The notes under the pieces: model-generated | What the model saw: the letters and a program-made list of their open reading frames with translations, nothing else | What the model was told of the DNA's origin: nothing | Database searches by the model: none | DNA from: Apostichopus japonicus | Taxonomy: Eukaryota > Echinodermata > Holothuroidea > Aspidochirotida > Stichopodidae | Direction of reading: 5' to 3' | NCBI RefSeq assembly: GCF_037975245.1 | Contig: NC_092571.1 | Location: 23,379,564-23,443,563 of the forward strand | DNA length: 64,000 bases | Made by a program: the position numbers and the translations under genes | Part shown: in pieces, positions 1-64,000 of the stretch | Layout of the letters: each line of letters starts with the position of its first letter | Numbering within the stretch: the first letter of the stretch is position 1

Positions 1-324
1 AACTGTTAAGTGATTGAATAATTCCACATTGTATATCAGCTCATTCTACAATTTTTGGATGTAAATCACAAAGCTGTTGTGATATGACGAAAGGTAATGT
101 CTTTTTATTGTATTTCAGCATTTTGAATCTAATTGATATTTCATGCAATAGATAATTGACAAGATTTGTTTGTTTCGTGGTTTGCTGAATTTTAAAGTGA
201 ATAAAGTTATTTGCAAGTTGACAGAACATCATCAGACTTCTGACATTATTGTAAGCAAAAATTGTACACATCTCACAATAGCTGCAACTTAATACTATTT
301 TCTGGTCTTCATGGCTTCTGTGAA
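1..324. other. No gene seen
   Basis: AT-rich sequence between the window edge and the first repeat element. I see no splice-bounded coding exon on either strand. It probably lies in an intron or the 3' flank of the minus-strand FN3 gene to its right. Confidence 0.4.
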
Positions 325-824
325 CAGTAAAAAGTAAGAACCTTCCAAAGAACTTGTGAGAACCATTTCAAAGGGGTTCCCCTGAGAGCCATATTTGAAA
401 AGGTTCTCGGTAGAACCTTAAGGGTTCTGCACACAGCTACAAATTGAAAGAACCTTTTATGGTTCTGGTGAGAACCATTTCAAAGGGGTTCTCAAAAGAA
501 CCTTAGTCATAAAAGTTCTTGATAGAACCTTAGGGGTTCTGCATACGGGACAAAATGAAAGAACCTTTTATGGTTCTTTCGTGAACCATTCAAAGGGGTT
601 CTCAAAAGAACCTTAGTCATAAAAGTTCTTGATAGAACCTTAGGGGTTCTGCATACGGGACAAAATGAAAGAACCTTTTATGGTTCTTTCGAGAACCATT
701 TCGTAGGGTTCTTATTAGAACCATCATGAAAAGGGTTCTCGTTAAGAACCATTGAAGGTTCTGCATACGGGACAAGTCCAAGAACCAGTTTTGGTTCTAT
801 GTGGAACCATATTTTCTTAGAGTG
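325..824. mobile_element. Short MITE-like element of AGAACC/GGTTCT arrays
   Basis: The motif AGAACC and its complement GGTTCT recur every few bases, in both orientations, across about 500 bp. Within it an approximately 110-bp unit repeats about four times, marked by GCATACGGGACAA at about 541, 651 and 762 and a diverged copy near 429. The ends look like weak inverted repeats: CAGTAAAAAG on the left, and CACTCTAAGAAAA read inward from the right. The right end is flanked by TA. This resembles the ends of the larger CACTG-type elements in this window. No coding capacity. The superfamily (CACTA/EnSpm-like) is an inference. Confidence 0.55.
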
Positions 825-906
825 TACCGGTGGTTCAAATTTAGGTGATATCACATGTTGTTAGTATATATGTATAAGAGCCAATTAGTTAGTTGCCAGT
901 CTTTAC

Positions 907-1190
907 TATAAATGTTCCGTTATAGGTCTGACTATACGGCCCTGCCCCTTTTGAGGTTATAGCTCTCACTTGGACCTCAAACGAATCACCGATTCTGAAG
1001 CGTTCGTACATCTTCATTCTCTTTTCAGTGTTGTGGACTGTAATGCTACCACCATTACGTGTCATTTTAATATCATAGGATTTGATTGCACCGTTTCGTT
1101 GACCACACAGTAGCTTGTTCCAACGGACCATTAACGATCCCCTCATTCTGTTGGCTCTGACATCAATCTCAGATATTGTTCCGGTAGGGG
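907..1190 (-). CDS. FN3-domain exon (third of three, receptor-like gene)
   Basis: This exon encodes a fibronectin type III domain of about 94 residues. The first core tryptophan is in LMVRWNKLLCG, followed by the B-C strand text GAIKSYDIKMT, then FEVQVRAITSKGAGPYS, which is the classic F/G-strand end of an FN3 fold. The acceptor is CATTCCAG just above 1190 and enters in phase 1. The donor GTAAAG begins at 906 and leaves in phase 0, so the next exon to the left (outside or not recognised) would start in phase 0, unlike the 1-1 phase of the two exons before it. With the exons at 1621-1932 and 2250-2558 it forms the tail of a tandem FN3 array typical of cell-surface receptors or adhesion proteins (receptor tyrosine phosphatases, Tie-like kinases, sidekick-like proteins). 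Which one cannot be told: neither the catalytic part nor the N-terminus is recognised here. Confidence 0.8.
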
Positions 1191-1620
1191 CTGGAATGAC
1201 AATGGAAAGAATAAAAGTGCAATGAAAATTCAATCAGTTCCTATCCTTTTTGTATTTTCGAATATGCTAATATATATGCTATGGTCTAACAAACTGTTAT
1301 CATGTTATAACACAGATGCATATAAATGCGCAATATATTCAAGTCGAAAACGCTATTATAAGCAACTGTACAATTCGGTTCGGGTGCAGGAGAGACTTGT
1401 AGTATTTACTATAAGAGTACAACAGCATTAGTACTCCGAGAACTGTCCTTTGTACGAGTACACTGAGTACCAGTTCATAATTGTGAATTACTTTATATAC
1501 TAAGTCCTATAGTGTATAAACAAGTCTTAATGTACCATAGCTGTAATTACTACGTAATAATCTCTTGATAAACTCTATGTACAATACGCCGCGCCGAGGG
1601 TCCGAGATAAATGAAGCTAC

Positions 1621-1932
1621 CTGTTTCGGCGGTCCGAATAGTCTGGTGCACATTGTAAGTATTCTTCTTCGTGACAACAGTTAAACTGACGTTGTATTCA
1701 GAGTTGGGCCGTATCCCCTTCAGAATGTAGTCGTGGCTTCCTAGGACAGGACTTTTATCGATAGGATCCGCGTAAGTATCAGTGCAATTGTCCAAATCCA
1801 ATTGCTTCACAGAAATGGTTTGGTTTAAGACACCGCAAGGATCGGTCAAGTTTCTGTGCGCCCAGTTAATAATCACCCTTGCCAATCCAGATCTTTTTGA
1901 GATGCTAGATAACGTTAAGTTTATGACGAGAT
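1621..1932 (-). CDS. FN3-domain exon (second of three)
   Basis: A 312-nt exon bounded by an acceptor (TTCGTTCGACAG) and a donor (ACAG then GTAGCT), phase 1 on both sides, the usual arrangement of a single-exon FN3 module. It encodes about 103 residues with ARVIINWAHRNLT (B strand and tryptophan), DYILKGIRPNSEYNVSLTVV (the L-x-P-x-x-x-Y signature before the F strand) and ends TIRTAET. Several N-x-T/S sites suit an extracellular position. The upstream intron contains a (TA)n tract close to the acceptor, at 1977-2013. Confidence 0.82.
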
Positions 1933-1972
1933 CTGTCGAACGAACATTGGAATCATTGTTATTGATATTTTT

Positions 1973-1976
<4 letters not shown>

Positions 1977-2013
<37 letters not shown>
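1977..2013. repeat. (TA)n microsatellite
   Basis: About 18 TA units in the intron just upstream of the second FN3 exon. Confidence 0.95.
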
Positions 2014-2015
<2 letters not shown>

Positions 2016-2249
2016 ATATTAATTATCTTTCTCTCAATAAGATTAAGTGTTACCGTTACATCGTCTGTCACCAGCATATGAGATTAATTAAGAAATCATG
2101 CATGGTTTCATTATAAGGATAGAGAGAAGATACCCATTTTCAGTTGAAAAAGATGTATTAGGTACATGTAGTACAAACATTTGAATTTTGATATTAATAT
2201 ATTTAATATCACAATATTAAAAAGTGATATATTCTTTATCAAAATTTAC

Positions 2250-2558
2250 CTCTACATGGAACCTTGAAAGTTTGAGGAGCTTCAGGTTCGCTGAACGAAT
2301 CACCATATTTGAGACTGGTTTTGATCTCATAAGTGAAACCGTCTTCCAGACTATCAGTGATATCTTTCGGTTCGGTATCGGAATATTCCTTTTTGGTCCA
2401 ATTGTTAGAATTCAATTTTCGGAATTCAATCTTGAAACCGGTTACAGTATTATTATCCCCGTCAGTAGCATTGGGTCGTATCGGTAGTTCGATGGTAACA
2501 CGGGATGATGACGTATTACTTGAAATCAACAATGGCTTAGCTCCCAATGTCGCAAAAT
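2250..2558 (-). CDS. FN3-domain exon (first of three)
   Basis: A 309-nt phase 1-1 exon with acceptor TTTCTTTACAACAG and donor AGAG then GTAAAT. It encodes an FN3-like domain of about 102 residues: SRVTIELPIRPNAT, then TVTGFKIEFRKLNS, and a terminal FTYEIKTSLKYGDSFSEP matching the F-G region. It lacks the usual B-strand tryptophan (Leu in TIELP). No stop interrupts any of the three exons, so this looks like a living gene. Exons further 5' should lie to the right but I could not recognise them; introns here may be long. Confidence 0.78.
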
Positions 2559-2781
2559 CTGTTGTAAAGAAATTAATGTTCCAATTTATTTTTAATATTT
2601 TTTTTAAACAATTGTCTTGTATATCTTTATCATTCAACTACTACTATATACCCAAGACGTCTTTGACAATTTATGAAGCAAAAGGTAGGTTGATTCATAA
2701 GTGCAAAATAAAAATTAATAAGTGACGAGAATTCATTTGTTGAGGGTAGTGCATACACAAACGAAAGGGTAACAATATTAC

Positions 2782-3134
2782 CAAGGGCGTAGGAACCGGG
2801 GGGCTGGAGGGGGGGGCGCCAGCCCCCCAGTGAAAAATGTGGAGGGGCGGAAGTATCATTCCGCCCCCCCCCCCGCTTCGCAAGTCAGAAAACCCCTTTT
2901 TCATTTCCAAATGAGAAAAAAATCTCATTTGGAGCACCAAATTGCATCTAAGGCCTGGTGAAAATACAAAATTAAGTTTACAAAATGGAGTGGGTGTTGA
3001 AGTGTGCTATATTGCACCAAATTGCATCTAAGGCTACTTGGAAATGCAACACCCCTCCCCTTAGACCCCTCCCCCAGGCCGGCCATCAGTCTTCAGCCCC
3101 CCCCCCCACTCAAAAGTACCTTCCTACGCCACTG
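2782..3134. mobile_element. Non-autonomous hAT element, 8-bp target duplication
   Basis: The element starts CAAGGGCGTAGGAACC and ends with the inverted match CCTTCCTACGCCACTG, so the termini share GGCGTAGGAA. The 8 bases before it (2774-2781) and after it (3135-3142) are both AATATTAC, a perfect 8-bp target site duplication as expected for classical hAT. The inside is C/G-homopolymer rich, with a repeated phrase CCAAATTGCATCTAAGGC near 2937 and 3018. It carries no coding region. Confidence 0.85.
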
Positions 3135-3484
3135 AATATTACTGTGTATACTCTCAAACGACGTATTTTATTAACGTAGCCAGGAATTCTGAGTTTGAAA
3201 GGGTACCGACAAGTTAAGGAGATGGTATCCAATAACTTAAGCAGGAGCACATGTTTGTGTCCTGTGACTTGTCAAGTTTATTGTACGAATGATGGCGGCA
3301 CAGATGGGAGCCGGAGGGGCATATTAATCTGCGTGTTCTGCATTGGGGGGGGGGGGGGGCAGTGGGGAGGCAAAGCCCTCGGTACACTTTCGGTCTGGCC
3401 ACGAGCATGATTAGAACACTTATGTCTGGCTGTTTGTAGTGCAATGTTGTATACTACTTTCATACCTTCCATACCTATATATAC

Positions 3485-3489
<5 letters not shown>

Positions 3490-3565
<76 letters not shown>

Positions 3566-3570
3566 TATAT
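3490..3570. repeat. (TA)n microsatellite
   Basis: Long TA run with one GTATA interruption. Confidence 0.95.
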
Positions 3571-3947
3571 AGGCTTATATTTAATTTGCGAACTATACAC
3601 CTGCATGTATGTAATGACGTCATTCAGTGTACTATACAAACGGCGTAATTGAACCGAAGTGTAGGCCTAAGTGACCACTCTGCTCATTAAAAAAAAAAAA
3701 ACCTTTCCAGTTTGACAGTTATTTCGCAGAACTATTATATAATCTGATGAACTGTGTCAATTCAGTATAGGCTATGTATTTTTTTTTCATAACATCTTCA
3801 CCGAGCCTAGCCTTGCATAGTCTACATATTCAAAGTAGACTTTCTGTGCAAAGTTAAATGCGTATGCAGATGGCTGTTTGTGAAGTCGACACAACTTTGC
3901 AAGTACTCGTAGTTTTTATACATATATAGGCTATATGTATACATATC

Positions 3948-4020
<73 letters not shown>

Positions 4021-4046
4021 GTGTGTGTGTGTGCGTGTGTGTGTGT
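3948..4046. repeat. (TA)n-(GT)n compound microsatellite
   Basis: About 70 bp of TA followed directly by GTGTGTGTGTGTGCGTGTG. It may form Z-DNA or a slipped structure and marks no gene. Confidence 0.95.
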
Positions 4047-6131
4047 ATGCTGAATGTGGTTAGCATATGTAGCTAACCCTGCTCTCCGAACAAGCGCTTC
4101 AGCTGTACTTGCGATAATTATTTTTTTACAATTCGTTAAATGACACGTTACGTCAAAAAGCAGAAGAGTGACACAAACCGAAACTGAAAATTGCAATTGA
4201 ACTTGTTTGAACTATAGTGTAGTAAGTAATATTGTACAGTTGTAAAATGAAGTGCTTATACTGAATTTAGACTTCCTGTATCACATTTAAAGAGAATAGC
4301 CTTTCATAGGCATGTACCACACATATGCAGTTTACTATATAGAGTTTGCTACATCATTGATATTAAGTTTAAAATTTTGAAATATCTCTTGATTGTCTGC
4401 ATATCCCTTGTATCACATATATGTTATCACTAACGCCCTATGCATCCACTCATCCACTGTAAATAAAATCATAAACAAGTTTAAATCAAAAGAAATAAAA
4501 AAACATTTTGTTAAATATGTGCACATAATCTGTTTAGTACGTATTAATATTAAATAAAGTTTGCCTATATAAATTAATTTGCAAGAAATTAACATTTATA
4601 GAACAATCATTCTATTTTTTAAATTTAATTATTATGCCACAAACTTCTTTATATTTCAATGACTATAACATATGGCCATCCTCTCATATTTTTAGAATAA
4701 CATAATTTTCAACTGTTCAGTTTTACTTTAATTATTTCTTGTTTATCAATTCAACAACACTGTTTATTACTTGTTAATGTGGGAGGGAGGATGGAATATA
4801 AAGAAATTTAGAACACTTTTTAAATGGCGTTAACCATTAATAATTTCGAATCAATTTTAAGTCACTACAATGGTCTTTTTAAGCTGCTTTTTTAAGCTGG
4901 TAGTCGAAAACTGCTGTTAGACTAAACTCCGTTGGTTTCTAGGTTTTTCCAAGCTAGGAAGACAATTAAATGTCAATATGTGAATTACGTCCGAATTATT
5001 TCAAATAAATAAAGAGATTTGGAACATTCCAGTTAAAAATTTAGGAATTTTACCAATTCCACTTTTATAAATGGGTATGTTTGAATTTAATAAAGTTACA
5101 TCGTGTTATACACGCAGTCCAATAACTCACATTTACACAAATTACCCTTATTTATACGATTTTATTACCCTTTTTCGTCAGAGTAAGAAGACAAAAATTA
5201 TATCGAATTATTGATAGCTTCTGAATCCAATTGGTTTGGTGAAAAATAGTTGCATATAGTTTAATAATTCTAAAATACTTCTGAAAATGTATTGAGAAAT
5301 GTCGAAAACAATAGCTGATCGATTACCCCATAGAATACCCTTTCTACAATAATTGCGTATTGACCGATTACAACTATCTGTACGTGCACTTACTTAACGG
5401 TATATGCACACAGCTATTTTAAAGTACCAGGCTGCTTAGACTACCTATTCTATAACTGTACATCGTCGCACACAATTGACACACGGAATGGTCGAAAAGC
5501 GAATGTTGTTTTGGACGGACTGCTCTAAAAAGTATTGTTCTAAAAATGGTACCGACTAATCATTTAATGATTAATTTAGCACTTCAACGTGCATAAATTG
5601 ATTTTGTTACATTAATGTTACGATAAACACCAACACCATGCGTTATGTGCGGGTGAAACTGCAAGTATACTAGCCTAACGATATCGTTAATGAAATTGAA
5701 CGTGTAGTCCAATTAGCTCTGTGGTATACGTATTGTAGGCCTAGGCTATACGTACGGTAATTTCGCGCAATCCCTAAATTCGTGTACAATGTGTTATGCA
5801 TATCCCTTCACACACTGACACAATTTAGTTCCCGTGTGAAACACATTTAATTTGATTGAGTACCGGTTACGATTCGATTCTTTGCAAGTAAACTGACATA
5901 TTTTATTATGTCACCCTAAGTGAATTTAACTCTTTCACAATACTTTGGGCGACATAGCATAAAATAACACCTATGGCGACATTGAAATGTTTCATTTCCA
6001 AAATGCTTATTGTAATATAATATCATCTGTACTTTTAGAGAAATATCTTCTTTTAATTCGACCGTTAACCCAATTTGTTCTTCAAATTTAAGGCAAATAT
6101 GATATCATAATGTGTAACTATATATGTTCGC
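4047..6131. other. No gene seen
   Basis: AT-rich, non-repetitive-looking DNA. I found no exon with matching splice sites on either strand and no strong repeat. Confidence 0.5.
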
Positions 6132-6136
6132 ACAAG

Positions 6137-7232
6137 CAGGGGCGGATGCAGGATTTTTGACAGGGGGGGGGGGGTCTGACTGGTCCAGCCGCGCCTGATC
6201 GAAAGACTATCTAAGCGGAGCGCCACCATCGGTTGGCGCGGAGCGTACCAGAAAATTTTGGGCTTTACAAACCCCCCCAGATGGCCGGAAACGGCACTTC
6301 CCGAGTATTATAAGCTGCATGTACCCAGCCTGAAAATATGGATCTCATGTCTGCAATTTCTCAATTGATGAGAAAAAAACAATCTATGAAATATGGTAAT
6401 ACATATCAGATGAGTTGAGATGATACAAAAATCATAATGCCTTTAGCCACCAATCCCCCTCCCGTTCCGTCACCACTGTTTGATGCAGGGCCGGATCCAG
6501 GATTCTGGAAGGGTGAGGGGTTTGGCCTCCAGTGATCCTAGGGTCTAAGGGGAGTGGGTTTCCCTCTATCCATTGTGAAATTCTTGGATATTTAAGTACA
6601 ACAGGGAACCCCCTTCAATTTAGCCATTCAAAGCACCGACAAAAACTCACTCGAAATGTATCTGCATCAGTACGAGTTAGCTAGTTTTATTGATGATCTA
6701 TTCATGGTAGATTGGAGAGAACAAACGCCGTGGATGTTTCTCAATGAACTTTCGGACCACTTCGTCAGTGTCGATAGGAGTGTTATAATACGTGTTCATG
6801 AGAACAAGAGCTGTGAGACGTTCCTTGCCCATTGTTGATCGGAGAACAGTTTTATGCCTTCTCACCGCAGAAAACGATCTCTCATGAAGAATTCGTCGGC
6901 GCATCCTATGCAGCCTACCGCTCTGCCACCTCACCGCCCAAAACAATTCGAACACCACCTCAATTTTGAAACTTTTCGGTCTGAAAATTGAGATTTTGAG
7001 GCATTTTTTGAACGTGTAGCACGCGTGCACACTATAGTTCATTTGACGGAAAAGACACATCTGGCTGACTTGTAAGGATAACCGCCCTTCTGACGTCCTA
7101 CATGTTTAAAATTGGCGTTTAATTTAATTATTTTTTCTCTCTCTTTTTTTTCTCTTTTTTTTTCTCTCTTTTTTTTTTGGGCCAAGAGCAGGGGGGTCCG
7201 GACCCCCTGGACCCCCCCTGGATCCGCGCCTG
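6137..7232. mobile_element. hAT element with 5-bp target duplication, internally deleted
   Basis: The left end is CAGGGGCGGATGCAGGA and the right end reads inward as CAGGCGCGGATCCAGGGG. Both flanks carry ACAAG (6132-6136 and 7233-7237), a perfect 5-bp target duplication. Inside are the family's conserved hairpin module (about 6205-6250), a second head-like sequence CAGGGCCGGATCCAGGATT at about 6487, a hAT transposase remnant on the minus strand, and a long pyrimidine tract just before the right end. The last feature is shared with the copies at 26.3, 43.9 and 57.1 kb. The transposase fragment identifies the family as hAT. The 5-bp duplication suggests the hAT5-type branch (inference). Confidence 0.88.
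6700..6883 (-). pseudogene. hAT transposase C-terminal dimerisation region, remnant
   Basis: The minus strand encodes ERSFSAVRRHKTVLRSTM followed by GKERLTALVLMNTYYNTP and then DTDEVVRKFIEKHP. This is the hallmark C-terminal dimerisation block of hAT transposases (consensus E-R-x-F-S-x-L-x-x-I-K-x-x-L-R-x-x-M, then R-L-x-x-L). The DDE and zinc-finger regions that should precede it are absent: upstream of the glutamate the reading frame turns into unrelated sequence, so the element cannot move itself. About 60 residues remain of a protein usually 500-800 residues long. The block is well conserved, which suggests a fairly recent deletion derivative. Confidence 0.85.
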
Positions 7233-7237
7233 ACAAG

Positions 7238-8325
7238 CTACATTCGTGCAAACCTCAGTGATGATATCTTAGCGTACCTTCAAACATGACATTAAACTTC
7301 AAGTTCATACCTGCTACATTCGAGAAATGACGGCCACTCAAATATGTCCTAACGACCAATTTCAACATTTAGCGTATAGGCATATATGGCAAACTGTCTA
7401 AATTTCACATTCAAACCCTCACAAACCTATACAAGGACGGGGCACAGACTCCAAACCACCCATTGGTAGTCCAGGATGTCTGCTTTGTTAAACATGAAAA
7501 AATTAATATCATATCTTCTTAAAAGTAACAGTGAATACAGTAGGCCACCCCCTAATGTGACCATTTAGTGTTAGTATATGAGGGGGGGGGGCATTTTTAT
7601 GAGGCTCAATCAAAATCATATTAACAAATCCAGTTTCCTTAAAGAAACAATGCTAACAAGATGTTTTAATGTATAGTTTGGAATCTGCTCTATCTTTACT
7701 AAGAACGTAAAATGGCGGCAAGTTCTTTCTCTATTTAAATAATATTTGGAAATTTCGAGTTCTCATATCATGAGAATGCAAATTCCTCTCATACCTATAA
7801 AAAATACCTATTAAAAACAAGATTCAAATAAAACAATTTTTACAGAGGATATAGAATTCTAGTATATCATTTTATTAATTAGAACGTTTGCGCATGCGTG
7901 ACTCTACAGGGCAAGAGAGCTTTTACTTAAGATATTTTCACTGAAAAAAAGACTATTAAAAGCGATGTTACCTACATTATCGGAGTAATAGATATATTCA
8001 TTATTTATTACCATTATAAACATTTGTTCATTCAAATGGGGAGGGAGGGTGGGGGGAGTTATTGAAAAGGACCCCTTGTAAAACTAATAAATGCCTAGGC
8101 GATGGCTCTTTGGATGCATGCCCTAAGTGACCTCAATGATGAAAAACAATGGACACGTATATAGATGATAGTTCCTGATGTGTTATCTATACAAGCATAC
8201 GAACTGTTATAATGTCACCCAAAAGCTTTAAAGGAGGGTGGTTGAAAGTAGGGCCACTTTTGCATATCTAATAGAGCGATGTTATGCTTTTCAAATAACT
8301 GCATGATCATGAGAAACAACTCGTA
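7238..8325. other. No gene seen
   Basis: Mixed AT-rich DNA with short G runs (near 7581 and 8040). No supported exon and no complete element. Confidence 0.45.
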
Positions 8326-8550
8326 CACTGCAAAAACAAATTGGTTAATTTCATAACCAATTCCATTGTTTGGAATGTAATTGGTCAAGCCAACCATTAT
8401 ATTGTTTACTTGTAACCAACGTACACCAATTTAGTAGGTAGTCCTGAACATTAGCAATAGGTTAACTACACCAACAATAATTGGTTCTAAGTACGTCATT
8501 ATATGAGTCATATCCGTGACTTTGTTCTCTGCATGCTTTGGCTCGCCACG

Positions 8551-9536
8551 CGCGTATGGAAAGCCATTTTAACATTTAATCGGGAATTTTAGATATCTGA
8601 AATTGTTTCTTATTTCAGATATCTGAAATTGAATTCGAGATATCTAAAACAGATTTCGAGATATCTGAAATTCTAATTCAGATATCTGAAATTGAATTCG
8701 AGATATCTGAAATTGAATTCAAGACATATAATATAGATTTCGAGATATCTGAAATTCTAATTCAGATATCTGAAATTGAAATCGAGATATCTGAAATTGA
8801 ATTCGAGATATCCGAAATTGAATTCGAGATATCTGAAATTCTATTTCAGATATCTTACATTTAATTCGAGATATCTGAAATTGAATTCGAGATATCTGAA
8901 ATAAAATTCAAGATATCTACAATTCTAATTCGAGATATCTGAAATTGAATTCGAGATATCTGCAATTGAATTCGAGATATCTGAAATGCATATGCATAAA
9001 TTCCCGATTAAATGTTAAAATGGCACGTATGGAAAGCCATTTTAACATTTAATCGGTAATTTTCATATATCTCTAATTGAATTCGAGATATCTGAAATTG
9101 AATTCGAGATATCTAAAATTCTATTTCAGATATCTGAAATTGAATTCGAGATATCTGAAATTGAATTCGAGATATCTGAAAATGAATTCGAGATATCTGA
9201 AATTTTATTTCAGATATCTGAAATTGAATTCAAGATATCTGAAATTGAATTCGAGATATCCAAAATTCTATTTCAGATATCTGAAATTGAATTCGAGATA
9301 TCTGAAATTGAATTCGAGATATCTGAAATTGAATTCGAGATATCTCGAATTCAATCTCATATATCTGAAATTCCCTGGTATTTCGAGATATCTGAAATTG
9401 ATTTTAAGATATCTGCAAATATTTGTAGATATCTTAAATAAATTGGAGATATCTGTAATTTAATTTGAGATATCTGAAATTATTTCGAGATATCTGAAAT
9501 TCGTTATTAAATGTTAAAACGGCTTTCCATACGCGC
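8551..9536. repeat. Foldback element of 21-bp GAATTC/GATATC units
   Basis: Two blocks of a 21-bp unit (GAATTCGAGATATCTGAAAT plus T) are bounded by inverted copies of CGTATGGAAAGCCATTTTAA: at the left end (8551), back to back in the middle (about 8990-9060), and inverted at the right end (to 9536). Each unit contains the palindromes GAATTC and AGATATCT, so the block can fold on itself at many registers. Because the unit is a multiple of three it leaves a long artificial reading frame of seven-residue NSRYLKL repeats, which I do not consider a gene. It is nested near the left end of the 8326-14355 transposon. Confidence 0.85.
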
Positions 9537-9703
9537 GGGAAACCGCTCTCCGTTTAATTGTGTGCGTCCACCACTAGCACTGCACTGCAATTTATTGTGT
9601 TAACCACCCAGTTACGTACGTACACAACACTGATGAGTGCACTCCAGGCACAACGGCAAGGTGTACCAGGTAAACTAAGCTAATTCCGCTCATTTTAATC
9701 GAC

Positions 9704-9770
9704 ATGGACCATTACGTGAAGAACATTCTAACAGAATGGAACCTAGAAATGCTTCACGAAGTCTTTGAAG
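9704..9770 (+). CDS. SAM-like transposon gene, first coding exon
   Basis: The first ATG is followed by 22 codons and a donor GTAAGA, ending in phase 1. The peptide MDHYVKNILTEWNLEMLHEV ends in FE and has the look of the first helix of a sterile alpha motif (tryptophan, then hydrophobic-x-x-hydrophobic, then F-E). It lies just inside the foldback repeat of the 8326-14355 element. It is the likely start of a protein whose C-terminal exons follow at 10809-12824. That this is the start of a SAM domain is an inference from sequence pattern and from family memory of 'SAMD3-like' uncharacterised proteins. Confidence 0.6.
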
Positions 9771-10680
9771 GTAAGAAGATTATGTAAATTGTGCAGTAAT
9801 AATCAATGTATTGGCATTACTGTAGGCTAAGGTTATACGGCCTAGCCTACCAATGCAACTTTAGTGACATGACAAGCGACGTTCGCCTAGTGTTACCACT
9901 AAATGTTAAGCCTAACATTATGATATAATAGCGCTGTAGGCCTAGGCCTCCTACAGTGCTGCGTACACTACTGTACCTGCAGGCTGAGGTCTGTCCTAAG
10001 CTAGCACTGGACTAGTGTTATACTTGCTTAGTGCTAGACCTAGGTCCCAGGCTACTTTTTTTTAAATTTTGTTTCTCTGGAACTTGGAGGGTAGCTATCC
10101 AGTCAAAATGTCCCCAGACCAAAACATCCCTGCATTTTTAGCAACCAAAATGTCCCCGCTTTTTACCAAAATGTACATGGTATTGTAATGGCCTATTGCC
10201 AGTATTGGGTACAAAAATGTCCCAGCAGCTAGGAAATGTGAGAGGAATTTGAAAACTGAGTGTAAGGACGGAATTAGGAATGCTGAATTTTTTTCATTAC
10301 CACGTTTTTATAATGTTAGGCCTGGGCTACTTGCTCAAGAAGAGGGATCGAATAATGAAGAAAAGTATACTTAGGGCCGTCAACCACTTCAATCCTTCGC
10401 ATATGGGCTGTATGGTAGTACATTGCACCACGTACTAGCCTATATACTAGCCTAGTCACTCATTGTAGCCTATACTAGATGCACGTAACCCAAGCACTCA
10501 TTGTGTTGTAAGTACTGCAGTAGGCTAGCACTCTTCAATTTTCCAGAAAACTACTGTGCCTTATCAGTCACACCATCAACTGTGTTTTATTTTAGTTATT
10601 TTGCATTAACAAGACTCAGAGATTAAGTAGCATGCTAAATCATGTTTCAAGAGTGGAGTATATCACACAATTTTAGAAAG

Positions 10681-10717
10681 GAATAGATGAGACAGTTCTT
10701 AAAGGGCTGTTTGCTCG
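10681..10717 (+). CDS. Possible second exon of the SAM-like gene
   Basis: After an acceptor-like TTTTAGAAAG the phase-1 continuation of exon one reads EGIDETVLKGLFAR, a good match to the second helix of a SAM domain (E-G-I-D-x-x-x-L). A donor-like GTGAGG follows at 10718, but it would leave phase 2 while the next clear exon begins in phase 0. Read straight on, the frame meets a TGA at once. Either a small exon is missed, or this copy is damaged between the SAM region and the rest. Confidence 0.4.
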
Positions 10718-10808
10718 GTGAGGGTGGGTTTAGTGGCATGTCACATGTCCCCCTAAAAATTATCGCTGCCCCCAAGTACCCCCATTCTGTTTACTTTTCA
10801 TATTTAAG

Positions 10809-10953
10809 ATTGAAGAAGATTTCCAGAAATTGCATGAAGGGTCCCAAAGAGGTTTTTCAAGACAAGTAGTCAGCCGTGTTGCTCTAGACGTGAAGGATCC
10901 TGCCATAAAACGGACTTTAGCACTTATGGATAAGGAACCAGAATTACCCCAAG
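10809..10953 (+). CDS. SAM-like transposon gene, middle exon
   Basis: Acceptor CATATTTAAG and donor CAAG then GTAGAG bound 145 nt that are open in the frame IEEDFQKLHEGSQRGFSRQV, then VSRVALDVKDPAIKRTLALM, then DKEPELPQ. It ends in phase 1 and matches the phase-1 start of the next exon at 11868. I do not recognise a domain in it. In related proteins this stretch links the SAM domain to the C-terminal region. Confidence 0.6.
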
Positions 10954-11867
10954 GTAGAGTGTGTCTTCGGTATTCAGTGTAGAAGTTGTGTTGGAGAATT
11001 CCCCTGGCTCATTATTGTAATGTTCTCTGAGTTGCTATGTTAATAAGAACTGTGTTGGTTGCTAAATATAATACTGGTCAGATGACAAACACCAAGAAAA
11101 GTTCACACATAAAATCACTTGCAATATGTTTAAGAGGAATGCATTCTAAGTGATTTGGTGAAAATTTGAGTAAATGTACTGTAGGTGCGTGGATTGAAAG
11201 TTCCTATTCTTTAAAAATTTTCAGCTTTGTCCCATGTAGTGAACTGTAGCAAATAGGTGTGACATCATCTTCAATATCCTCAATGACACTATCATATATT
11301 CCAAAAAGAACCCATAGCTCTTAATTTTAATTATGTATAATACTTTATAACATCCTCTTCAGTGTACAGTTCTAGGTCATAATTCAGGGTAAAAAACTAA
11401 GGCTGTACAAAACAAAGAACTTCTGGTAGTATTAAGGAGGTGATTTCATAAAGCTTCAAGGTCCTGTCTAACATCAGCTGTCATTTGTAGGCTACATGTG
11501 TTTTCATCCCATATCTTGTACTGAGTCAAACACACCCAAAATTTTCTAAACAGCTTAACTAAGGGCACTCCCATCTGGCGACACTGCAGAACCCCCAGAG
11601 GTTATTCCCCAAATTTATACAGGGGAAACATATCAGTAGTAATTCAAAACTGCTGTTTGTACTGACAGCTTTCAGAGTATCATGCTTTGGAGAGGCTAAA
11701 TGGTTACACATCTCCCCCAACCCCCACATTTTCAAAGCACTTGTAGGCACAATCCTCCATTCAGATTACCCCCCCCCCCCAAAAAAAAATACTTCTCTTG
11801 TTCAGATATTATCACAGCTTCACATATTTTCCAATTTCTAGTTCAAGTTTCTGTTCCTTTCTTATAG

Positions 11868-12004
11868 ATACCTATGGGGCTGCTTCCTTGTATTTGATGC
11901 CAAGTCTGTTTACACCTGGCAGTGTTGCCATCAAGAAGGGAAGCCAGAAGAGATGGAAGCCAACCATATCGGAGAGCATGAGGGCTTTCATTGCAGTGCT
12001 ACCA
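11868..12004 (+). CDS. SAM-like transposon gene, penultimate exon
   Basis: Bounded by acceptor TTTCTTATAG and donor CCA then GTTAGT. It enters in phase 1 and leaves in phase 0. The peptide DTYGAASLYLMPSLFTPGSV continues AIKKGSQKRWKPTISESMRA. The R-W-K-P-T/S block followed by a short acidic helix is the part that precedes the C-terminal domain in the uncharacterised SAMD3-like family as I remember it. The frame joins exactly to the last exon. Confidence 0.65.
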
Positions 12005-12482
12005 GTTAGTATTTTGCTTAGAGTATTATTGCATGTTGTGGACGGTAGCAGTCATGAGTGCAGAGTTTACTGCTTCAGCATTTTAAAGAAACTGTTATTT
12101 CATGGTATATATACACGAAGAAACTTTGTTTCAAAACATTTTGTAAATAATTGGTTGTAAGTTAAAAAAATTGTTTAGAACTTTGTGCTAGAAATGAAAG
12201 TTGTAAAAAGACTGATAGAATGGTTTGGTTAAAGTGATAATTAAGCAGCCTAAATGTGTTTTAACTACCTGGTCAAAACACAGCATCACAAATGCTAAGG
12301 AATAGGACATGCAGGGAGGCTGGTGTAGTTGTAACCCATTTAACTATACCTTACTTTCTTATTTCTTTTAAATGCCTTTCAGTTCCAGTACCATTTTGAT
12401 TATGATGGTTTGTTTCTTACATATCTTGTTCCCAATTGTGAACAGCTCATTTCAGTAACACATTTACTCATTTACATTGCAG

Positions 12483-12824
12483 GTTGGAGAGGACTTGGAG
12501 AAATTCAAGGAAGAAAGACACACAGAATGCCGAAACCATTCTGTTACCTGGCAGCCGCAGGTCGTAGTAATTGGCACTTCTGTTCTGGATGTTCAGCAAG
12601 TCTTCGTATTTTTGAACAACATTGTATATTCCGTGCCCTCGGTTGTTAAAGGCATAGATGTCTGCTTTAAAACTTTTCAGGTCTTCAATATTGAATATCC
12701 ATTGGAGTGTAAGTCTCCGTGGACCTTTCTGCAGAGAGGCATTTATAATATTGAAACACAGTATGATTCTGTAACACCACGGGTAAGAGAACTGCTGTCG
12801 ATCCTGAGACCGGACTCTGACTAA
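12483..12824 (+). CDS. SAM-like transposon gene, last exon (C-terminal domain)
   Basis: The acceptor TTTACATTGCAG opens a phase-0 exon of 113 codons ending in TAA. Key stretches are VTWQPQVVVIGTSVLDVQQV, then FVFLNNIVYSVPSVVKGIDV, CFKTFQVFNIEYPLECKSPW, and TFLQRGIYNIETQYD, with a final LLSIL. This K-x-I/V-D-x-C-F-K ... V-x-N-x-x-Y-P ... W-x-F-x-Q-x-x-I-Y pattern is shared with large families of uncharacterised proteins in fish and marine invertebrates. Its biochemical role is unknown to me. The last three exons are open and in phase, which is unusual for a captured passenger inside an element lacking a transposase and suggests either youth or selection. A paralogous, truncated version lies at 15838-16007. 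Confidence 0.7.
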   Translation, partial: VGEDLEKFKEERHTECRNHSVTWQPQVVVIGTSVLDVQQVFVFLNNIVYSVPSVVKGIDVCFKTFQVFNIEYPLECKSPWTFLQRGIYNIETQYDSVTPRVRELLSILRPDSD

Positions 12825-14355
12825 ACTTTGGTGGACATGTGCAAGGCTTCTGCTTGGCCATTAAATGGGCTTACTGAGTTGATATTGATTATTTTTTGAC
12901 AAGTCTGAAAAGAGATCATTGCATGACAATATTTGTAATTAGCCTCCTTATTCATGTATCACTTCCTGTAGTTACTGAAAATGTTGGAAATTGGTGTTTT
13001 TGTGGACGGGTTGCATAAGATTAATACTTGCAATACCAGGGAGGGGGAGGGGGTTACATGTCCCTTTTTGTAAATTTTTGTAAATTTTTATGGAATAAAA
13101 AAACAGGCAAAGTTAACATGTTACAATGTGACTAAATTTAAGTCTGATGTAATGCATACCGTGAAAGTATGTCACCAACTTTTTGTGGCATGCAGTTTTA
13201 GAGTATGAATTTCTGACCCTTGATATCTGTTTATTATAACCATGTTTGTACTCCTTAAGTATCATTTGTTTTATTACTTGAAGATACTAAACATCCACCT
13301 GAGTTATATGATAAGGTTTCAGTGGAGTAAGGGTTAAATTCTTTCATTCATTTGTCCGTCCACTAATTTTGGTTATGTTGTTACTCAAACTGATGAAGTT
13401 TTCTGAATATTAAAGCTTGGGAATGTTTGTTTTTGAAGCTTTTCTTCAAATTGAACAGCTATAGTTTTCCTTATATTTAGCAACATGAATTTTTGGGGAA
13501 TGTTTTATCTATCCGTCCTTATTGCAACTTTTATGATACTGTTTTTATGATTTCAAGTGTAAACATTCAACTAAGTGTGCTATAAAACTAAAGCCATTTT
13601 ACCAAGTGGTTTCTCTGATCAGTATTATGAATTCTACCATTAAAATTGTCTTGACAGCAGTTTCCCTTTTCTGATAGGCTATTGTGCTCATTATAAAACT
13701 ATGCACAATATTGCTGTTTACTTTCTTCAGAAAGGTTGGAATGGCAAATGTTTTAACAATGCAGATTCCGTCCATAGTGCTTGCCTGCCCTTTATTTAAT
13801 AAAAGCTCCATTTCCTGTTGTTTTTTCTTTATTTGCACACGCACAGTCGGCACAGAAAATTGTAAAATCCTATATGCATTGTTGCATCGATATTGTTTCT
13901 TTGCAAATGAACTAACCTTGACTGTATACCTCATATCATCCTTGCCATATCATTTTATGTAAATTGCATGCTGTTGTAGAGTTCCAAGAGCAATACATGA
14001 TTGTGTTAAAGCTATAATACCATAAAAAAATGTTCGATTCATTTTTGGCCTACACTGGAGAGCTGCAGTGCTGGACGCTGGAACAGATGAGGGAGAGCTG
14101 ACTGAAGTCAACAACCAATAACCAATTAATTGGTTAAGGAACAGGATTGGTTATGTCAACCACATAAATTGGTTGCATAATTGGTGGACTTAACCAATTT
14201 TATTGGTTAATGTAACCAATTTTCATTGTTTAATGACTTAACCAATTGATGTTGGTTATGGTAGCCAATTTATTGGTGGGACTCACAACAAGTGATCAAA
14301 TTGGTTGAAATTAACCATTTTTTTGGTTGCATTCAACCAATTTGTTTTTGCAGTG

Positions 14356-15585
14356 TAACCCTCTCGTGAAAGTGGCTTGACTTCTTAGACTAAACCACAT
14401 GGGAGTAATTGTCTTATTTAGTTCACTGTCTTATAATGAATATTATAACTTTGTGATTCTCCTTCTTTATCTTTTCTTTTCTTCCTTTGTTTCTTTTAAT
14501 CTTAAATACATTAATTTCTTAATTTTATAACATTTTGTCTGTTTTAATTCCATATAAATTTTCACTGATCTATAAGCTACAGTATAAACTTCGAAGCCAC
14601 ATGCATGATGTATTCCATTACAACCACGAATAACCGATCCCTAACTCGCTAATCGGATTTTTTTTTTGTATTATTGTATAGTTAACACATGCAAAGTTAA
14701 TCACCAAAGTTAACCACCAAAGTTTATAACAAAATATGTTTGCAATTTGGAAAAAAAACCCAATATATCTGTTCCCGCGCATGCGTACGAGTAATTTATT
14801 AATGCATAATGAGGCTTTAACTTCATAGTTATTCGTTTAAGACTTGTTCTGATAATGTCGTTGATACTACCTGCTATGTAGGTTGAGAGAAAAATACTTT
14901 CTTCGCGTCTGTTGATTTTAGTTAGGCGATAGTTCACCGATATATTCTATCTTTTAAGACCGACTTCTTCCATCATTTAATGCAAGTTGAATATAGATGT
15001 TAATTCTATCAATAAATATAGATCTTTTAATTTCGAATAGAATCGAAGAAAGGTAAAGATTTTTTCTTTAAGTTAAGAATTTTTCTTTAGTTCTCAGTAA
15101 CTTTATGCGTCAGCGATCAAATAGGGGGCGCTCTGCCAAATTCTTTAACATCTATAATATGCTCAGAGGCGCAAACGGTTCCCTATCTTTTTGTTCAATG
15201 ATGCATTGCATGTAAATGCTTCCACCAGAGAGCTGTTACCAACAGTTCCCTGAATCCATGATATCTCGGTTCTATGCATGCATGCTAAGTATAGATAACA
15301 ACGGTTTTCACACCAGAACGAAAAATGCTAAATGGAGTACGGTTAGCGGGTATCAATTTAGTTTGTCAGATCTCTGTCCCTCTTTCAGTCAGCATTTATG
15401 TGTATGATTTATATATCCTTTACAATTACAGAATATGACAAACATCGAGTCCGTTTGTGAAAATATTGGTGGAACGGTACATCCACAGACATTTACTGTA
15501 TAGTTCTTTGGGACTTAAAGCAGAAGTCTCGTCATATTTTTGTGCTGATTGAGAGTAAGCCTCTTCCTGCAGCATGCACTGTTCT
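14356..15585. other. No gene seen
   Basis: AT-rich DNA after the right end of the 6-kb element. No supported exon. Confidence 0.45.
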
Positions 15586-15830
15586 AGGAGTGTTAGCTCA
15601 GTGGTTAACGCCGGTGCCTTCCAATCATTAGGTCCCGGCTCGAGTCACTCCAAGATTAATGTATGTCGTCCAGTTACAGAGTTGTTGACAATTGGCAATT
15701 CATAATCATGGACGTTAAATATGAATCTAAGAGACTGACTTCAGTCAGCTTGCGGCTTTGATCAGCCAATGATGGCTTCTTTGCGATTTTCTGCTTGCAG
15801 GAGGATCTAAAATACATACATACATACATA
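15586..15830 (+). mobile_element. tRNA-derived SINE, plus strand
   Basis: The head is tRNA-like: A box TAGCTCAGTGG at 15594-15604 and B box GGCTCGAGTCAC at 15638-15649, about 34 bp apart as in a tRNA. A unique body follows (CCAGTTACAGAGTTGTTGAC, AGTCAGCTTGCGGC, CTGCTTGCAGGAGGATCTAA) and the 3' end is an (ACAT)n tail. Two more copies lie on the minus strand at 16703-16893 and 63370-63670. Confidence 0.85.
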
Positions 15831-15837
15831 ATGTTGA

Positions 15838-16007
15838 AAGCCATTGACAAATGCTTCAAGCTGTACTTTGTATTCGATTTTGCATATCAGCCTGACTGTG
15901 AGGCAACATGGCAGTTTCCGCAAAGCATTATTTATGAGTTGAACACAGATATCACAATGGAAATAAGCTCTGTGAAGGCGTTCCGTGCCTATTACAACTC
16001 AATGTAA
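15838..16007 (+). pseudogene. 5'-truncated relative of the SAM-like gene's last exon
   Basis: Directly after the SINE's (ACAT)n tail the plus strand reads LKAIDKCFKLYFVFDFAYQP, then DCEATWQFPQSIIYELNTDI, and ends at a TAA. This matches the 12483-12824 exon in order: K-x-I-D-x-C-F-K, V-F, Y, C, W-x-F-x-Q-x-x-I-Y, T. About one third of residues look identical. The preceding half of the exon is replaced by the SINE, so this is a broken or SINE-interrupted paralogue. Apart from tail-derived codons there is no start of its own. Confidence 0.65.
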
Positions 16008-16702
16008 AGTATTATATCACCAGCTGCTGCTATTACGTGAAACTGCCTAATAATGATAACACTGTTTTACTGTGTTGGTTGTAACTTTTCTGTTGTAAGT
16101 TCTATAATGTACTTTGTTTGCTGTAATGGTTAAGTTTGCTTTTCATGAATATTATATTGTAGTTGATCGCTTTAACTCAACATGTTTGAACTAGTTTGTT
16201 GGTTACGATTGAATTGCTTTGATTGAATATATTAGTAGTAATATAGCAGTTGAATATGATTGAATAGCTTGGTTGTGATATACATATCATTCTTCATGAC
16301 TGATTGGTTTGGTCAAAATTGTCTTGTTGGTACTAATTTATATGTAAGCTACATGCTTGACTAGTTTGACATCACAAATTAATAACAATTGATTAGCTTG
16401 ATCAACAGCCAGTATAAAGATATTTCATTGTAAGTTTGATCAACATATACCGTGTAATTACAATGTAATGATTTATTTGTTCATTATTTGCCGATCAGTA
16501 ATATTCTGGTTATGATTTATTAGTAAACATTGTTGTTTCATTGATTGGTTTCTTAATTTGGTATAACTAATGTATGATATTGTGATTGATACGAACACCT
16601 GTACAAGTATTAATCAAAAGTCTTCAGCAAATTCAGTCTATGTAGATGCATCTTGGGCTTAGCCAAGTTCAAAGAGATTTATATTATATATTGTGTTAAT
16701 GT

Positions 16703-16893
16703 ATGTATTTTAGATCCTCCTGCAAGCAGGAACTCGCAAAGAAGTCTCATTGGCTTATCAAGCCGCACGTCCATGATTGTCAATTGTCAACAACTCTGTA
16801 ACTGGACGACATACATTAATCTTGGAGTGACTCGAACCGGGGACCATATATAATTGGAAGGCACCGGCGTTAACCACTGAGCTAACACTCCTA
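16703..16893 (-). mobile_element. tRNA-derived SINE, minus strand
   Basis: Reverse copy of the SINE at 15586-15830, with a B-box-like GGTTCGAGTCACT and A-box TAGCTCAGTGG read on the minus strand and a shorter internal body. Confidence 0.82.
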
Positions 16894-18269
16894 ATATGCT
16901 AACACACAACACTCCTAATAATGTGGTACATGGAATCGGTCCCAGTTTATTAGAAGCTGTAGCCTGCTGTCCTTTGGTTGATGTAAACTACCAATAGAGG
17001 GCAAGCAGAGATATATATTGTAAAAGCATAATCTTGACATTATGCCAATGCTGTTTACATGTAAATGTACACTACCTACAGTACTTTTATATGACGAGAA
17101 GGGTGTTGGTCATATTGAATCAGGTTAAAGAGTTTCTGTAGATACAAGAATATGTGTAAACCATCTTCTTGTCATATCTTTAAGACATCAGAATGTATGG
17201 AAATGTCAAACATGGTACATGTTCTATGAGGTGTGTGGGGGAAATCTTATTGTTGCTGGATTTTTTGAAGTCCTCAGATACAGTGGTATTGATATATTAA
17301 CTGTTATTTTGATGTATTCTATATATTTCGGCATAGATACTGTATGAGGTGTAAAGTATATTATAAGTCATATGACATCAACAAAGGTTAAAAACCTATA
17401 GATACTCTGCCTTTACAGAGGGATTGCAAAGTCAAGAACCACTTGGATATTTAAAAGCTCAATTTCAAAAGCCCTCCATGTAATGTGTGCCAGGCCCTGA
17501 GATTTTCCTGGCCTATCATTCGAAACTTAATTGGAACGATTAATATATGAATATTAACACTGACTACCGCCCCCTGTTATAAAAACAATAATAATAATAA
17601 TAATAATAATAATATCAACAATATTAGGCTCTTATATCAGCTTGTAAAAGGGATGACCTCACTTACCAGATATTTCTTTAACAACCTCAAAATCTTGCCC
17701 TGTTGGTCACAGATTTTATAGGCTTGGTTTACTGGTAAACTCTACAGAATTTATTGGCTACATTTTACAGTGAAAGATAACGATTTTCATTTTTTGGTAT
17801 CACAGTTTGCTTGTTCAAATTAAACCCAAGTGGTAAATTCTGTTGCATTGGAATGTTTCCGTGTTCCTCTGTACAGATGCACAATAAACTTATATCACCC
17901 GACAAAACAAAACAAAGAGTAAGTAACTGTAAGAGCTAATGTATAAATTGCCATTGTTTAATATAAAGTGAAAAATAAAGGAGTTTGTGAATCAGAATTT
18001 ACTTTGGTCTATTCTGTGATTTTGATTTGCATTTTTGTTATCGCTGTAAAATTAAGAATCAACTGTAGCCAAAAGTGACCAATGTTGGATAATATTATAG
18101 TGCTAGAAATTGGGGAAACATATAGCACGTAAGAAACATTAGCACCTTTTGCTAAACTGTGTTTAGAACAGTTTATTCGTAAAATTTAATAAATATTTGT
18201 TAAATATGACATTACTCATAGTTTAGCAACTTAGGTTGTGCCCAATTTTGAAGATAAATGTTACCCAAA
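16894..18269. other. No gene seen; short (AAT)n run
   Basis: An AT-rich stretch with (AAT)n at about 17587-17613. A loose recurrence of TTGATTAG/GTTGATCAA-like words at 16130-16450, just before the SINE copy, may be a decayed subterminal array but is too weak to call. Confidence 0.4.
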
Positions 18270-19991
18270 CGTTAACAAAAACCTGTGCTAAACACCGATT
18301 TTGCTTACGTAATTGAAATGATATCACAAAATTAATAAACCGGGGAAAGACTGAACACAGAATTAAAAACACACTGATCATTATATGATTTGCATCCCAC
18401 AACTGTTATTGTAACTTGAGTGTAGCATATATATAAACCAAACATTATCGAGCAGAACGATACCAGTATAGAAATAAAAACGAGAATTAAACTAAACGTA
18501 AAACAAGGGTCTTGGAGAACATTGTCTGATTGAATTGTAATTAAGGTGGTATATGGTCCCATGGTATAAAAACCACATACGCACGCGCAAGTAAACACAG
18601 TACATTCCACTATAGCTATAAAAACGAGAATTAAACTTAATGTGAAACAAGCATACGCTGTATAGAATTGTGATTAAGGTATATGTTATTATGGTTGCAA
18701 AGTACACACACACACGCCCACTTAAAAATAAACATGAAACCTGCGGTCGATGATCATTGGCCTTTTGCGTACAATCAGCTGTTCATAGTGGTAATGAAGA
18801 AAAAACACATTAAAAGCACTTGAAAAAAGAAGCCAGAATGACGTCTAGATTAAATTCCTATAACACCTATTATGACTTGGCTAATACACGAGGTTCATTA
18901 CTTAAAGCGGCTGGACTATAGACTAACACACATACCACAACAAAGCATCTCAAAATTGGTCATGGATAAATCGTGTTGATTGTCATTGTCATTGGTGCTC
19001 TGTCTTGTATTTGAAGTTAAAAAGAACATGTTTTGCACGAGTTATTAAAATTTATAAAACCGTAGATTAAGATTAACAATAAGGACTGCGCTTATCAGCC
19101 GAGGTCATTTTCAAATTAAACTTAAAATTGCATTCCATAGATATAACATCATGCATTGGTAAATGTCTTGTAAAAGATATAAAACTGCGTGCACGTCCTT
19201 GTTCTATGACGTATAAAGACTAGAAATTGAACCTAAATAGCCTTTAACATGCTAACAGAAGGACAGGGAGAAATATTAGATCTTTCCTTTTATTTAAGCC
19301 TATAGAAGAACTTTGCCATCAATATCTTTCCAGATTCCAATCTACTTTAATAATGTCTTGATGTTTTACCAACAAAGAATATTAATATTTGAAGAAGCAA
19401 ATATAGCTTTTAACGATGTCGATATTTAAAAGTCGAAACATTCAAATAAGCCAATATATGGACTGTAATAATTATGGGATGATCTCCGTAATTTAGCAAT
19501 AGACTTCTAAAAAAAAATGGGCCTATTAAAAGGATGACTTTAAAAGTGAAAGGTAATTTTGATTTATCGTCAACCATCAGAAGTTACCGCTACCAAATCC
19601 AGATTATATTTTTACACCACCTTTAATATTTTAAAAATATCCTTTGAAATACCTGCGGCTCATTATAAATTTGGCTGGTTGGAGTACTTATTTATAACGT
19701 CAGGATTAATTTGCTATGTTGTAGACCATTCAAAAAGACAACAATCGGTCTAGGTTGTGTCTGTACATATGTTTTTAATATTGATGACTGTTTCTTTGTC
19801 CCTTTACATATTGACATGATGACTTTAAAGCTTGTAACAAGCTGACGCTTTTCCTGACAGACTGATATAACAAAATTAACATCAAGAAACAGATGGCGAT
19901 TCGTACTTATAACTTTATTTACATTATTTTGTTATAAGTACAAGATCAGTCTGTAACTTAAGTATGATCAATCGATCTTTTGAACAGGAAA

Positions 19992-21002
19992 TCATTTCTC
20001 AACTTCAATCAGTTGCTGTTTCTCTTTGGTGATTTGTTGTGATTTGGCTTCCGTCTGTTCATTTTGCTTTAGAAGGTTGATGATTCCAACCCCGATGCAA
20101 GCAGAACATATCAGTAATGCCCCTAGAATTGAGGACAAATGTAATGGAATGTCAAAAAATAAAGTTTGTCCAGTAAACACTAAAAAGACAGCAGATGTTA
20201 GTATGATAGTCACTGCCGATGCACTGATTAACGAGGAAGCTGTGTACATAAACTGAGTCCCAGTAAAAATGGTTAGACCAGGTACAGTTAACAGCAACAT
20301 GTCATAAAGCTTCACGGGGAATTCCCATGAATTGCTAAATGTTACCACGACTACAGATAATATCGTACATTGTACCAAATAAGACAGAGTGAAAAGAATC
20401 GAGTCAACATCAGAACTTGCCATAAGTTGGCGTATTGAAATTGATGCTGCATGCGTTACAGAGCCGAGTAAAGCGCATGGTATCCCAATAAGTCGCCGGA
20501 TCGCGTAGATATCCTGCCCATTGTCATGGGCTGCACTCGAAATATAAGACTCGCTGATTAGTATCACGCCTGTAAAAGACACCAAACTTAACAATAATTC
20601 CAGTTTCAACAGCTCCTTGTTACGAAAACAATTCATAAGGACAGCAAAGATTGGCATAGTGTAATAAATAGCATCGGCATTTCCAGGACCGATATTCATG
20701 ATTGCATACAACGCCGAGTACTGTCCAATTGCTTGTAGTAATCCACAAACCCATAACACAAAGATATCGTGTGTGGAATGTCGGAGATTTGGTCGTTGAC
20801 AAAGACAAACAGGTAAACAAAAACACAGTCCTATCGCAGATGAACTAAATATTACCATTACTTGATTAGATAGTTCCTGTAATCCGTAATAACTCAACGA
20901 ACCAAGTGCAAACATAACAGAAGAAAGTAATGCCAGAACCGGACCAAAGGAGGCGTTACACAATACCTTGAAGTAGCGTAAAATTGGCGATACGTCCGCC
21001 AT
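19992..21002 (-). CDS. SLC35G-like (EamA/DMT superfamily) membrane transporter, copy 1
   Basis: The protein is 336 residues with about ten hydrophobic segments (roughly 18-38, 48-68, 80-100, 106-126, 132-150, 168-186, 198-218, 232-252, 256-280, 286-308) arranged as two five-helix EamA halves. The stretch GNADAIYYTMPIFAVLMNCF is the typical helix-4 signature of SLC35G/solute carrier 35 relatives. The C-terminus is a charged cytosolic tail rich in K, Q and E. I chose the ATG at 21002 because it sits in a good Kozak context (A at -3, G at +4). The frame is open further 5' to an acceptor near 21070, so a longer N-terminus is possible. The coding part is a single exon. A GTAAGT donor at 21258 fits a 5' non-coding exon with a short intron. 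Substrate is unknown; the family moves small metabolites or nucleotide-sugar-like solutes across membranes. About 90% identical to copy 2 by hand count. Confidence 0.88.
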   Translation of the reverse strand: MADVSPILRYFKVLCNASFGPVLALLSSVMFALGSLSYYGLQELSNQVMVIFSSSAIGLCFCLPVCLCQRPNLRHSTHDIFVLWVCGLLQAIGQYSALYAIMNIGPGNADAIYYTMPIFAVLMNCFRNKELLKLELLLSLVSFTGVILISESYISSAAHDNGQDIYAIRRLIGIPCALLGSVTHAASISIRQLMASSDVDSILFTLSYLVQCTILSVVVVTFSNSWEFPVKLYDMLLLTVPGLTIFTGTQFMYTASSLISASAVTIILTSAVFLVFTGQTLFFDIPLHLSSILGALLICSACIGVGIINLLKQNEQTEAKSQQITKEKQQLIEVEK

Positions 21003-21258
21003 ATTTCGTGGTACGTGAAATTGTGGAAATTGACATCTAAATTCTCCCAAAGCTACGCAGATTTCAAAAAAGTGTTGCCTTTAAAAAAAAGAAAAGCAAA
21101 AGACAGTTTAAAATCAATTATAACATCATATTATACAATAATATTCAGCTGTTAAGTTTACCACTATATGTTCTTAGTTATATTCATTTCAAAGCTTCTA
21201 AGACTTTACAAATATCTTTTCACACCATATAAGCGATTATTATATTTAATGGACTTAC

Positions 21259-21432
21259 TTATGTTTTAGACGTCTTCACACTCCTCAAACTAAATGAATG
21301 CATTACTATGGATCCTGCTGGTTATCGGTGAGAGATATTTATTTCAACTAACGCGATTCATCGCACACAACAACCCTGTTCGCAGCATGTACGATCGCTT
21401 TGCCAATAACAGCTACTCGCTAGCTTGGAGCT
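21259..21432 (-). other. Probable 5' non-coding exon/promoter region of transporter copy 1
   Basis: Read on the minus strand, this ends at a strong donor (AAACATAA then GTAAGTCC). The block is conserved in the other duplication arm (24293-24460). The start of transcription cannot be placed from sequence alone. Confidence 0.4.
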
Positions 21433-21737
21433 CAAAATATTTTGTGGAAAACCACGATGTGCAGAACACATCAGACCAGCATGTTTAATAACGGTACATA
21501 TGACAATGACAATGACAACAATTTATTTCCAACAATTGTGTACAGTACATGAATATTTAACAAAGTATAAACGAATATTTCGATATACAATACAACCTAG
21601 AGAGACAGGTACATAGAAAAATAAAATCACCATGTGAATTGATATACAATGTTTAAGCTAAAGCTATACAAATGCATTGAAAAGGAGGAAAAAGAATGCG
21701 CAATGGTTATTGAATGTTTTCCCCATTTAAATATAAT

Positions 21738-21762
21738 AAATATATATATATATATATATATA
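21738..21762. repeat. (TA)n microsatellite in the LINE 3' region
   Basis: About 12 TA units. Confidence 0.9.
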
Positions 21763-21879
21763 TACTGGAGAGAAATTGGTGAAAGGAAACAAAACTCCAA
21801 AACAAAAATTAAATAATATAAAAAAAAAGATAAAAAAATGAATTTGTCGCAAATCAATACAGTAAAAACTGGAAGTAAG

Positions 21880-23140
21880 AAATTAAATGTTGGCATTGAT
21901 AAGTTGACAAAAGATTTTTTTGTATCTATTTTTAAAAGAGTTCAAGGTTGAGGCTGACTTAATTACAATATTTAATGAGTTCCAGAGTTTAACCCCAGAT
22001 ATGGAGATGGAAAACTGTTTTTTCATTATCCTCGCATAATTTGCATAGAAATTATATTTAAATCGTTTATTCGAAACTAAGGAAAAGTACATTTTTAGAG
22101 TTGAAGGTAAAAAATCTATCATATGATGTAACTTTAATGTTCTTAACTTGAAAAAAAGCTCAAGGGTATAGTCCAGAAATTTAGCATGACAAAAGATACG
22201 AATAACCTTGTTCTGTTTCAAAATAAGGGGGAAATGTTGGTTTTATTTGTATTTCCCCATGCTTCCACGCAATAATTCCGGTAGGGGAGAAAAATAGCAC
22301 AATATAAAGAATATAGGGCATTGGTATTTAACATGTGGCTAGCTTTATAAAGAACTGCAATACTTTATTTATTTTTTTGTTTTTCCACAAAAGTAAAAAG
22401 TGGAGGGAAGTCTTCCATAAAGCTTAAAAGCTTAACAGTATGGAAGTTTCTTTGAAATATGAGTAACATGATCATTCCAAGTAAGTTTATGGTATATAAA
22501 TACACCAAGAAACTTTGCACTGTAAGCTCTTTCTACATCGAGATCATTTATGGAGATGTTTAAGTTATTTTCCTCTCTACGGTTGAGAATATAATAAACT
22601 TTGCTTTATTTACGTTGAGAGTTCATTTATTTAATGCACACCATTTACTTTAATTATGAAGTTCTTTGCTCACCAGATTACATAAAACATTGATATCTTC
22701 ATGACAACAGAAAATATTTGTGTCGTCTGCAAATAATACAAAATTCAAAAAATTTTAAGCACTACAAACATCATTTAAGTAGAGAATAAACAACTTGGGT
22801 CCAAGGATTGATCCCTGGGGTACCCCGCGTGAGACATCAAGTAAACCGGACTTGGAATTTTTTATTTGGACATATTGTTTTCTATTAGAGAGATAACTTG
22901 AGAGCCAGTGATGGACTACACCACGGAAGAAAAATAATGATCCAGTTTTTTGAGTAAAATTTGGTGATCTATTGTATCAAAAGCCTTTATTAGTTCTATG
23001 AACACCCCCACGGTTGATTTTTTATTGTCCAGAGATGATTTAATTTCTTCAACCAACTGTAGTATAGCCATAGATGAAGACCTGCCAGTCCTAAAACCGT
23101 ATTGGCTCTCTGCAAGAATGTTATTTTTAGTGATGAAAAC
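21880..23140 (-). mobile_element. 5'-truncated LINE, CR1/L2/Jockey-like reverse transcriptase fragment
   Basis: The minus strand encodes successive reverse-transcriptase blocks: LAESQYGFRTGRSSSMAILQ, then KAFDTIDHQILLKKLDHYF (the D-x-x-K-A-F-D-T-x-D-H block, first catalytic Asp degenerate), LSSYLSNRKQYVQI, SRGVPQGSILGPKLFILYLN, FADDTNIF (catalytic F-A-D-D), FLGVFIDHKLTW-like text, and the C-terminal SISGVKLWNSLN followed by SFKNRYKKIF. This order and the W-N-S-L ending are typical of the CR1/L2/Jockey group. The blocks fall in more than one frame, so it is dead. It is cut off on its 5' side near 23140 and sits in the spacer of the inverted duplication. Confidence 0.85.
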
Positions 23141-23317
23141 ATCTTTGTCCCTCCACTGTTTATCTCCCACCTCTCCTCTTCCCTGTTGGTTTCTTTCTTT
23201 CTTCTCTCCATCCCTTGTCTACTAATCCCCTTACATCTATCTCTATGTGTTCACCATGCTCATTAACCTGTCTGTATTCTGTGCGTGTTTTTGTCCCGTC
23301 TGTTACTCTTACTTGTC

Positions 23318-23366
23318 ATTTAGCCTTTGAAGAAGATCCTGCTAGGATCGAAACGTCAGGCCAACT
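23318..23366 (+). ncRNA. Degenerate hammerhead-like motif (Penelope type)
   Basis: The order is GCCT, TTGAAGA, a stem GATCCT-GCT-AGGATC, GAAACGTC, AGGC. GCCT pairs with AGGC as stem I, the middle forms stem II, and GAAACGTC is the very short stem III with a GUC cleavage triplet typical of hammerheads in Penelope-like retroelements. The first core box is TTGAAGA instead of CTGANGA, and there is an extra A before stem II, so it is probably inactive. Confidence 0.4.
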
Positions 23367-23369
23367 TAC

Positions 23370-24292
23370 TTTTACACAAAGATAAATCCTAACAGATAGG
23401 CTTAGTGTAACCTATAGGATACACACAATACAGAAATAGGGGTAAACAGCTTAGGCTATATGTTCCTAATGAGGGAAACACATAGTTAACCTATACAATG
23501 AGATAAATAGCATATCGATCTATGGTATGACTACATTGAACACAACTTATATATCCATGTGCTCGGAGCCGTCAGCGAGTAACTATAGGACATTATTTAA
23601 CTAAAAGTTTACTTTGGGAAATACAAAGAGATTCATACCTGCATAGAAATTAGTGAATAATTTCTATTGATGATGTCTCTGATATCCTAGACCGATGAGG
23701 TCTGTCAAGTGAGTGCCACAGATCACTGCTAAAACTTGCCTTCTTATAAAGCCAGTGGGAAGAAAATATCCTAAGATAATACAACTTCCTGCCCAACCCA
23801 AATAAGGAGGTTAAATGAACCAGATGATCGGCATACTCATCATCGGGGAAATACCAACACAACTCGACAACCAGGAAGACATCAGGTGCAAACAACTTAG
23901 TGAGGTATTCCCAAGAAATATGATCATACGAAAAGTAGTGAACACAAGGTGCACCTGTTGCAGAGGATTTCCAACCCCTGAGAAAATCGTAGCCCCTGAA
24001 TATGTTGGCCTATGGGTTAGATAGTGTTTTACTCTTCTTAATTGGTACACATGAAGTAAATTTCATTCCAAGAATAAAGGCATAGTCATACCAACTGTCT
24101 GCAAGGATGTGACAGGCCATTGAACTCCATGAACACCAGAAATTTGTAAGAGGAACCTATGAAAGCGAGGAGAAATCAAAATTCTAGTAAGTCTTAATTT
24201 ACTTTAAATATTGGGGTGTTTTTCTTTTATTTGAGGGTTTGTTTGTTCATCATACCAAATTCATCTGATTAAACATTTGCTGGTTGGGTTTC
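23370..24292. other. No gene seen in duplication spacer
   Basis: Low-repeat DNA between the hammerhead-like motif and the right duplication arm. Open frames on both strands near 23650-24050 overlap each other and match nothing I know. Confidence 0.4.
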
Positions 24293-26281
24293 TGCTCCAA
24301 GCTATAGCGAGTAGCTGTTACCATTGGCAAATACAGGGATGCTGTGAACAGGGTTACTGTGTGCGATGAATCGCGTTAGTGGGAATAAATATATCTCACC
24401 GATAACCAGCAGGATCCATAGTAATGCATTCATTCAGTTTGAGAAGTGGGAAGACTTTTAAAACATAAGTTAAGTCCATTAAATATAATAATCGTTTATA
24501 TGGTGTGAAAAGATATTTGTAAAGTCTTAGAAGCTTTGAAATGAATATAACCAAGAACCTATAGTGGTAAACTTAATAGCTGAATTTGAATATGCGTATA
24601 TTATATACTTAAACTATAGGTTATAGATTTGCAAAATAATAAGCAGGGGCGGGATTACAGTGTGCAAGGGGACACTTTAAGATTATCCAGCGTGGCTGTA
24701 TTGAACATTGAGAGAAACACTGATTTAGACATGGAGAAAGTTGTTAACCAGTTTGGCTCCTATTATAGTGTCATAGCCGCCTATAGCCCTCCATTAACAA
24801 ACCGATTAACCATTTGTTACTTTTTATGTCGCTTAATGATAAATCTGGCAACACTTTGATGCAGATAGCATAATAAAATTTCAAAACACAACTATAGTAT
24901 AGTGTAAAATAAACTATAAATATATGCACCATATTACATCTAGAGGCTTTATAAAATCAAAATATGTCTCAAAAGGGAAGGGGGGGGGGGATTATCTCTC
25001 ATTAGACCCATACATACATAGAATATAGAATAGCAACTATAGTATGTACTGAAAAAATAAACTAGTCAATATTGCCACGGACTAACGTTAAATTAGTCTG
25101 TAACGTTAGTTAATGCACACGGACTAGCAAAAATCTTCGTTTCATCGCTGCTTCTTAGTCAGTTTACACTGACTAAGGAAAATATAATCGCAGCTTAGTC
25201 GGTGGCGACGGACTAAGGTATTTTAACCCATGGACTAAGAACGATACGGACACCCGATTTACGCCATAATCGTAGCTTAGTCGGTGTCGACGGACTAATG
25301 TATTTTAACCCAATTCGATTCACTTCAATTTGGAAACCGAGAGGCAACGGCAGCTTGCTGGACTTGGCATAGTTTCATACGATCACTCTAAGCAACTTTC
25401 AACCGTAAATCACCCAAGAAGGTCTTTAGAAGAATGGAGGTATTAACTGCCATCATCGGCCTACCTGTTATTCCTTTAACTTGAAGGTAAAATTAAAGTT
25501 AATTGTTAGGCCACTGGCACTAGTATTGTATTATGGTTAGTGTAACGCTACCGTTGTCACGCTGGCGTTTCGCAATACACAAGTGCAATGACAGTGAGTA
25601 GCCTATAGGCTTCTACTGGGTACTGCAGTGCATTCTCAACACTAAAGTGTGCATTCTAAACACCAATTAACAATGTGTTATGTGTGTATTGGGCTAGATT
25701 GAACAGTGGCACATAATCTTCTAATTTATTCCCAAACAAATGCTGGAACTATAAGTCTCAATAGTTTATTTGAAGTCTACACTCATTTGGTAAAGATTTC
25801 CTGTAATTTCCCATGTGAATCTAAATGGGTAGGCTTTGTGATATTGAATAAGCAAGGCTAGACCTTCAAACGTACAGTCACAGTAGGCTGAACAAATTAT
25901 GTTGGCTAGTCAACGGTATTATATGTTGCGAGCAGTCAGGATACACGCTTCAGTTCTATTTAACCTTTTCATTTATCATTTTTTAGTATTTAATTTCCGG
26001 TCACGCCCAGAAAACAATTGCGACATTCCTTCACGGTCGACTTGTTTACTGTAAGAAATATTAACCGTTTCTCAGGAAAGCTTGATAGTCTGAAGTTATT
26101 ATAACATGTGCTTTTAGTATACTGCCAAAAGAGTAAGTTGTTGTATTTGTATTGATATTTTATGTAGAAGTAACGGAAAATTTAGTATGTTTAGTTTGGT
26201 CTAATTGCACGTTTTTTTCTGTCCAATGTAGTGCAGGGTTCACTTGCGCGAATTCAAATTATTCTGTTTATGTATATGTAT

Positions 26282-27688
26282 CAGGCGCGTATCCAGGATT
26301 TTCTAACCCGGGGGGCGCGAATTACTATCTAAGCGGAGCGCCACCATCGGTTGGCGCGCAGCGTACAAGAAAATTTCTGATTTTGATACCCCCCAGATCA
26401 CCGGAAATAGCACTTCTCGGGCTTGAAAATGACCAACCAGATGAACACTTTTGCCTGAGAACCAAGTATTTCCCAAAAGTTTTTTTTTTTCCATCCATAA
26501 CCTTTTTGAAGATTGTCAGCAGTCACACATCATGTTCGACCTGATTGCATGTCCTATGGATCATTGCTTTTGTAGGTGATTGTACGTCACGGCCCACAAT
26601 ATCCGAAAGCCCCACTTTTGAAGGTTTTAAGCCCATTATTTGTTGAGAATTTGAAAATTCAGATTTCTCGTGAATAAAATCACTTGAAAACATACCCATA
26701 ATGTTGCACAAAATTCAATCTATGGACAAGCAATATAGATATATCGATATGTTGAACGCGCGCGGAGCGCGCGAAAAATTTTGGCTATTTTTCGGGCAAG
26801 TCATTACAGCCCCCAAATCCAATTGGGCTCCTACGCCTTTAACTACACACATAGACAGTTTTTGAGGCTGTTCATCGTACGTCGAACATTCATTTCAATG
26901 CTTACTGATATGATGTTATATCTGCTCTTTGCTTTACAAATTCGAACAGGCGTGTAGCGAGTAATTGCCAAGGGAGGGGCGAAGCCTGTAGGCAAACTAT
27001 CGAAGCGAAGCGCCACCATGAGTTGGCGCGAAGCGTACAAGAAAAATTTTGGCCGAAAATGCCTCCCAGATCGCTGGAAATGACACTTCCCAGGCCTTGT
27101 AAGTTGCATCTAAGCATTGTCTATTTTGAAATTACTAGCGATGTCATAAAGAAAATTTGCTCGGGGGGGGGGCGGTCGCCCCCTTCCCGAAATGCGTCAT
27201 GTACCCCGACGACTCGGTCGAGTTCAAGACCAGCCACAGTTGGTTCCATATAGCACAATTGTACAATTGTTTAAGGCGTCCATACACACACACGCGTTAT
27301 GATAGTCTTGATAGACCATATATAGTATTTATATAGATACATTAGTGACAGAGGAAAAATGGAAATGTCAAAAATGGAGTTGTCGGTGTAAGGAGTAGGG
27401 TGAGGCGCACACCCCCTCCGTAATCCTTGATCTGTCACTGGCTACCCTGTGTATATTATAGGGATCAGCGCTTTAACTATGTTCCTCTTTCTCTTCCCGA
27501 GGTCTTGGCTATCTTCTACTCCCTCCTTTTCTCCTTTTTCTCTCTTTTTTCTTTTTCTTTTCCCTTCCTTTCTCTCCTCCTTTTCTTTTTTTCCCTCTCC
27601 TTTTCCCTTTTTTCTTCTCTTTTTTCTCTCCTCTTTTCCTTACCCGGGGGGCGCGCGCCCCCAACGCCCCCCCCTGGATACGCACCTG
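26282..27688 (+). mobile_element. hAT (5-bp-duplication family) copy, internally deleted
   Basis: Starts CAGGCGCGTATCCAGGATTT and ends CCCTGGATACGCACCTG. It has the same internal order as the copies at 43878 and 57148 (hairpin module, middle, second head with hairpin module, C-rich block, pyrimidine tract) but is about 0.4 kb shorter. The flanks share only TAT, so a clean duplication is not visible. It is nested inside the 25047-30235 transposon. Confidence 0.82.
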
Positions 27689-28345
27689 TATACAATGCAT
27701 CGATTCGTAGATTATGATGTTTTTTTGACATTTATTTGTAATTCAAGCATATCTGTTTAGTAGCAAAGTTTAAAGGTTAAGAATAATTAGTTTTTTCGTT
27801 TTGATCCTAGATTGAATGAAACTCATTGACGTAAATAATAGATCAGATGATACAGTTTAACGCAGTTGCTAAAACTCTGGGTATTCTCTAGTCTTCGCCG
27901 GTCCATTATATACTTTAGTACTACTAGTAAGACTAAATCAAACGACCGAAAGACAAACTTAGTGTAACAAAGTACTGATTCTCCTCTAGCCTAGGTCTAA
28001 ACAGGCTTGTTATGTGAGCAAGCAAAATAACAACTAAAAATGATTAGGCCTATAAATAAGTTGGCTCAGTGCATTTCTGTTTCTAAAATTTTATATTTTT
28101 AAAGATCATAAAAACAAACAAAGATTTAGCCCATGTTTTATTATCTCTGTATTCTGGGCATTTGATTCTGGTTGCAATGGTGATGACACTCTCGTTCAAA
28201 TTTTCAGCTTTATACAGTCTGCTTCAAACTTTGGGATTGTTTTTTGAGACTATAGTGGAAGCAAATCTCACATAACTTTGTGGTGACAACTTTGTTTAAT
28301 TTTTTTTTTCAAATGATGAATACTTTGCTGTTTCTTTTTTCCAGC

Positions 28346-28562
28346 AGGAATTGAAAAGCCAAATATCTAAGTCAAGGGTGAGGTTTCCTGTGATGTACGA
28401 CACCAGTGTGGAGGCAACAACAGAAGAGGAGAACTGTGTTATATATGGCTTAAAGACATGTTTTAAGATGATATATTGGTACCCTTCACAGAACAAAAGA
28501 GTTTATCCAAGAGTCCAAAAAGCAAAGGAACAAGTACCATAGAGAAAAAAGATGGAAGAGTG
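28346..28562 (+). CDS. Candidate exon inside the 5.2-kb transposon, product unknown
   Basis: A polypyrimidine tract and TTTTTTCCAG precede an open stretch reading VRFPVMYDTSVEATTEEENC, then VIYGLKTCFKMIYWYP, ending at a TAG about 20 nt before a good donor (GTGAGT). L-K-T-C-F-K is faintly like the C-F-K block of the SAM-like gene but too short to claim. In another frame the end of the exon would splice to 29475-29555 (VNNGADFGFLKTSGRPFVVK). Reading frame and coding status are uncertain; it may be a decayed or non-coding exon. Confidence 0.3.
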
Positions 28563-28694
28563 AGTTTAACTATTGTACCCAACTGTTTAATGATATTAAA
28601 GATACTTTTCATAACCTGTTTTAAAAAAAAAACAGTCTAGTATATCATTTACGTGCAAGCTTCATAAGTTTGGTCAAATTTTCACTGATCTGTA

Positions 28695-29219
28695 GAGCGG
28701 GAGTCCAGAGGGTTTGGTTAGTGATACCATTTTCCAGTAGTTTTCAACTGGTTACATCATGAGCTCATCTAGGTCAATGGGGGATGGGCATTTTGGGGGT
28801 CTACTGGCAGGGGTACCCCACCAATAAAAATTACTGGCAATGCCCATCAGTTGTATCTGAAGTCCTAACCAACATTTTCCAGTAGGTTTCAAGTGGTTAC
28901 CTCATGAGCTGACCTAGGTCAGCCTTGAGGGGTCAATTATAGATCACTGGCAGGGGTACCCCACCACCAATAATTACTGGCAATGGCCATTTGTTGCTCT
29001 TGGGGCCATACCTGACACATTGTACTTACTTTGATGTGTTACCATGAAAACTGATCTAGGTTACCTATCAGGTGACTTTAAAATTGCTCTCCCAGCCACA
29101 CCCACCACAGTCGGTTTGCCAGTCGTCTGGTTTCATATACAGGAATGCACTGTGAACATTGTGATGTACAAGGCAATTGGTTACCTTCCCAGCTAACCAA
29201 ACCCTCTGGGCTCCCGGTC
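28695..29219. mobile_element. MITE with about 28-bp inverted repeats and TA flanks
   Basis: The left end GAGCGGGAGTCCAGAGGG and the right end read inward (GACCGGGAGCCCAGAGGG) continue into GTTTGGTTAG on both sides. TA lies immediately outside each end, suggesting a Tc1/mariner-type duplication. Inside, a block of about 150 bp containing TGGCAGGGGTACCCCACCA occurs twice. It is inserted in the 25047-30235 transposon. Confidence 0.75.
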
Positions 29220-30438
29220 TATGGGGATCATTATTAACATGATTAACATAATTATTAAGCTTTGAAAAATAACTTGGTGTTATGCTGTGCAAAGCTAATA
29301 ATTATTTGGTAAAGCTGCTATTCCTGGCTTATAATTTGAGGGACCTAGATTTAAATGTATACCTCCCAATATGTTATAAAATTTTAATGTAAATGTATGT
29401 TTATGATTATGTGAGTTATCATGTGCTATATCTGTATCTGTGCTTACACGTATATCATATTTTCTGTTCACAGGTCAATAATGGTGCAGATTTTGGCTTC
29501 CTGAAGACAAGTGGGAGGCCATTTGTAGTTAAGAGAAACACTCTTTGTTCGTGAAGACTTAACTGGTGTCGATTTGGGGTACCACTTTAAAACGAAAGTC
29601 ATGAGGAACCCTTGCCCAAGATTCAACTTTGCATTATTGTGCAGTGCTATACTTTTGCGATTCATGTTTGATCCATTAACTTGTCTTAACTTTGTTGGAA
29701 CAAAATCATATTTTCAGATTTTTGTTTACAGTGATTTCTTCTCTATCTGTCGAAAGTCAGCCTTTGTAGACATCAGAAGTTTTATCAGAAATAAATACTG
29801 CCAACGTACACATTATTTGTGTTTCTTCTGCTCTCTTTTCTTTCAGTGATGCTAGTCAGTGAAACTAGTCGGGTTTAATTCTTTCAGTGATTCTAGTCAG
29901 TGCAACTAGTCAGTCGATACCGACTAAGAAAGGTTAGTCGGGAGAGGCACCATCCTGACTAATGTAAAACCTGCTATAAACTAGTCGGTGGCTCATATAA
30001 ATTAGTCGGTAAAGACCGACAAATGTCACCAACTAATGTAACTGACTAATATACATTTAACGACTAAGAAATTGTTGATCGACTAAGCTGACGGACTAAG
30101 ATGACCGACTAAGAAATCCAACTGACTAAGGAATAAATTAGTCGGTATAGCAACTGACTAAGGCTATGTTAGTCGGGAGAGGCACCAGATGGACTAACGT
30201 TATGTTAGTCGGTGAACCAATTTAAGTTTTCAGTGTGTAATATATATTTCGTTAAACATGATTGAATATTATTGTATAATATGATATATGATTTTATAAT
30301 TGATTTTAAGCTGTCTTTTGCTTCTTTTTTTTTCCTTTCTTTTTTAAAGACCAAACTAATTTCAAACTTCGTTTAAATTCTGCATAGACCTTGGGAGATT
30401 CTTTATGTCAATTTCCACAATTTCACGTACCAAGAAAT

Positions 30439-31425
30439 ATGGCGGAAGTATCGCCAATTTTACGCTACTTCAATGTATTATTTAGCGCCTCCTTTGGTCC
30501 GGTTCTGGCATTACTTTCTTCTGTTATGTTTGCACTTGGTTCGTTGAGTACTTACGGATTACAAGAACTATCTAATCAAGAAATGGTAATATTTAGTACC
30601 TCTGCGATAGGACTGTGTTTTTGTTTACCCGTTTGTCTTTGTCAACGACCAAATCTCCGACATTCCACACACGATGTTTTTGTATTATGGGTTTGTGGAT
30701 TACTACAAGCAATTGGAGAGTGCTCGACGTTGTATGCAGTCATGAATATCGGTCCTGGAAATGCCGATGCTATTTATTACACTATGCCAATCTTTGCTGT
30801 CCTCATCAATTGTTTTCGTAACAAGGAGCTGTTGAAAATGGAATTATTGTTAAGTTTGGTGTCTGTAACAGGCGTGATACTAATCAGTGAATCTAATATT
30901 TCGAATACAGCCCATGACAATGGACTTATTGGGATACCTTGCGCATTACTCGGCTCTGTAACGCACGCATCATCAATCTCACTACGGCAACTTATGGCAA
31001 GTTCTGATGTTGACTCGATTCTTTTCACTCTGTCTTATTTGGTACAATGTACGATATTATCTGTAGTCGTGGCCACATTTAGCAATTCATTGGAATTCCC
31101 CGTGAAGCTTTATGACATGTTGCTGTTAACTGTACCTGGTCTAACCACTTTCACTGGGACTCAGTTTATGTACATAGCTTCCTCGTTAATCAGTGCATCG
31201 GCCGTGGCTATCATACAAACAATTGCTGTCTTTTTAGTGTTTACTGGACAAACTTTATTTTTTGACATTCCATTACAATTGTCCTCAATTCTAGGAGCTT
31301 TACTGATATGTTCTGCTTGCATCGGGGTTGGAATCATCAACCTTCTAAAGCAAAATGAACAGACGGATGCCAAATCACAACAAATCACCAAAGAGGAACA
31401 GCAACTGATTAAAGATCAGAAATGA
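30439..31425 (+). CDS. SLC35G-like (EamA/DMT superfamily) membrane transporter, copy 2
   Basis: The 328-residue protein is the inverted duplicate of the 19992-21002 gene, with the same ten-helix EamA layout and GNADAIYYTMPIFAVLINCF. By hand count about 33 substitutions and one in-frame 8-residue deletion (after AHDNG) separate the copies. The deletion lies in the loop between the two EamA halves. No stop is present and many changes are conservative, so both copies look functional. The start at 30439 is the equivalent ATG. The 5' intron, about 0.2 kb in copy 1, here contains the 5.2-kb transposon. The donor after the 5' exon is also altered (GTTAAG instead of GTAAGT), so expression may have changed. 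Confidence 0.87.
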   Translation: MAEVSPILRYFNVLFSASFGPVLALLSSVMFALGSLSTYGLQELSNQEMVIFSTSAIGLCFCLPVCLCQRPNLRHSTHDVFVLWVCGLLQAIGECSTLYAVMNIGPGNADAIYYTMPIFAVLINCFRNKELLKMELLLSLVSVTGVILISESNISNTAHDNGLIGIPCALLGSVTHASSISLRQLMASSDVDSILFTLSYLVQCTILSVVVATFSNSLEFPVKLYDMLLLTVPGLTTFTGTQFMYIASSLISASAVAIIQTIAVFLVFTGQTLFFDIPLQLSSILGALLICSACIGVGIINLLKQNEQTDAKSQQITKEEQQLIKDQK

Positions 31426-32686
31426 TTTTCAAAAGATCGATTCATACTTCAGTTACAGACTGATCTTATGATGGCAAAGTTCTTCTATGTTAGGCTTAAA
31501 AAAAATAGCAAAGATCTAATTATTCTCCTTGGCCTTCTGTTATCATGATAAAGGTTATTTTAGGTTCGATTTCTAGTCTTATACGTCATAGAACAAGGAC
31601 GTACAGTTTTATAACTTTTACAAGACAATCGCCTCTATAGATGATGTTATATCTATGCAATGCAATTTTAAGTTTAATTTGAATATGACCTCGGGTGATC
31701 AGCGCAGTCCTAATTGTTAATCTTAATTTACTGTATTATAGATTCTAATAACTCGTACAAAACATGTTCTTTTTAACTTCAAATACAAGACAGAGCACCC
31801 ATGACAATGACCATCAACACGATTTTTCCATGACCAATTAGGAGATGCTTTGTAAACATGAAACTCTATCAGTTCCCTGTTGCGTTGTGGTATGTGTGTT
31901 AGTCTATAGTCCAGCCGCTTTAAGTAATGAACCTCGTGTGTTAGCCAAGTCATAATAGGTGTTATAGGAATGTTATCTAGACGTCATTCTACCTTCTTCT
32001 TTCAAGTGCTTTTCATGATTTTTTGTTGTTGTTTTTTGTCTCTTCATTACCACTGTGAACAGCTGATTGTACGCAAAAGACCAATGATCACCGACCGCTG
32101 GTTTCATGTTTATTTGTAAGTGTGGGTGTGTGTGTATGCGTGTGTGTGTACATTGTAACCATAACAACCCACACCACCGTAAAAACAATTCATTGAACTC
32201 TCCACCGCACTTGTTTCACATTTAGTTTAATTCTTGTTTTTATAGCTAAACTGGTATGTCCGATGTGTGTACTATAGACCATGTACTACCCTAATCACAA
32301 TTCAATCAGATTATTTTCTCCTGAACCCATGTTTAACGTTAAGTTTAATTCTCCTTTTTATTTCTATACTGGTATCTTTCTGCTCAATGAAGTTGGTTTT
32401 ATATATGCTACACTCAATTCTCGTTTTATTACTCATAATGGTATCGTGCTGCTTGATAAAGTTTGGTTTTATATATATGCTACAATTAAGTTACAATAAC
32501 AGTTGTGGGATGCAAATCATATAATGATCAGTGTGTTATTAATTCTTTGTTCAGTTTGTTTCCGGTTTATAGATTTTGTGATATCATTTTCATTTACGTA
32601 AAAAAAAATCGGAACCAGTGTTTATGGTCGAGTGAATAAAGACGATGGAATTAAATACTTGAAAATTAAAAAATTAAACTCTCTCC

Positions 32687-32689
<3 letters not shown>

Positions 32690-32764
<75 letters not shown>
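32690..32764. repeat. (CT)n-(TA)n microsatellite
   Basis: About 40 bp of CT followed by about 38 bp of TA, just outside the inverted duplication. Confidence 0.95.
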
Positions 32765-32766
<2 letters not shown>

Positions 32767-32939
32767 CATATGGGATATTATGGATTCGGTCTCCGTGGCC
32801 TGTCAAATTATGAAATTATGAAATGGTCGTTCAAATTGTTTCATGAAAAACAAAAAATCCAAAATTGTAATTTGGATATGGAGTGTAAGTTTTAAGGATT
32901 ACGGCTTCTTTCACATACAGATGCGGCCGCTTATGCTTC

Positions 32940-33600
<661 letters not shown>

Positions 33601-34187
33601 TGTTATAAAATTTGTCATTTTTAAAATCACTTATGGTTGAGTTCTTTAATAGGTAGGCTTAGTACTTCACGAGCTGTTTCGGTTTGATTTTGATTTTAAT
33701 AATGAAGAAACTCGTGAGATTGTCCATATTTTTTTGACACGAGCAAAATGAAAAATCTTAAATATTTGTTTTTTCTTTTCTTTATCAAGTGGAATAGTTA
33801 CTATTCATAGAGCAAATTTGCGAGAAAGAGACATACAGAAAATGGTTTATTTTGTCAAAGCAACGAGATTATTCTATATGATATAAAAAATACATTCCTT
33901 TTAAGTGTATACCTAACTGACGTAGTTACCATATACCAATCGGGACGAGGTTATAATCATAACAAAGCTACATTCAGATTTATGTAAACTACTGAATTGA
34001 GATTTCACTGTTTTGACGAAAATTTGTGCTAATAACTGAAAGAGAATCACGAGATTAGTACGTATGAAACGTCCTTCTGCTGATTTGCATAAAAGATTTT
34101 TATTTCTCAAAAGCAATTTGGTACCGTACGTTTCTAAAATTGTTTTCTAAAAATGGAATTTATGTCTTTATTTTTTCCTGCATATAG

Positions 34188-34300
34188 GTACAACCTGGTT
34201 ACAATTTATCGTCAGCCAAATTTTTCATGGGCAAGAAAGTGATGATAGGGGCCACGTTTTTGAAGAGCACTTTTTCTTGGAAATGGCCCAAACCTTTCCT
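34188..34300 (+). CDS. Sulfotransferase exon with the PAPS 5'-phosphosulfate motif
   Basis: Phase-1 acceptor (TGCATATAG) followed by codons for TTWLQFIVSQIFHGQ and ending HFFLEMAQTFP before donor GTAAGA in phase 0. T-T-W-L directly after a split Gly codon is the C-terminal half of the K-S-G-T-T-W-L PAPS-binding loop of cytosolic sulfotransferases (Sulfotransfer_1). The lysine and serine must come from an upstream exon that I could not find. Cytosolic SULTs move sulfate from PAPS to phenols, steroids or other alcohols. The gene is partial here: exons at 34188, 34381, 34446 and 35734 join in phase, and first and last exons are missing from view. Confidence 0.85.
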
Positions 34301-34380
34301 GTAAGATCAACCACCTAACTATGGCGTTCTTATGGCAGCACCTATTACTACAATTGAAATTAAACTGTTTAACTATATAG

Positions 34381-34423
34381 GGCCTACCATCTTACATACA
34401 TACACTAATATCTACGCTCTTGG
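34381..34423 (+). CDS. Sulfotransferase 43-nt micro-exon
   Basis: The flanking exons do not join in phase (0 versus 1). This 43-nt stretch between acceptor AACTATATAG and donor TTGG then GTAAAA begins in phase 0 and ends in phase 1, exactly the bridge required. It reads GLPSYIHTLISTLLG and runs straight into the PAILKSHLL of the next exon. Short linkers of this kind occur before the K-S/T-H-L motif in SULTs. Confidence 0.65.
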
Positions 34424-34445
34424 GTAAAAATCTATACGGTATTAG

Positions 34446-34643
34446 GTCCGGCTATCCTGAAATCTCACTTGTTACTCAAGTTTCTCCCGGAAGAACTAAC
34501 TACGAAGAAACCAAAAGTCATATATGTTGCCCGAAATCCTAAGGACGCAGCCGTTTCTTTTTTTCATTTTTCTGAAATGATCAAAACATTGCCTGATTTT
34601 TCTAGCTGGGATGAATTTTTTGACCTTTTTTGCAAAGGTTTAA
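34446..34643 (+). CDS. Sulfotransferase exon with the 3'-phosphate-binding motif
   Basis: A phase 1-1 exon containing PAILKSHLLLKFLPEEL (the K-S-H-L segment; its His is the SULT catalytic base) and KPKVIYVARNPKDAAVSFFH. Y-V-A-R-N-P-K-D-x-x-V-S is the 3'-phosphate PAPS-binding signature. It ends FDLFCKGL before donor GTAAGT. Confidence 0.9.
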
Positions 34644-34926
34644 GTAAGTATATATAGTTTAACCCTTGTTTATTATGAAGGCCCACAGCCCCACATTGCT
34701 TTAAAAAATAAACAAAATTGTTATGATTATTCAAGTATTGTAGAAATATTTCGAAAGCCTTTTTGTACATTGTGTGCTTTCACAGTTCGAGCTTATAACT
34801 CTTTGTTGCAAAGGCGGTTGTCAAACGAAGGGGAAGGAAACATCATCATTAGCTTGTACCTTACTTTCCATACAATAATTGGGGCAACATTAGTTATTGT
34901 ATTTAACTATAGATGTTGGCTTAGAC

Positions 34927-35292
34927 CTGGGTTGGGCAACCTCCTGCCCGCGGGCCACATGCAGCACGCCAGTTACTTTTTGCGGCCCATGAGATGTCTC
35001 AAGTAAAAGAAAACATTTCAATCTATTTTACATCATCACAAAAAACGAGCTAGCTGTTTAGATTTATCGGCACTAATGATGCTGTCAGGTAGGCCTATTA
35101 TGCCTATTAATTATCAACTGTACTGTATTGAAATTGTGTTTTTGTGAATACAGATCAAGTACACACCTATTGCTTAAAAGTCCTCGGAATGAAAGGTTTA
35201 AAATCAACAGCAGGTCGTTGGTTAAGTGCGGCCCAGTCAATTTTTCACTCCTTATATCTGGCCCATTCGTTCAAAAAGGTTGCCCACCCCTG
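34927..35292. mobile_element. Charlie-like hAT MITE in a sulfotransferase intron
   Basis: Ends CTGGGTTGGGCAACCTCC and (inverted) CAGGGGTGGGCAACCTTT; the CAGGGGTGGGCAACCT terminus is characteristic of Charlie-type hAT. Both flanks are GCTTAGAC (34919-34926, 35293-35300), a perfect 8-bp duplication. There is no coding region. Confidence 0.92.
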
Positions 35293-35733
35293 GCTTAGAC
35301 ACTCGAGATATCACATAGATCATTGTGTTTGTGAGAAGTGATTTTATTTTAGGAAACTCAACCTTCAAGTAGTGATAAGTATTCATGTATACTCAAAGTG
35401 GCGTATAGGAAGTGCTCCTCCCCCTCCCACAGAAATATCAGAACGAAACGGGGACCGTCACTTGCAAATATAGTTAAAATGATGGAATTGACATCATCTA
35501 AGCCCCCTTACCGATACAAAACCGATACAAAACTATCCTCTGAGAGATTTTTGAACCGGGCAACGGCCAAACGTTGTGTCCGCTTCCCCTAAACTTCGAA
35601 TTCGTAACAGAGAGTACAGCCTACATGGTGTCATGAAAAGTCATATCAATGTAAGCGTGCAGTATATAAGCTTAAATTCTATAAGCTACGCGCCCATGTG
35701 TACTCTAATCTTTAAATTTCCTTGTCCATACAG

Positions 35734-35828
35734 TACCATTCGGTGATTGGTTCGAACACGTTCTACCATTTTGGAAGCTCCGGGATGAACCAAATGTACT
35801 CTTTCTTAAATACGAAGATCTGAAGAAG
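35734..35828 (+). CDS. Sulfotransferase exon (G-x-W-x-x-H-V block)
   Basis: Acceptor CCATACAG, phase 1; reads PFGDWFEHVLPFWKLRDEPN then VLFLKYEDLKK before donor GTATAA, phase 0. It matches the SULT segment G-x-W-F-x-H-V-L-x-F-W followed by V-L-F-L-x-Y-E-D-L-K. The final exon(s) with the R-K-G-x-x-G-D-W-K-N motif were not found downstream. Confidence 0.88.
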
Positions 35829-35917
35829 GTATAACGTTATGGCTGATCGATTTTCTTGCATTGCTTTAAAACAAAAACAGGACACGATCATTATTATGTA
35901 AACACGTGTCTGACGTT

Positions 35918-36185
35918 AGGAAAGTGACCCTATACAGTGCATTCCGTTATAACCATAATCGATTTGTCGATAAGAGCTGTGGTAGGAAAGTGACCCTATA
36001 CATGGAATTCCGTTATAACCATAATCGATTTGTCGATAAGAGCTGTTATAGGAAAGTAACTCTATACAGTAAATTCCGTGATATCCATAATCGATTTGTT
36101 GATAACAGCTGGTATAAGAAAGAAATCCTATACTGTGAATTCCGTTAAAACCATAATCAATTTTTCGATAAGAGCTGGAATAGCA
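35918..36185. repeat. 66-bp minisatellite, four copies
   Basis: Units start at about 35918, 35984, 36050 and 36116, each with AGGAAAGTGACCCTATACA, ATTCCGTTATAACC and ATCGATTTGTCGATAAGAGC. The period is a multiple of three, which leaves an artificial open frame. Confidence 0.9.
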
Positions 36186-36510
36186 AAGCTACTAGAGTTC
36201 TATCAACAGTTGTATAAGTAGATTTGATATTCAATAGTATACATACATTGAACCTATTATTTCAGTCCGAATCTGTTAGGAATTGCAATACTGTTATAAT
36301 GTAATGTTAGTCAATGGCAGTTTGTTTGATAGAGACTATAGATACCAGTATGCAGGTTAGCCAAAATAAACATGCATTGATGGTACAACATTTGACTACC
36401 ACTTGCTCAAATTATATCACGGTTAAAGTACGCCTGACCCCCTAACGTCTCGGCCCCGGGCCACCAACGTTTATCCCCTCCACCCACTCGCCCGATCCCC
36501 CCCCCCCCGC

Positions 36511-37111
36511 CAAGGGCGGCGGAAGCACATTTAATCTGGGGGGGCACCGACATCAAAGGGCACTTTGCAGAAATTCGGTTGGACTGATGCAGCCTTATAT
36601 TTAGTACCCATTATAACTCTTATTGTATTATCTTATTTGCGTATACACATCACTCCATCAACGCCCCCCCCCCGTGCACCCTCAAGGAAAATATGCGTAC
36701 TAGCACTGCAATATCCAATGTGCAAATTGGGAAACAAGGAACAAGTTTTCTTTTGAGACAAAATGAGGTGAAATCATGCTAATTGCTTATGTAGGAATCT
36801 TCCGAATTAGAGTTTATTTCTTGATAATATCTTAGCAAATTTTTTCCATTCGAAATTGCTTTGAGTTTGACCCACAGATATTCATTAAAAGTCAGGGGCG
36901 TAGCCAGGATTTGCAAAGTTGTATGCATGACTATCTGAGCGGAGCGCCACCATCAGTTGGCGCGGAGCGTACAAGAAAATTTTTGGTTTCACAAACCCCT
37001 CTTGCTAACTTGAGACACCTCAATTTTTATGTAGAAAAAGGGCACATTTTTAACCCGAGGAAAAGTGGGGGGGGCACGTTCCCCCTGTGCCCCCCGGTTC
37101 CGCCGCCCTTG
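36511..37111. mobile_element. hAT element with 8-bp duplication, holding a nested hAT fragment
   Basis: Ends CAAGGGCGGCGGAAGC and (inverted) CAAGGGCGGCGGAACC. Both flanks read CCCCCCGC (36503-36510, 37112-37119), though this is low complexity. From 36893 it contains the head of the 5-bp-duplication hAT family (CAGGGGCGTAGCCAGGATTT with hairpin module at 36931-36975) without a matching right end. Confidence 0.65.
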
Positions 37112-37499
37112 CCCCCCGCCCTCACTACATACTTCGACATCAAAAGTCGCCGTTTTATAAAGATGGGCATTATAATATATTTATCATACACGATATATAG
37201 GCCCTACGACAACATCATCGCGATCTGATTATCTATAATGTGTTTACAGATTTTCAGTTAAACTGTAAACAGGTAAAGAAACACAAAAGACTACCAAGAG
37301 CTAACACTAGTCATTTGCAGCTTAGGCTATATCGTCACATGTGAACTATCATGAGAACTAACATGTGAACTAACTTGTGAACCATTTTCACATGTGAACA
37401 ACGTTAGCTAGCTAACCAATACTCTTATTGTCCAAATACGTAAGGGTGAAAGGCTGGTCCTCTCCAACCCCCCCCCCCCTTCCGCAAGCTAAATCCGGC

Positions 37500-38940
37500 C
37501 CTGTATATCACTCCATTTGAAATTGCGACTACAAGGTGATGAATGGTTTGAATTTCAATTTTACAGAATGAACATAACGTGTCGTCAGAGATACCCAAGA
37601 GGTTAAGGAGTCTGTTGGTTGGAAGAATTCTATGTAAGAAACGGAATTGAAAGTAGGAGAGTCTCGTCTCAGAAATAGAGTACCAGGGCATACTGAAAAT
37701 GTTACTCCAATCGTGACAACTGAAACCCCTAAACTCTGCTTTCCATTTGGCCATAGCAGTTGGCTCCACGGCGTTTTTAGTCATGTAGAAATTACGATAA
37801 AGATACTGAGAAACAGAACCTGTATAAAACAATATGTTATCAAACAAATCAATATTTAAATTAGTAATGTCATTTATGCTACACCCACTCTGCTGCCACT
37901 GAAGAGGGATACTGCGAATCAGTCCCCAGTAAACAGTAAAGGGAAAGTGTGCCAGCTGGAACTTTTCTTTGAAAGTGTGATAACTTAGGGCCTTATTGTT
38001 AATGTCAAAAAAAATCCGAAACAAACTTCACACACTTTTTGTACATGAAATCATAGTAGAAAATCTTTTTTATTGATGCGAATATGATGATTGTTCCAAA
38101 TTATTTGATTACCGAAGTTATCAGAGGGAGAATTAAAAGAAGCCTCCAGCAAGGCTCTAACTGTTTGGTCTACAAACATATTAGACAAGCGTGGGAGATC
38201 TTCCACCTTACAATTACACTGAAAAAGCAGCTTTCCACCTAACTTGGACAAACTGTCAGTAAAAAATAGCTTCCAGACTCCTTCAGTGTTATCGCAATAA
38301 CGCTTTATCCAGGTACATTTTAAACTATTAATGAAACTTGGGATATGCACAACATTTAAACCTCCTTTATCTAAACCATTCTGTTTCGCTTGACTTTATC
38401 CGGGTTTCCTGACCAAATGAAATCAAAAATGGTAGTTTCTACATCCTTAATAAAGTTACGCGGTGGGTTAGGAAGAACCAAAAACAAATACACAAGCTGT
38501 GATAGTGCATAACTTCTAACCAGAACGTTGCGGCCCACCGGGGTAAGATCTCTTGTAGACCAAAGTCGCAAACAGCTTTTAAGCCTCGAAAGTTTGGATA
38601 TATAGTTTAATCTAAAGAGATCGTTCCCATTGTGCGTAAACCAAATACCTAACATCCTAACAGGACCAGCGGAAAACTTTATAGTTGTTTACAAAAGCAG
38701 GGTGGAGATGGACGTAAGACCCGAGAGGAAACAAAATGGATTTATCCATATTAATGGTCAAACCCGACGAAATTTTATAAATGTTAAGAATACGGAGAGC
38801 TTCATTTAAGGATGACTGGCTACCGTCCAGAAAGAATGTGGTGTCATCCGCATACTGAAGAAGCTTAGTTTCGATACCACCAATTTCAATACCATGTAAT
38901 CTGCTACACTTTGTATAGATAGCCAAAACCTCAGTACATA
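37500..38940 (-). mobile_element. 5'-truncated L1/Tx1-like LINE fragment
   Basis: On the minus strand, in order: KLLQYADDTTFFLDGSQSSL (catalytic Y-A-D-D) with SSGLTINMDKS, then SYISKLSRLKSCL-like thumb text with LTPVGRNVLVRSYALSQLVY, then KLGGKLLFQCN, and near the 3' end SETRLSYFQFRFLHRILPTN with DDTLCSFCKIEIQTIHHL, the C-x-x-C...H zinc-knuckle ending of L1/Tx1-clade ORF2. The frame changes near 38656, between 38350 and 38371, and near 38040, so it is dead. The 5' part, including the earlier RT blocks and endonuclease, is missing; a (TTA)n run lies just beyond at 38944-38977. Confidence 0.85.
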
Positions 38941-38984
38941 TAATATAATTATTATTATTATTATTATTATTATTATTTATCAGT

Positions 38985-41900
38985 ATTAGTATTATCCAAG
39001 GATAAGTGTCAGGTCCTGCGCTCGTTAATTGTTACAAACATTACTGTTGTTCCAAAGACAACTTTTCAAAGCATTCTTGCCCCCCCCCTCACCTTGCACA
39101 AAACAATTAATCATTCATAATTAATATTACATAAACTTCCATATCAATGTTATAATTTCATTCATTGACTTTTCCATAGACCACTTTCAAGGAATAATTA
39201 CCCTTAAAATATTTTATTGTAAAATATCATAATATCATTGGTTGACATTTCCAGCTGGAGGTTACCTAAATTCTGGCAAATATAATCCACGAATTTAAAA
39301 ATGCATTCACTGTTACTAAACAAAAAGGGCGCGGGGGAGGGGGGGGAGGGGGAATCCTCGACTAAAGCAATACCTCTTCTGAATACTAGAGAGTGGCAGG
39401 TCAACTGCTGATACTAACACGCTTGCAATAAGATCGCCCTCACACGGAATATTACCAATTTACACTCTTGTACACACGATTCCGCTTAATCTGACGGCCG
39501 CTATGACGTCACACATGCAGCAGACGATATTGCTTGGTTATTAACATAAGAGTAAATGCGCCGACGTACGGTCGTTCGTTCTTTTCCGTACGTGTACGCA
39601 GGGCAATAGAGTTTCTTCCCATATACGTAATACATGTTTTCCGCGCCTTCCGTCATTTAAATGATTTTCACCACCTCCGTTAAGAGCTTATTTGGTACAG
39701 TTGGACGAGCTAAGGGAATAAGCTTCTATACGGGTTTGATCTTATGACTCACCAATACTGTTGTAGCACTGAGGTATATCTGGTCGATAGCTTAGGTTGT
39801 TTACTCGGAGATTTCAAAAGGAGCGATCGTAGAGGTTATTTTGTTACTTTATTTTTTATTTGCAATGTGTAAAAAACGGATGTGAAGACATTATCGTGGC
39901 AAACCATCAGGGGCTTCGTTTTTAACAATGTTTGGAAACATTCAATTTCTTATTAAATCGACAGGAGTATTGAAACCTTGCAACCGTTGCTGTTAAAAGT
40001 GAGTAAGAATATGGTCATTGCATCTTTGTTTGTAACTTCTTAATCCTCATTTCGATAAAATACTCGATTGAAAGGTGTGACGTGAGCCTACCATATTGTA
40101 CTTTTTGTTCTTCAAATGTTAGGAATATCAAGGATCATTTGGAATGAGTGGGGTTGGGCGGAGGGGGGGGGGGGAGCAGGAGGGAGGAGGGAGGGAAGAT
40201 AATAATTCACGGTACCACTTAACGATCCATTTCATTGCTTTTTCAAAGAACTCCCAATGTAGCTGCCTACCAGGAACAGTTTGAAAATAATAATCATAAT
40301 TAAAACACTGCTATCTTACCAGTTATTTAAACATTTAGTAAAAACGATTTGGTAAAAACTTGGTGTAAGCTTAGTTTATCAGGCTTATCACTGCACAGAT
40401 ATCATGTACTTTGGGATCTAAGTGAAAAGTAAGTTCAATAGATTGTATAGGCCTGATGCAGTTTAATACGCTATTCAGTATTATTACTAGAATATCAAAT
40501 AAATTAGCATTGTGATGGTACTAAATGCAATGACTTGGTTTTACGTTATACTTCCATTAAAAAAAATATCGAGAAAATAATTTTTCATTTACAGTTTATC
40601 AACTTGTCAATTTGTCAATATGATTATCAACACCTCGTGAAGGCCTATTTTTATAATTTGAATTTAAAACAGAAATGTTATTCATATGTAGAGGGCATAG
40701 AATACCCAAAAAATATTATACTTTATATCTAAGAAATTTCAATAACATTTAAGGTCTAGGATCTCGTATAAGGGCAGAAGATTCGCTGTATTTATTTGAA
40801 GAAGTTTCAGTACAATTGGTACAGACGATTGTGTTTTTTCTTATGACAAACATATTTTTGGATAATTTCAGTGATTCCCTGAAAATTTGATTGGTTGATA
40901 GCAGCTATGGTAATATGTTTAATTTTGTAACGTCTGCTATAGCTAATCCTGCTTTCCATATCATTTTATAGTTACGACAAAACAACAGGGCAGCAATTAT
41001 GTATACGTCTGGGGTCCTCACCTCTACCCTAACACAACATTCTCCGCCAACATTGTGCCAAAAATGGTAAAATATAACACCATTTTTTGCATCTAAGCAC
41101 TCTGCATTTTACCAACATATCTCAAAAAGAGGGAGCTGATACTCCTCCCCGTAGACACCTTACTGGCCGACATGACGTCGTATCCACAGGGGGTGCCCCC
41201 CCCCCCGAATGACAGCCTCTCCAGAAAGGTGGCCGTGGTTGGAGTGGGTTGGTGATTGGCTAGCACTGATCCATTTAAAGATGTTGTTTGTTTTGTTCTG
41301 CACAAGTTTGTCTTTTTATGATTTTGTAAATTTACCCTGTTTGAATAAAAATATAAAATGATCTAAAATAAACCTAGTCCTTACGTGGACACATGTATAT
41401 TGAGAAGAAGAGCACTGTTATCGCGAAATTTCATATGAAACATTCTTACTTTATTTCATACTAAAACAAAGCCTGGCTGTTCTATTTAACAGCTTTGACT
41501 GTAGCGACATAACAGGAAGCGACTTAACAAGAAGTCAACTACATTATAATTCTACCAACACCCCTGATGTTACGGGTGCTTCCCTAACCCATCTCACCCT
41601 CCCCCTCCCCTATCGCGCTATTCCATTCCAAAAACTCACTCTAAGTAAACCTTCTTTTTTATTTTACAGTGATAACAAATATTTCAGCGCTTTAAGAAAT
41701 GTGTTCATAATAAATAATACACTTATAACAAACTTAAGCAGTGTTTGGAATCCAGAAAATAGTAATTGACACATATTTATTTCGTACTCAGTTTAGAGCA
41801 GTCTTTCCATTCCATTCCATATCTGTTAATGTCTAAGAACTGAGAATTGTTATACAGATCTGGTACCAAAGTAGAAACCTACAGTGAACTACATTCATTG

Positions 41901-42777
41901 CCTTTAGAAACAACTTTATATGTATATCACTACCATCGCATTTATCTCTACAGATACTTCAAAACTATGATTTACAACATATGGGTTCTATTTAGTTCTT
42001 CATTCTCATGTTTTGTTATTCATTTAAATGCAAAAATTTCCAAAGCGTGTATACCATCGACGTTGGATAACACGCCAGGTTGAGATAAACATCTTGATAG
42101 ACTGCGTTTATTTTTCTTCGCCAGTTTATATTGATTGCTCTCTACCGGGCGTTGACCTGAGTACAAAATAATAAAAATAATAATGATAATAATAATACTT
42201 TTCAAAAACACACAGCATGCATTCTGTCAATGCTAAATAAATGAAATAATTCTGTACAATACAGACTTGAATTGTCATATAACTGTAAATCACGCTAAAG
42301 ATAAGGGGTTTCTAAACTTTAGTATAAAACATCCATTCCTGTGACAAGGGCAGACTTATGAGAGTGAGAGGAACAGAGGGGGTGCACCCTGGGGCACGAG
42401 GTTAATTAGGGTTCAAGGACAAATACGATATAGAGAAAAGTGTATTCTCCTATTTGTACTATATGTATACACTCATAGAATATGAAACGCCAACAAAGGG
42501 GGGGGGGAGGGGTGGGGGCTTGATATCATAATTTGTTCCCGGGTTTGCACTTGGCTATGGAAGCTTATATGTCCAGTGGTGTTTGTATGCATGTTCCATC
42601 AACTACCTTTATCAATTAATATCACAACAATTTAACCGATTTAAACAACTTACCCAAGATTCGTATTACAATGTACCGTTGAAACTGCAGGGCTTCCTTT
42701 ATATTGGCAATGTATTCATTACAGTGACTATAGTAAACAAGTTATTACGATTGAATACTCTCTCCGATGAAAATGTG
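38985..42777. other. No gene seen; possible promoter-like patch
   Basis: Mostly AT-rich. Around 39480-39720 the base composition is more even, with a CRE-like ATGACGTCAC at about 39503. A donor-like AAAAGTGAGTAAG at 39995 could end a 5' non-coding exon, but no coding exon follows that I can support. C/G homopolymers at 39070, 39330, 40165 and 41195 are of the type found inside hAT elements here. Confidence 0.3.
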
Positions 42778-42779
42778 TA

Positions 42780-42859
<80 letters not shown>

Positions 42860-42862
42860 TAT
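42778..42862. repeat. (TA)n microsatellite
   Basis: Long TA run with two GTATA interruptions. A second short (TA)n lies at 43187-43211. Confidence 0.95.
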
Positions 42863-42884
42863 AAATGAAAATCGTAATGAGTTG

Positions 42885-43020
42885 GAAAATCAAGAACAGT
42901 GAAAAAACTTCCAGCCTCCACCGGGCCTTCCGCTCTGTACGCGGACACCCTAACCAACTAGGCTATGGACGCTGATTGTATGTCCAGAGGTTCGAAACCG
43001 GTAAGGAAGGTCGTAATTCC
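42885..43020 (-). mobile_element. tRNA-like repeat fragment
   Basis: Minus strand GCGTCCATAGCCTAGTTGGT followed by TAGGGTGTCCGCGTACAGAG resembles the 5' half of a tRNA including an A box (TAGCCTAGTTGG). A B-box-like GGTTCGAAACC sits on the opposite strand, outside the expected position. It is probably a rearranged SINE piece. Confidence 0.35.
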
Positions 43021-43211
43021 ACTGTTGGCGTTTGTCACCTGTATCGAACAATACTAGTTCTGTTTTTGGTGACATATTTTGCCTTACTCTAGAGATCAAA
43101 CATGATGCTAACCAACTCGAAAATCATTTGTGATTCCTAAAGCCGGATCTCGAAAGAGATACTTTGAACAGACTTTATGTTAATGCAATATATATATATA
43201 TATATATATAT

Positions 43212-43872
43212 CAAATGTATAGCAAAGGATAGCTTTCAATTATTTTTAGCGAATATACTTACTTATAAAGAATTTAAATGAATAACTTATTTGCGGTAGG
43301 CAATCATTTTGCTTGTACTTTTTTCTGACCGCCGGAGGCAGAGTGACAGTGGTTTTGGCTTTTCGACAAAACGATTAATATAGTAATAGAATCGTAGTAG
43401 GTATTCTTCAAAACTGTGTTTTTCTTATCAGAATACTGCCGTTGATTTGTACCTGATACGTGATAAATGGCATCTTTGCTTATAGTTGTCAACGTTGTCT
43501 TCATCTCGAATTTCATCAATACACAATTTGATTGTAGGACTGTAATTTCGTTATTGGATAACTTACTTATTTTGGGGATAACAAAAACTTTTTTCAACCC
43601 AAACGTCACGATGACATCACAACGATGCTTGTGACAGATTTATTTATCAAGATTTTTTACAATTTAAAAAAAAAAAAAACATTATGTCTACAATAAAATG
43701 CTTTATATATTGATCATTTAAAGGGAAAGATATGTATCAACCAACACAAAATGCTGTAAGGCTTTGGTCTTAACTTAAAGAAATGGAAAAACAAAATCCA
43801 GCATTTTTGGTAAAACAATGAAATTTAGCCACCGGAATGTATCTCTGTTAAAACTATAAATTTGTGACATGA
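43212..43872. other. No gene seen
   Basis: AT-rich DNA with a short A run near 43667. No supported exon. Confidence 0.4.
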
Positions 43873-43877
43873 GTATA

Positions 43878-45653
43878 CAGGGGCGTATCCAGGATTTTCT
43901 AACCCGGGGGGCGCGAATTACTATCTAAGCGGAGCGCCACCATCGGTTGGCGCGCAGCGTACAAGAAAATTTCTGGTTTTGATACCACCCAGATCACCGG
44001 AAATGGCACTTCTCGGGCTTGTAAATGACCAACCAGATGTACACTTTTTGTCTGAGAACCAAGTATTTCCCAATAGTTTTTTTTTCCATCCATAACCATT
44101 TTGAAGATTGTCAGCAGTCACACATCATGCTCGACCTCATCGCATGTCCTGTGGATCATTGCTTTTGTAGGTGATTCTATATCGTCGCGGCCCACAATAT
44201 CCGTCAGCCCCACTTTTCAAGGTTTTAGGCCCATTATTTGTTGAGAATTTGAAAATTCACATTCTCGTGAATAAACTCACTTCAAAACATACCTGAAATG
44301 TTGCACAAAATTTCATCTATGGACGACCAATATAGAAAAACCTCCTTGAACCCCTAACAGTCCGGTAAAAATTGCACGAGTAGAGGGAAGTGTGATTAAG
44401 AATGTTGGTGAGAAAATTTCGAAAATTCAGATTTATTGGTGTACAAATATTAAAACTTCTTATAACGGCTATTATATAACTTGGTTGAAGGAAATGAAAA
44501 AATAGCAGATATTTCCGAAACCGAACACTACTCACATAGGCGAAGGAGGCGAGGGGGGGGGGGCTGAAGCCCCTAATTCGCCATTACTAATGTAAAAGAG
44601 AGTTTTGACATAATTGGACCTCCATGCTTCTTCTCTATCTACATAAGACATTTCGTTGTTTACATTAGCATCCCGCGGTATACTGCGCAACTTTCACGGA
44701 CCGTACGGTATACGATGGCATGCGATGTAATAACCGATGCTTGCATATATGATATTGACATTAGTATGTTGAACGCGCGTACGGTATGCGCGCGAAAATT
44801 TTTGGTTATTTTTTTCGGGCAAGTCGGACAGTTTTGAGGCTGTTCATCCTGGAACGCCATTTTAAGGCTCACTGATATGATGTGATATCTGCTGTTTGCT
44901 TTACAAATTCGAACAGGCGCGTAGCGAGGAATTTGCCAAGGGAGGGGCGAAGCCTGTAGGCAAATTATCTAAGCGTAGCGCCACCATGAGTTGGCGCGAA
45001 GCGTACAAGAAAATTTTGGCCGAAAATGACTCCCAGATCGCTGGAAATGACACTTCCCAGGCCTTGTAAGTTGCATCTAAGCACTTTCTACATTTGAAGT
45101 TACTAGCAATATCATAAAACAAAATATGCTGAAGGGGGGGGGCGGTCGCCCCCTTCCCTAAATGCGTCATGTTCCCGGTCGACACGGTCGAGTTCGAGAC
45201 CTGCCACAGTTGGTTTCATAGCACAATTCTACAATTGTTTAAGGCGTATATACACACACACACGTTATGATAGACCATATATAGTATATATATAGTGAGA
45301 GAGGAAAATGGAAACGTCAAAAATGGAGCTGTCGGTGTAAGGGGTAGGGTGAGGCACACGCCCCTTCCGAAATCCTTGATCCGTCACTGGCTACCCTGTG
45401 TATATAATAGGGATCAGCGCTGTAAAGATGTCCCTGTTCCTCTTTCTCTTCCCGGTGTCTTTGCGTTTTTCTTTTACTCCCTCCTTTTCTCCTTTTTCTC
45501 TCTTTCTTCTTTTTCTTTTCCCTTCCTCTCCTCCTCCTCTTTTTTCCTTTTTTTTCCCCTCTTTTTTCCTTTTTGCTTCTCTTTTTTTTCTCTCCTCTTT
45601 TTCTTACCCGGGGGGCGCGCGCCCCCAACGCCCCCCCCCTGGATACGCGCCTG
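43878..45653 (+). mobile_element. Full-length hAT (5-bp-duplication family) copy
   Basis: Starts CAGGGGCGTATCCAGGATTT and ends CCCTGGATACGCGCCTG, with GTATA on both flanks (43873-43877, 45654-45658). Hairpin modules lie at about 43921-43965 and 44967-45009, and a pyrimidine tract of about 150 bp precedes the right end. No transposase is visible: a non-autonomous relative of the element at 6137-7232. Confidence 0.9.
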
Positions 45654-45658
45654 GTATA

Positions 45659-48600
45659 CCGCAGTCAACCAATCAACCGTATCTCATTTGCAATGCTGAG
45701 TTAATGTAAACAGAGGTTATTAGTTCGTGTATGTAAAAGTGATTGAAAATACCGTGTTAACAACCTAACATGTCTCTAGTACACGCATGACCTGTCGTTT
45801 GGAAAGGAACGATAGCTTAATTACACGTTAGTAACACCATACAACCTTAAAACTGCATGAGAGGGTGGTTAGCACACCTATATGTGGTTTATTAAATATT
45901 CACACAGTTATTTTATTACGTGTATATTGTTAGTTACGGTATATATGGCTCACTTCAATGTGTGTATGGTAGAGAGGTTGGGGTGGGGGGGGGGGGTTCG
46001 GGTTGGGGTGGGATGGGATGGGAGACGTTAGGGTAAATATGTCGGGTTGGGGTGGGAGAGGTTAGGGTAAATATGGGACTTGAAACGACGATAAAATCAT
46101 CGTACTTTGTACTAAATGTACCTATTGGCATCATACATCGGTAGATCATTACTTTATGACAACGTGACAGTTTTCACGAGTGCGGAGAAGTATCCGGACA
46201 TGTCGCTGGCACGAAGTAAATTTCCCAAATTCCCCAGGCATTAGTAAAACTACATTGTATTTTAAACAAAAGGATGGGTGTGAATATAGGTAACTACCGG
46301 TATATTGTAATACCAGTACAAATCCGAACACACATTACGTGGATCTTACGCTAGCGTTCAAAGGTGACAATTACTTATTACGATTAAATTTCCCTGAAAT
46401 GAGTACACCAGAAAAAAATAACACGGTTGATTTATCTTTACTAGGCCTATATGATTTCAGTAAGCCGAATCAATGTTCTTTCGGCCAGGTACCGTATTTT
46501 ATGGTCTTCTTCAGTTTTCTATTTATCTCTGTTGTTTTTTTTTCTATTTTTTTTTTGTTCAAAGTGAAAGTGGACATCAGTTGCTATAATATTGTATTAG
46601 ATAAGCATAATGCATCTCGTAGACTCTGATCTGGCATTTTTGGATGATTTAGATCACTTTCAACCATGTCTTATAAATATATTTATGGAGTCATTTGGTG
46701 GACAATTCCGTTATCTTCTGATGGTGAAACAGCTCAGATACAACATTAATCTTTGATGCATTTTAGCCAAAATAAATAATTATGATAAATATTGAAAAAT
46801 TTAACACTACGAACAAGGGAAAGCGGACAAGCTCTTTTCTTCCCCCACCCCCCCCCCCCCTCTTCAGCCCTTCAATGCTCCAACTAAAACTCCAAAAGGT
46901 GGTGATGAATTACAATAGTATAGGACCTCCCCTTTCCCCATCCCTAACGGTTCCATTCATTTGAATTTTATGACATTGTCCTATCTTTTCATTTATAAAC
47001 TGTCTAAATATCTGTCTGGGACGTCTATTTGAGAGGTTTATGCAAAATGTCGGACTCTTAGAATCTGTTCCTAAGTTAGTTTTAACCCTTCAGGGGTTAT
47101 ACATTCGATGTACGTTTTCTCGTATAATAATAATAATGTCAAATTTTGCTATTCTTATAGTATCTTCACAAATTAATCATTCATGGGTTTATGCTTATTT
47201 TCCCTAAAGTGAATAAATTTCTTTTTATCCATTTCATTTATTTATTTTGTTTTCACAACATGCATTTAAATGTTGCAGATATCAAATAACATGACGTAGT
47301 AGTGAATAATACATGAAGTGAAGGAAGCGGAACAATAAACTCTTGCGGGCTTGACGGGGTGCTCCTCTCCCTAACAACACTGAGAAAGAGAAGAGACCAA
47401 TCAAAAGTATATAAAGCAAAATACACAATAATATTCAAATAGGACAAAAGACTATAACAAAACCAAGAACAACCCCCCCCCCCCCTCCCCCCGGAAGTAC
47501 ATTTCAGTACAGCTGCTGAACACCTGTGTCTATGCAACAAATAAAAGAAAAAATCTTTGAAATTAATGCATCAAACGGAAAGGAAACTAAAAAAGTTGGT
47601 GTGGAAATGGAACGAATGGTATTATGATCTATCTTTTTACTTTCAGCATATTTTACCACAAATATGCTGCTTGCATATTCCCCTGTTCGCCTAGACAAGA
47701 ACTTCCTGCTGCGCTGATATGTGAGAGGAAAAAGTAACCTAAATCTGGTAATACCACTCTATACCCGACTCGGTTATTCGTTAGTAAGAAAAGAACTAAA
47801 TTTCCCGTGGTTTTATAATCAGAAGCTTCATTAATCTGTATTATTGTACGCTTGAGTGACTCTATATGGTGGGCAGCTTAGTCAGAAATTTATCCCATAT
47901 AACCGAATAAATTGCCCTAACATGCAACGACTAATAAATTTTGGACGTAAATTATTCCTGCATAGCATCGTCTGTGTTCTCATGCATGGTATAGAGACTG
48001 CACAGAGATATTCGTTAGTACGTTCGTTAATATAACGCTTATTTGTAACAGGAATTATCTAAAGATGTGAAATGCATCCCTGTATTGACAGCTGTATGTA
48101 ACAAAATGAAATATTTATTGTGTATATACTTTATAAGTATCTGTTTACTGATGGAAACAAACTCATATAATGTTTGATTTACATATAGAATTCGGAGAAA
48201 GAAAGTAGCGTTCCGTTATCGATTACATGCAACAGAAGAGAAACATATGTTATTATATGCGTACATCCGACGGTGGTGTTATCGTTATAGTTAGCAACGC
48301 AAGTTGTTTGGTTTGGTTTTAGTGTCGTAGTCGTTGGGAGACGTTGACCTAGGGGGAGATGCAAGGTGTACACAACCCCTATCCCCCACCCCCACCCCCA
48401 CCACCACCCTTGGCAGCCTCGTCAAAGTCCATAAAGACTTATTCCTTATTCCTATTAACATCAAGAGTATTCCTCCCCCCCCCCCACCCCATTTTTGCTA
48501 TTTTCTTTCTTAAATTAACTCCAAATATGGCCTCTAACTGATAATACATCTGCTCAAACAGCGAATAAAATGAACTTGTTTTTTTTTAGGTACATAAGTG

Positions 48601-49225
48601 ACCGCTGTGTTTTGTTTTCATTTAACAGTTAAAGCCGCTCTGAAAAGCACTATATAAAAAAACACCAAAAACAAAACTTCGAATTTAAACATTGCCGTTG
48701 GAGAAGAATTTGAGGATGTAAAAAACAGAAAGACGTCGCTAAATAACGGGCATTTTCTTCGTCTCGAATTTCTAATTGATGTGCAGCTTTACAGGGTCGA
48801 AGCCAGGCTAGCGATTTTGTATAGAGTTACACCTCAGGCAGAAAATACAATTTATTTTGGTTAATGGCTATATACGGTATACCCTTTAATATTCTACGAA
48901 TATGGAAAGGATATACGTTGCTGGGCAAAATTATAGCTTTATGACGTGCAAAATGTGGCCTATCGGTAAGCTAGCATTGAAAAAGATTTAAATCATTTGG
49001 TTTTTGTTTTTGCAAAGACGACTCAATCTTTTGAATCAACTTAAAAAATTGCAACTTAACTTTCTCTCAGAATTTTGTAGTTTTCATTCCACTGTCAAGT
49101 ATTGCTGACAAAGGTCGAAAATACCAGTATGTTATTTAACACAGTACTAAATAAGGAGTCGTATCTTATTTATCTACTCTTGTTTATTATTATTATTTTC
49201 TTTGGAGTACACGGATGTATATATG

Positions 49226-49230
<5 letters not shown>
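45659..49230. other. No gene seen; G-rich and C-rich patches
   Basis: A G-rich array at about 45975-46075 repeats GGGTTGGGGTGGGA with AGACGTTAGGGTAAATATG. C-rich runs occur at 46845-46862, 47468-47492, 48368-48412 and 48475-48490. No splice-bounded exon recognised. Confidence 0.4.

Positions 49231-49300
<70 letters not shown>
49231..49300. repeat. (TA)n microsatellite
   Basis: About 35 TA units, serving as the insertion site of the hAT MITE to its right. Confidence 0.95.
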
Positions 49301-49303
<3 letters not shown>

Positions 49304-49634
49304 GGTTATAGCTAGGAGATTGTGAGTGCTGGTTAAATAAATTTGCGAAGCGTAGCGAGCGTAGCGAGCGAAGCTCTCGCATCTCACGGCCGGGGGTCCA
49401 GGGGCCCGCTTAAGGGCCCCTGGTGGGGTCCAGGGGCAAATAACAGAAAAAGGTGACGTTATTATCATGTTTTACGGCAAGGGAAAGATAAATTTGTTAC
49501 TTTTGTTGTATTTCACAAGCATTTTACTATTTTTTGTGCCGGCCGGTGGACTGTTTATTCACTTCCAATGCCGGCCGGCAGGCGTGAGTGGCGGTTACCA
49601 CCGGCCGCCGCCGGCCGGCGTGGCTATAACCCTG
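49301..49634. mobile_element. hAT-like MITE inserted in (TA)n
   Basis: Ends CAGGGTTATAGCTAGG and (inverted) CAGGGTTATAGCCACG, sharing 12 bp before diverging. Inside are GCGTAGCGAGC repeats, complementary GGGGCCCGC/GGGCCCC words and GCCGGCCGG repeats. The flanks are TA-rich, so the duplication cannot be read with certainty. Confidence 0.75.
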
Positions 49635-49703
49635 AATATATAGAGTTGGTTGGTTGGCGTCTATCTTGGCGCAGAGTGCTCTATGTCCAGTGGACAGAGC
49701 GGA

Positions 49704-49852
49704 ATATATGTTGATACTAGTTGAGACTAGTGGAACACTAGTAGTTGTAACTCGGAGTTTCACGCGTTATAGCGGAGTTGTCTGACGATCGCTATAACGC
49801 GTGAAACTCCGAGTTACAACTACTAGTGTTCCACTATAGTCTCAACTAGTAT

Positions 49853-49862
<10 letters not shown>
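49704..49862. repeat. Near-perfect palindrome, 71-nt arms, 15-nt loop
   Basis: The left arm (49704-49774) is the reverse complement of the right arm (49790-49862) with a single 2-nt difference (CACTAG versus CACTATAG). The loop is 49775-49789. The right arm runs into a (TA)n tract (49857-49928). It contains the hammerhead candidate across loop and right arm. Confidence 0.92.
49776..49821 (+). ncRNA. Hammerhead ribozyme candidate
   Basis: In order: AGTTGT (stem I), CTGACGA (first core box, consensus CTGANGA), TCGCTATAACGCGT (stem II: CGC pairs GCG, closing T-T mismatched), GAA, then ACT-CCG-AGT (stem III, starting with the last A of the GAAA box), T (cleavage position, GTT triplet), ACAACT (stem I partner, six pairs with AGTTGT). 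Both conserved core boxes and all three stems are present in the right order and spacing. The mismatched first pair of stem II and the competing long palindrome are weak points. Confidence 0.5.

Positions 49863-49928
<66 letters not shown>
49857..49928. repeat. (TA)n microsatellite
   Basis: About 35 TA units next to the palindrome. Confidence 0.95.
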
Positions 49929-49929
<1 letters not shown>

Positions 49930-49931
<2 letters not shown>

Positions 49932-50406
49932 TGCATTTCATGACAACGGAACTCCACGAACGCAATCCTATAGTAAATCCACTTTCTGCAAGGTTGATAC
50001 TGTAATTTCCCTAGAGAACTAGGGTGAATTATCTTAATGATGTCTATACCTTTCATTTTCTTTCTCTCTTTTTTTCCCCATCTTCTTCTCTTTTTCTTAG
50101 TATTTTTTTGTTACCATGATAGTCATAAATCAACAATAAGTTTATCCGTAGAACGTGACTTATAAAATTCAAAGTGAACATCGCTGTATGGCCTTTGGAG
50201 ATAATTAAAAGGTCATATCCGTTTTTATCTTCTCAAAACACGAACTTGTTCGTCAATTTGAGAAATAATTATTTCTAGAGATTAAATGATCAATAATAAT
50301 AATAAAAGCCAAGCTTCATGGAGAAGCCTATTCAGGTACTTGGTGGTTAAAGCTGATAAATTATAAATCTTGTTTCATGAAGTCCTGATGTGAAGTTGAT
50401 TAAGTT
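49930..50406. other. No gene seen
   Basis: AT-rich DNA with a pyrimidine patch at 50055-50100. No supported exon. Confidence 0.4.
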
Positions 50407-50735
50407 CAGGCGCGTATCCATGGGGGGGGGGCGTTGGGGGCGCGCGCCCCCCGGGTAAGGAAAAGAGGAGAGAAAAAAAAGAGAAGAAAAAAGGGAAAAA
50501 GAGGGAGAAAAAAGAAAAGGAGGAGAGGAAGGAAGGGAAAAGAAAAAGAAGAAAGAGAGAAAAAGGAGAAAAGGAGGAAGTAGAAGATAAACGCCAAGAC
50601 CTCGGGAAGAGAAAGAGGAACAGTCATAATTACAGCGCTGATCCCTATTATATACACAGGGTAGCCAGTGACAGATCGAAGATTACAGAGGGGACGTGCG
50701 CCTCACCCTACCCCTTACACCGACAACTTCATTTT
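50407..50735 (-). mobile_element. Partial hAT (5-bp family) copy: right end only, inverted
   Basis: Starts CAGGCGCGTATCCATGGGG and shows the family's right-hand 330 bp in reverse: C-rich block, purine tract, then CAGGGTAGCCAGTGACAGAT and CCTTACACCGACAACTTC. It stops abruptly at 50735 where another repeat begins. Confidence 0.85.
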
Positions 50736-50736
50736 T

Positions 50737-51390
50737 AGCTCATACCAGCATGCTGGTGTGAGCTATTGTTACAGTGCGGCGTCTATCACTCTATCACTCT
50801 ATCCGTCAACAATTGGTAAAACCGCTCCCACTCACACAGTATTTAATGGAATTTCATGAAACTTGGACACAAGGACCATTGGGTATAGGGCCATCAGAGA
50901 TGGTCCGAAATTTGGGGTCAATGGTCACCTGTGGGCCGTAATGGGCCATTTTGTGGAAATACGCAAAATGCTTCTTCTCCTACAGATTCCATGGTACAAT
51001 GTTGAGGGTTTGTCACGATAGTACTATGGAAGTTTTACCTTCAGGGTGTTCATGAATTTGAGATCAAAGATCAACTAGGGGTCTTTTGTGGCCCGGGCCG
51101 CCGCCCTATATTTTCAAATTGCTCCTGTTCGTACAGTGTATGGCCAGTTATAATGAAACTTGGTCACAACGTTCCTCGGGATGAGGGTTATGAGGGGTGT
51201 TCGGAAAATTGAGGTCAAATGTCATTTAGGGGGTCATCACGGGTCATTCTTTGTAATATTTTCAAATATCTCAGTCTCCTCAAGTTTTTGATGGATCATA
51301 TTCAAAGTTGAACTGATGATTGTTGGATTGTGTATGAATAAGATGATGCCTAATAATTTTTGGTCAAAAGTTAATTAATTACAATTAATC
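50737..51390. repeat. Dispersed repeat starting with an AGCTCA hairpin
   Basis: Opens with AGCTCATACCAGCATGCTGG followed by TGTGAGCT (a perfect-looking hairpin). It then carries modules with GAAACTTGGACACAA (50860) and GAAACTTGGTCACAA (51155), and parallel GGTCAATGGTCACC / GGTCAAATGTCATT phrases about 300 bp apart. It resembles repeats seen in many marine invertebrates. The family is not identified. Confidence 0.55.
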
Positions 51391-51653
51391 CCCATTGTTT
51401 AAAAAAATCTGAGCCTTCACCTTTTGCCAAAGCTCCTTTAATTTGTCTCCCAGTCTCTGCAGTGTTTGTTTACATTTGTGGTTAAGCTCTGCAGAGGCTG
51501 TTAGTGGAATTAAAGCAGGACTGGGAGTTGTTATTAACTGTTGAACTGTAAGCATGAGAGCCCTATAGCCAATCAGCACTTGCCGATTCTTAGAAGTCTT
51601 TGAGCCTGAGGTATGTAGGCAGCCAGCCAAAATTTTGGCAAGGAGTGCTTCAG

Positions 51654-54314
51654 TATGGAACGCGAAAAGGGCAACCATATTTCGTTGTCTAAACTAAGTT
51701 TGTTGCAGTCTAAACTAAAGTTGTTGCTGCTGTTTTACCACGTTGTTGCTCAAACTCACGTTGTTATTTTAACTTCCGTTGTCTAAACATACGTCGTTGT
51801 CTAAACTTACGTTGTTGCTATCGGCGCTGTTCAAAATTGCTCAACCGCGTAATGTAAACCAGAATGCAAAATGCATTGAGGTTTCGATGACTTCAGTACA
51901 CTAGAAAGGTGTTAGTATAAGCAGAACTAGCTGTTACTATAGAAATGGCCGAACCACCATTTTGATAAATTAAATAAACACAGGTCAGTCTACTGTACGT
52001 GGCTATACACACCTGCACCAAAAAAAATAGGGGTCTTGGAGGTCCAAGTCCATTTGGAGTCACCAAACGCAAACTTGTGGAAACCTTGTTTTATAAGCTA
52101 CCGTATCTCCCACAGCCAGCCTATCAGATAACATGTGCGTTACAACTCATACGAATAGGAGGCTGCACGGTAAACAACTTTTAAAATGTTATGTTATACT
52201 TATAGGCTATGCATATACGCTGTGAATGTCGGAAATCAAGTACAACGTCGAGTGTCTAGACAAAGTACCAGCATAAAAATACTGCACTTTTAAACTGATT
52301 TCATTGAGCCCCTCCAACAATTTGTAGAGATAATCTGGGAATGTCGGTAATCAAGTAAAACGAGTGTCGAGACAAAATGCCAGCATAAAATACTGTACTT
52401 AAAATTAAATTATTGAACCATTACATGATGTCTGGATATGTTGTGAATGTCGGCAATCAAGTAAAACGAATGACAGTAATATTACTAAAGACAAACTTTT
52501 TCGTCCCGATCGAACACCAATTGCGTTTATTATATGACCTATACTTTTACTAGTGTTTATAGTTGAGAAGATGCGATCTTATCACTGCCTGTACTTTGTG
52601 AATGCTCTACACAATATATATATGGCGACCTTCATTTCGCCTGCCCTGCCACTCTTTCCTCCTCTCCAACTCCGTATATAGTACCTCGATGCTTTGACCT
52701 GCAGCGATTTTACCAGCTACCCCAACTCTTCAAATATCCCCGCAAATGTAGTGTGCATATCTCGCTAAATTACACGCAATTTGTATTAGGCCTGTTCAAA
52801 CTTCGGAGTTTCAACTGCACATGCGCATATCCTGAAAATTTGTGGAGAAAAGATCATATCACCTTACCTACAACACATAGCCTTAGTCAAAACTCGAGTG
52901 TATCTTGGATGATTCGTTTCTTGCATAACATGTTAGCTGGTTTTTTGGTCTAAAATTCTTAACAATGCTGAGCGAGGTTTGTGTATATTCCATTTACAAC
53001 ACAATCCCTTTCGCAAATCGAAACTCCGAACTGGATTGGTGTTACGAATGAACTTGCTTGGCGGGTTTAGTAAACTAGTTCTGTGAGTCATATTGCCTAC
53101 GTACTTCAATACTGTGCCCCTCTTGTTACTCACGAAGCGCAGACTACATCCAACCATAGAGCAACTGATCCAACATTTACCCTGGATGCTTTTCAGTATT
53201 TGGAAACAACCAACTCCACGAAAATTATAGTATTTAAATAACATTTTTACGCAATGTCGAAACTTCAATGACTACTTTTGACGATGTATGACTGCAGTAG
53301 TTTATGCACACGAATTAGTGTTGCACCAGAATCATGACTTGAAGCACGTGTCAAAGGGACCGCAAAACTTTACGCAAGTTTGCAACGAAGAAATAACTGT
53401 GGTATAAATGCACATTTTACATTATCAACTCTCAAAAGGGAGAGAACATAACATACTGTGAGATTTAAAGTCCTTTTTCAGTATCAGAGATGTTGTGGTA
53501 GCTTCCCGCAAAATTCATAGATTGTCTCAACTCATAACTTTCTGTGATAAAACAATTATTCAAATATGACATTAACAATATAAATGTAAATAACGTCCTC
53601 GGAGTTGTATCAGCTATCATGTAAATATCGTTAGCAACGTGATTTTGTTCGACAAATCAGGTTGTTAAGGATATTTACATGGCTGTTGCTACAAATCCGG
53701 CATGACATTAACGATTACCCCCCCCCCCCCCCTTTTCGCGTTACATAGTTAAACCATCATACTTTGCGTTCATTGAGCACTGAAGATGCAAGCATGTTTG
53801 CAGACAATGGGTAAGGGACTATTAACCAAACAAATCTAGGGAAATTTGAGAAAACATCATTAGCTGTATTTAGCATGAAAACCTCTGTAATAGATATGTT
53901 GTTAGCACTGCACGGAAGCAACTTGCGGTTGATTGTTATAATTTTTTTGAAAAGAAAGAATGATGTTCGTTCACAATGTGTTCACAACGGAACTTTAGAT
54001 AGCAACGAAAGTGTAGACATCAACGTGAGTTTAGACATCAACCGTAAGTTAACGTAGCAACGAAAGTTTTAGACATCAACGTGAGTTTAGACATCAACCG
54101 TAAGGTTTATAAATCAACGTGAGTTTAGACATTAAGGCGCGTTTAGTCGTCAACGTGACTTTAGACATCAACGTAAGTTTAGACATCAACGACCAACGGC
54201 AACATGGTAAACTAGCAGCAACAGCTTTAGTTTAGACAGCAACAAACTTAGTTTAGGCAACGAAACAAACTTAGTTTAGGCAACGAAATACGGTTGCCCT
54301 TTTCGCGTTCCATA
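51654..54314. mobile_element. 2.66-kb transposon with TCTAAAC motif arrays and 6-bp duplication
   Basis: Ends TATGGAACGCGAAAAGGGCA, inverted at the other side; the match continues past AACC, TATTTCGTTG and CTAAACTAAGTTTGTTGC. CTTCAG flanks both ends (51648-51653, 54315-54320). Subterminal arrays of an about 18-nt motif (GTTTAGACATCAACGTGA and its complement, with variants GTTGTCTAAACT) fill 51685-51810 and 53995-54275. The interior has a three-copy repeat at 52221-52480. No recognisable coding region. TATGG ends with a 6-bp duplication fit no superfamily I can name with confidence. Confidence 0.78.
52221..52480. repeat. Imperfect tandem repeat, about 110 bp, three copies
   Basis: Units begin with GTGAATGTCGGAAATCAAGT at about 52222, 52337 and 52443 and share ACAAAATGCCAGCATAAAAT-like text. 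Inside the 51654-54314 transposon. Confidence 0.75.
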
Positions 54315-54423
54315 CTTCAGGTCTGCTCAGGTAGAGGGGAGAAAGTTTAATAGGGTAGGTCAGTGGTATTGTTTGAGAGAGTGGGTAAAACAGGATTAAA
54401 AGGGGGAAAATAGGAATTATAGC

Positions 54424-54580
54424 CAGTGGTGTGGCCAGTATTCTGCTAACGGAGGGGGGGTATCCCTCATGGGCCCAAAATTGGTGGAATCTGAAAAATG
54501 GCCTGAAATTTGGTGGGCCATAAAGTTTTGTGGGCCCTACATTTTTAAGCTCGAAAAGGTATGAGCTTCTGCACCATTGG
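54424..54580. mobile_element. Possible small MITE
   Basis: Left CCAGTGGTGTGGCCAG and right (inverted) CCAATGGTGCAGAAGC are loosely alike. It replaces the expected right end of the adjacent hAT copy. Weak. Confidence 0.3.
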
Positions 54581-54589
54581 TGATCTAGT

Positions 54590-55905
54590 TGACGTTTCCA
54601 TTTTTCCTCTCTCACTAATGTATCTATATATATATACTATATATGGTCTAGCATAACGTGTGTGTGTGTGTATGGACGCCTTGAACAATTGTTCAATTGT
54701 GCAATGGAACCAACTGTGGCTGGTCTTGAACTCGACCGAGTCGTCGGGGAACATGACGCATTTCGGGAAGGGGCGACCGCCCCCCCCCCCCCGAGCTAAT
54801 TTTCTCTATGATATCGCTAGTAATTTAAAAATAGACAATGCTTAGATGCAACTTACAAGGCCTGGGAAGTGTCATTTCCAGCGAGCTGGGAGGCATTTTC
54901 GGCCAAAATTTTCTTGTACGCTTCGCGCCAACTCATGGTGGTGCTTCGCTTAGATAGTTTGCCTACAGGCTTCGCCCTTCCGTTGGCAAATTACTCGCTA
55001 CACGCCTGTTCGAATTTGTAAAGCAAAGAGCAGACATCACATAATATCAGTGAGCATGAAAATGCATGTTCAAAAATGAACAGCCTCAAAACTGTCTATG
55101 TGTGTAGTCAAAGGCGTAGGAGCCCAATTGGATTTGGGGGCTGTAACGACTTGCCCGAAAAATATAACCAAAATTTTTCGCGCGCGAAGCGCGCGTTCAA
55201 CATGTTAATGTCAATATCATATTAGCAACCATAGGTCATTACATCGCATGGCATCGTGTACCGTACGGTCCGTGAAAGTTGCGCAGTCATCCGCAGGATG
55301 CTAATGTAAACAACCAAATGTCTTATGTAGATGGAGAAAAAGCACGGTGGTCCAATTATGTCAAAACTCTCTTTTACAGTAGTAATGGCGAATAAGTCTG
55401 CCAAGCTTAGAACTTTATTTTAATTACCAAGGAGATAATTTTTAAATTATTCATTTATTCTCAGCATATTGCCCGAATTTTCAGGGGAACAAGTTTGGTT
55501 GGGGGGGGGGCGGGGGGGGGGGGGGTGCAGCCCCCGCCTCCTACGCCTATGTGTGTAGTGTTCGGGTTCGAAATATCTGATATCGGAAATATCTCGTATT
55601 TTTCATTTCCTTCAACCAAGTTTTATAATTGCCGTTATAAGAGGTTGTAATATTTGTACACCAATAAATTAACTGTGTCTGAATTTTCGAAAACTTCCTG
55701 ACCAACATTCTTCATCATACTTCCCTCTACTCGTAGCAATTTTGACCTGTCTGTCAGGGGTTGAAGGAGTTTTTTCTATATTGGTTGTCCATAGATTGAA
55801 TTTTGTGCAACATTATGTATATGTTTTGAAGTGATTTTCTTCACGAGAAATGTGAATTTTCAAATTCTGAACAAATAATGGGCTTTAAACTTTGAAAAGT
55901 GGGGC
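54590..55905 (-). mobile_element. hAT (5-bp family) copy, inverted, both ends lost
   Basis: Reading on the minus strand it follows the internal order of the 43878 and 57148 copies: the CTATGGACAACCAATATAGA region, the CACATAGGCGTAGGAGGC block, the second head with a hairpin module (54914-54957), the C-rich block, then GTGAGAGAGGAAAAATGG. Neither terminal CAGG sequence is present. Confidence 0.85.
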
Positions 55906-57142
55906 AACCATATATCGAGTTGCTATGTGTGAGGTTTGAACCGTTTGTTAACGTCCGTTGCAGTACAACGGAGTATTCCGTACCAAGGAAAATGTGGACC
56001 TTTGTAAATAGGGGCAACACAGTCACCCACCGCATCCAAACTCCTCCCCGCCCCACCCCTCCCCCACACCTCACTCCCTCTCAAACTATAAACTTAGAGC
56101 TATACGTTAGCAAGCAAACTGACTTATACCAACTAAAAAGTTTGAACCCTGAAACAGGTATACAACTGCCAGTAAAAGAACGGAACTTAACAATACCAAA
56201 CTTTCTTGCGAACTATACTAACATCCCAGCGACGAACAAGCCATGCTGCATTGGAGACTATACATGCATGCAAGAACTGTAATAATAGCGTCAGTTTATG
56301 ACCTTTCTTAAAATTTGATGAAGCGATTTATTTCTCGTTTGTATGTTTTGTTCTGTTATAAGATGTTATGCATGTCACGTCTCATTTGAGACTCGCATCC
56401 CCCAGACCTATATTTTTACAAAGAAACGACTAAAATTTCCTAACAACATAGATCATGCGTTGGATAACTATATAACACGACCTCTTTTATGAGCATGGGT
56501 TGCTTTTTATCTGTCCTAGAAAACAACAGTTTTTTATGATTTCCTGTAAATTTCCTATTAAGTAGACATACAAGAATGGAACGTGTGTTATATTATATTA
56601 TAGCGACATTTAACGAACGTATGTTTACGTAACATAATAAGTAATTAACGTAATTTATCATCCATGAAGCAGTACTCTATACCCTAATTATTGAAACATT
56701 GCTAGTGACTTTTTTTTTTGTGAATATTTAATGATCACCATAACCATTAAGTTCTTTGGGAATTCTTTTAAATTCATTTGTTTTCTATTTGCAGAATTTG
56801 CAATGTCACTTGGCTTCACCTCAAATCTGTCATAATTTGTTAACCCTCGCCAAACAGGTGTATGTTTTCTAGAGACAAAGGAAATTACTTCGATCGTTTA
56901 ATCATTAACATATTCTTACTGACTTCTTTCATGACATGTTTCACAGCAGATATGACGTCACGTCCACCTTTTAAATACAATTAAGAGAGAGAGAGAGAAA
57001 AATAGTTAGTGTATGCAATTCTGACGAGAGGGTGGGTCAGGAGGGCGTAACGCACCGGGCCGGAGGTAAATTAGTGGATCAAGTGTATACATGTAAATGT
57101 GGATTTGGTCAGGGTTAACGTATACCATTACAAAAATGATTG
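55906..57142. other. No gene seen
   Basis: AT-rich DNA with a C-rich patch at 56040-56080. A plus-strand open frame reaching 56280 begins in hAT sequence and shows no domain; I do not call it. Confidence 0.4.
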
Positions 57143-57147
57143 ATATC

Positions 57148-58989
57148 CAGGGGCGTATCCAGGATTTTCTAACCCGGGGGGGGGGCACGAATTACTATCT
57201 AAGCGGAGCGCCACCATCGGTTGGCGCGCAGCGTACAAGAAAATTTCTGGTTTTTATACCCCCCAGATCACCGGAAATGGCACTTTTCAGGCTTGAAAAT
57301 GACCAACCAGTTGTACACTTTTGCCTGAGAACCAAGTATTTCCCAATATTTTTTTTTCATCCATAACCTTTTTGAAGATTGTCAGCAGTCACACATCATG
57401 TTCTACCTCATCGCATCTCCTGTGGATCATTGCTTTTGTAGGTGATTCTATATCGTCGCGGCCCACCATACACGACAGCCCCACTTTTCAAGGTTTTCAG
57501 CCCATTATTTGTTCAGAATTTGAAACTTCACATTTGCCGTGAATAAACTCACTTCAAAACATACCCATAATACAAAAAATGTCATCTATGGACAACCAAT
57601 ATAGATAAACCTCCTTCAACCTCTAACAGACCGGTCAAAATTACACGAGTAGAGGGAAGTATGATGAAGAATGTTGGTAAGGAAATTTTCGAAAATTCAA
57701 TCACAGTTAATTTATTGGTGTACAAATATTAACCCCTCTTATAACGGCTATTATAAAACTTGGTTGAAGGAAATGAAAAAATACGAGATATTTCCGAAAC
57801 CGAACACTACACACATAGGCGTAGGAGGCGAGGGGGGGGGGGGGGCTCCTACTGAGAGAAAAATAAATTGCAATGATGTAGCTAAAGGAAATGAATAGTT
57901 TAAAAAATATCTCCTTGATAATTAAAATAAAGTTCTAAACTTGGCCGACTAATTCGCCATTACTAATGTAAAAGAGAATTTGACACAATTGGACCACCGT
58001 GCTTTTTCTCCATCTACATAAGACATTTCGTTGTTTACATTTTCCCGCGGTATACTGCGCAATTTCCACGGACCGTACGGTACACGATGTCATGCGATGT
58101 AATCACCGATGCTTGCTCTTATGACATTGACATTAACAGGCGCGCGAAAAATTTAGGTGATATTTTTCAGGCAAGTCGTTACAGCCCCCAAAATCAAATT
58201 GGGTTCCTATGACTACACCATTTTCATGCTCACTGATATGATGTGATATCTGCTGTTTGCTTTACAAATTCGCACAGGCGCGCCAAGGGAGGGGCGAAGC
58301 CTGTAGGCAAACTATCTAAGCGTAGCGCCACCACGTGTTGGCGCGAAGCGTACAAGAAAATTTTGGCCGAAAATGCCTCCCAGATCGCTAGAAATGACAC
58401 TTCCCCGGCCTTGTAAGTTTCATCTAAGCATTTTCTATTTTGAAATTACTAGCGATATCATAAAATCATAAAAAAAAAATATGCTCGGGGGGCGGTCGCC
58501 CCCTTCCCAAAATGCGTCATGTTCCCCGACGACTCGGTCGAGACCTGCCACAGTTGGTTTCATAGCACAATTGTTTACGGCGTCCATACACACACACGCG
58601 TTATGATAGACCATATTTAGTTTATATATACATTAGTGAGAGAGGAAAAATGGAAACGTCAAAAATGGAGTTGTCGGTATAAGGGTAGGGTGAGGCGCAC
58701 GCCCCTTCCGAAATCCTCGATCCGTCACTGGCTACCAGGCCATGTGTATATAATAGGGATCAGCGCTGTAATGATGTCACTGTTCCTCGTTCTCTTCCCG
58801 GTGTCTTGGCGTTTTTCTTTTACTCCCTCCTTTTCTCCTTTTTCTCTCTTTCTTCTTTTTCATTTCCCTTCCTTCCTCTCCTTCCTCCTCCTTTTCCCCC
58901 TCTTTTTCCCCTTTTTTCTTCTCTTTTTTTCTCTCCTCTTTTTCTTACCCGGGGGCGCGCGCCCCAACGCCCCCCTGGATACGCGCCTG
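57148..58989 (+). mobile_element. Full-length hAT (5-bp-duplication family) copy
   Basis: Starts CAGGGGCGTATCCAGGATTT and ends CCCTGGATACGCGCCTG, flanked by ATATC on both sides (57143-57147, 58990-58994). Hairpin modules at about 57195-57240 and 58313-58356, pyrimidine tract near 58800-58945. It is the longest copy here (1842 bp). No transposase. Confidence 0.92.
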
Positions 58990-58994
58990 ATATC

Positions 58995-61900
58995 CGCTCA
59001 AGAATGTACCGCGAAGTTGGAAAACTTTAAAAAAAGGGGCGCTTTGACTTTATTGTCCCAGGGCCTGACCTAACCCTCGAACCCCCCCCCCCCACCCCCA
59101 CCCCCTCCCCTCTGAATCTTACCAAAGAATGCGGGCTTTCACTATAACTTCTTCCGACAGTTTTATCGGATATACTGACCATCTTTCGAAATGCTAACAA
59201 AAGCTGTTGACACTTGTGTTGTTTTCTTCACCAAATGAATTGTAACTAGAGAGTAATGAGTCGAATAATTTCATTATACCTTAAAATTTCCGTTCATCCA
59301 TATAACTTTGCGTTGTCTTTTCTTCTTTCATATTATCATTGATCAACCGCGATAATCAAATAAACAATTTGAGACGTCTTCGTTTACTTTAGTAACATGT
59401 GAGACTGATTGTACAAGCAATTGGTGTTCAGAGATAATAATAAGATTGTAGATACAGTATATATAGAAAATTGACGGACCTCATCTTAAAATGCTGATAA
59501 GTTGGACTGCTGCCATATAGGCTATTCTGTGATTTATTCTGGGAAAATGCAACGCTAAATGCAAGTAAGACATGTGTACGGATTTTAACAGAAGACTGAA
59601 AAGTCAACACTTTTAAAAATGAAAAGAATTATTGTTCTTAGTATAGGCCTGAAGCTATATAAATAGTCAAATGATATTATGACAATATGACTTACTCAAG
59701 TCATCATCATCGCTAGTATGTGTATTGATACACACAACAGTTTTTTTTGTGTGTAGAAAGGTAGTTTATTTCTAGTTTATGAAAGTTAGAATCGAAAATC
59801 ACGTAAATCGATTTTAGCTTCTATTAGGTAAGTACGATCTGTAATCCTGGAACTTTTACACAAACTGCGATGTTTATGAAAACCAAAATTACCTTGACAT
59901 TTAAAAACATTGACAAGTAGATTTTCATACCCCCTCGAGCTTTGCTTAAGGATAAGCACTTACTGCACAAAACTCTACAAGACAATGTTTGACAATTGAT
60001 TATTAATGGGGTTTTCTTCCTTAAATAGCTTTACAGTCTGTCTTCAAAAATTTAAGAAAAATTTGGAGTTTCATTACTAAATGCTCAATTAAAATTTCTT
60101 TTTGTTAACATGAAACAAAACCATTTGAGGGAGAAATTGTGATAGAAATCTATTAAAAATGTTAAAAGTGAAGTAGAAAAGAAAAGATAAGAAAGACGCT
60201 ATTACGAATGATTCATTGCTATGCATGCGTGTAATTTAGGGTATATTGAACTCGAAACAGATATGTTAGTTATTTGAAGGAAGAATTTTTCCATCACTTT
60301 TCACATTGTCAATAAAGTATGTTGAATTTAGTTCCTTGAAATAATTTCTGTCGTTTGATAGCTTGGATGTTTTCTATTTCTATAATAAAATAACAAAAAA
60401 CATCAAATGTGAAAGAGGTATCAATTATTAATATTATGGCATCGCCGCCGTTGGGTTTACATGAAGACTCCGTTTCGACATCTGCAAACGGGTAATAATT
60501 TGTTGTAACGTCACTCTGAATCTTGAAATGACGTCATATTTGAGAACATCTGTAATGATCTCCATTTTGGCGTTGACCGGAAAAATATCGGGAAAAATAT
60601 GGAAGCATTATAGTGACGTCTTATTGTTTACACCTTTCTGTTATTGCAATTTCAAGAAAGTTTTAATTATTCAGTTCATATATTAATAATTTGCAACAAT
60701 AATTAATGGATGGATGGAGGATGGGTGGGTGGGTGGGCGGGTGTGTGGGTGGGTGGATTATTGAACCAGGTTTTTAATTACTATATATTTCGAACCAATT
60801 GTTAATAAAACAACAGCTTATTCATTTTGCACATTAAATGTACAAGAAAATGATATATTACTTGGATTCATAGAATGTTTACATTTAAAAGCTACCCTGG
60901 AAGATTTCATATTAATAATATGAACACAATTACACAGTTTGCATGTCACAGAGACTGTAAAACCAGGTCGGAGCTTCTTTCCTCTTTCTTTTTTCAAACA
61001 GTTATTTTATATTGTTATCACTATTTGCCATGCAAATTACAAGTTTACTGTTACAATTCGAAGGAAAAAGCAGGTCTGTGCAAATATTGAATCATCACGT
61101 GACTGGTTGAATTCCCTTCATTTCAGTTAGGTAACCGAATCAACAAATCATCGCTCCTCAAAACGTGTTCGTTATAAGATATTTCAAGTATGGTTACCAT
61201 GGCAATAACGCTGTTACTGATTCGATGGCATTCCGTTTGGGAATATTTCCAAACAAAGAAACAAACTCTATCCTTTGACAGTTTCCTTATGTTATATATC
61301 TAAATCTTTAATCAGAAGCAAAGATAACTAAATTTAGACAAAACAAGACAAAATTACTAATTGAAATATAATGTATGTACATACTGATTCATATCATCAT
61401 TTTGTTCTTTCTGACAAGTTTTATCATTTTTGATATCTCGTAAATTTTTTGAACATTTCATAATTAACCGGACTGAAAGCAGTTACAACTATATAAGCAT
61501 TGAATATCAAAATCCTCTGTTTCTATGAATATTCAACGCCTATTAAGCTCTTCCATTCTGGACAGGGGGTAGAGCGGCGGCGGCGGCGAAGACATTTATC
61601 AGTAATTCCGTTGAGCTACAGATATATTTTTATATCCATTCAAAATGAGGAATTTAACTTTTAAGGACAAGAGAATCTATTCTGATGTCGCTTGATGGTA
61701 TTTTTCACCTAGAAGATAATAAAAACGACTTTGAATGGTTTATCCGTCAGAAACGCCTTCAGGTGACATTGCACTGAATCGGGTGATAATGTGTTACTTC
61801 GTACGAACAGAAAATAAAATGTCTTCCTCTTGTGTATCTGTTGCTAAGGGTGGTGCGATTAAGCGGTTGATTTTTGTTACAAATTTTTCTCCGATAGAAA

Positions 61901-63365
61901 ATGATATAAATAATGACAAGACCGTCAATTTGAAATTGGCATGAGACTAGCATGAAGTAAAAATGTCAAATCAAATTTATCCTCCCGTGCGTTCCATGAA
62001 AGACCTGAGGCAAGTCGAATCCATTGATTGGCAATCTAGAATAGAAACGAATGCAATGTATCAGGAGAGGCCCGTTATGGTTTTCCAAGATCTGCTGCTA
62101 TAAATAACTCAGTGTAACAAACACTCTTTCTGTAATTAGCAAACTGGCAACTGCCTCAACTGTTACAGCAGAAACAACATTTGAAACGTATTCCGTTTTC
62201 TCTTGTCAACAAATAAATGTATATGCGAGAGGGTTCTAATTTCAGCTGAAGCTCTACAAGCTTAAATTGGCTAATATCCAAAGGGCCGCTATGGTGACGT
62301 CCTAACTCCCCCCACCCCACCCCCACCCATCACCCCACCCACACCTCCCCCACCCACACCACCACCACAAGGCTTTTAAACATGTGATATCCTTAGTTGG
62401 TTCATGCGTGGTTTGAAGATATTTATTTTTAGTAAATGTTCTCATATTTCTTGGGGAGGGGTGGGGTGGGGAGATAAGAGGGTTGAATCTAGCAGTTTTA
62501 ATAGAGAACGTAAGAGAATGTATAATAACAAAAGATCGTCTCTGAGTTTTAGCTTTTCGAGACTTCAAAATCATAGAAATACCGTGTGCAGTGGGGTTGG
62601 GGAGCGGAGGGGAGTGGATGGGGGAGGGGTGGCAATTGTTTGAAACTCTCGCACAACTTTGACGATAGTTATTTAGCATTTAAATGTGTTATGTAATTGA
62701 TTGAGAGAATACCGAGTATAGAAAGATAGGATATAGGGTTTCATCTTGTTTTTTGAAAGAATCAAAAGATCCAGTCATACGTTATAATTGGGCAAGTTTA
62801 GTCTCAAATGGCGTTTTACATTTATATTTTATCAATATATGATTTCCCTTAATAGTTTACTTCGTTCAACAAAGCCTATAGCACGTACTTCAGATCATGT
62901 CCTACACAATAAACAGCGCTTTGTTCTTATGACACTTTACCCGACAAGTATCCGAGCGCAATGACAACTGCGTGGTATAAATCTCGGTTTTCTAATTCGT
63001 CCTGTTTTTGTTATTTGATTTTAAATAATAAATTTATTAAAAAATAAAATTATTAAAAACTAAATAAATGATTTTAAATAATATACATGTACCCGTCTTT
63101 GACTAAGCAGCGATATTTCTGGTGAGTCCGCACAACTCGAATTACTCTTCATTATACATATAGTTTGGAACTTTAGTGAAAATATTACTGAAAATGAAAT
63201 ATTCAATTGCCTGTACTCGATCTTAGATCCTTGTATTCTTACCGAGGGGGGTGTACTGTTACTCGTAGTCATGTCCTTGTATACCTCGTACTATACAATT
63301 ATTAGTCTACCTACAGCTATCTTTTATCTTTTCCAATAGTGTAAATATTACCTCAAAATGTATGC
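58995..63365. other. No gene seen; several simple repeats
   Basis: C run at 59082-59112, a GGGT-type minisatellite at 60708-60760 (GGATGGGTGGGTGGGTGGGC), a (CGG)n stretch at 61573-61590, and matching C-rich (62308-62365) and G-rich (62450-62475, 62590-62630) patches. No splice-bounded exon I can support. Confidence 0.4.
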
Positions 63366-63369
63366 ATGT

Positions 63370-63670
63370 ATGCGTGTATGTATATATGTATTTTAGGTCC
63401 TCCTGCAAGCAGGAACTCGCGAAGAAGCCTCATTGGCTTATCAAAGCCGCAAGCTGACCGAAGTCAGTCTCTTAGATTCATATTTAACGTCCATGATTAT
63501 GAATTGTCAATTGAAGACTCATTTTTTCAAGTTGGCGTTCTATTAGAGTTGTACAGCGCTATTGAATACTTCGTAGATTTTAGCGCTTTATAAGTTCATT
63601 TATTATTATTTTATTATTATTGTCAACAACTCTGTAACTATAGACGACATACATTAATCTTGGAGTATAA
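63370..63670 (-). mobile_element. tRNA-derived SINE, minus strand, split by an insertion
   Basis: Same family as 15586-15830 (GGTCCTCCTGCAAGCAGGAA, GACTGACTTC-type body, CAACAACTCTGTAACT). About 115 bp are inserted between GAATTGTCAATTG and TGTCAACAACTC. The insert ends AGCGCTTTATAAGTTCATTT plus (ATT)n, which looks like the 3' tail of another short retroelement. The tRNA-like head is not clearly present after 63665. Confidence 0.75.
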
Positions 63671-64000
63671 CTCGATCTTAGATCCTTGTATTTGTACCAA
63701 GGAGGATATACCGTTAGTCGTAATACAAATTAGTCTGCCTATCAAGCCATCTTCTTCAAATGTATCTTATTAAGGCAAAAACATGAAATATTATATTGAA
63801 ATATACACTGGCATTGTTTTCCATGCATTTTAAAACAGGGATGAGACTAAGCCGGGGAAAAAAATCTGAAATTTATCGATCGCCGTCCTGGGGGAGGGGT
63901 TTAAGGGGAGGGAGTGTCCCCCTCCCCTTTAGAATTTTTTTGTCAGGTAAGGAGGGCTTAGATGCAAAATGGTGGATTCTAGATGGAATCTATCACATCA
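63671..64000. other. No gene seen; G/C-rich self-complementary patch
   Basis: GGGGAGGGAGTGTCCCCCTCCCC at 63907-63929 folds on itself, as in the interiors of local hAT elements. It may be the edge of another such element cut by the window end. Confidence 0.35.

Follow-up and report, generated by a model that had tools for sequence, protein, structure and literature searches.

CACTA transposons of plants, among them En/Spm of maize (tnpA/tnpD), Tam1 and soybean Tgmt*, have CACT-type ends and subterminal repeats that differ between families, and in the sections of the literature drawn on here they are described as needing two proteins, the second of which has little sequence in common even from one plant family to the next (PMC2613891). 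As far as the same sections extend, the open reading frame of the En/Spm transposase occupies an intron of its companion gene (tnpD in tnpA), and deleted copies of En/Spm type are moved in trans (PMC2613891). For animals, the part of the SmTRC1 report used here describes a CACTA-superfamily element with Transposase_21, alternatively spliced transcripts and duplications of 2 bp, seen in 7 of 14 copies; the ends of SmTRC1-type elements begin CCC, and SmTRC1 proteins outside the transposase are given as not detectably conserved (PMC1636069). In the literature searched, no description of a CACTA element with a SAM partner was found, Repbase reports and most subscription papers lying outside its scope.

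Here we analysed a 64,000-nucleotide stretch of the Apostichopus japonicus genome (NC_092571.1, positions 23,379,564 to 23,443,563; hereafter the window), in which positions 8326-14355 hold one of 11 near-identical two-ended elements of the 671.6-Mb genome. The features discussed below are, in window coordinates:

8324..8325, unstranded: left TA target-site duplication (right copy 14356-14357)
8326..8346, plus strand: left terminal inverted repeat (TIR) CACTGCAAAAACAAATTGGTT, perfect over 21 bp
8339..8486, unstranded: left subterminal AATTGGTT/AACCAATT repeats, 3 occurrences just inside the left end
8555..9531, unstranded: nested insertion, an element with inverted repeats whose interior is made up of 21-bp tandem units
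9704..9770, plus strand: exon 1 of the SAM-like gene (first part of the SAM domain), ending in phase 1
10784..10785, unstranded: deletion junction in the window copy, from comparison with sister copies
10809..10953, plus strand: inner exon of the SAM-like gene, in 7 of 11 copies
11868..12004, plus strand: inner exon of the SAM-like gene, in 8 of 11 copies
12483..12824, plus strand: last exon of the SAM-like gene, with the conserved C-terminal domain and stop, in 10 of 11 copies
14120..14343, unstranded: right subterminal AATTGGTT/AACCAATT array, 8 occurrences just inside the right end
14335..14355, minus strand: right TIR, perfect over 21 bp
15831..16004, plus strand: relict of this C-terminal exon, derived from another family and lying outside the element

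The perfect 21-bp repeat and TA flanks proposed in the initial annotation are borne out, and all 11 paired elements of this family share the perfect TIR, with no diverged pair in the genome. Each TIR starts with CACTG and each copy is flanked by a 2-bp target-site duplication (TA in nine, TG in one, TT in one), and at up to 3 mismatches a 19-mer of the TIR matches the window only at 8326 on the plus strand and 14337-14355 on the minus strand (shuffle mean 0.04). The AATTGGTT/AACCAATT motif of the arrays, likewise anticipated inside both ends, occurs only once more in the rest of the element. The 6-mer ACCAAT is found 16 times in its two terminal stretches of 330 bases, and none of 688 random internal pairs holds more than 2, the motif having been picked from the ends themselves and the random pairs scored with that same motif. 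The 21-bp array at 8617-9501 is part of the separate nested insertion, which is flanked by a 6-bp CGCGCG duplication (8549-8554 and 9532-9537) and missing from six sister copies, the empty site being read in L010, L013 and L015. The relict beyond the right end matches the family F locus L058 at 48 of 58 aligned residues, counted by eye.

The exons of the SAM-like gene in the window have GT/AG borders, and the last three join in phase without stops, as first described, giving a 207-aa open frame. Exon 1 is out of phase with the exon at 10809, and comparison with sister copies places the loss of the exons that belong between them at about 10784. At or next to this junction six sister copies carry 1-2.6 kb of other sequence, which in two includes the 'mid' exon and in four SAM exon 2, the second half of the domain, with the start of a C2H2-finger, Tnp2-like transposase; exon 1 joined to the sister-copy exon 2 matches Pfam SAM_1 at 24.8 bits (cutoff 23). 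The transposase of this family is present as its N-terminal part only, with an open frame of at most 301 codons, and is whole in none of the 11 copies. The window element is thus an internally deleted copy that has lost the transposase and half of the SAM domain and kept its ends.

Further copies in the genome had been named as a check on whether the gene belongs to the element, and all 11 hold parts of it: exon 1 is present in every copy (one partial, 20 of 22 aa), and the last exon is whole or partial in ten, eight of them full length and one of these with a stop. Copies without a gene always found in another context had been expected under the opposite view; only L017 lacks the last exons, its SAM exons being kept, and the gene also stands elsewhere in the genome, partly beside related transposases. 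The dN/dS comparison of the last exon proposed at the outset gave mixed values (0.23-1.42 over the 19 pairs listed) and was set aside for that reason. Among other searches, the 207-aa frame has no PDB relative (best E 0.89), and viral contigs scanned with the SAM-like protein and the TIR gave no match. Pfam searches with each of 24 C-terminal domains returned single-member matches only, none of them credible, including the best, to SAM_KSR1_N (E 0.0086, one member).

The absence of a visible transposase noted in the initial annotation holds for the deleted window copy and fails for the group, since complete transposases stand in other families. In all, 35 transposase matches have open frames of 706-877 codons, two with a stop inside the matched stretch, and the protein features two N-terminal C2H2 motifs followed by a Tnp2-like core. 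Pfam Transposase_21 (E 0.014, three of nine members) and DUF4218 (E 0.14, two of nine) are both matched below the curated cutoff and stand in Tnp2 order.

In families A, C, D and J, elements of 12-15 kb enclose both genes within inverted repeats, each with one transposase open frame of 831-852 codons and a SAM-like partner gene, with transposase identities of 24-30%. The TIR starts with CACTC in A, C and D, a CAC start having been a search condition for these ends and family C having first been seen without it; the ends of family J begin CTCTC rather than CACT, a departure from the CACTA pattern. A 2-bp TA duplication flanks all four, equal 2-base flanks having been a condition in three of the four end searches. 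For family C, the point at which other copies begin to be similar served as a check on the left end, and the right end rests on the inverted repeat; family I gave no convincing ends in the stretch examined. The five families examined, the window's own included, have five different top subterminal motifs, with left/right counts of 4/12 (own), 2/5 (A), 1/9 (C), 4/7 (D) and 3/15 (J), so that the arrays of family C lie mainly at the right end; in each family the random comparison used the motif already picked from the ends. SAM exons 1 and 2 of family J match SAM_1 at 40.3 bits (cutoff 23, E 4e-10), and the family D partner starts with a PB1-like module instead of SAM (PB1 match E 0.0046, below cutoff). 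The earlier placement of the element as CACTA-type fits the TIR, the duplication, the subterminal repeats and the sub-threshold Tnp2 match.

Plant CACTA elements capture gene pieces, and a fragment of a host SAMD3-like gene could have been picked up here by chance, hitch-hiking without function; the gene is broken in the window copy, its first exon being out of phase, and 37 of 72 transposase loci outside this family have no partner last exon among the matches listed. Against this, at least 35 of the 72 have a same-strand partner last exon no farther than 20 kb away and none has one on the opposite strand only, among the matches listed, compared with a mean of 0.70 and a maximum of 4 linked same-strand loci in 1000 random placements. 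Moreover, in eight families, with transposases 24-52% identical, the partner last exon goes with the transposase, and the two diverge in step, their distance matrices correlating with a Mantel r of 0.80 (3 of 40,320 permutations). Viewed from the partner side, last-exon matches outside the window's own family number 116 in one search and at least 150 in another; 23 of the 116 adjoin a related transposase, on the same strand in all 23, and only 35 of the 244 loci with a C-terminal exon have a transposase no more than 20 kb away, both among the matches listed. Twelve of the 35 transposases with open frames of at least 700 codons have no partner among the matches listed, two of the twelve being family I copies, and families H, K, O, R and S may be without the gene. 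Because complete elements hold both genes, and because of same-strand linkage among the matches listed, co-divergence and nesting of the transposase within the partner gene in most families where both were placed, the sequences support the view advanced at the outset that the SAM-like gene belongs to the element group as a standing component, and we reject chance capture as very improbable.

The arrangement of the two genes bears on whether they make one protein or two. Of 25 loci, 18 have a SAM exon no more than 1.5 kb 5' of the transposase, and two more have a C-terminal exon there; since SAM exon 2 directly precedes the transposase frame (in family A, 13 bases separate its donor from the ATG), the SAM exons might be spliced onto the transposase into a SAM-zinc-finger-transposase fusion, the C-terminal exons giving a longer isoform. 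This is improbable, as SAM exon 2 of family A read into the intron is in a frame other than that of the transposase ATG, and in A and C the by-eye predictions of its donor and of the following exon's acceptor both fall in phase 0. Of the eight families where both could be placed, six (own, A, C, F, I and J) have the transposase nested among the exons of the SAM gene, as judged from exon order together with phases assigned by eye in A, C and J and from exon order only in the other three, and in J it sits between the two SAM exons themselves; the second gene follows the transposase without nesting in D, the C-terminal exon precedes it in E, and only a SAM exon was seen in G. The orders in D, E and J also speak against a fusion. 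SAM and PB1 are self-association modules, and the partner might alternatively serve as a regulator or host-interface factor, through silencing evasion, repression of excess transposition or SAM-polymer nuclear bodies, rather than in end recognition. The transposase's own zinc fingers could be enough for end binding, and TnpA also acts on its own promoter according to the cited part of PMC1636069; retention of the partner through changes of gene order and subterminal repeats peculiar to each family agree better with direct involvement in transposition, short of proof, and leave the regulatory reading a minority view that we consider unlikely, more credible nonetheless than a fusion.

We therefore favour, with a probability of roughly 0.7, a reading of the window element as a defective CACTA-like (Tnp2-type) cut-and-paste transposon whose complete relatives encode a transposase and a SAM-domain end-assembly partner. 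The window copy would be mobile only in trans, and complete members would encode two partner proteins, the transposase and a protein that combines a SAM domain with a conserved C-terminal domain, the latter protein presumably from a single pre-mRNA spliced to skip the transposase frame. The SAM protein may recognise the family-specific subterminal repeats, its self-associating SAM or PB1 module building a complex that would pair the ends and recruit the transposase, and it may regulate the element too, like TnpA in En/Spm; by analogy we infer a TnpA-like role for it. More tentatively, and at somewhat less than even odds for the two propositions jointly, a polymer-forming (SAM or PB1) end-assembly protein could be the ancestral second gene of a whole animal CACTA lineage, a TnpA counterpart whose module is unrelated or has been swapped, and many unexplained 'SAMD3-like' animal genes could be resident or domesticated copies of it.

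If animal elements carry a conserved and recognisable partner gene, end recognition and complex assembly could be tested across CACTA families. Such a gene could also explain the many 'SAMD3-like' genes of animal genomes, and would alert annotators that these may belong to transposons. 'SAMD3-like' genes presumably combine a SAM domain with a C-terminal pattern similar to that of the partner; unlike them, the SAM-like gene described here sits within transposon ends. With SmTRC1 and other animal TRC elements, as far as the cited portion of their description goes, the group shares the animal CACTA type and the 2-bp duplication, with a sub-threshold Transposase_21 match and predicted alternative splicing as putative further likenesses, and differs in its ends, which lack the CCC start, and in its SAM domain, none being described for SmTRC1 in that portion (PMC1636069). 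The likeness to En/Spm, within the part of its description used above, extends to CACT-type ends, family-specific subterminal repeats, two genes, a nested transposase frame and deleted copies, TnpA and the SAM partner being likened by layout and description rather than by sequence. The group departs from En/Spm in that its transposase has C2H2 motifs and its second gene codes for a protein that combines a SAM (or PB1-like) module with a conserved C-terminal domain.

The SAM-like gene inside the transposon at window 8326-14355, hereafter the partner and possibly related to the 'SAMD3-like' genes of other animals, accompanies a transposase in related families. A perfect 21-base inverted repeat with TA flanking each side was seen again on re-check, and the three last exons proposed in the initial annotation do join in an open frame of 207 codons, exon 1 being out of phase with them. 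In a search of the window allowing ≤3 mismatches, the only sites of the 19-base end sequence were 8326 and, in inverted orientation, 14355. At the deletion point, four sister copies (L010, L012, L013 and L017) contain the latter half of the SAM domain together with the beginning of a protein bearing two C2H2 motifs, and L010 and L013 contain one more exon of the SAM gene; window exon 1 joined to SAM exon 2 of a sister copy scores as Pfam SAM_1 (24.8 bits vs a cutoff of 23). The 21-base array of the window element is a distinct nested insertion:

Window 8555-9531: nested inverted-repeat element, 977 bases, packed with 21-bp tandem units (AGATATCTGAAATTGAATTCG), CGCGCG duplication

It is present in five of 11 copies and absent from six sister copies, the empty site being read in three; a satellite within a transposon is an odd arrangement. 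Other features of the window are as follows:

6698-7105 (-): stretch reading KERLTALVLMNTYYNTPIDTDEVVRKFIEKHPRRLF, which we take to resemble the end of a hAT-type transposase
15831-16004: relict of a partner C-terminal exon of a different family, its nearest sequence in alignment A1 being family F locus L058; before it comes a fragment of an unrelated repeat, seen again at 16743 and 63429
19992-21080 (-) and 30388-31425 (+): a pair of long, mutually similar ORFs (362 and 345 aa) on opposite strands, presumably membrane-transporter-like (EamA/SLC35-like)
51652-54316: element-like, inverted ends with AGTATGGAACGCGAAAAGGGCAACC, inner GTCTAAACT/AGTTTAGAC repeat arrays at each end

Across the 671,581,487 bases of the genome, with the backward-read sequence as control, the exact 19-mer end gave 22 matches vs 0, and the 21-base end at ≤3 mismatches gave 84 vs 37, of which 22 were exact and the remainder carried two mismatches at best. 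Facing pairs within 30 kb number 11 and are formed by the 22 exact matches only. The genome search proposed in the initial annotation, which had suggested that the gene may be a standing component of this element group, thus returned 11 paired elements with SAM exon 1 in every one (one partial). All are flanked by a 2-base direct repeat (TA in nine, TG in one, TT in one). SAM exon 2 and the transposase start are each found in 4/11, a 'mid' exon in 2/11, inner exons in 7/11 and 8/11, and the C-terminal exon in 10/11 (eight full, one of these with a stop, and two partial); no whole transposase occurs among the 11, the longest single open frame covering its first 301 codons. Since the window-type copies L011 and L018 are 99.5-99.6% identical to the window element throughout, the family is young, and since five copies (window, L011, L014, L016 and L018) have both the nested insert and the same deletion at about window 10784, multiplication came after they turned defective. 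The nearest transposase outside the family is 31% identical, and therefore no complete window-family copy was found in this assembly; the mover would be either a related family or an autonomous copy missing here. With 11 copies found, none diverged and none complete, the family represents a recent arrival or burst, possibly through horizontal transfer. One copy (L014:3900-7450) contains a ~3.5-kb insertion with ~400-bp tandem repeats.

A genome-wide search with the 285-residue transposase start gave 84 matches. Of these, 35 are contained in open frames of 706-877 codons, two having a stop within the matched stretch. These long-frame transposases fall into near-identical groups, family I copies being 99.8-99.97% identical. 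Alignment A2 of nine transposases contains paired C2H2 motifs and a common core, and Pfam matches in Tnp2 order, both below cutoff, were obtained to Transposase_21 (E 0.014, 3/9) and DUF4218 (E 0.14, 2/9); the protein appears Tnp2-like. Four complete elements were delimited:

Family C: C8:10889167-10901291, 12,125 bases, CACTCT ends, TA flanks, subterminal motif GGGTCA
Family A: 11,958 bases, CACTCTAAAAA ends, subterminal motif CCCAAC
Family D: 12,334 bases, CACTCTAAAAA ends, subterminal motif AGCACT
Family J: 14,898 bases, CTCTCTTAAAATGA ends, subterminal motif AGACTG

Transposase and partner are both enclosed between the ends in all four. Equal 2-base flanks were a search condition for A, D and J and in one of the C searches; the left end of C coincides with the onset of similarity among other copies. 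The subterminal motif differs by family (ACCAAT in the window family); it was picked from the ends themselves, with a null lacking fresh motif choice, and is scarcer at left ends, that of C having one copy.

By profile search, 18 of 25 loci outside the window family have a SAM exon ≤1.5 kb upstream of the transposase, two have the C-terminal exon in that stretch and five have neither there; the profile's seeds came from four families, of which three are represented among the 25. Window-family SAM as sole query recovered 17 of the 18, 14 at E ≤0.001, three family G loci matching at just E 0.15-0.16. The five include D and J, where the profile places the C-terminal exon 8-9 kb downstream (E 5e-19 and 4e-22), and, as the fifth, family H. 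The first search for the C-terminal exon found 116 loci outside the window family, of which 23 have a listed transposase ≤20 kb away, on the same strand in all 23; merging after a second search gave at least 244. Among the matches listed, merged transposase loci number 72: 35 with a same-strand C-terminal exon within 20 kb, none with an opposite-strand partner only, and 37 with no partner, against a mean of 0.70 linked loci and a maximum of 4 in 1000 random placements, for which the lengths of a few contigs were approximated. Open transposase frames of ≥700 codons have a partner in 23/35 and none in 12/35, again among the matches listed; the 12 include two copies of family I, in which 5/7 have it, and families H, K, O, R and S may lack the partner.

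In both A and C, SAM exon 2 precedes the transposase and a serine-rich exon follows it; both surrounding exon borders, read by eye, are phase 0, so that splicing past the transposase would preserve the SAM frame; in A the transposase starts in a different frame from SAM. The window family, F and I have the order of A, as judged from exon order. In J the transposase lies between two SAM exons whose borders are in phase and give a clear SAM domain (40.3 bits), in E the C-terminal exon immediately precedes it, and in D the second gene follows it and has a PB1-like start (a sub-cutoff match, E 0.0046). The partner has thus been retained through changes of layout, perhaps even through a swap of its N-terminal module.

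Across eight families, the identity matrix of the transposase correlates with that of the C-terminal domain (Mantel r 0.80, 3/40,320 permutations), as it does minus the window family (r 0.84, 5/5,040), and the two have been co-inherited across divergence down to 22-52% identity. Anatomy, linkage and co-divergence of the two genes are direct observations; by analogy with maize En/Spm, the SAM (or PB1-like) protein probably recognises the subterminal repeats and self-associates, pairing the ends for the transposase. A literature search for SAM with CACTA, EnSpm or transposon, its scope excluding Repbase notes and most subscription papers, returned nothing relevant. In maize En/Spm (PMC2613891, PMC1636069), tnpA intron 1 contains the transposase ORF, the subterminal repeats are bound by TnpA, transposition requires the two proteins, and deleted copies move in trans. 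That layout, with the transposase ORF inside the second gene, is matched here in six of eight families.
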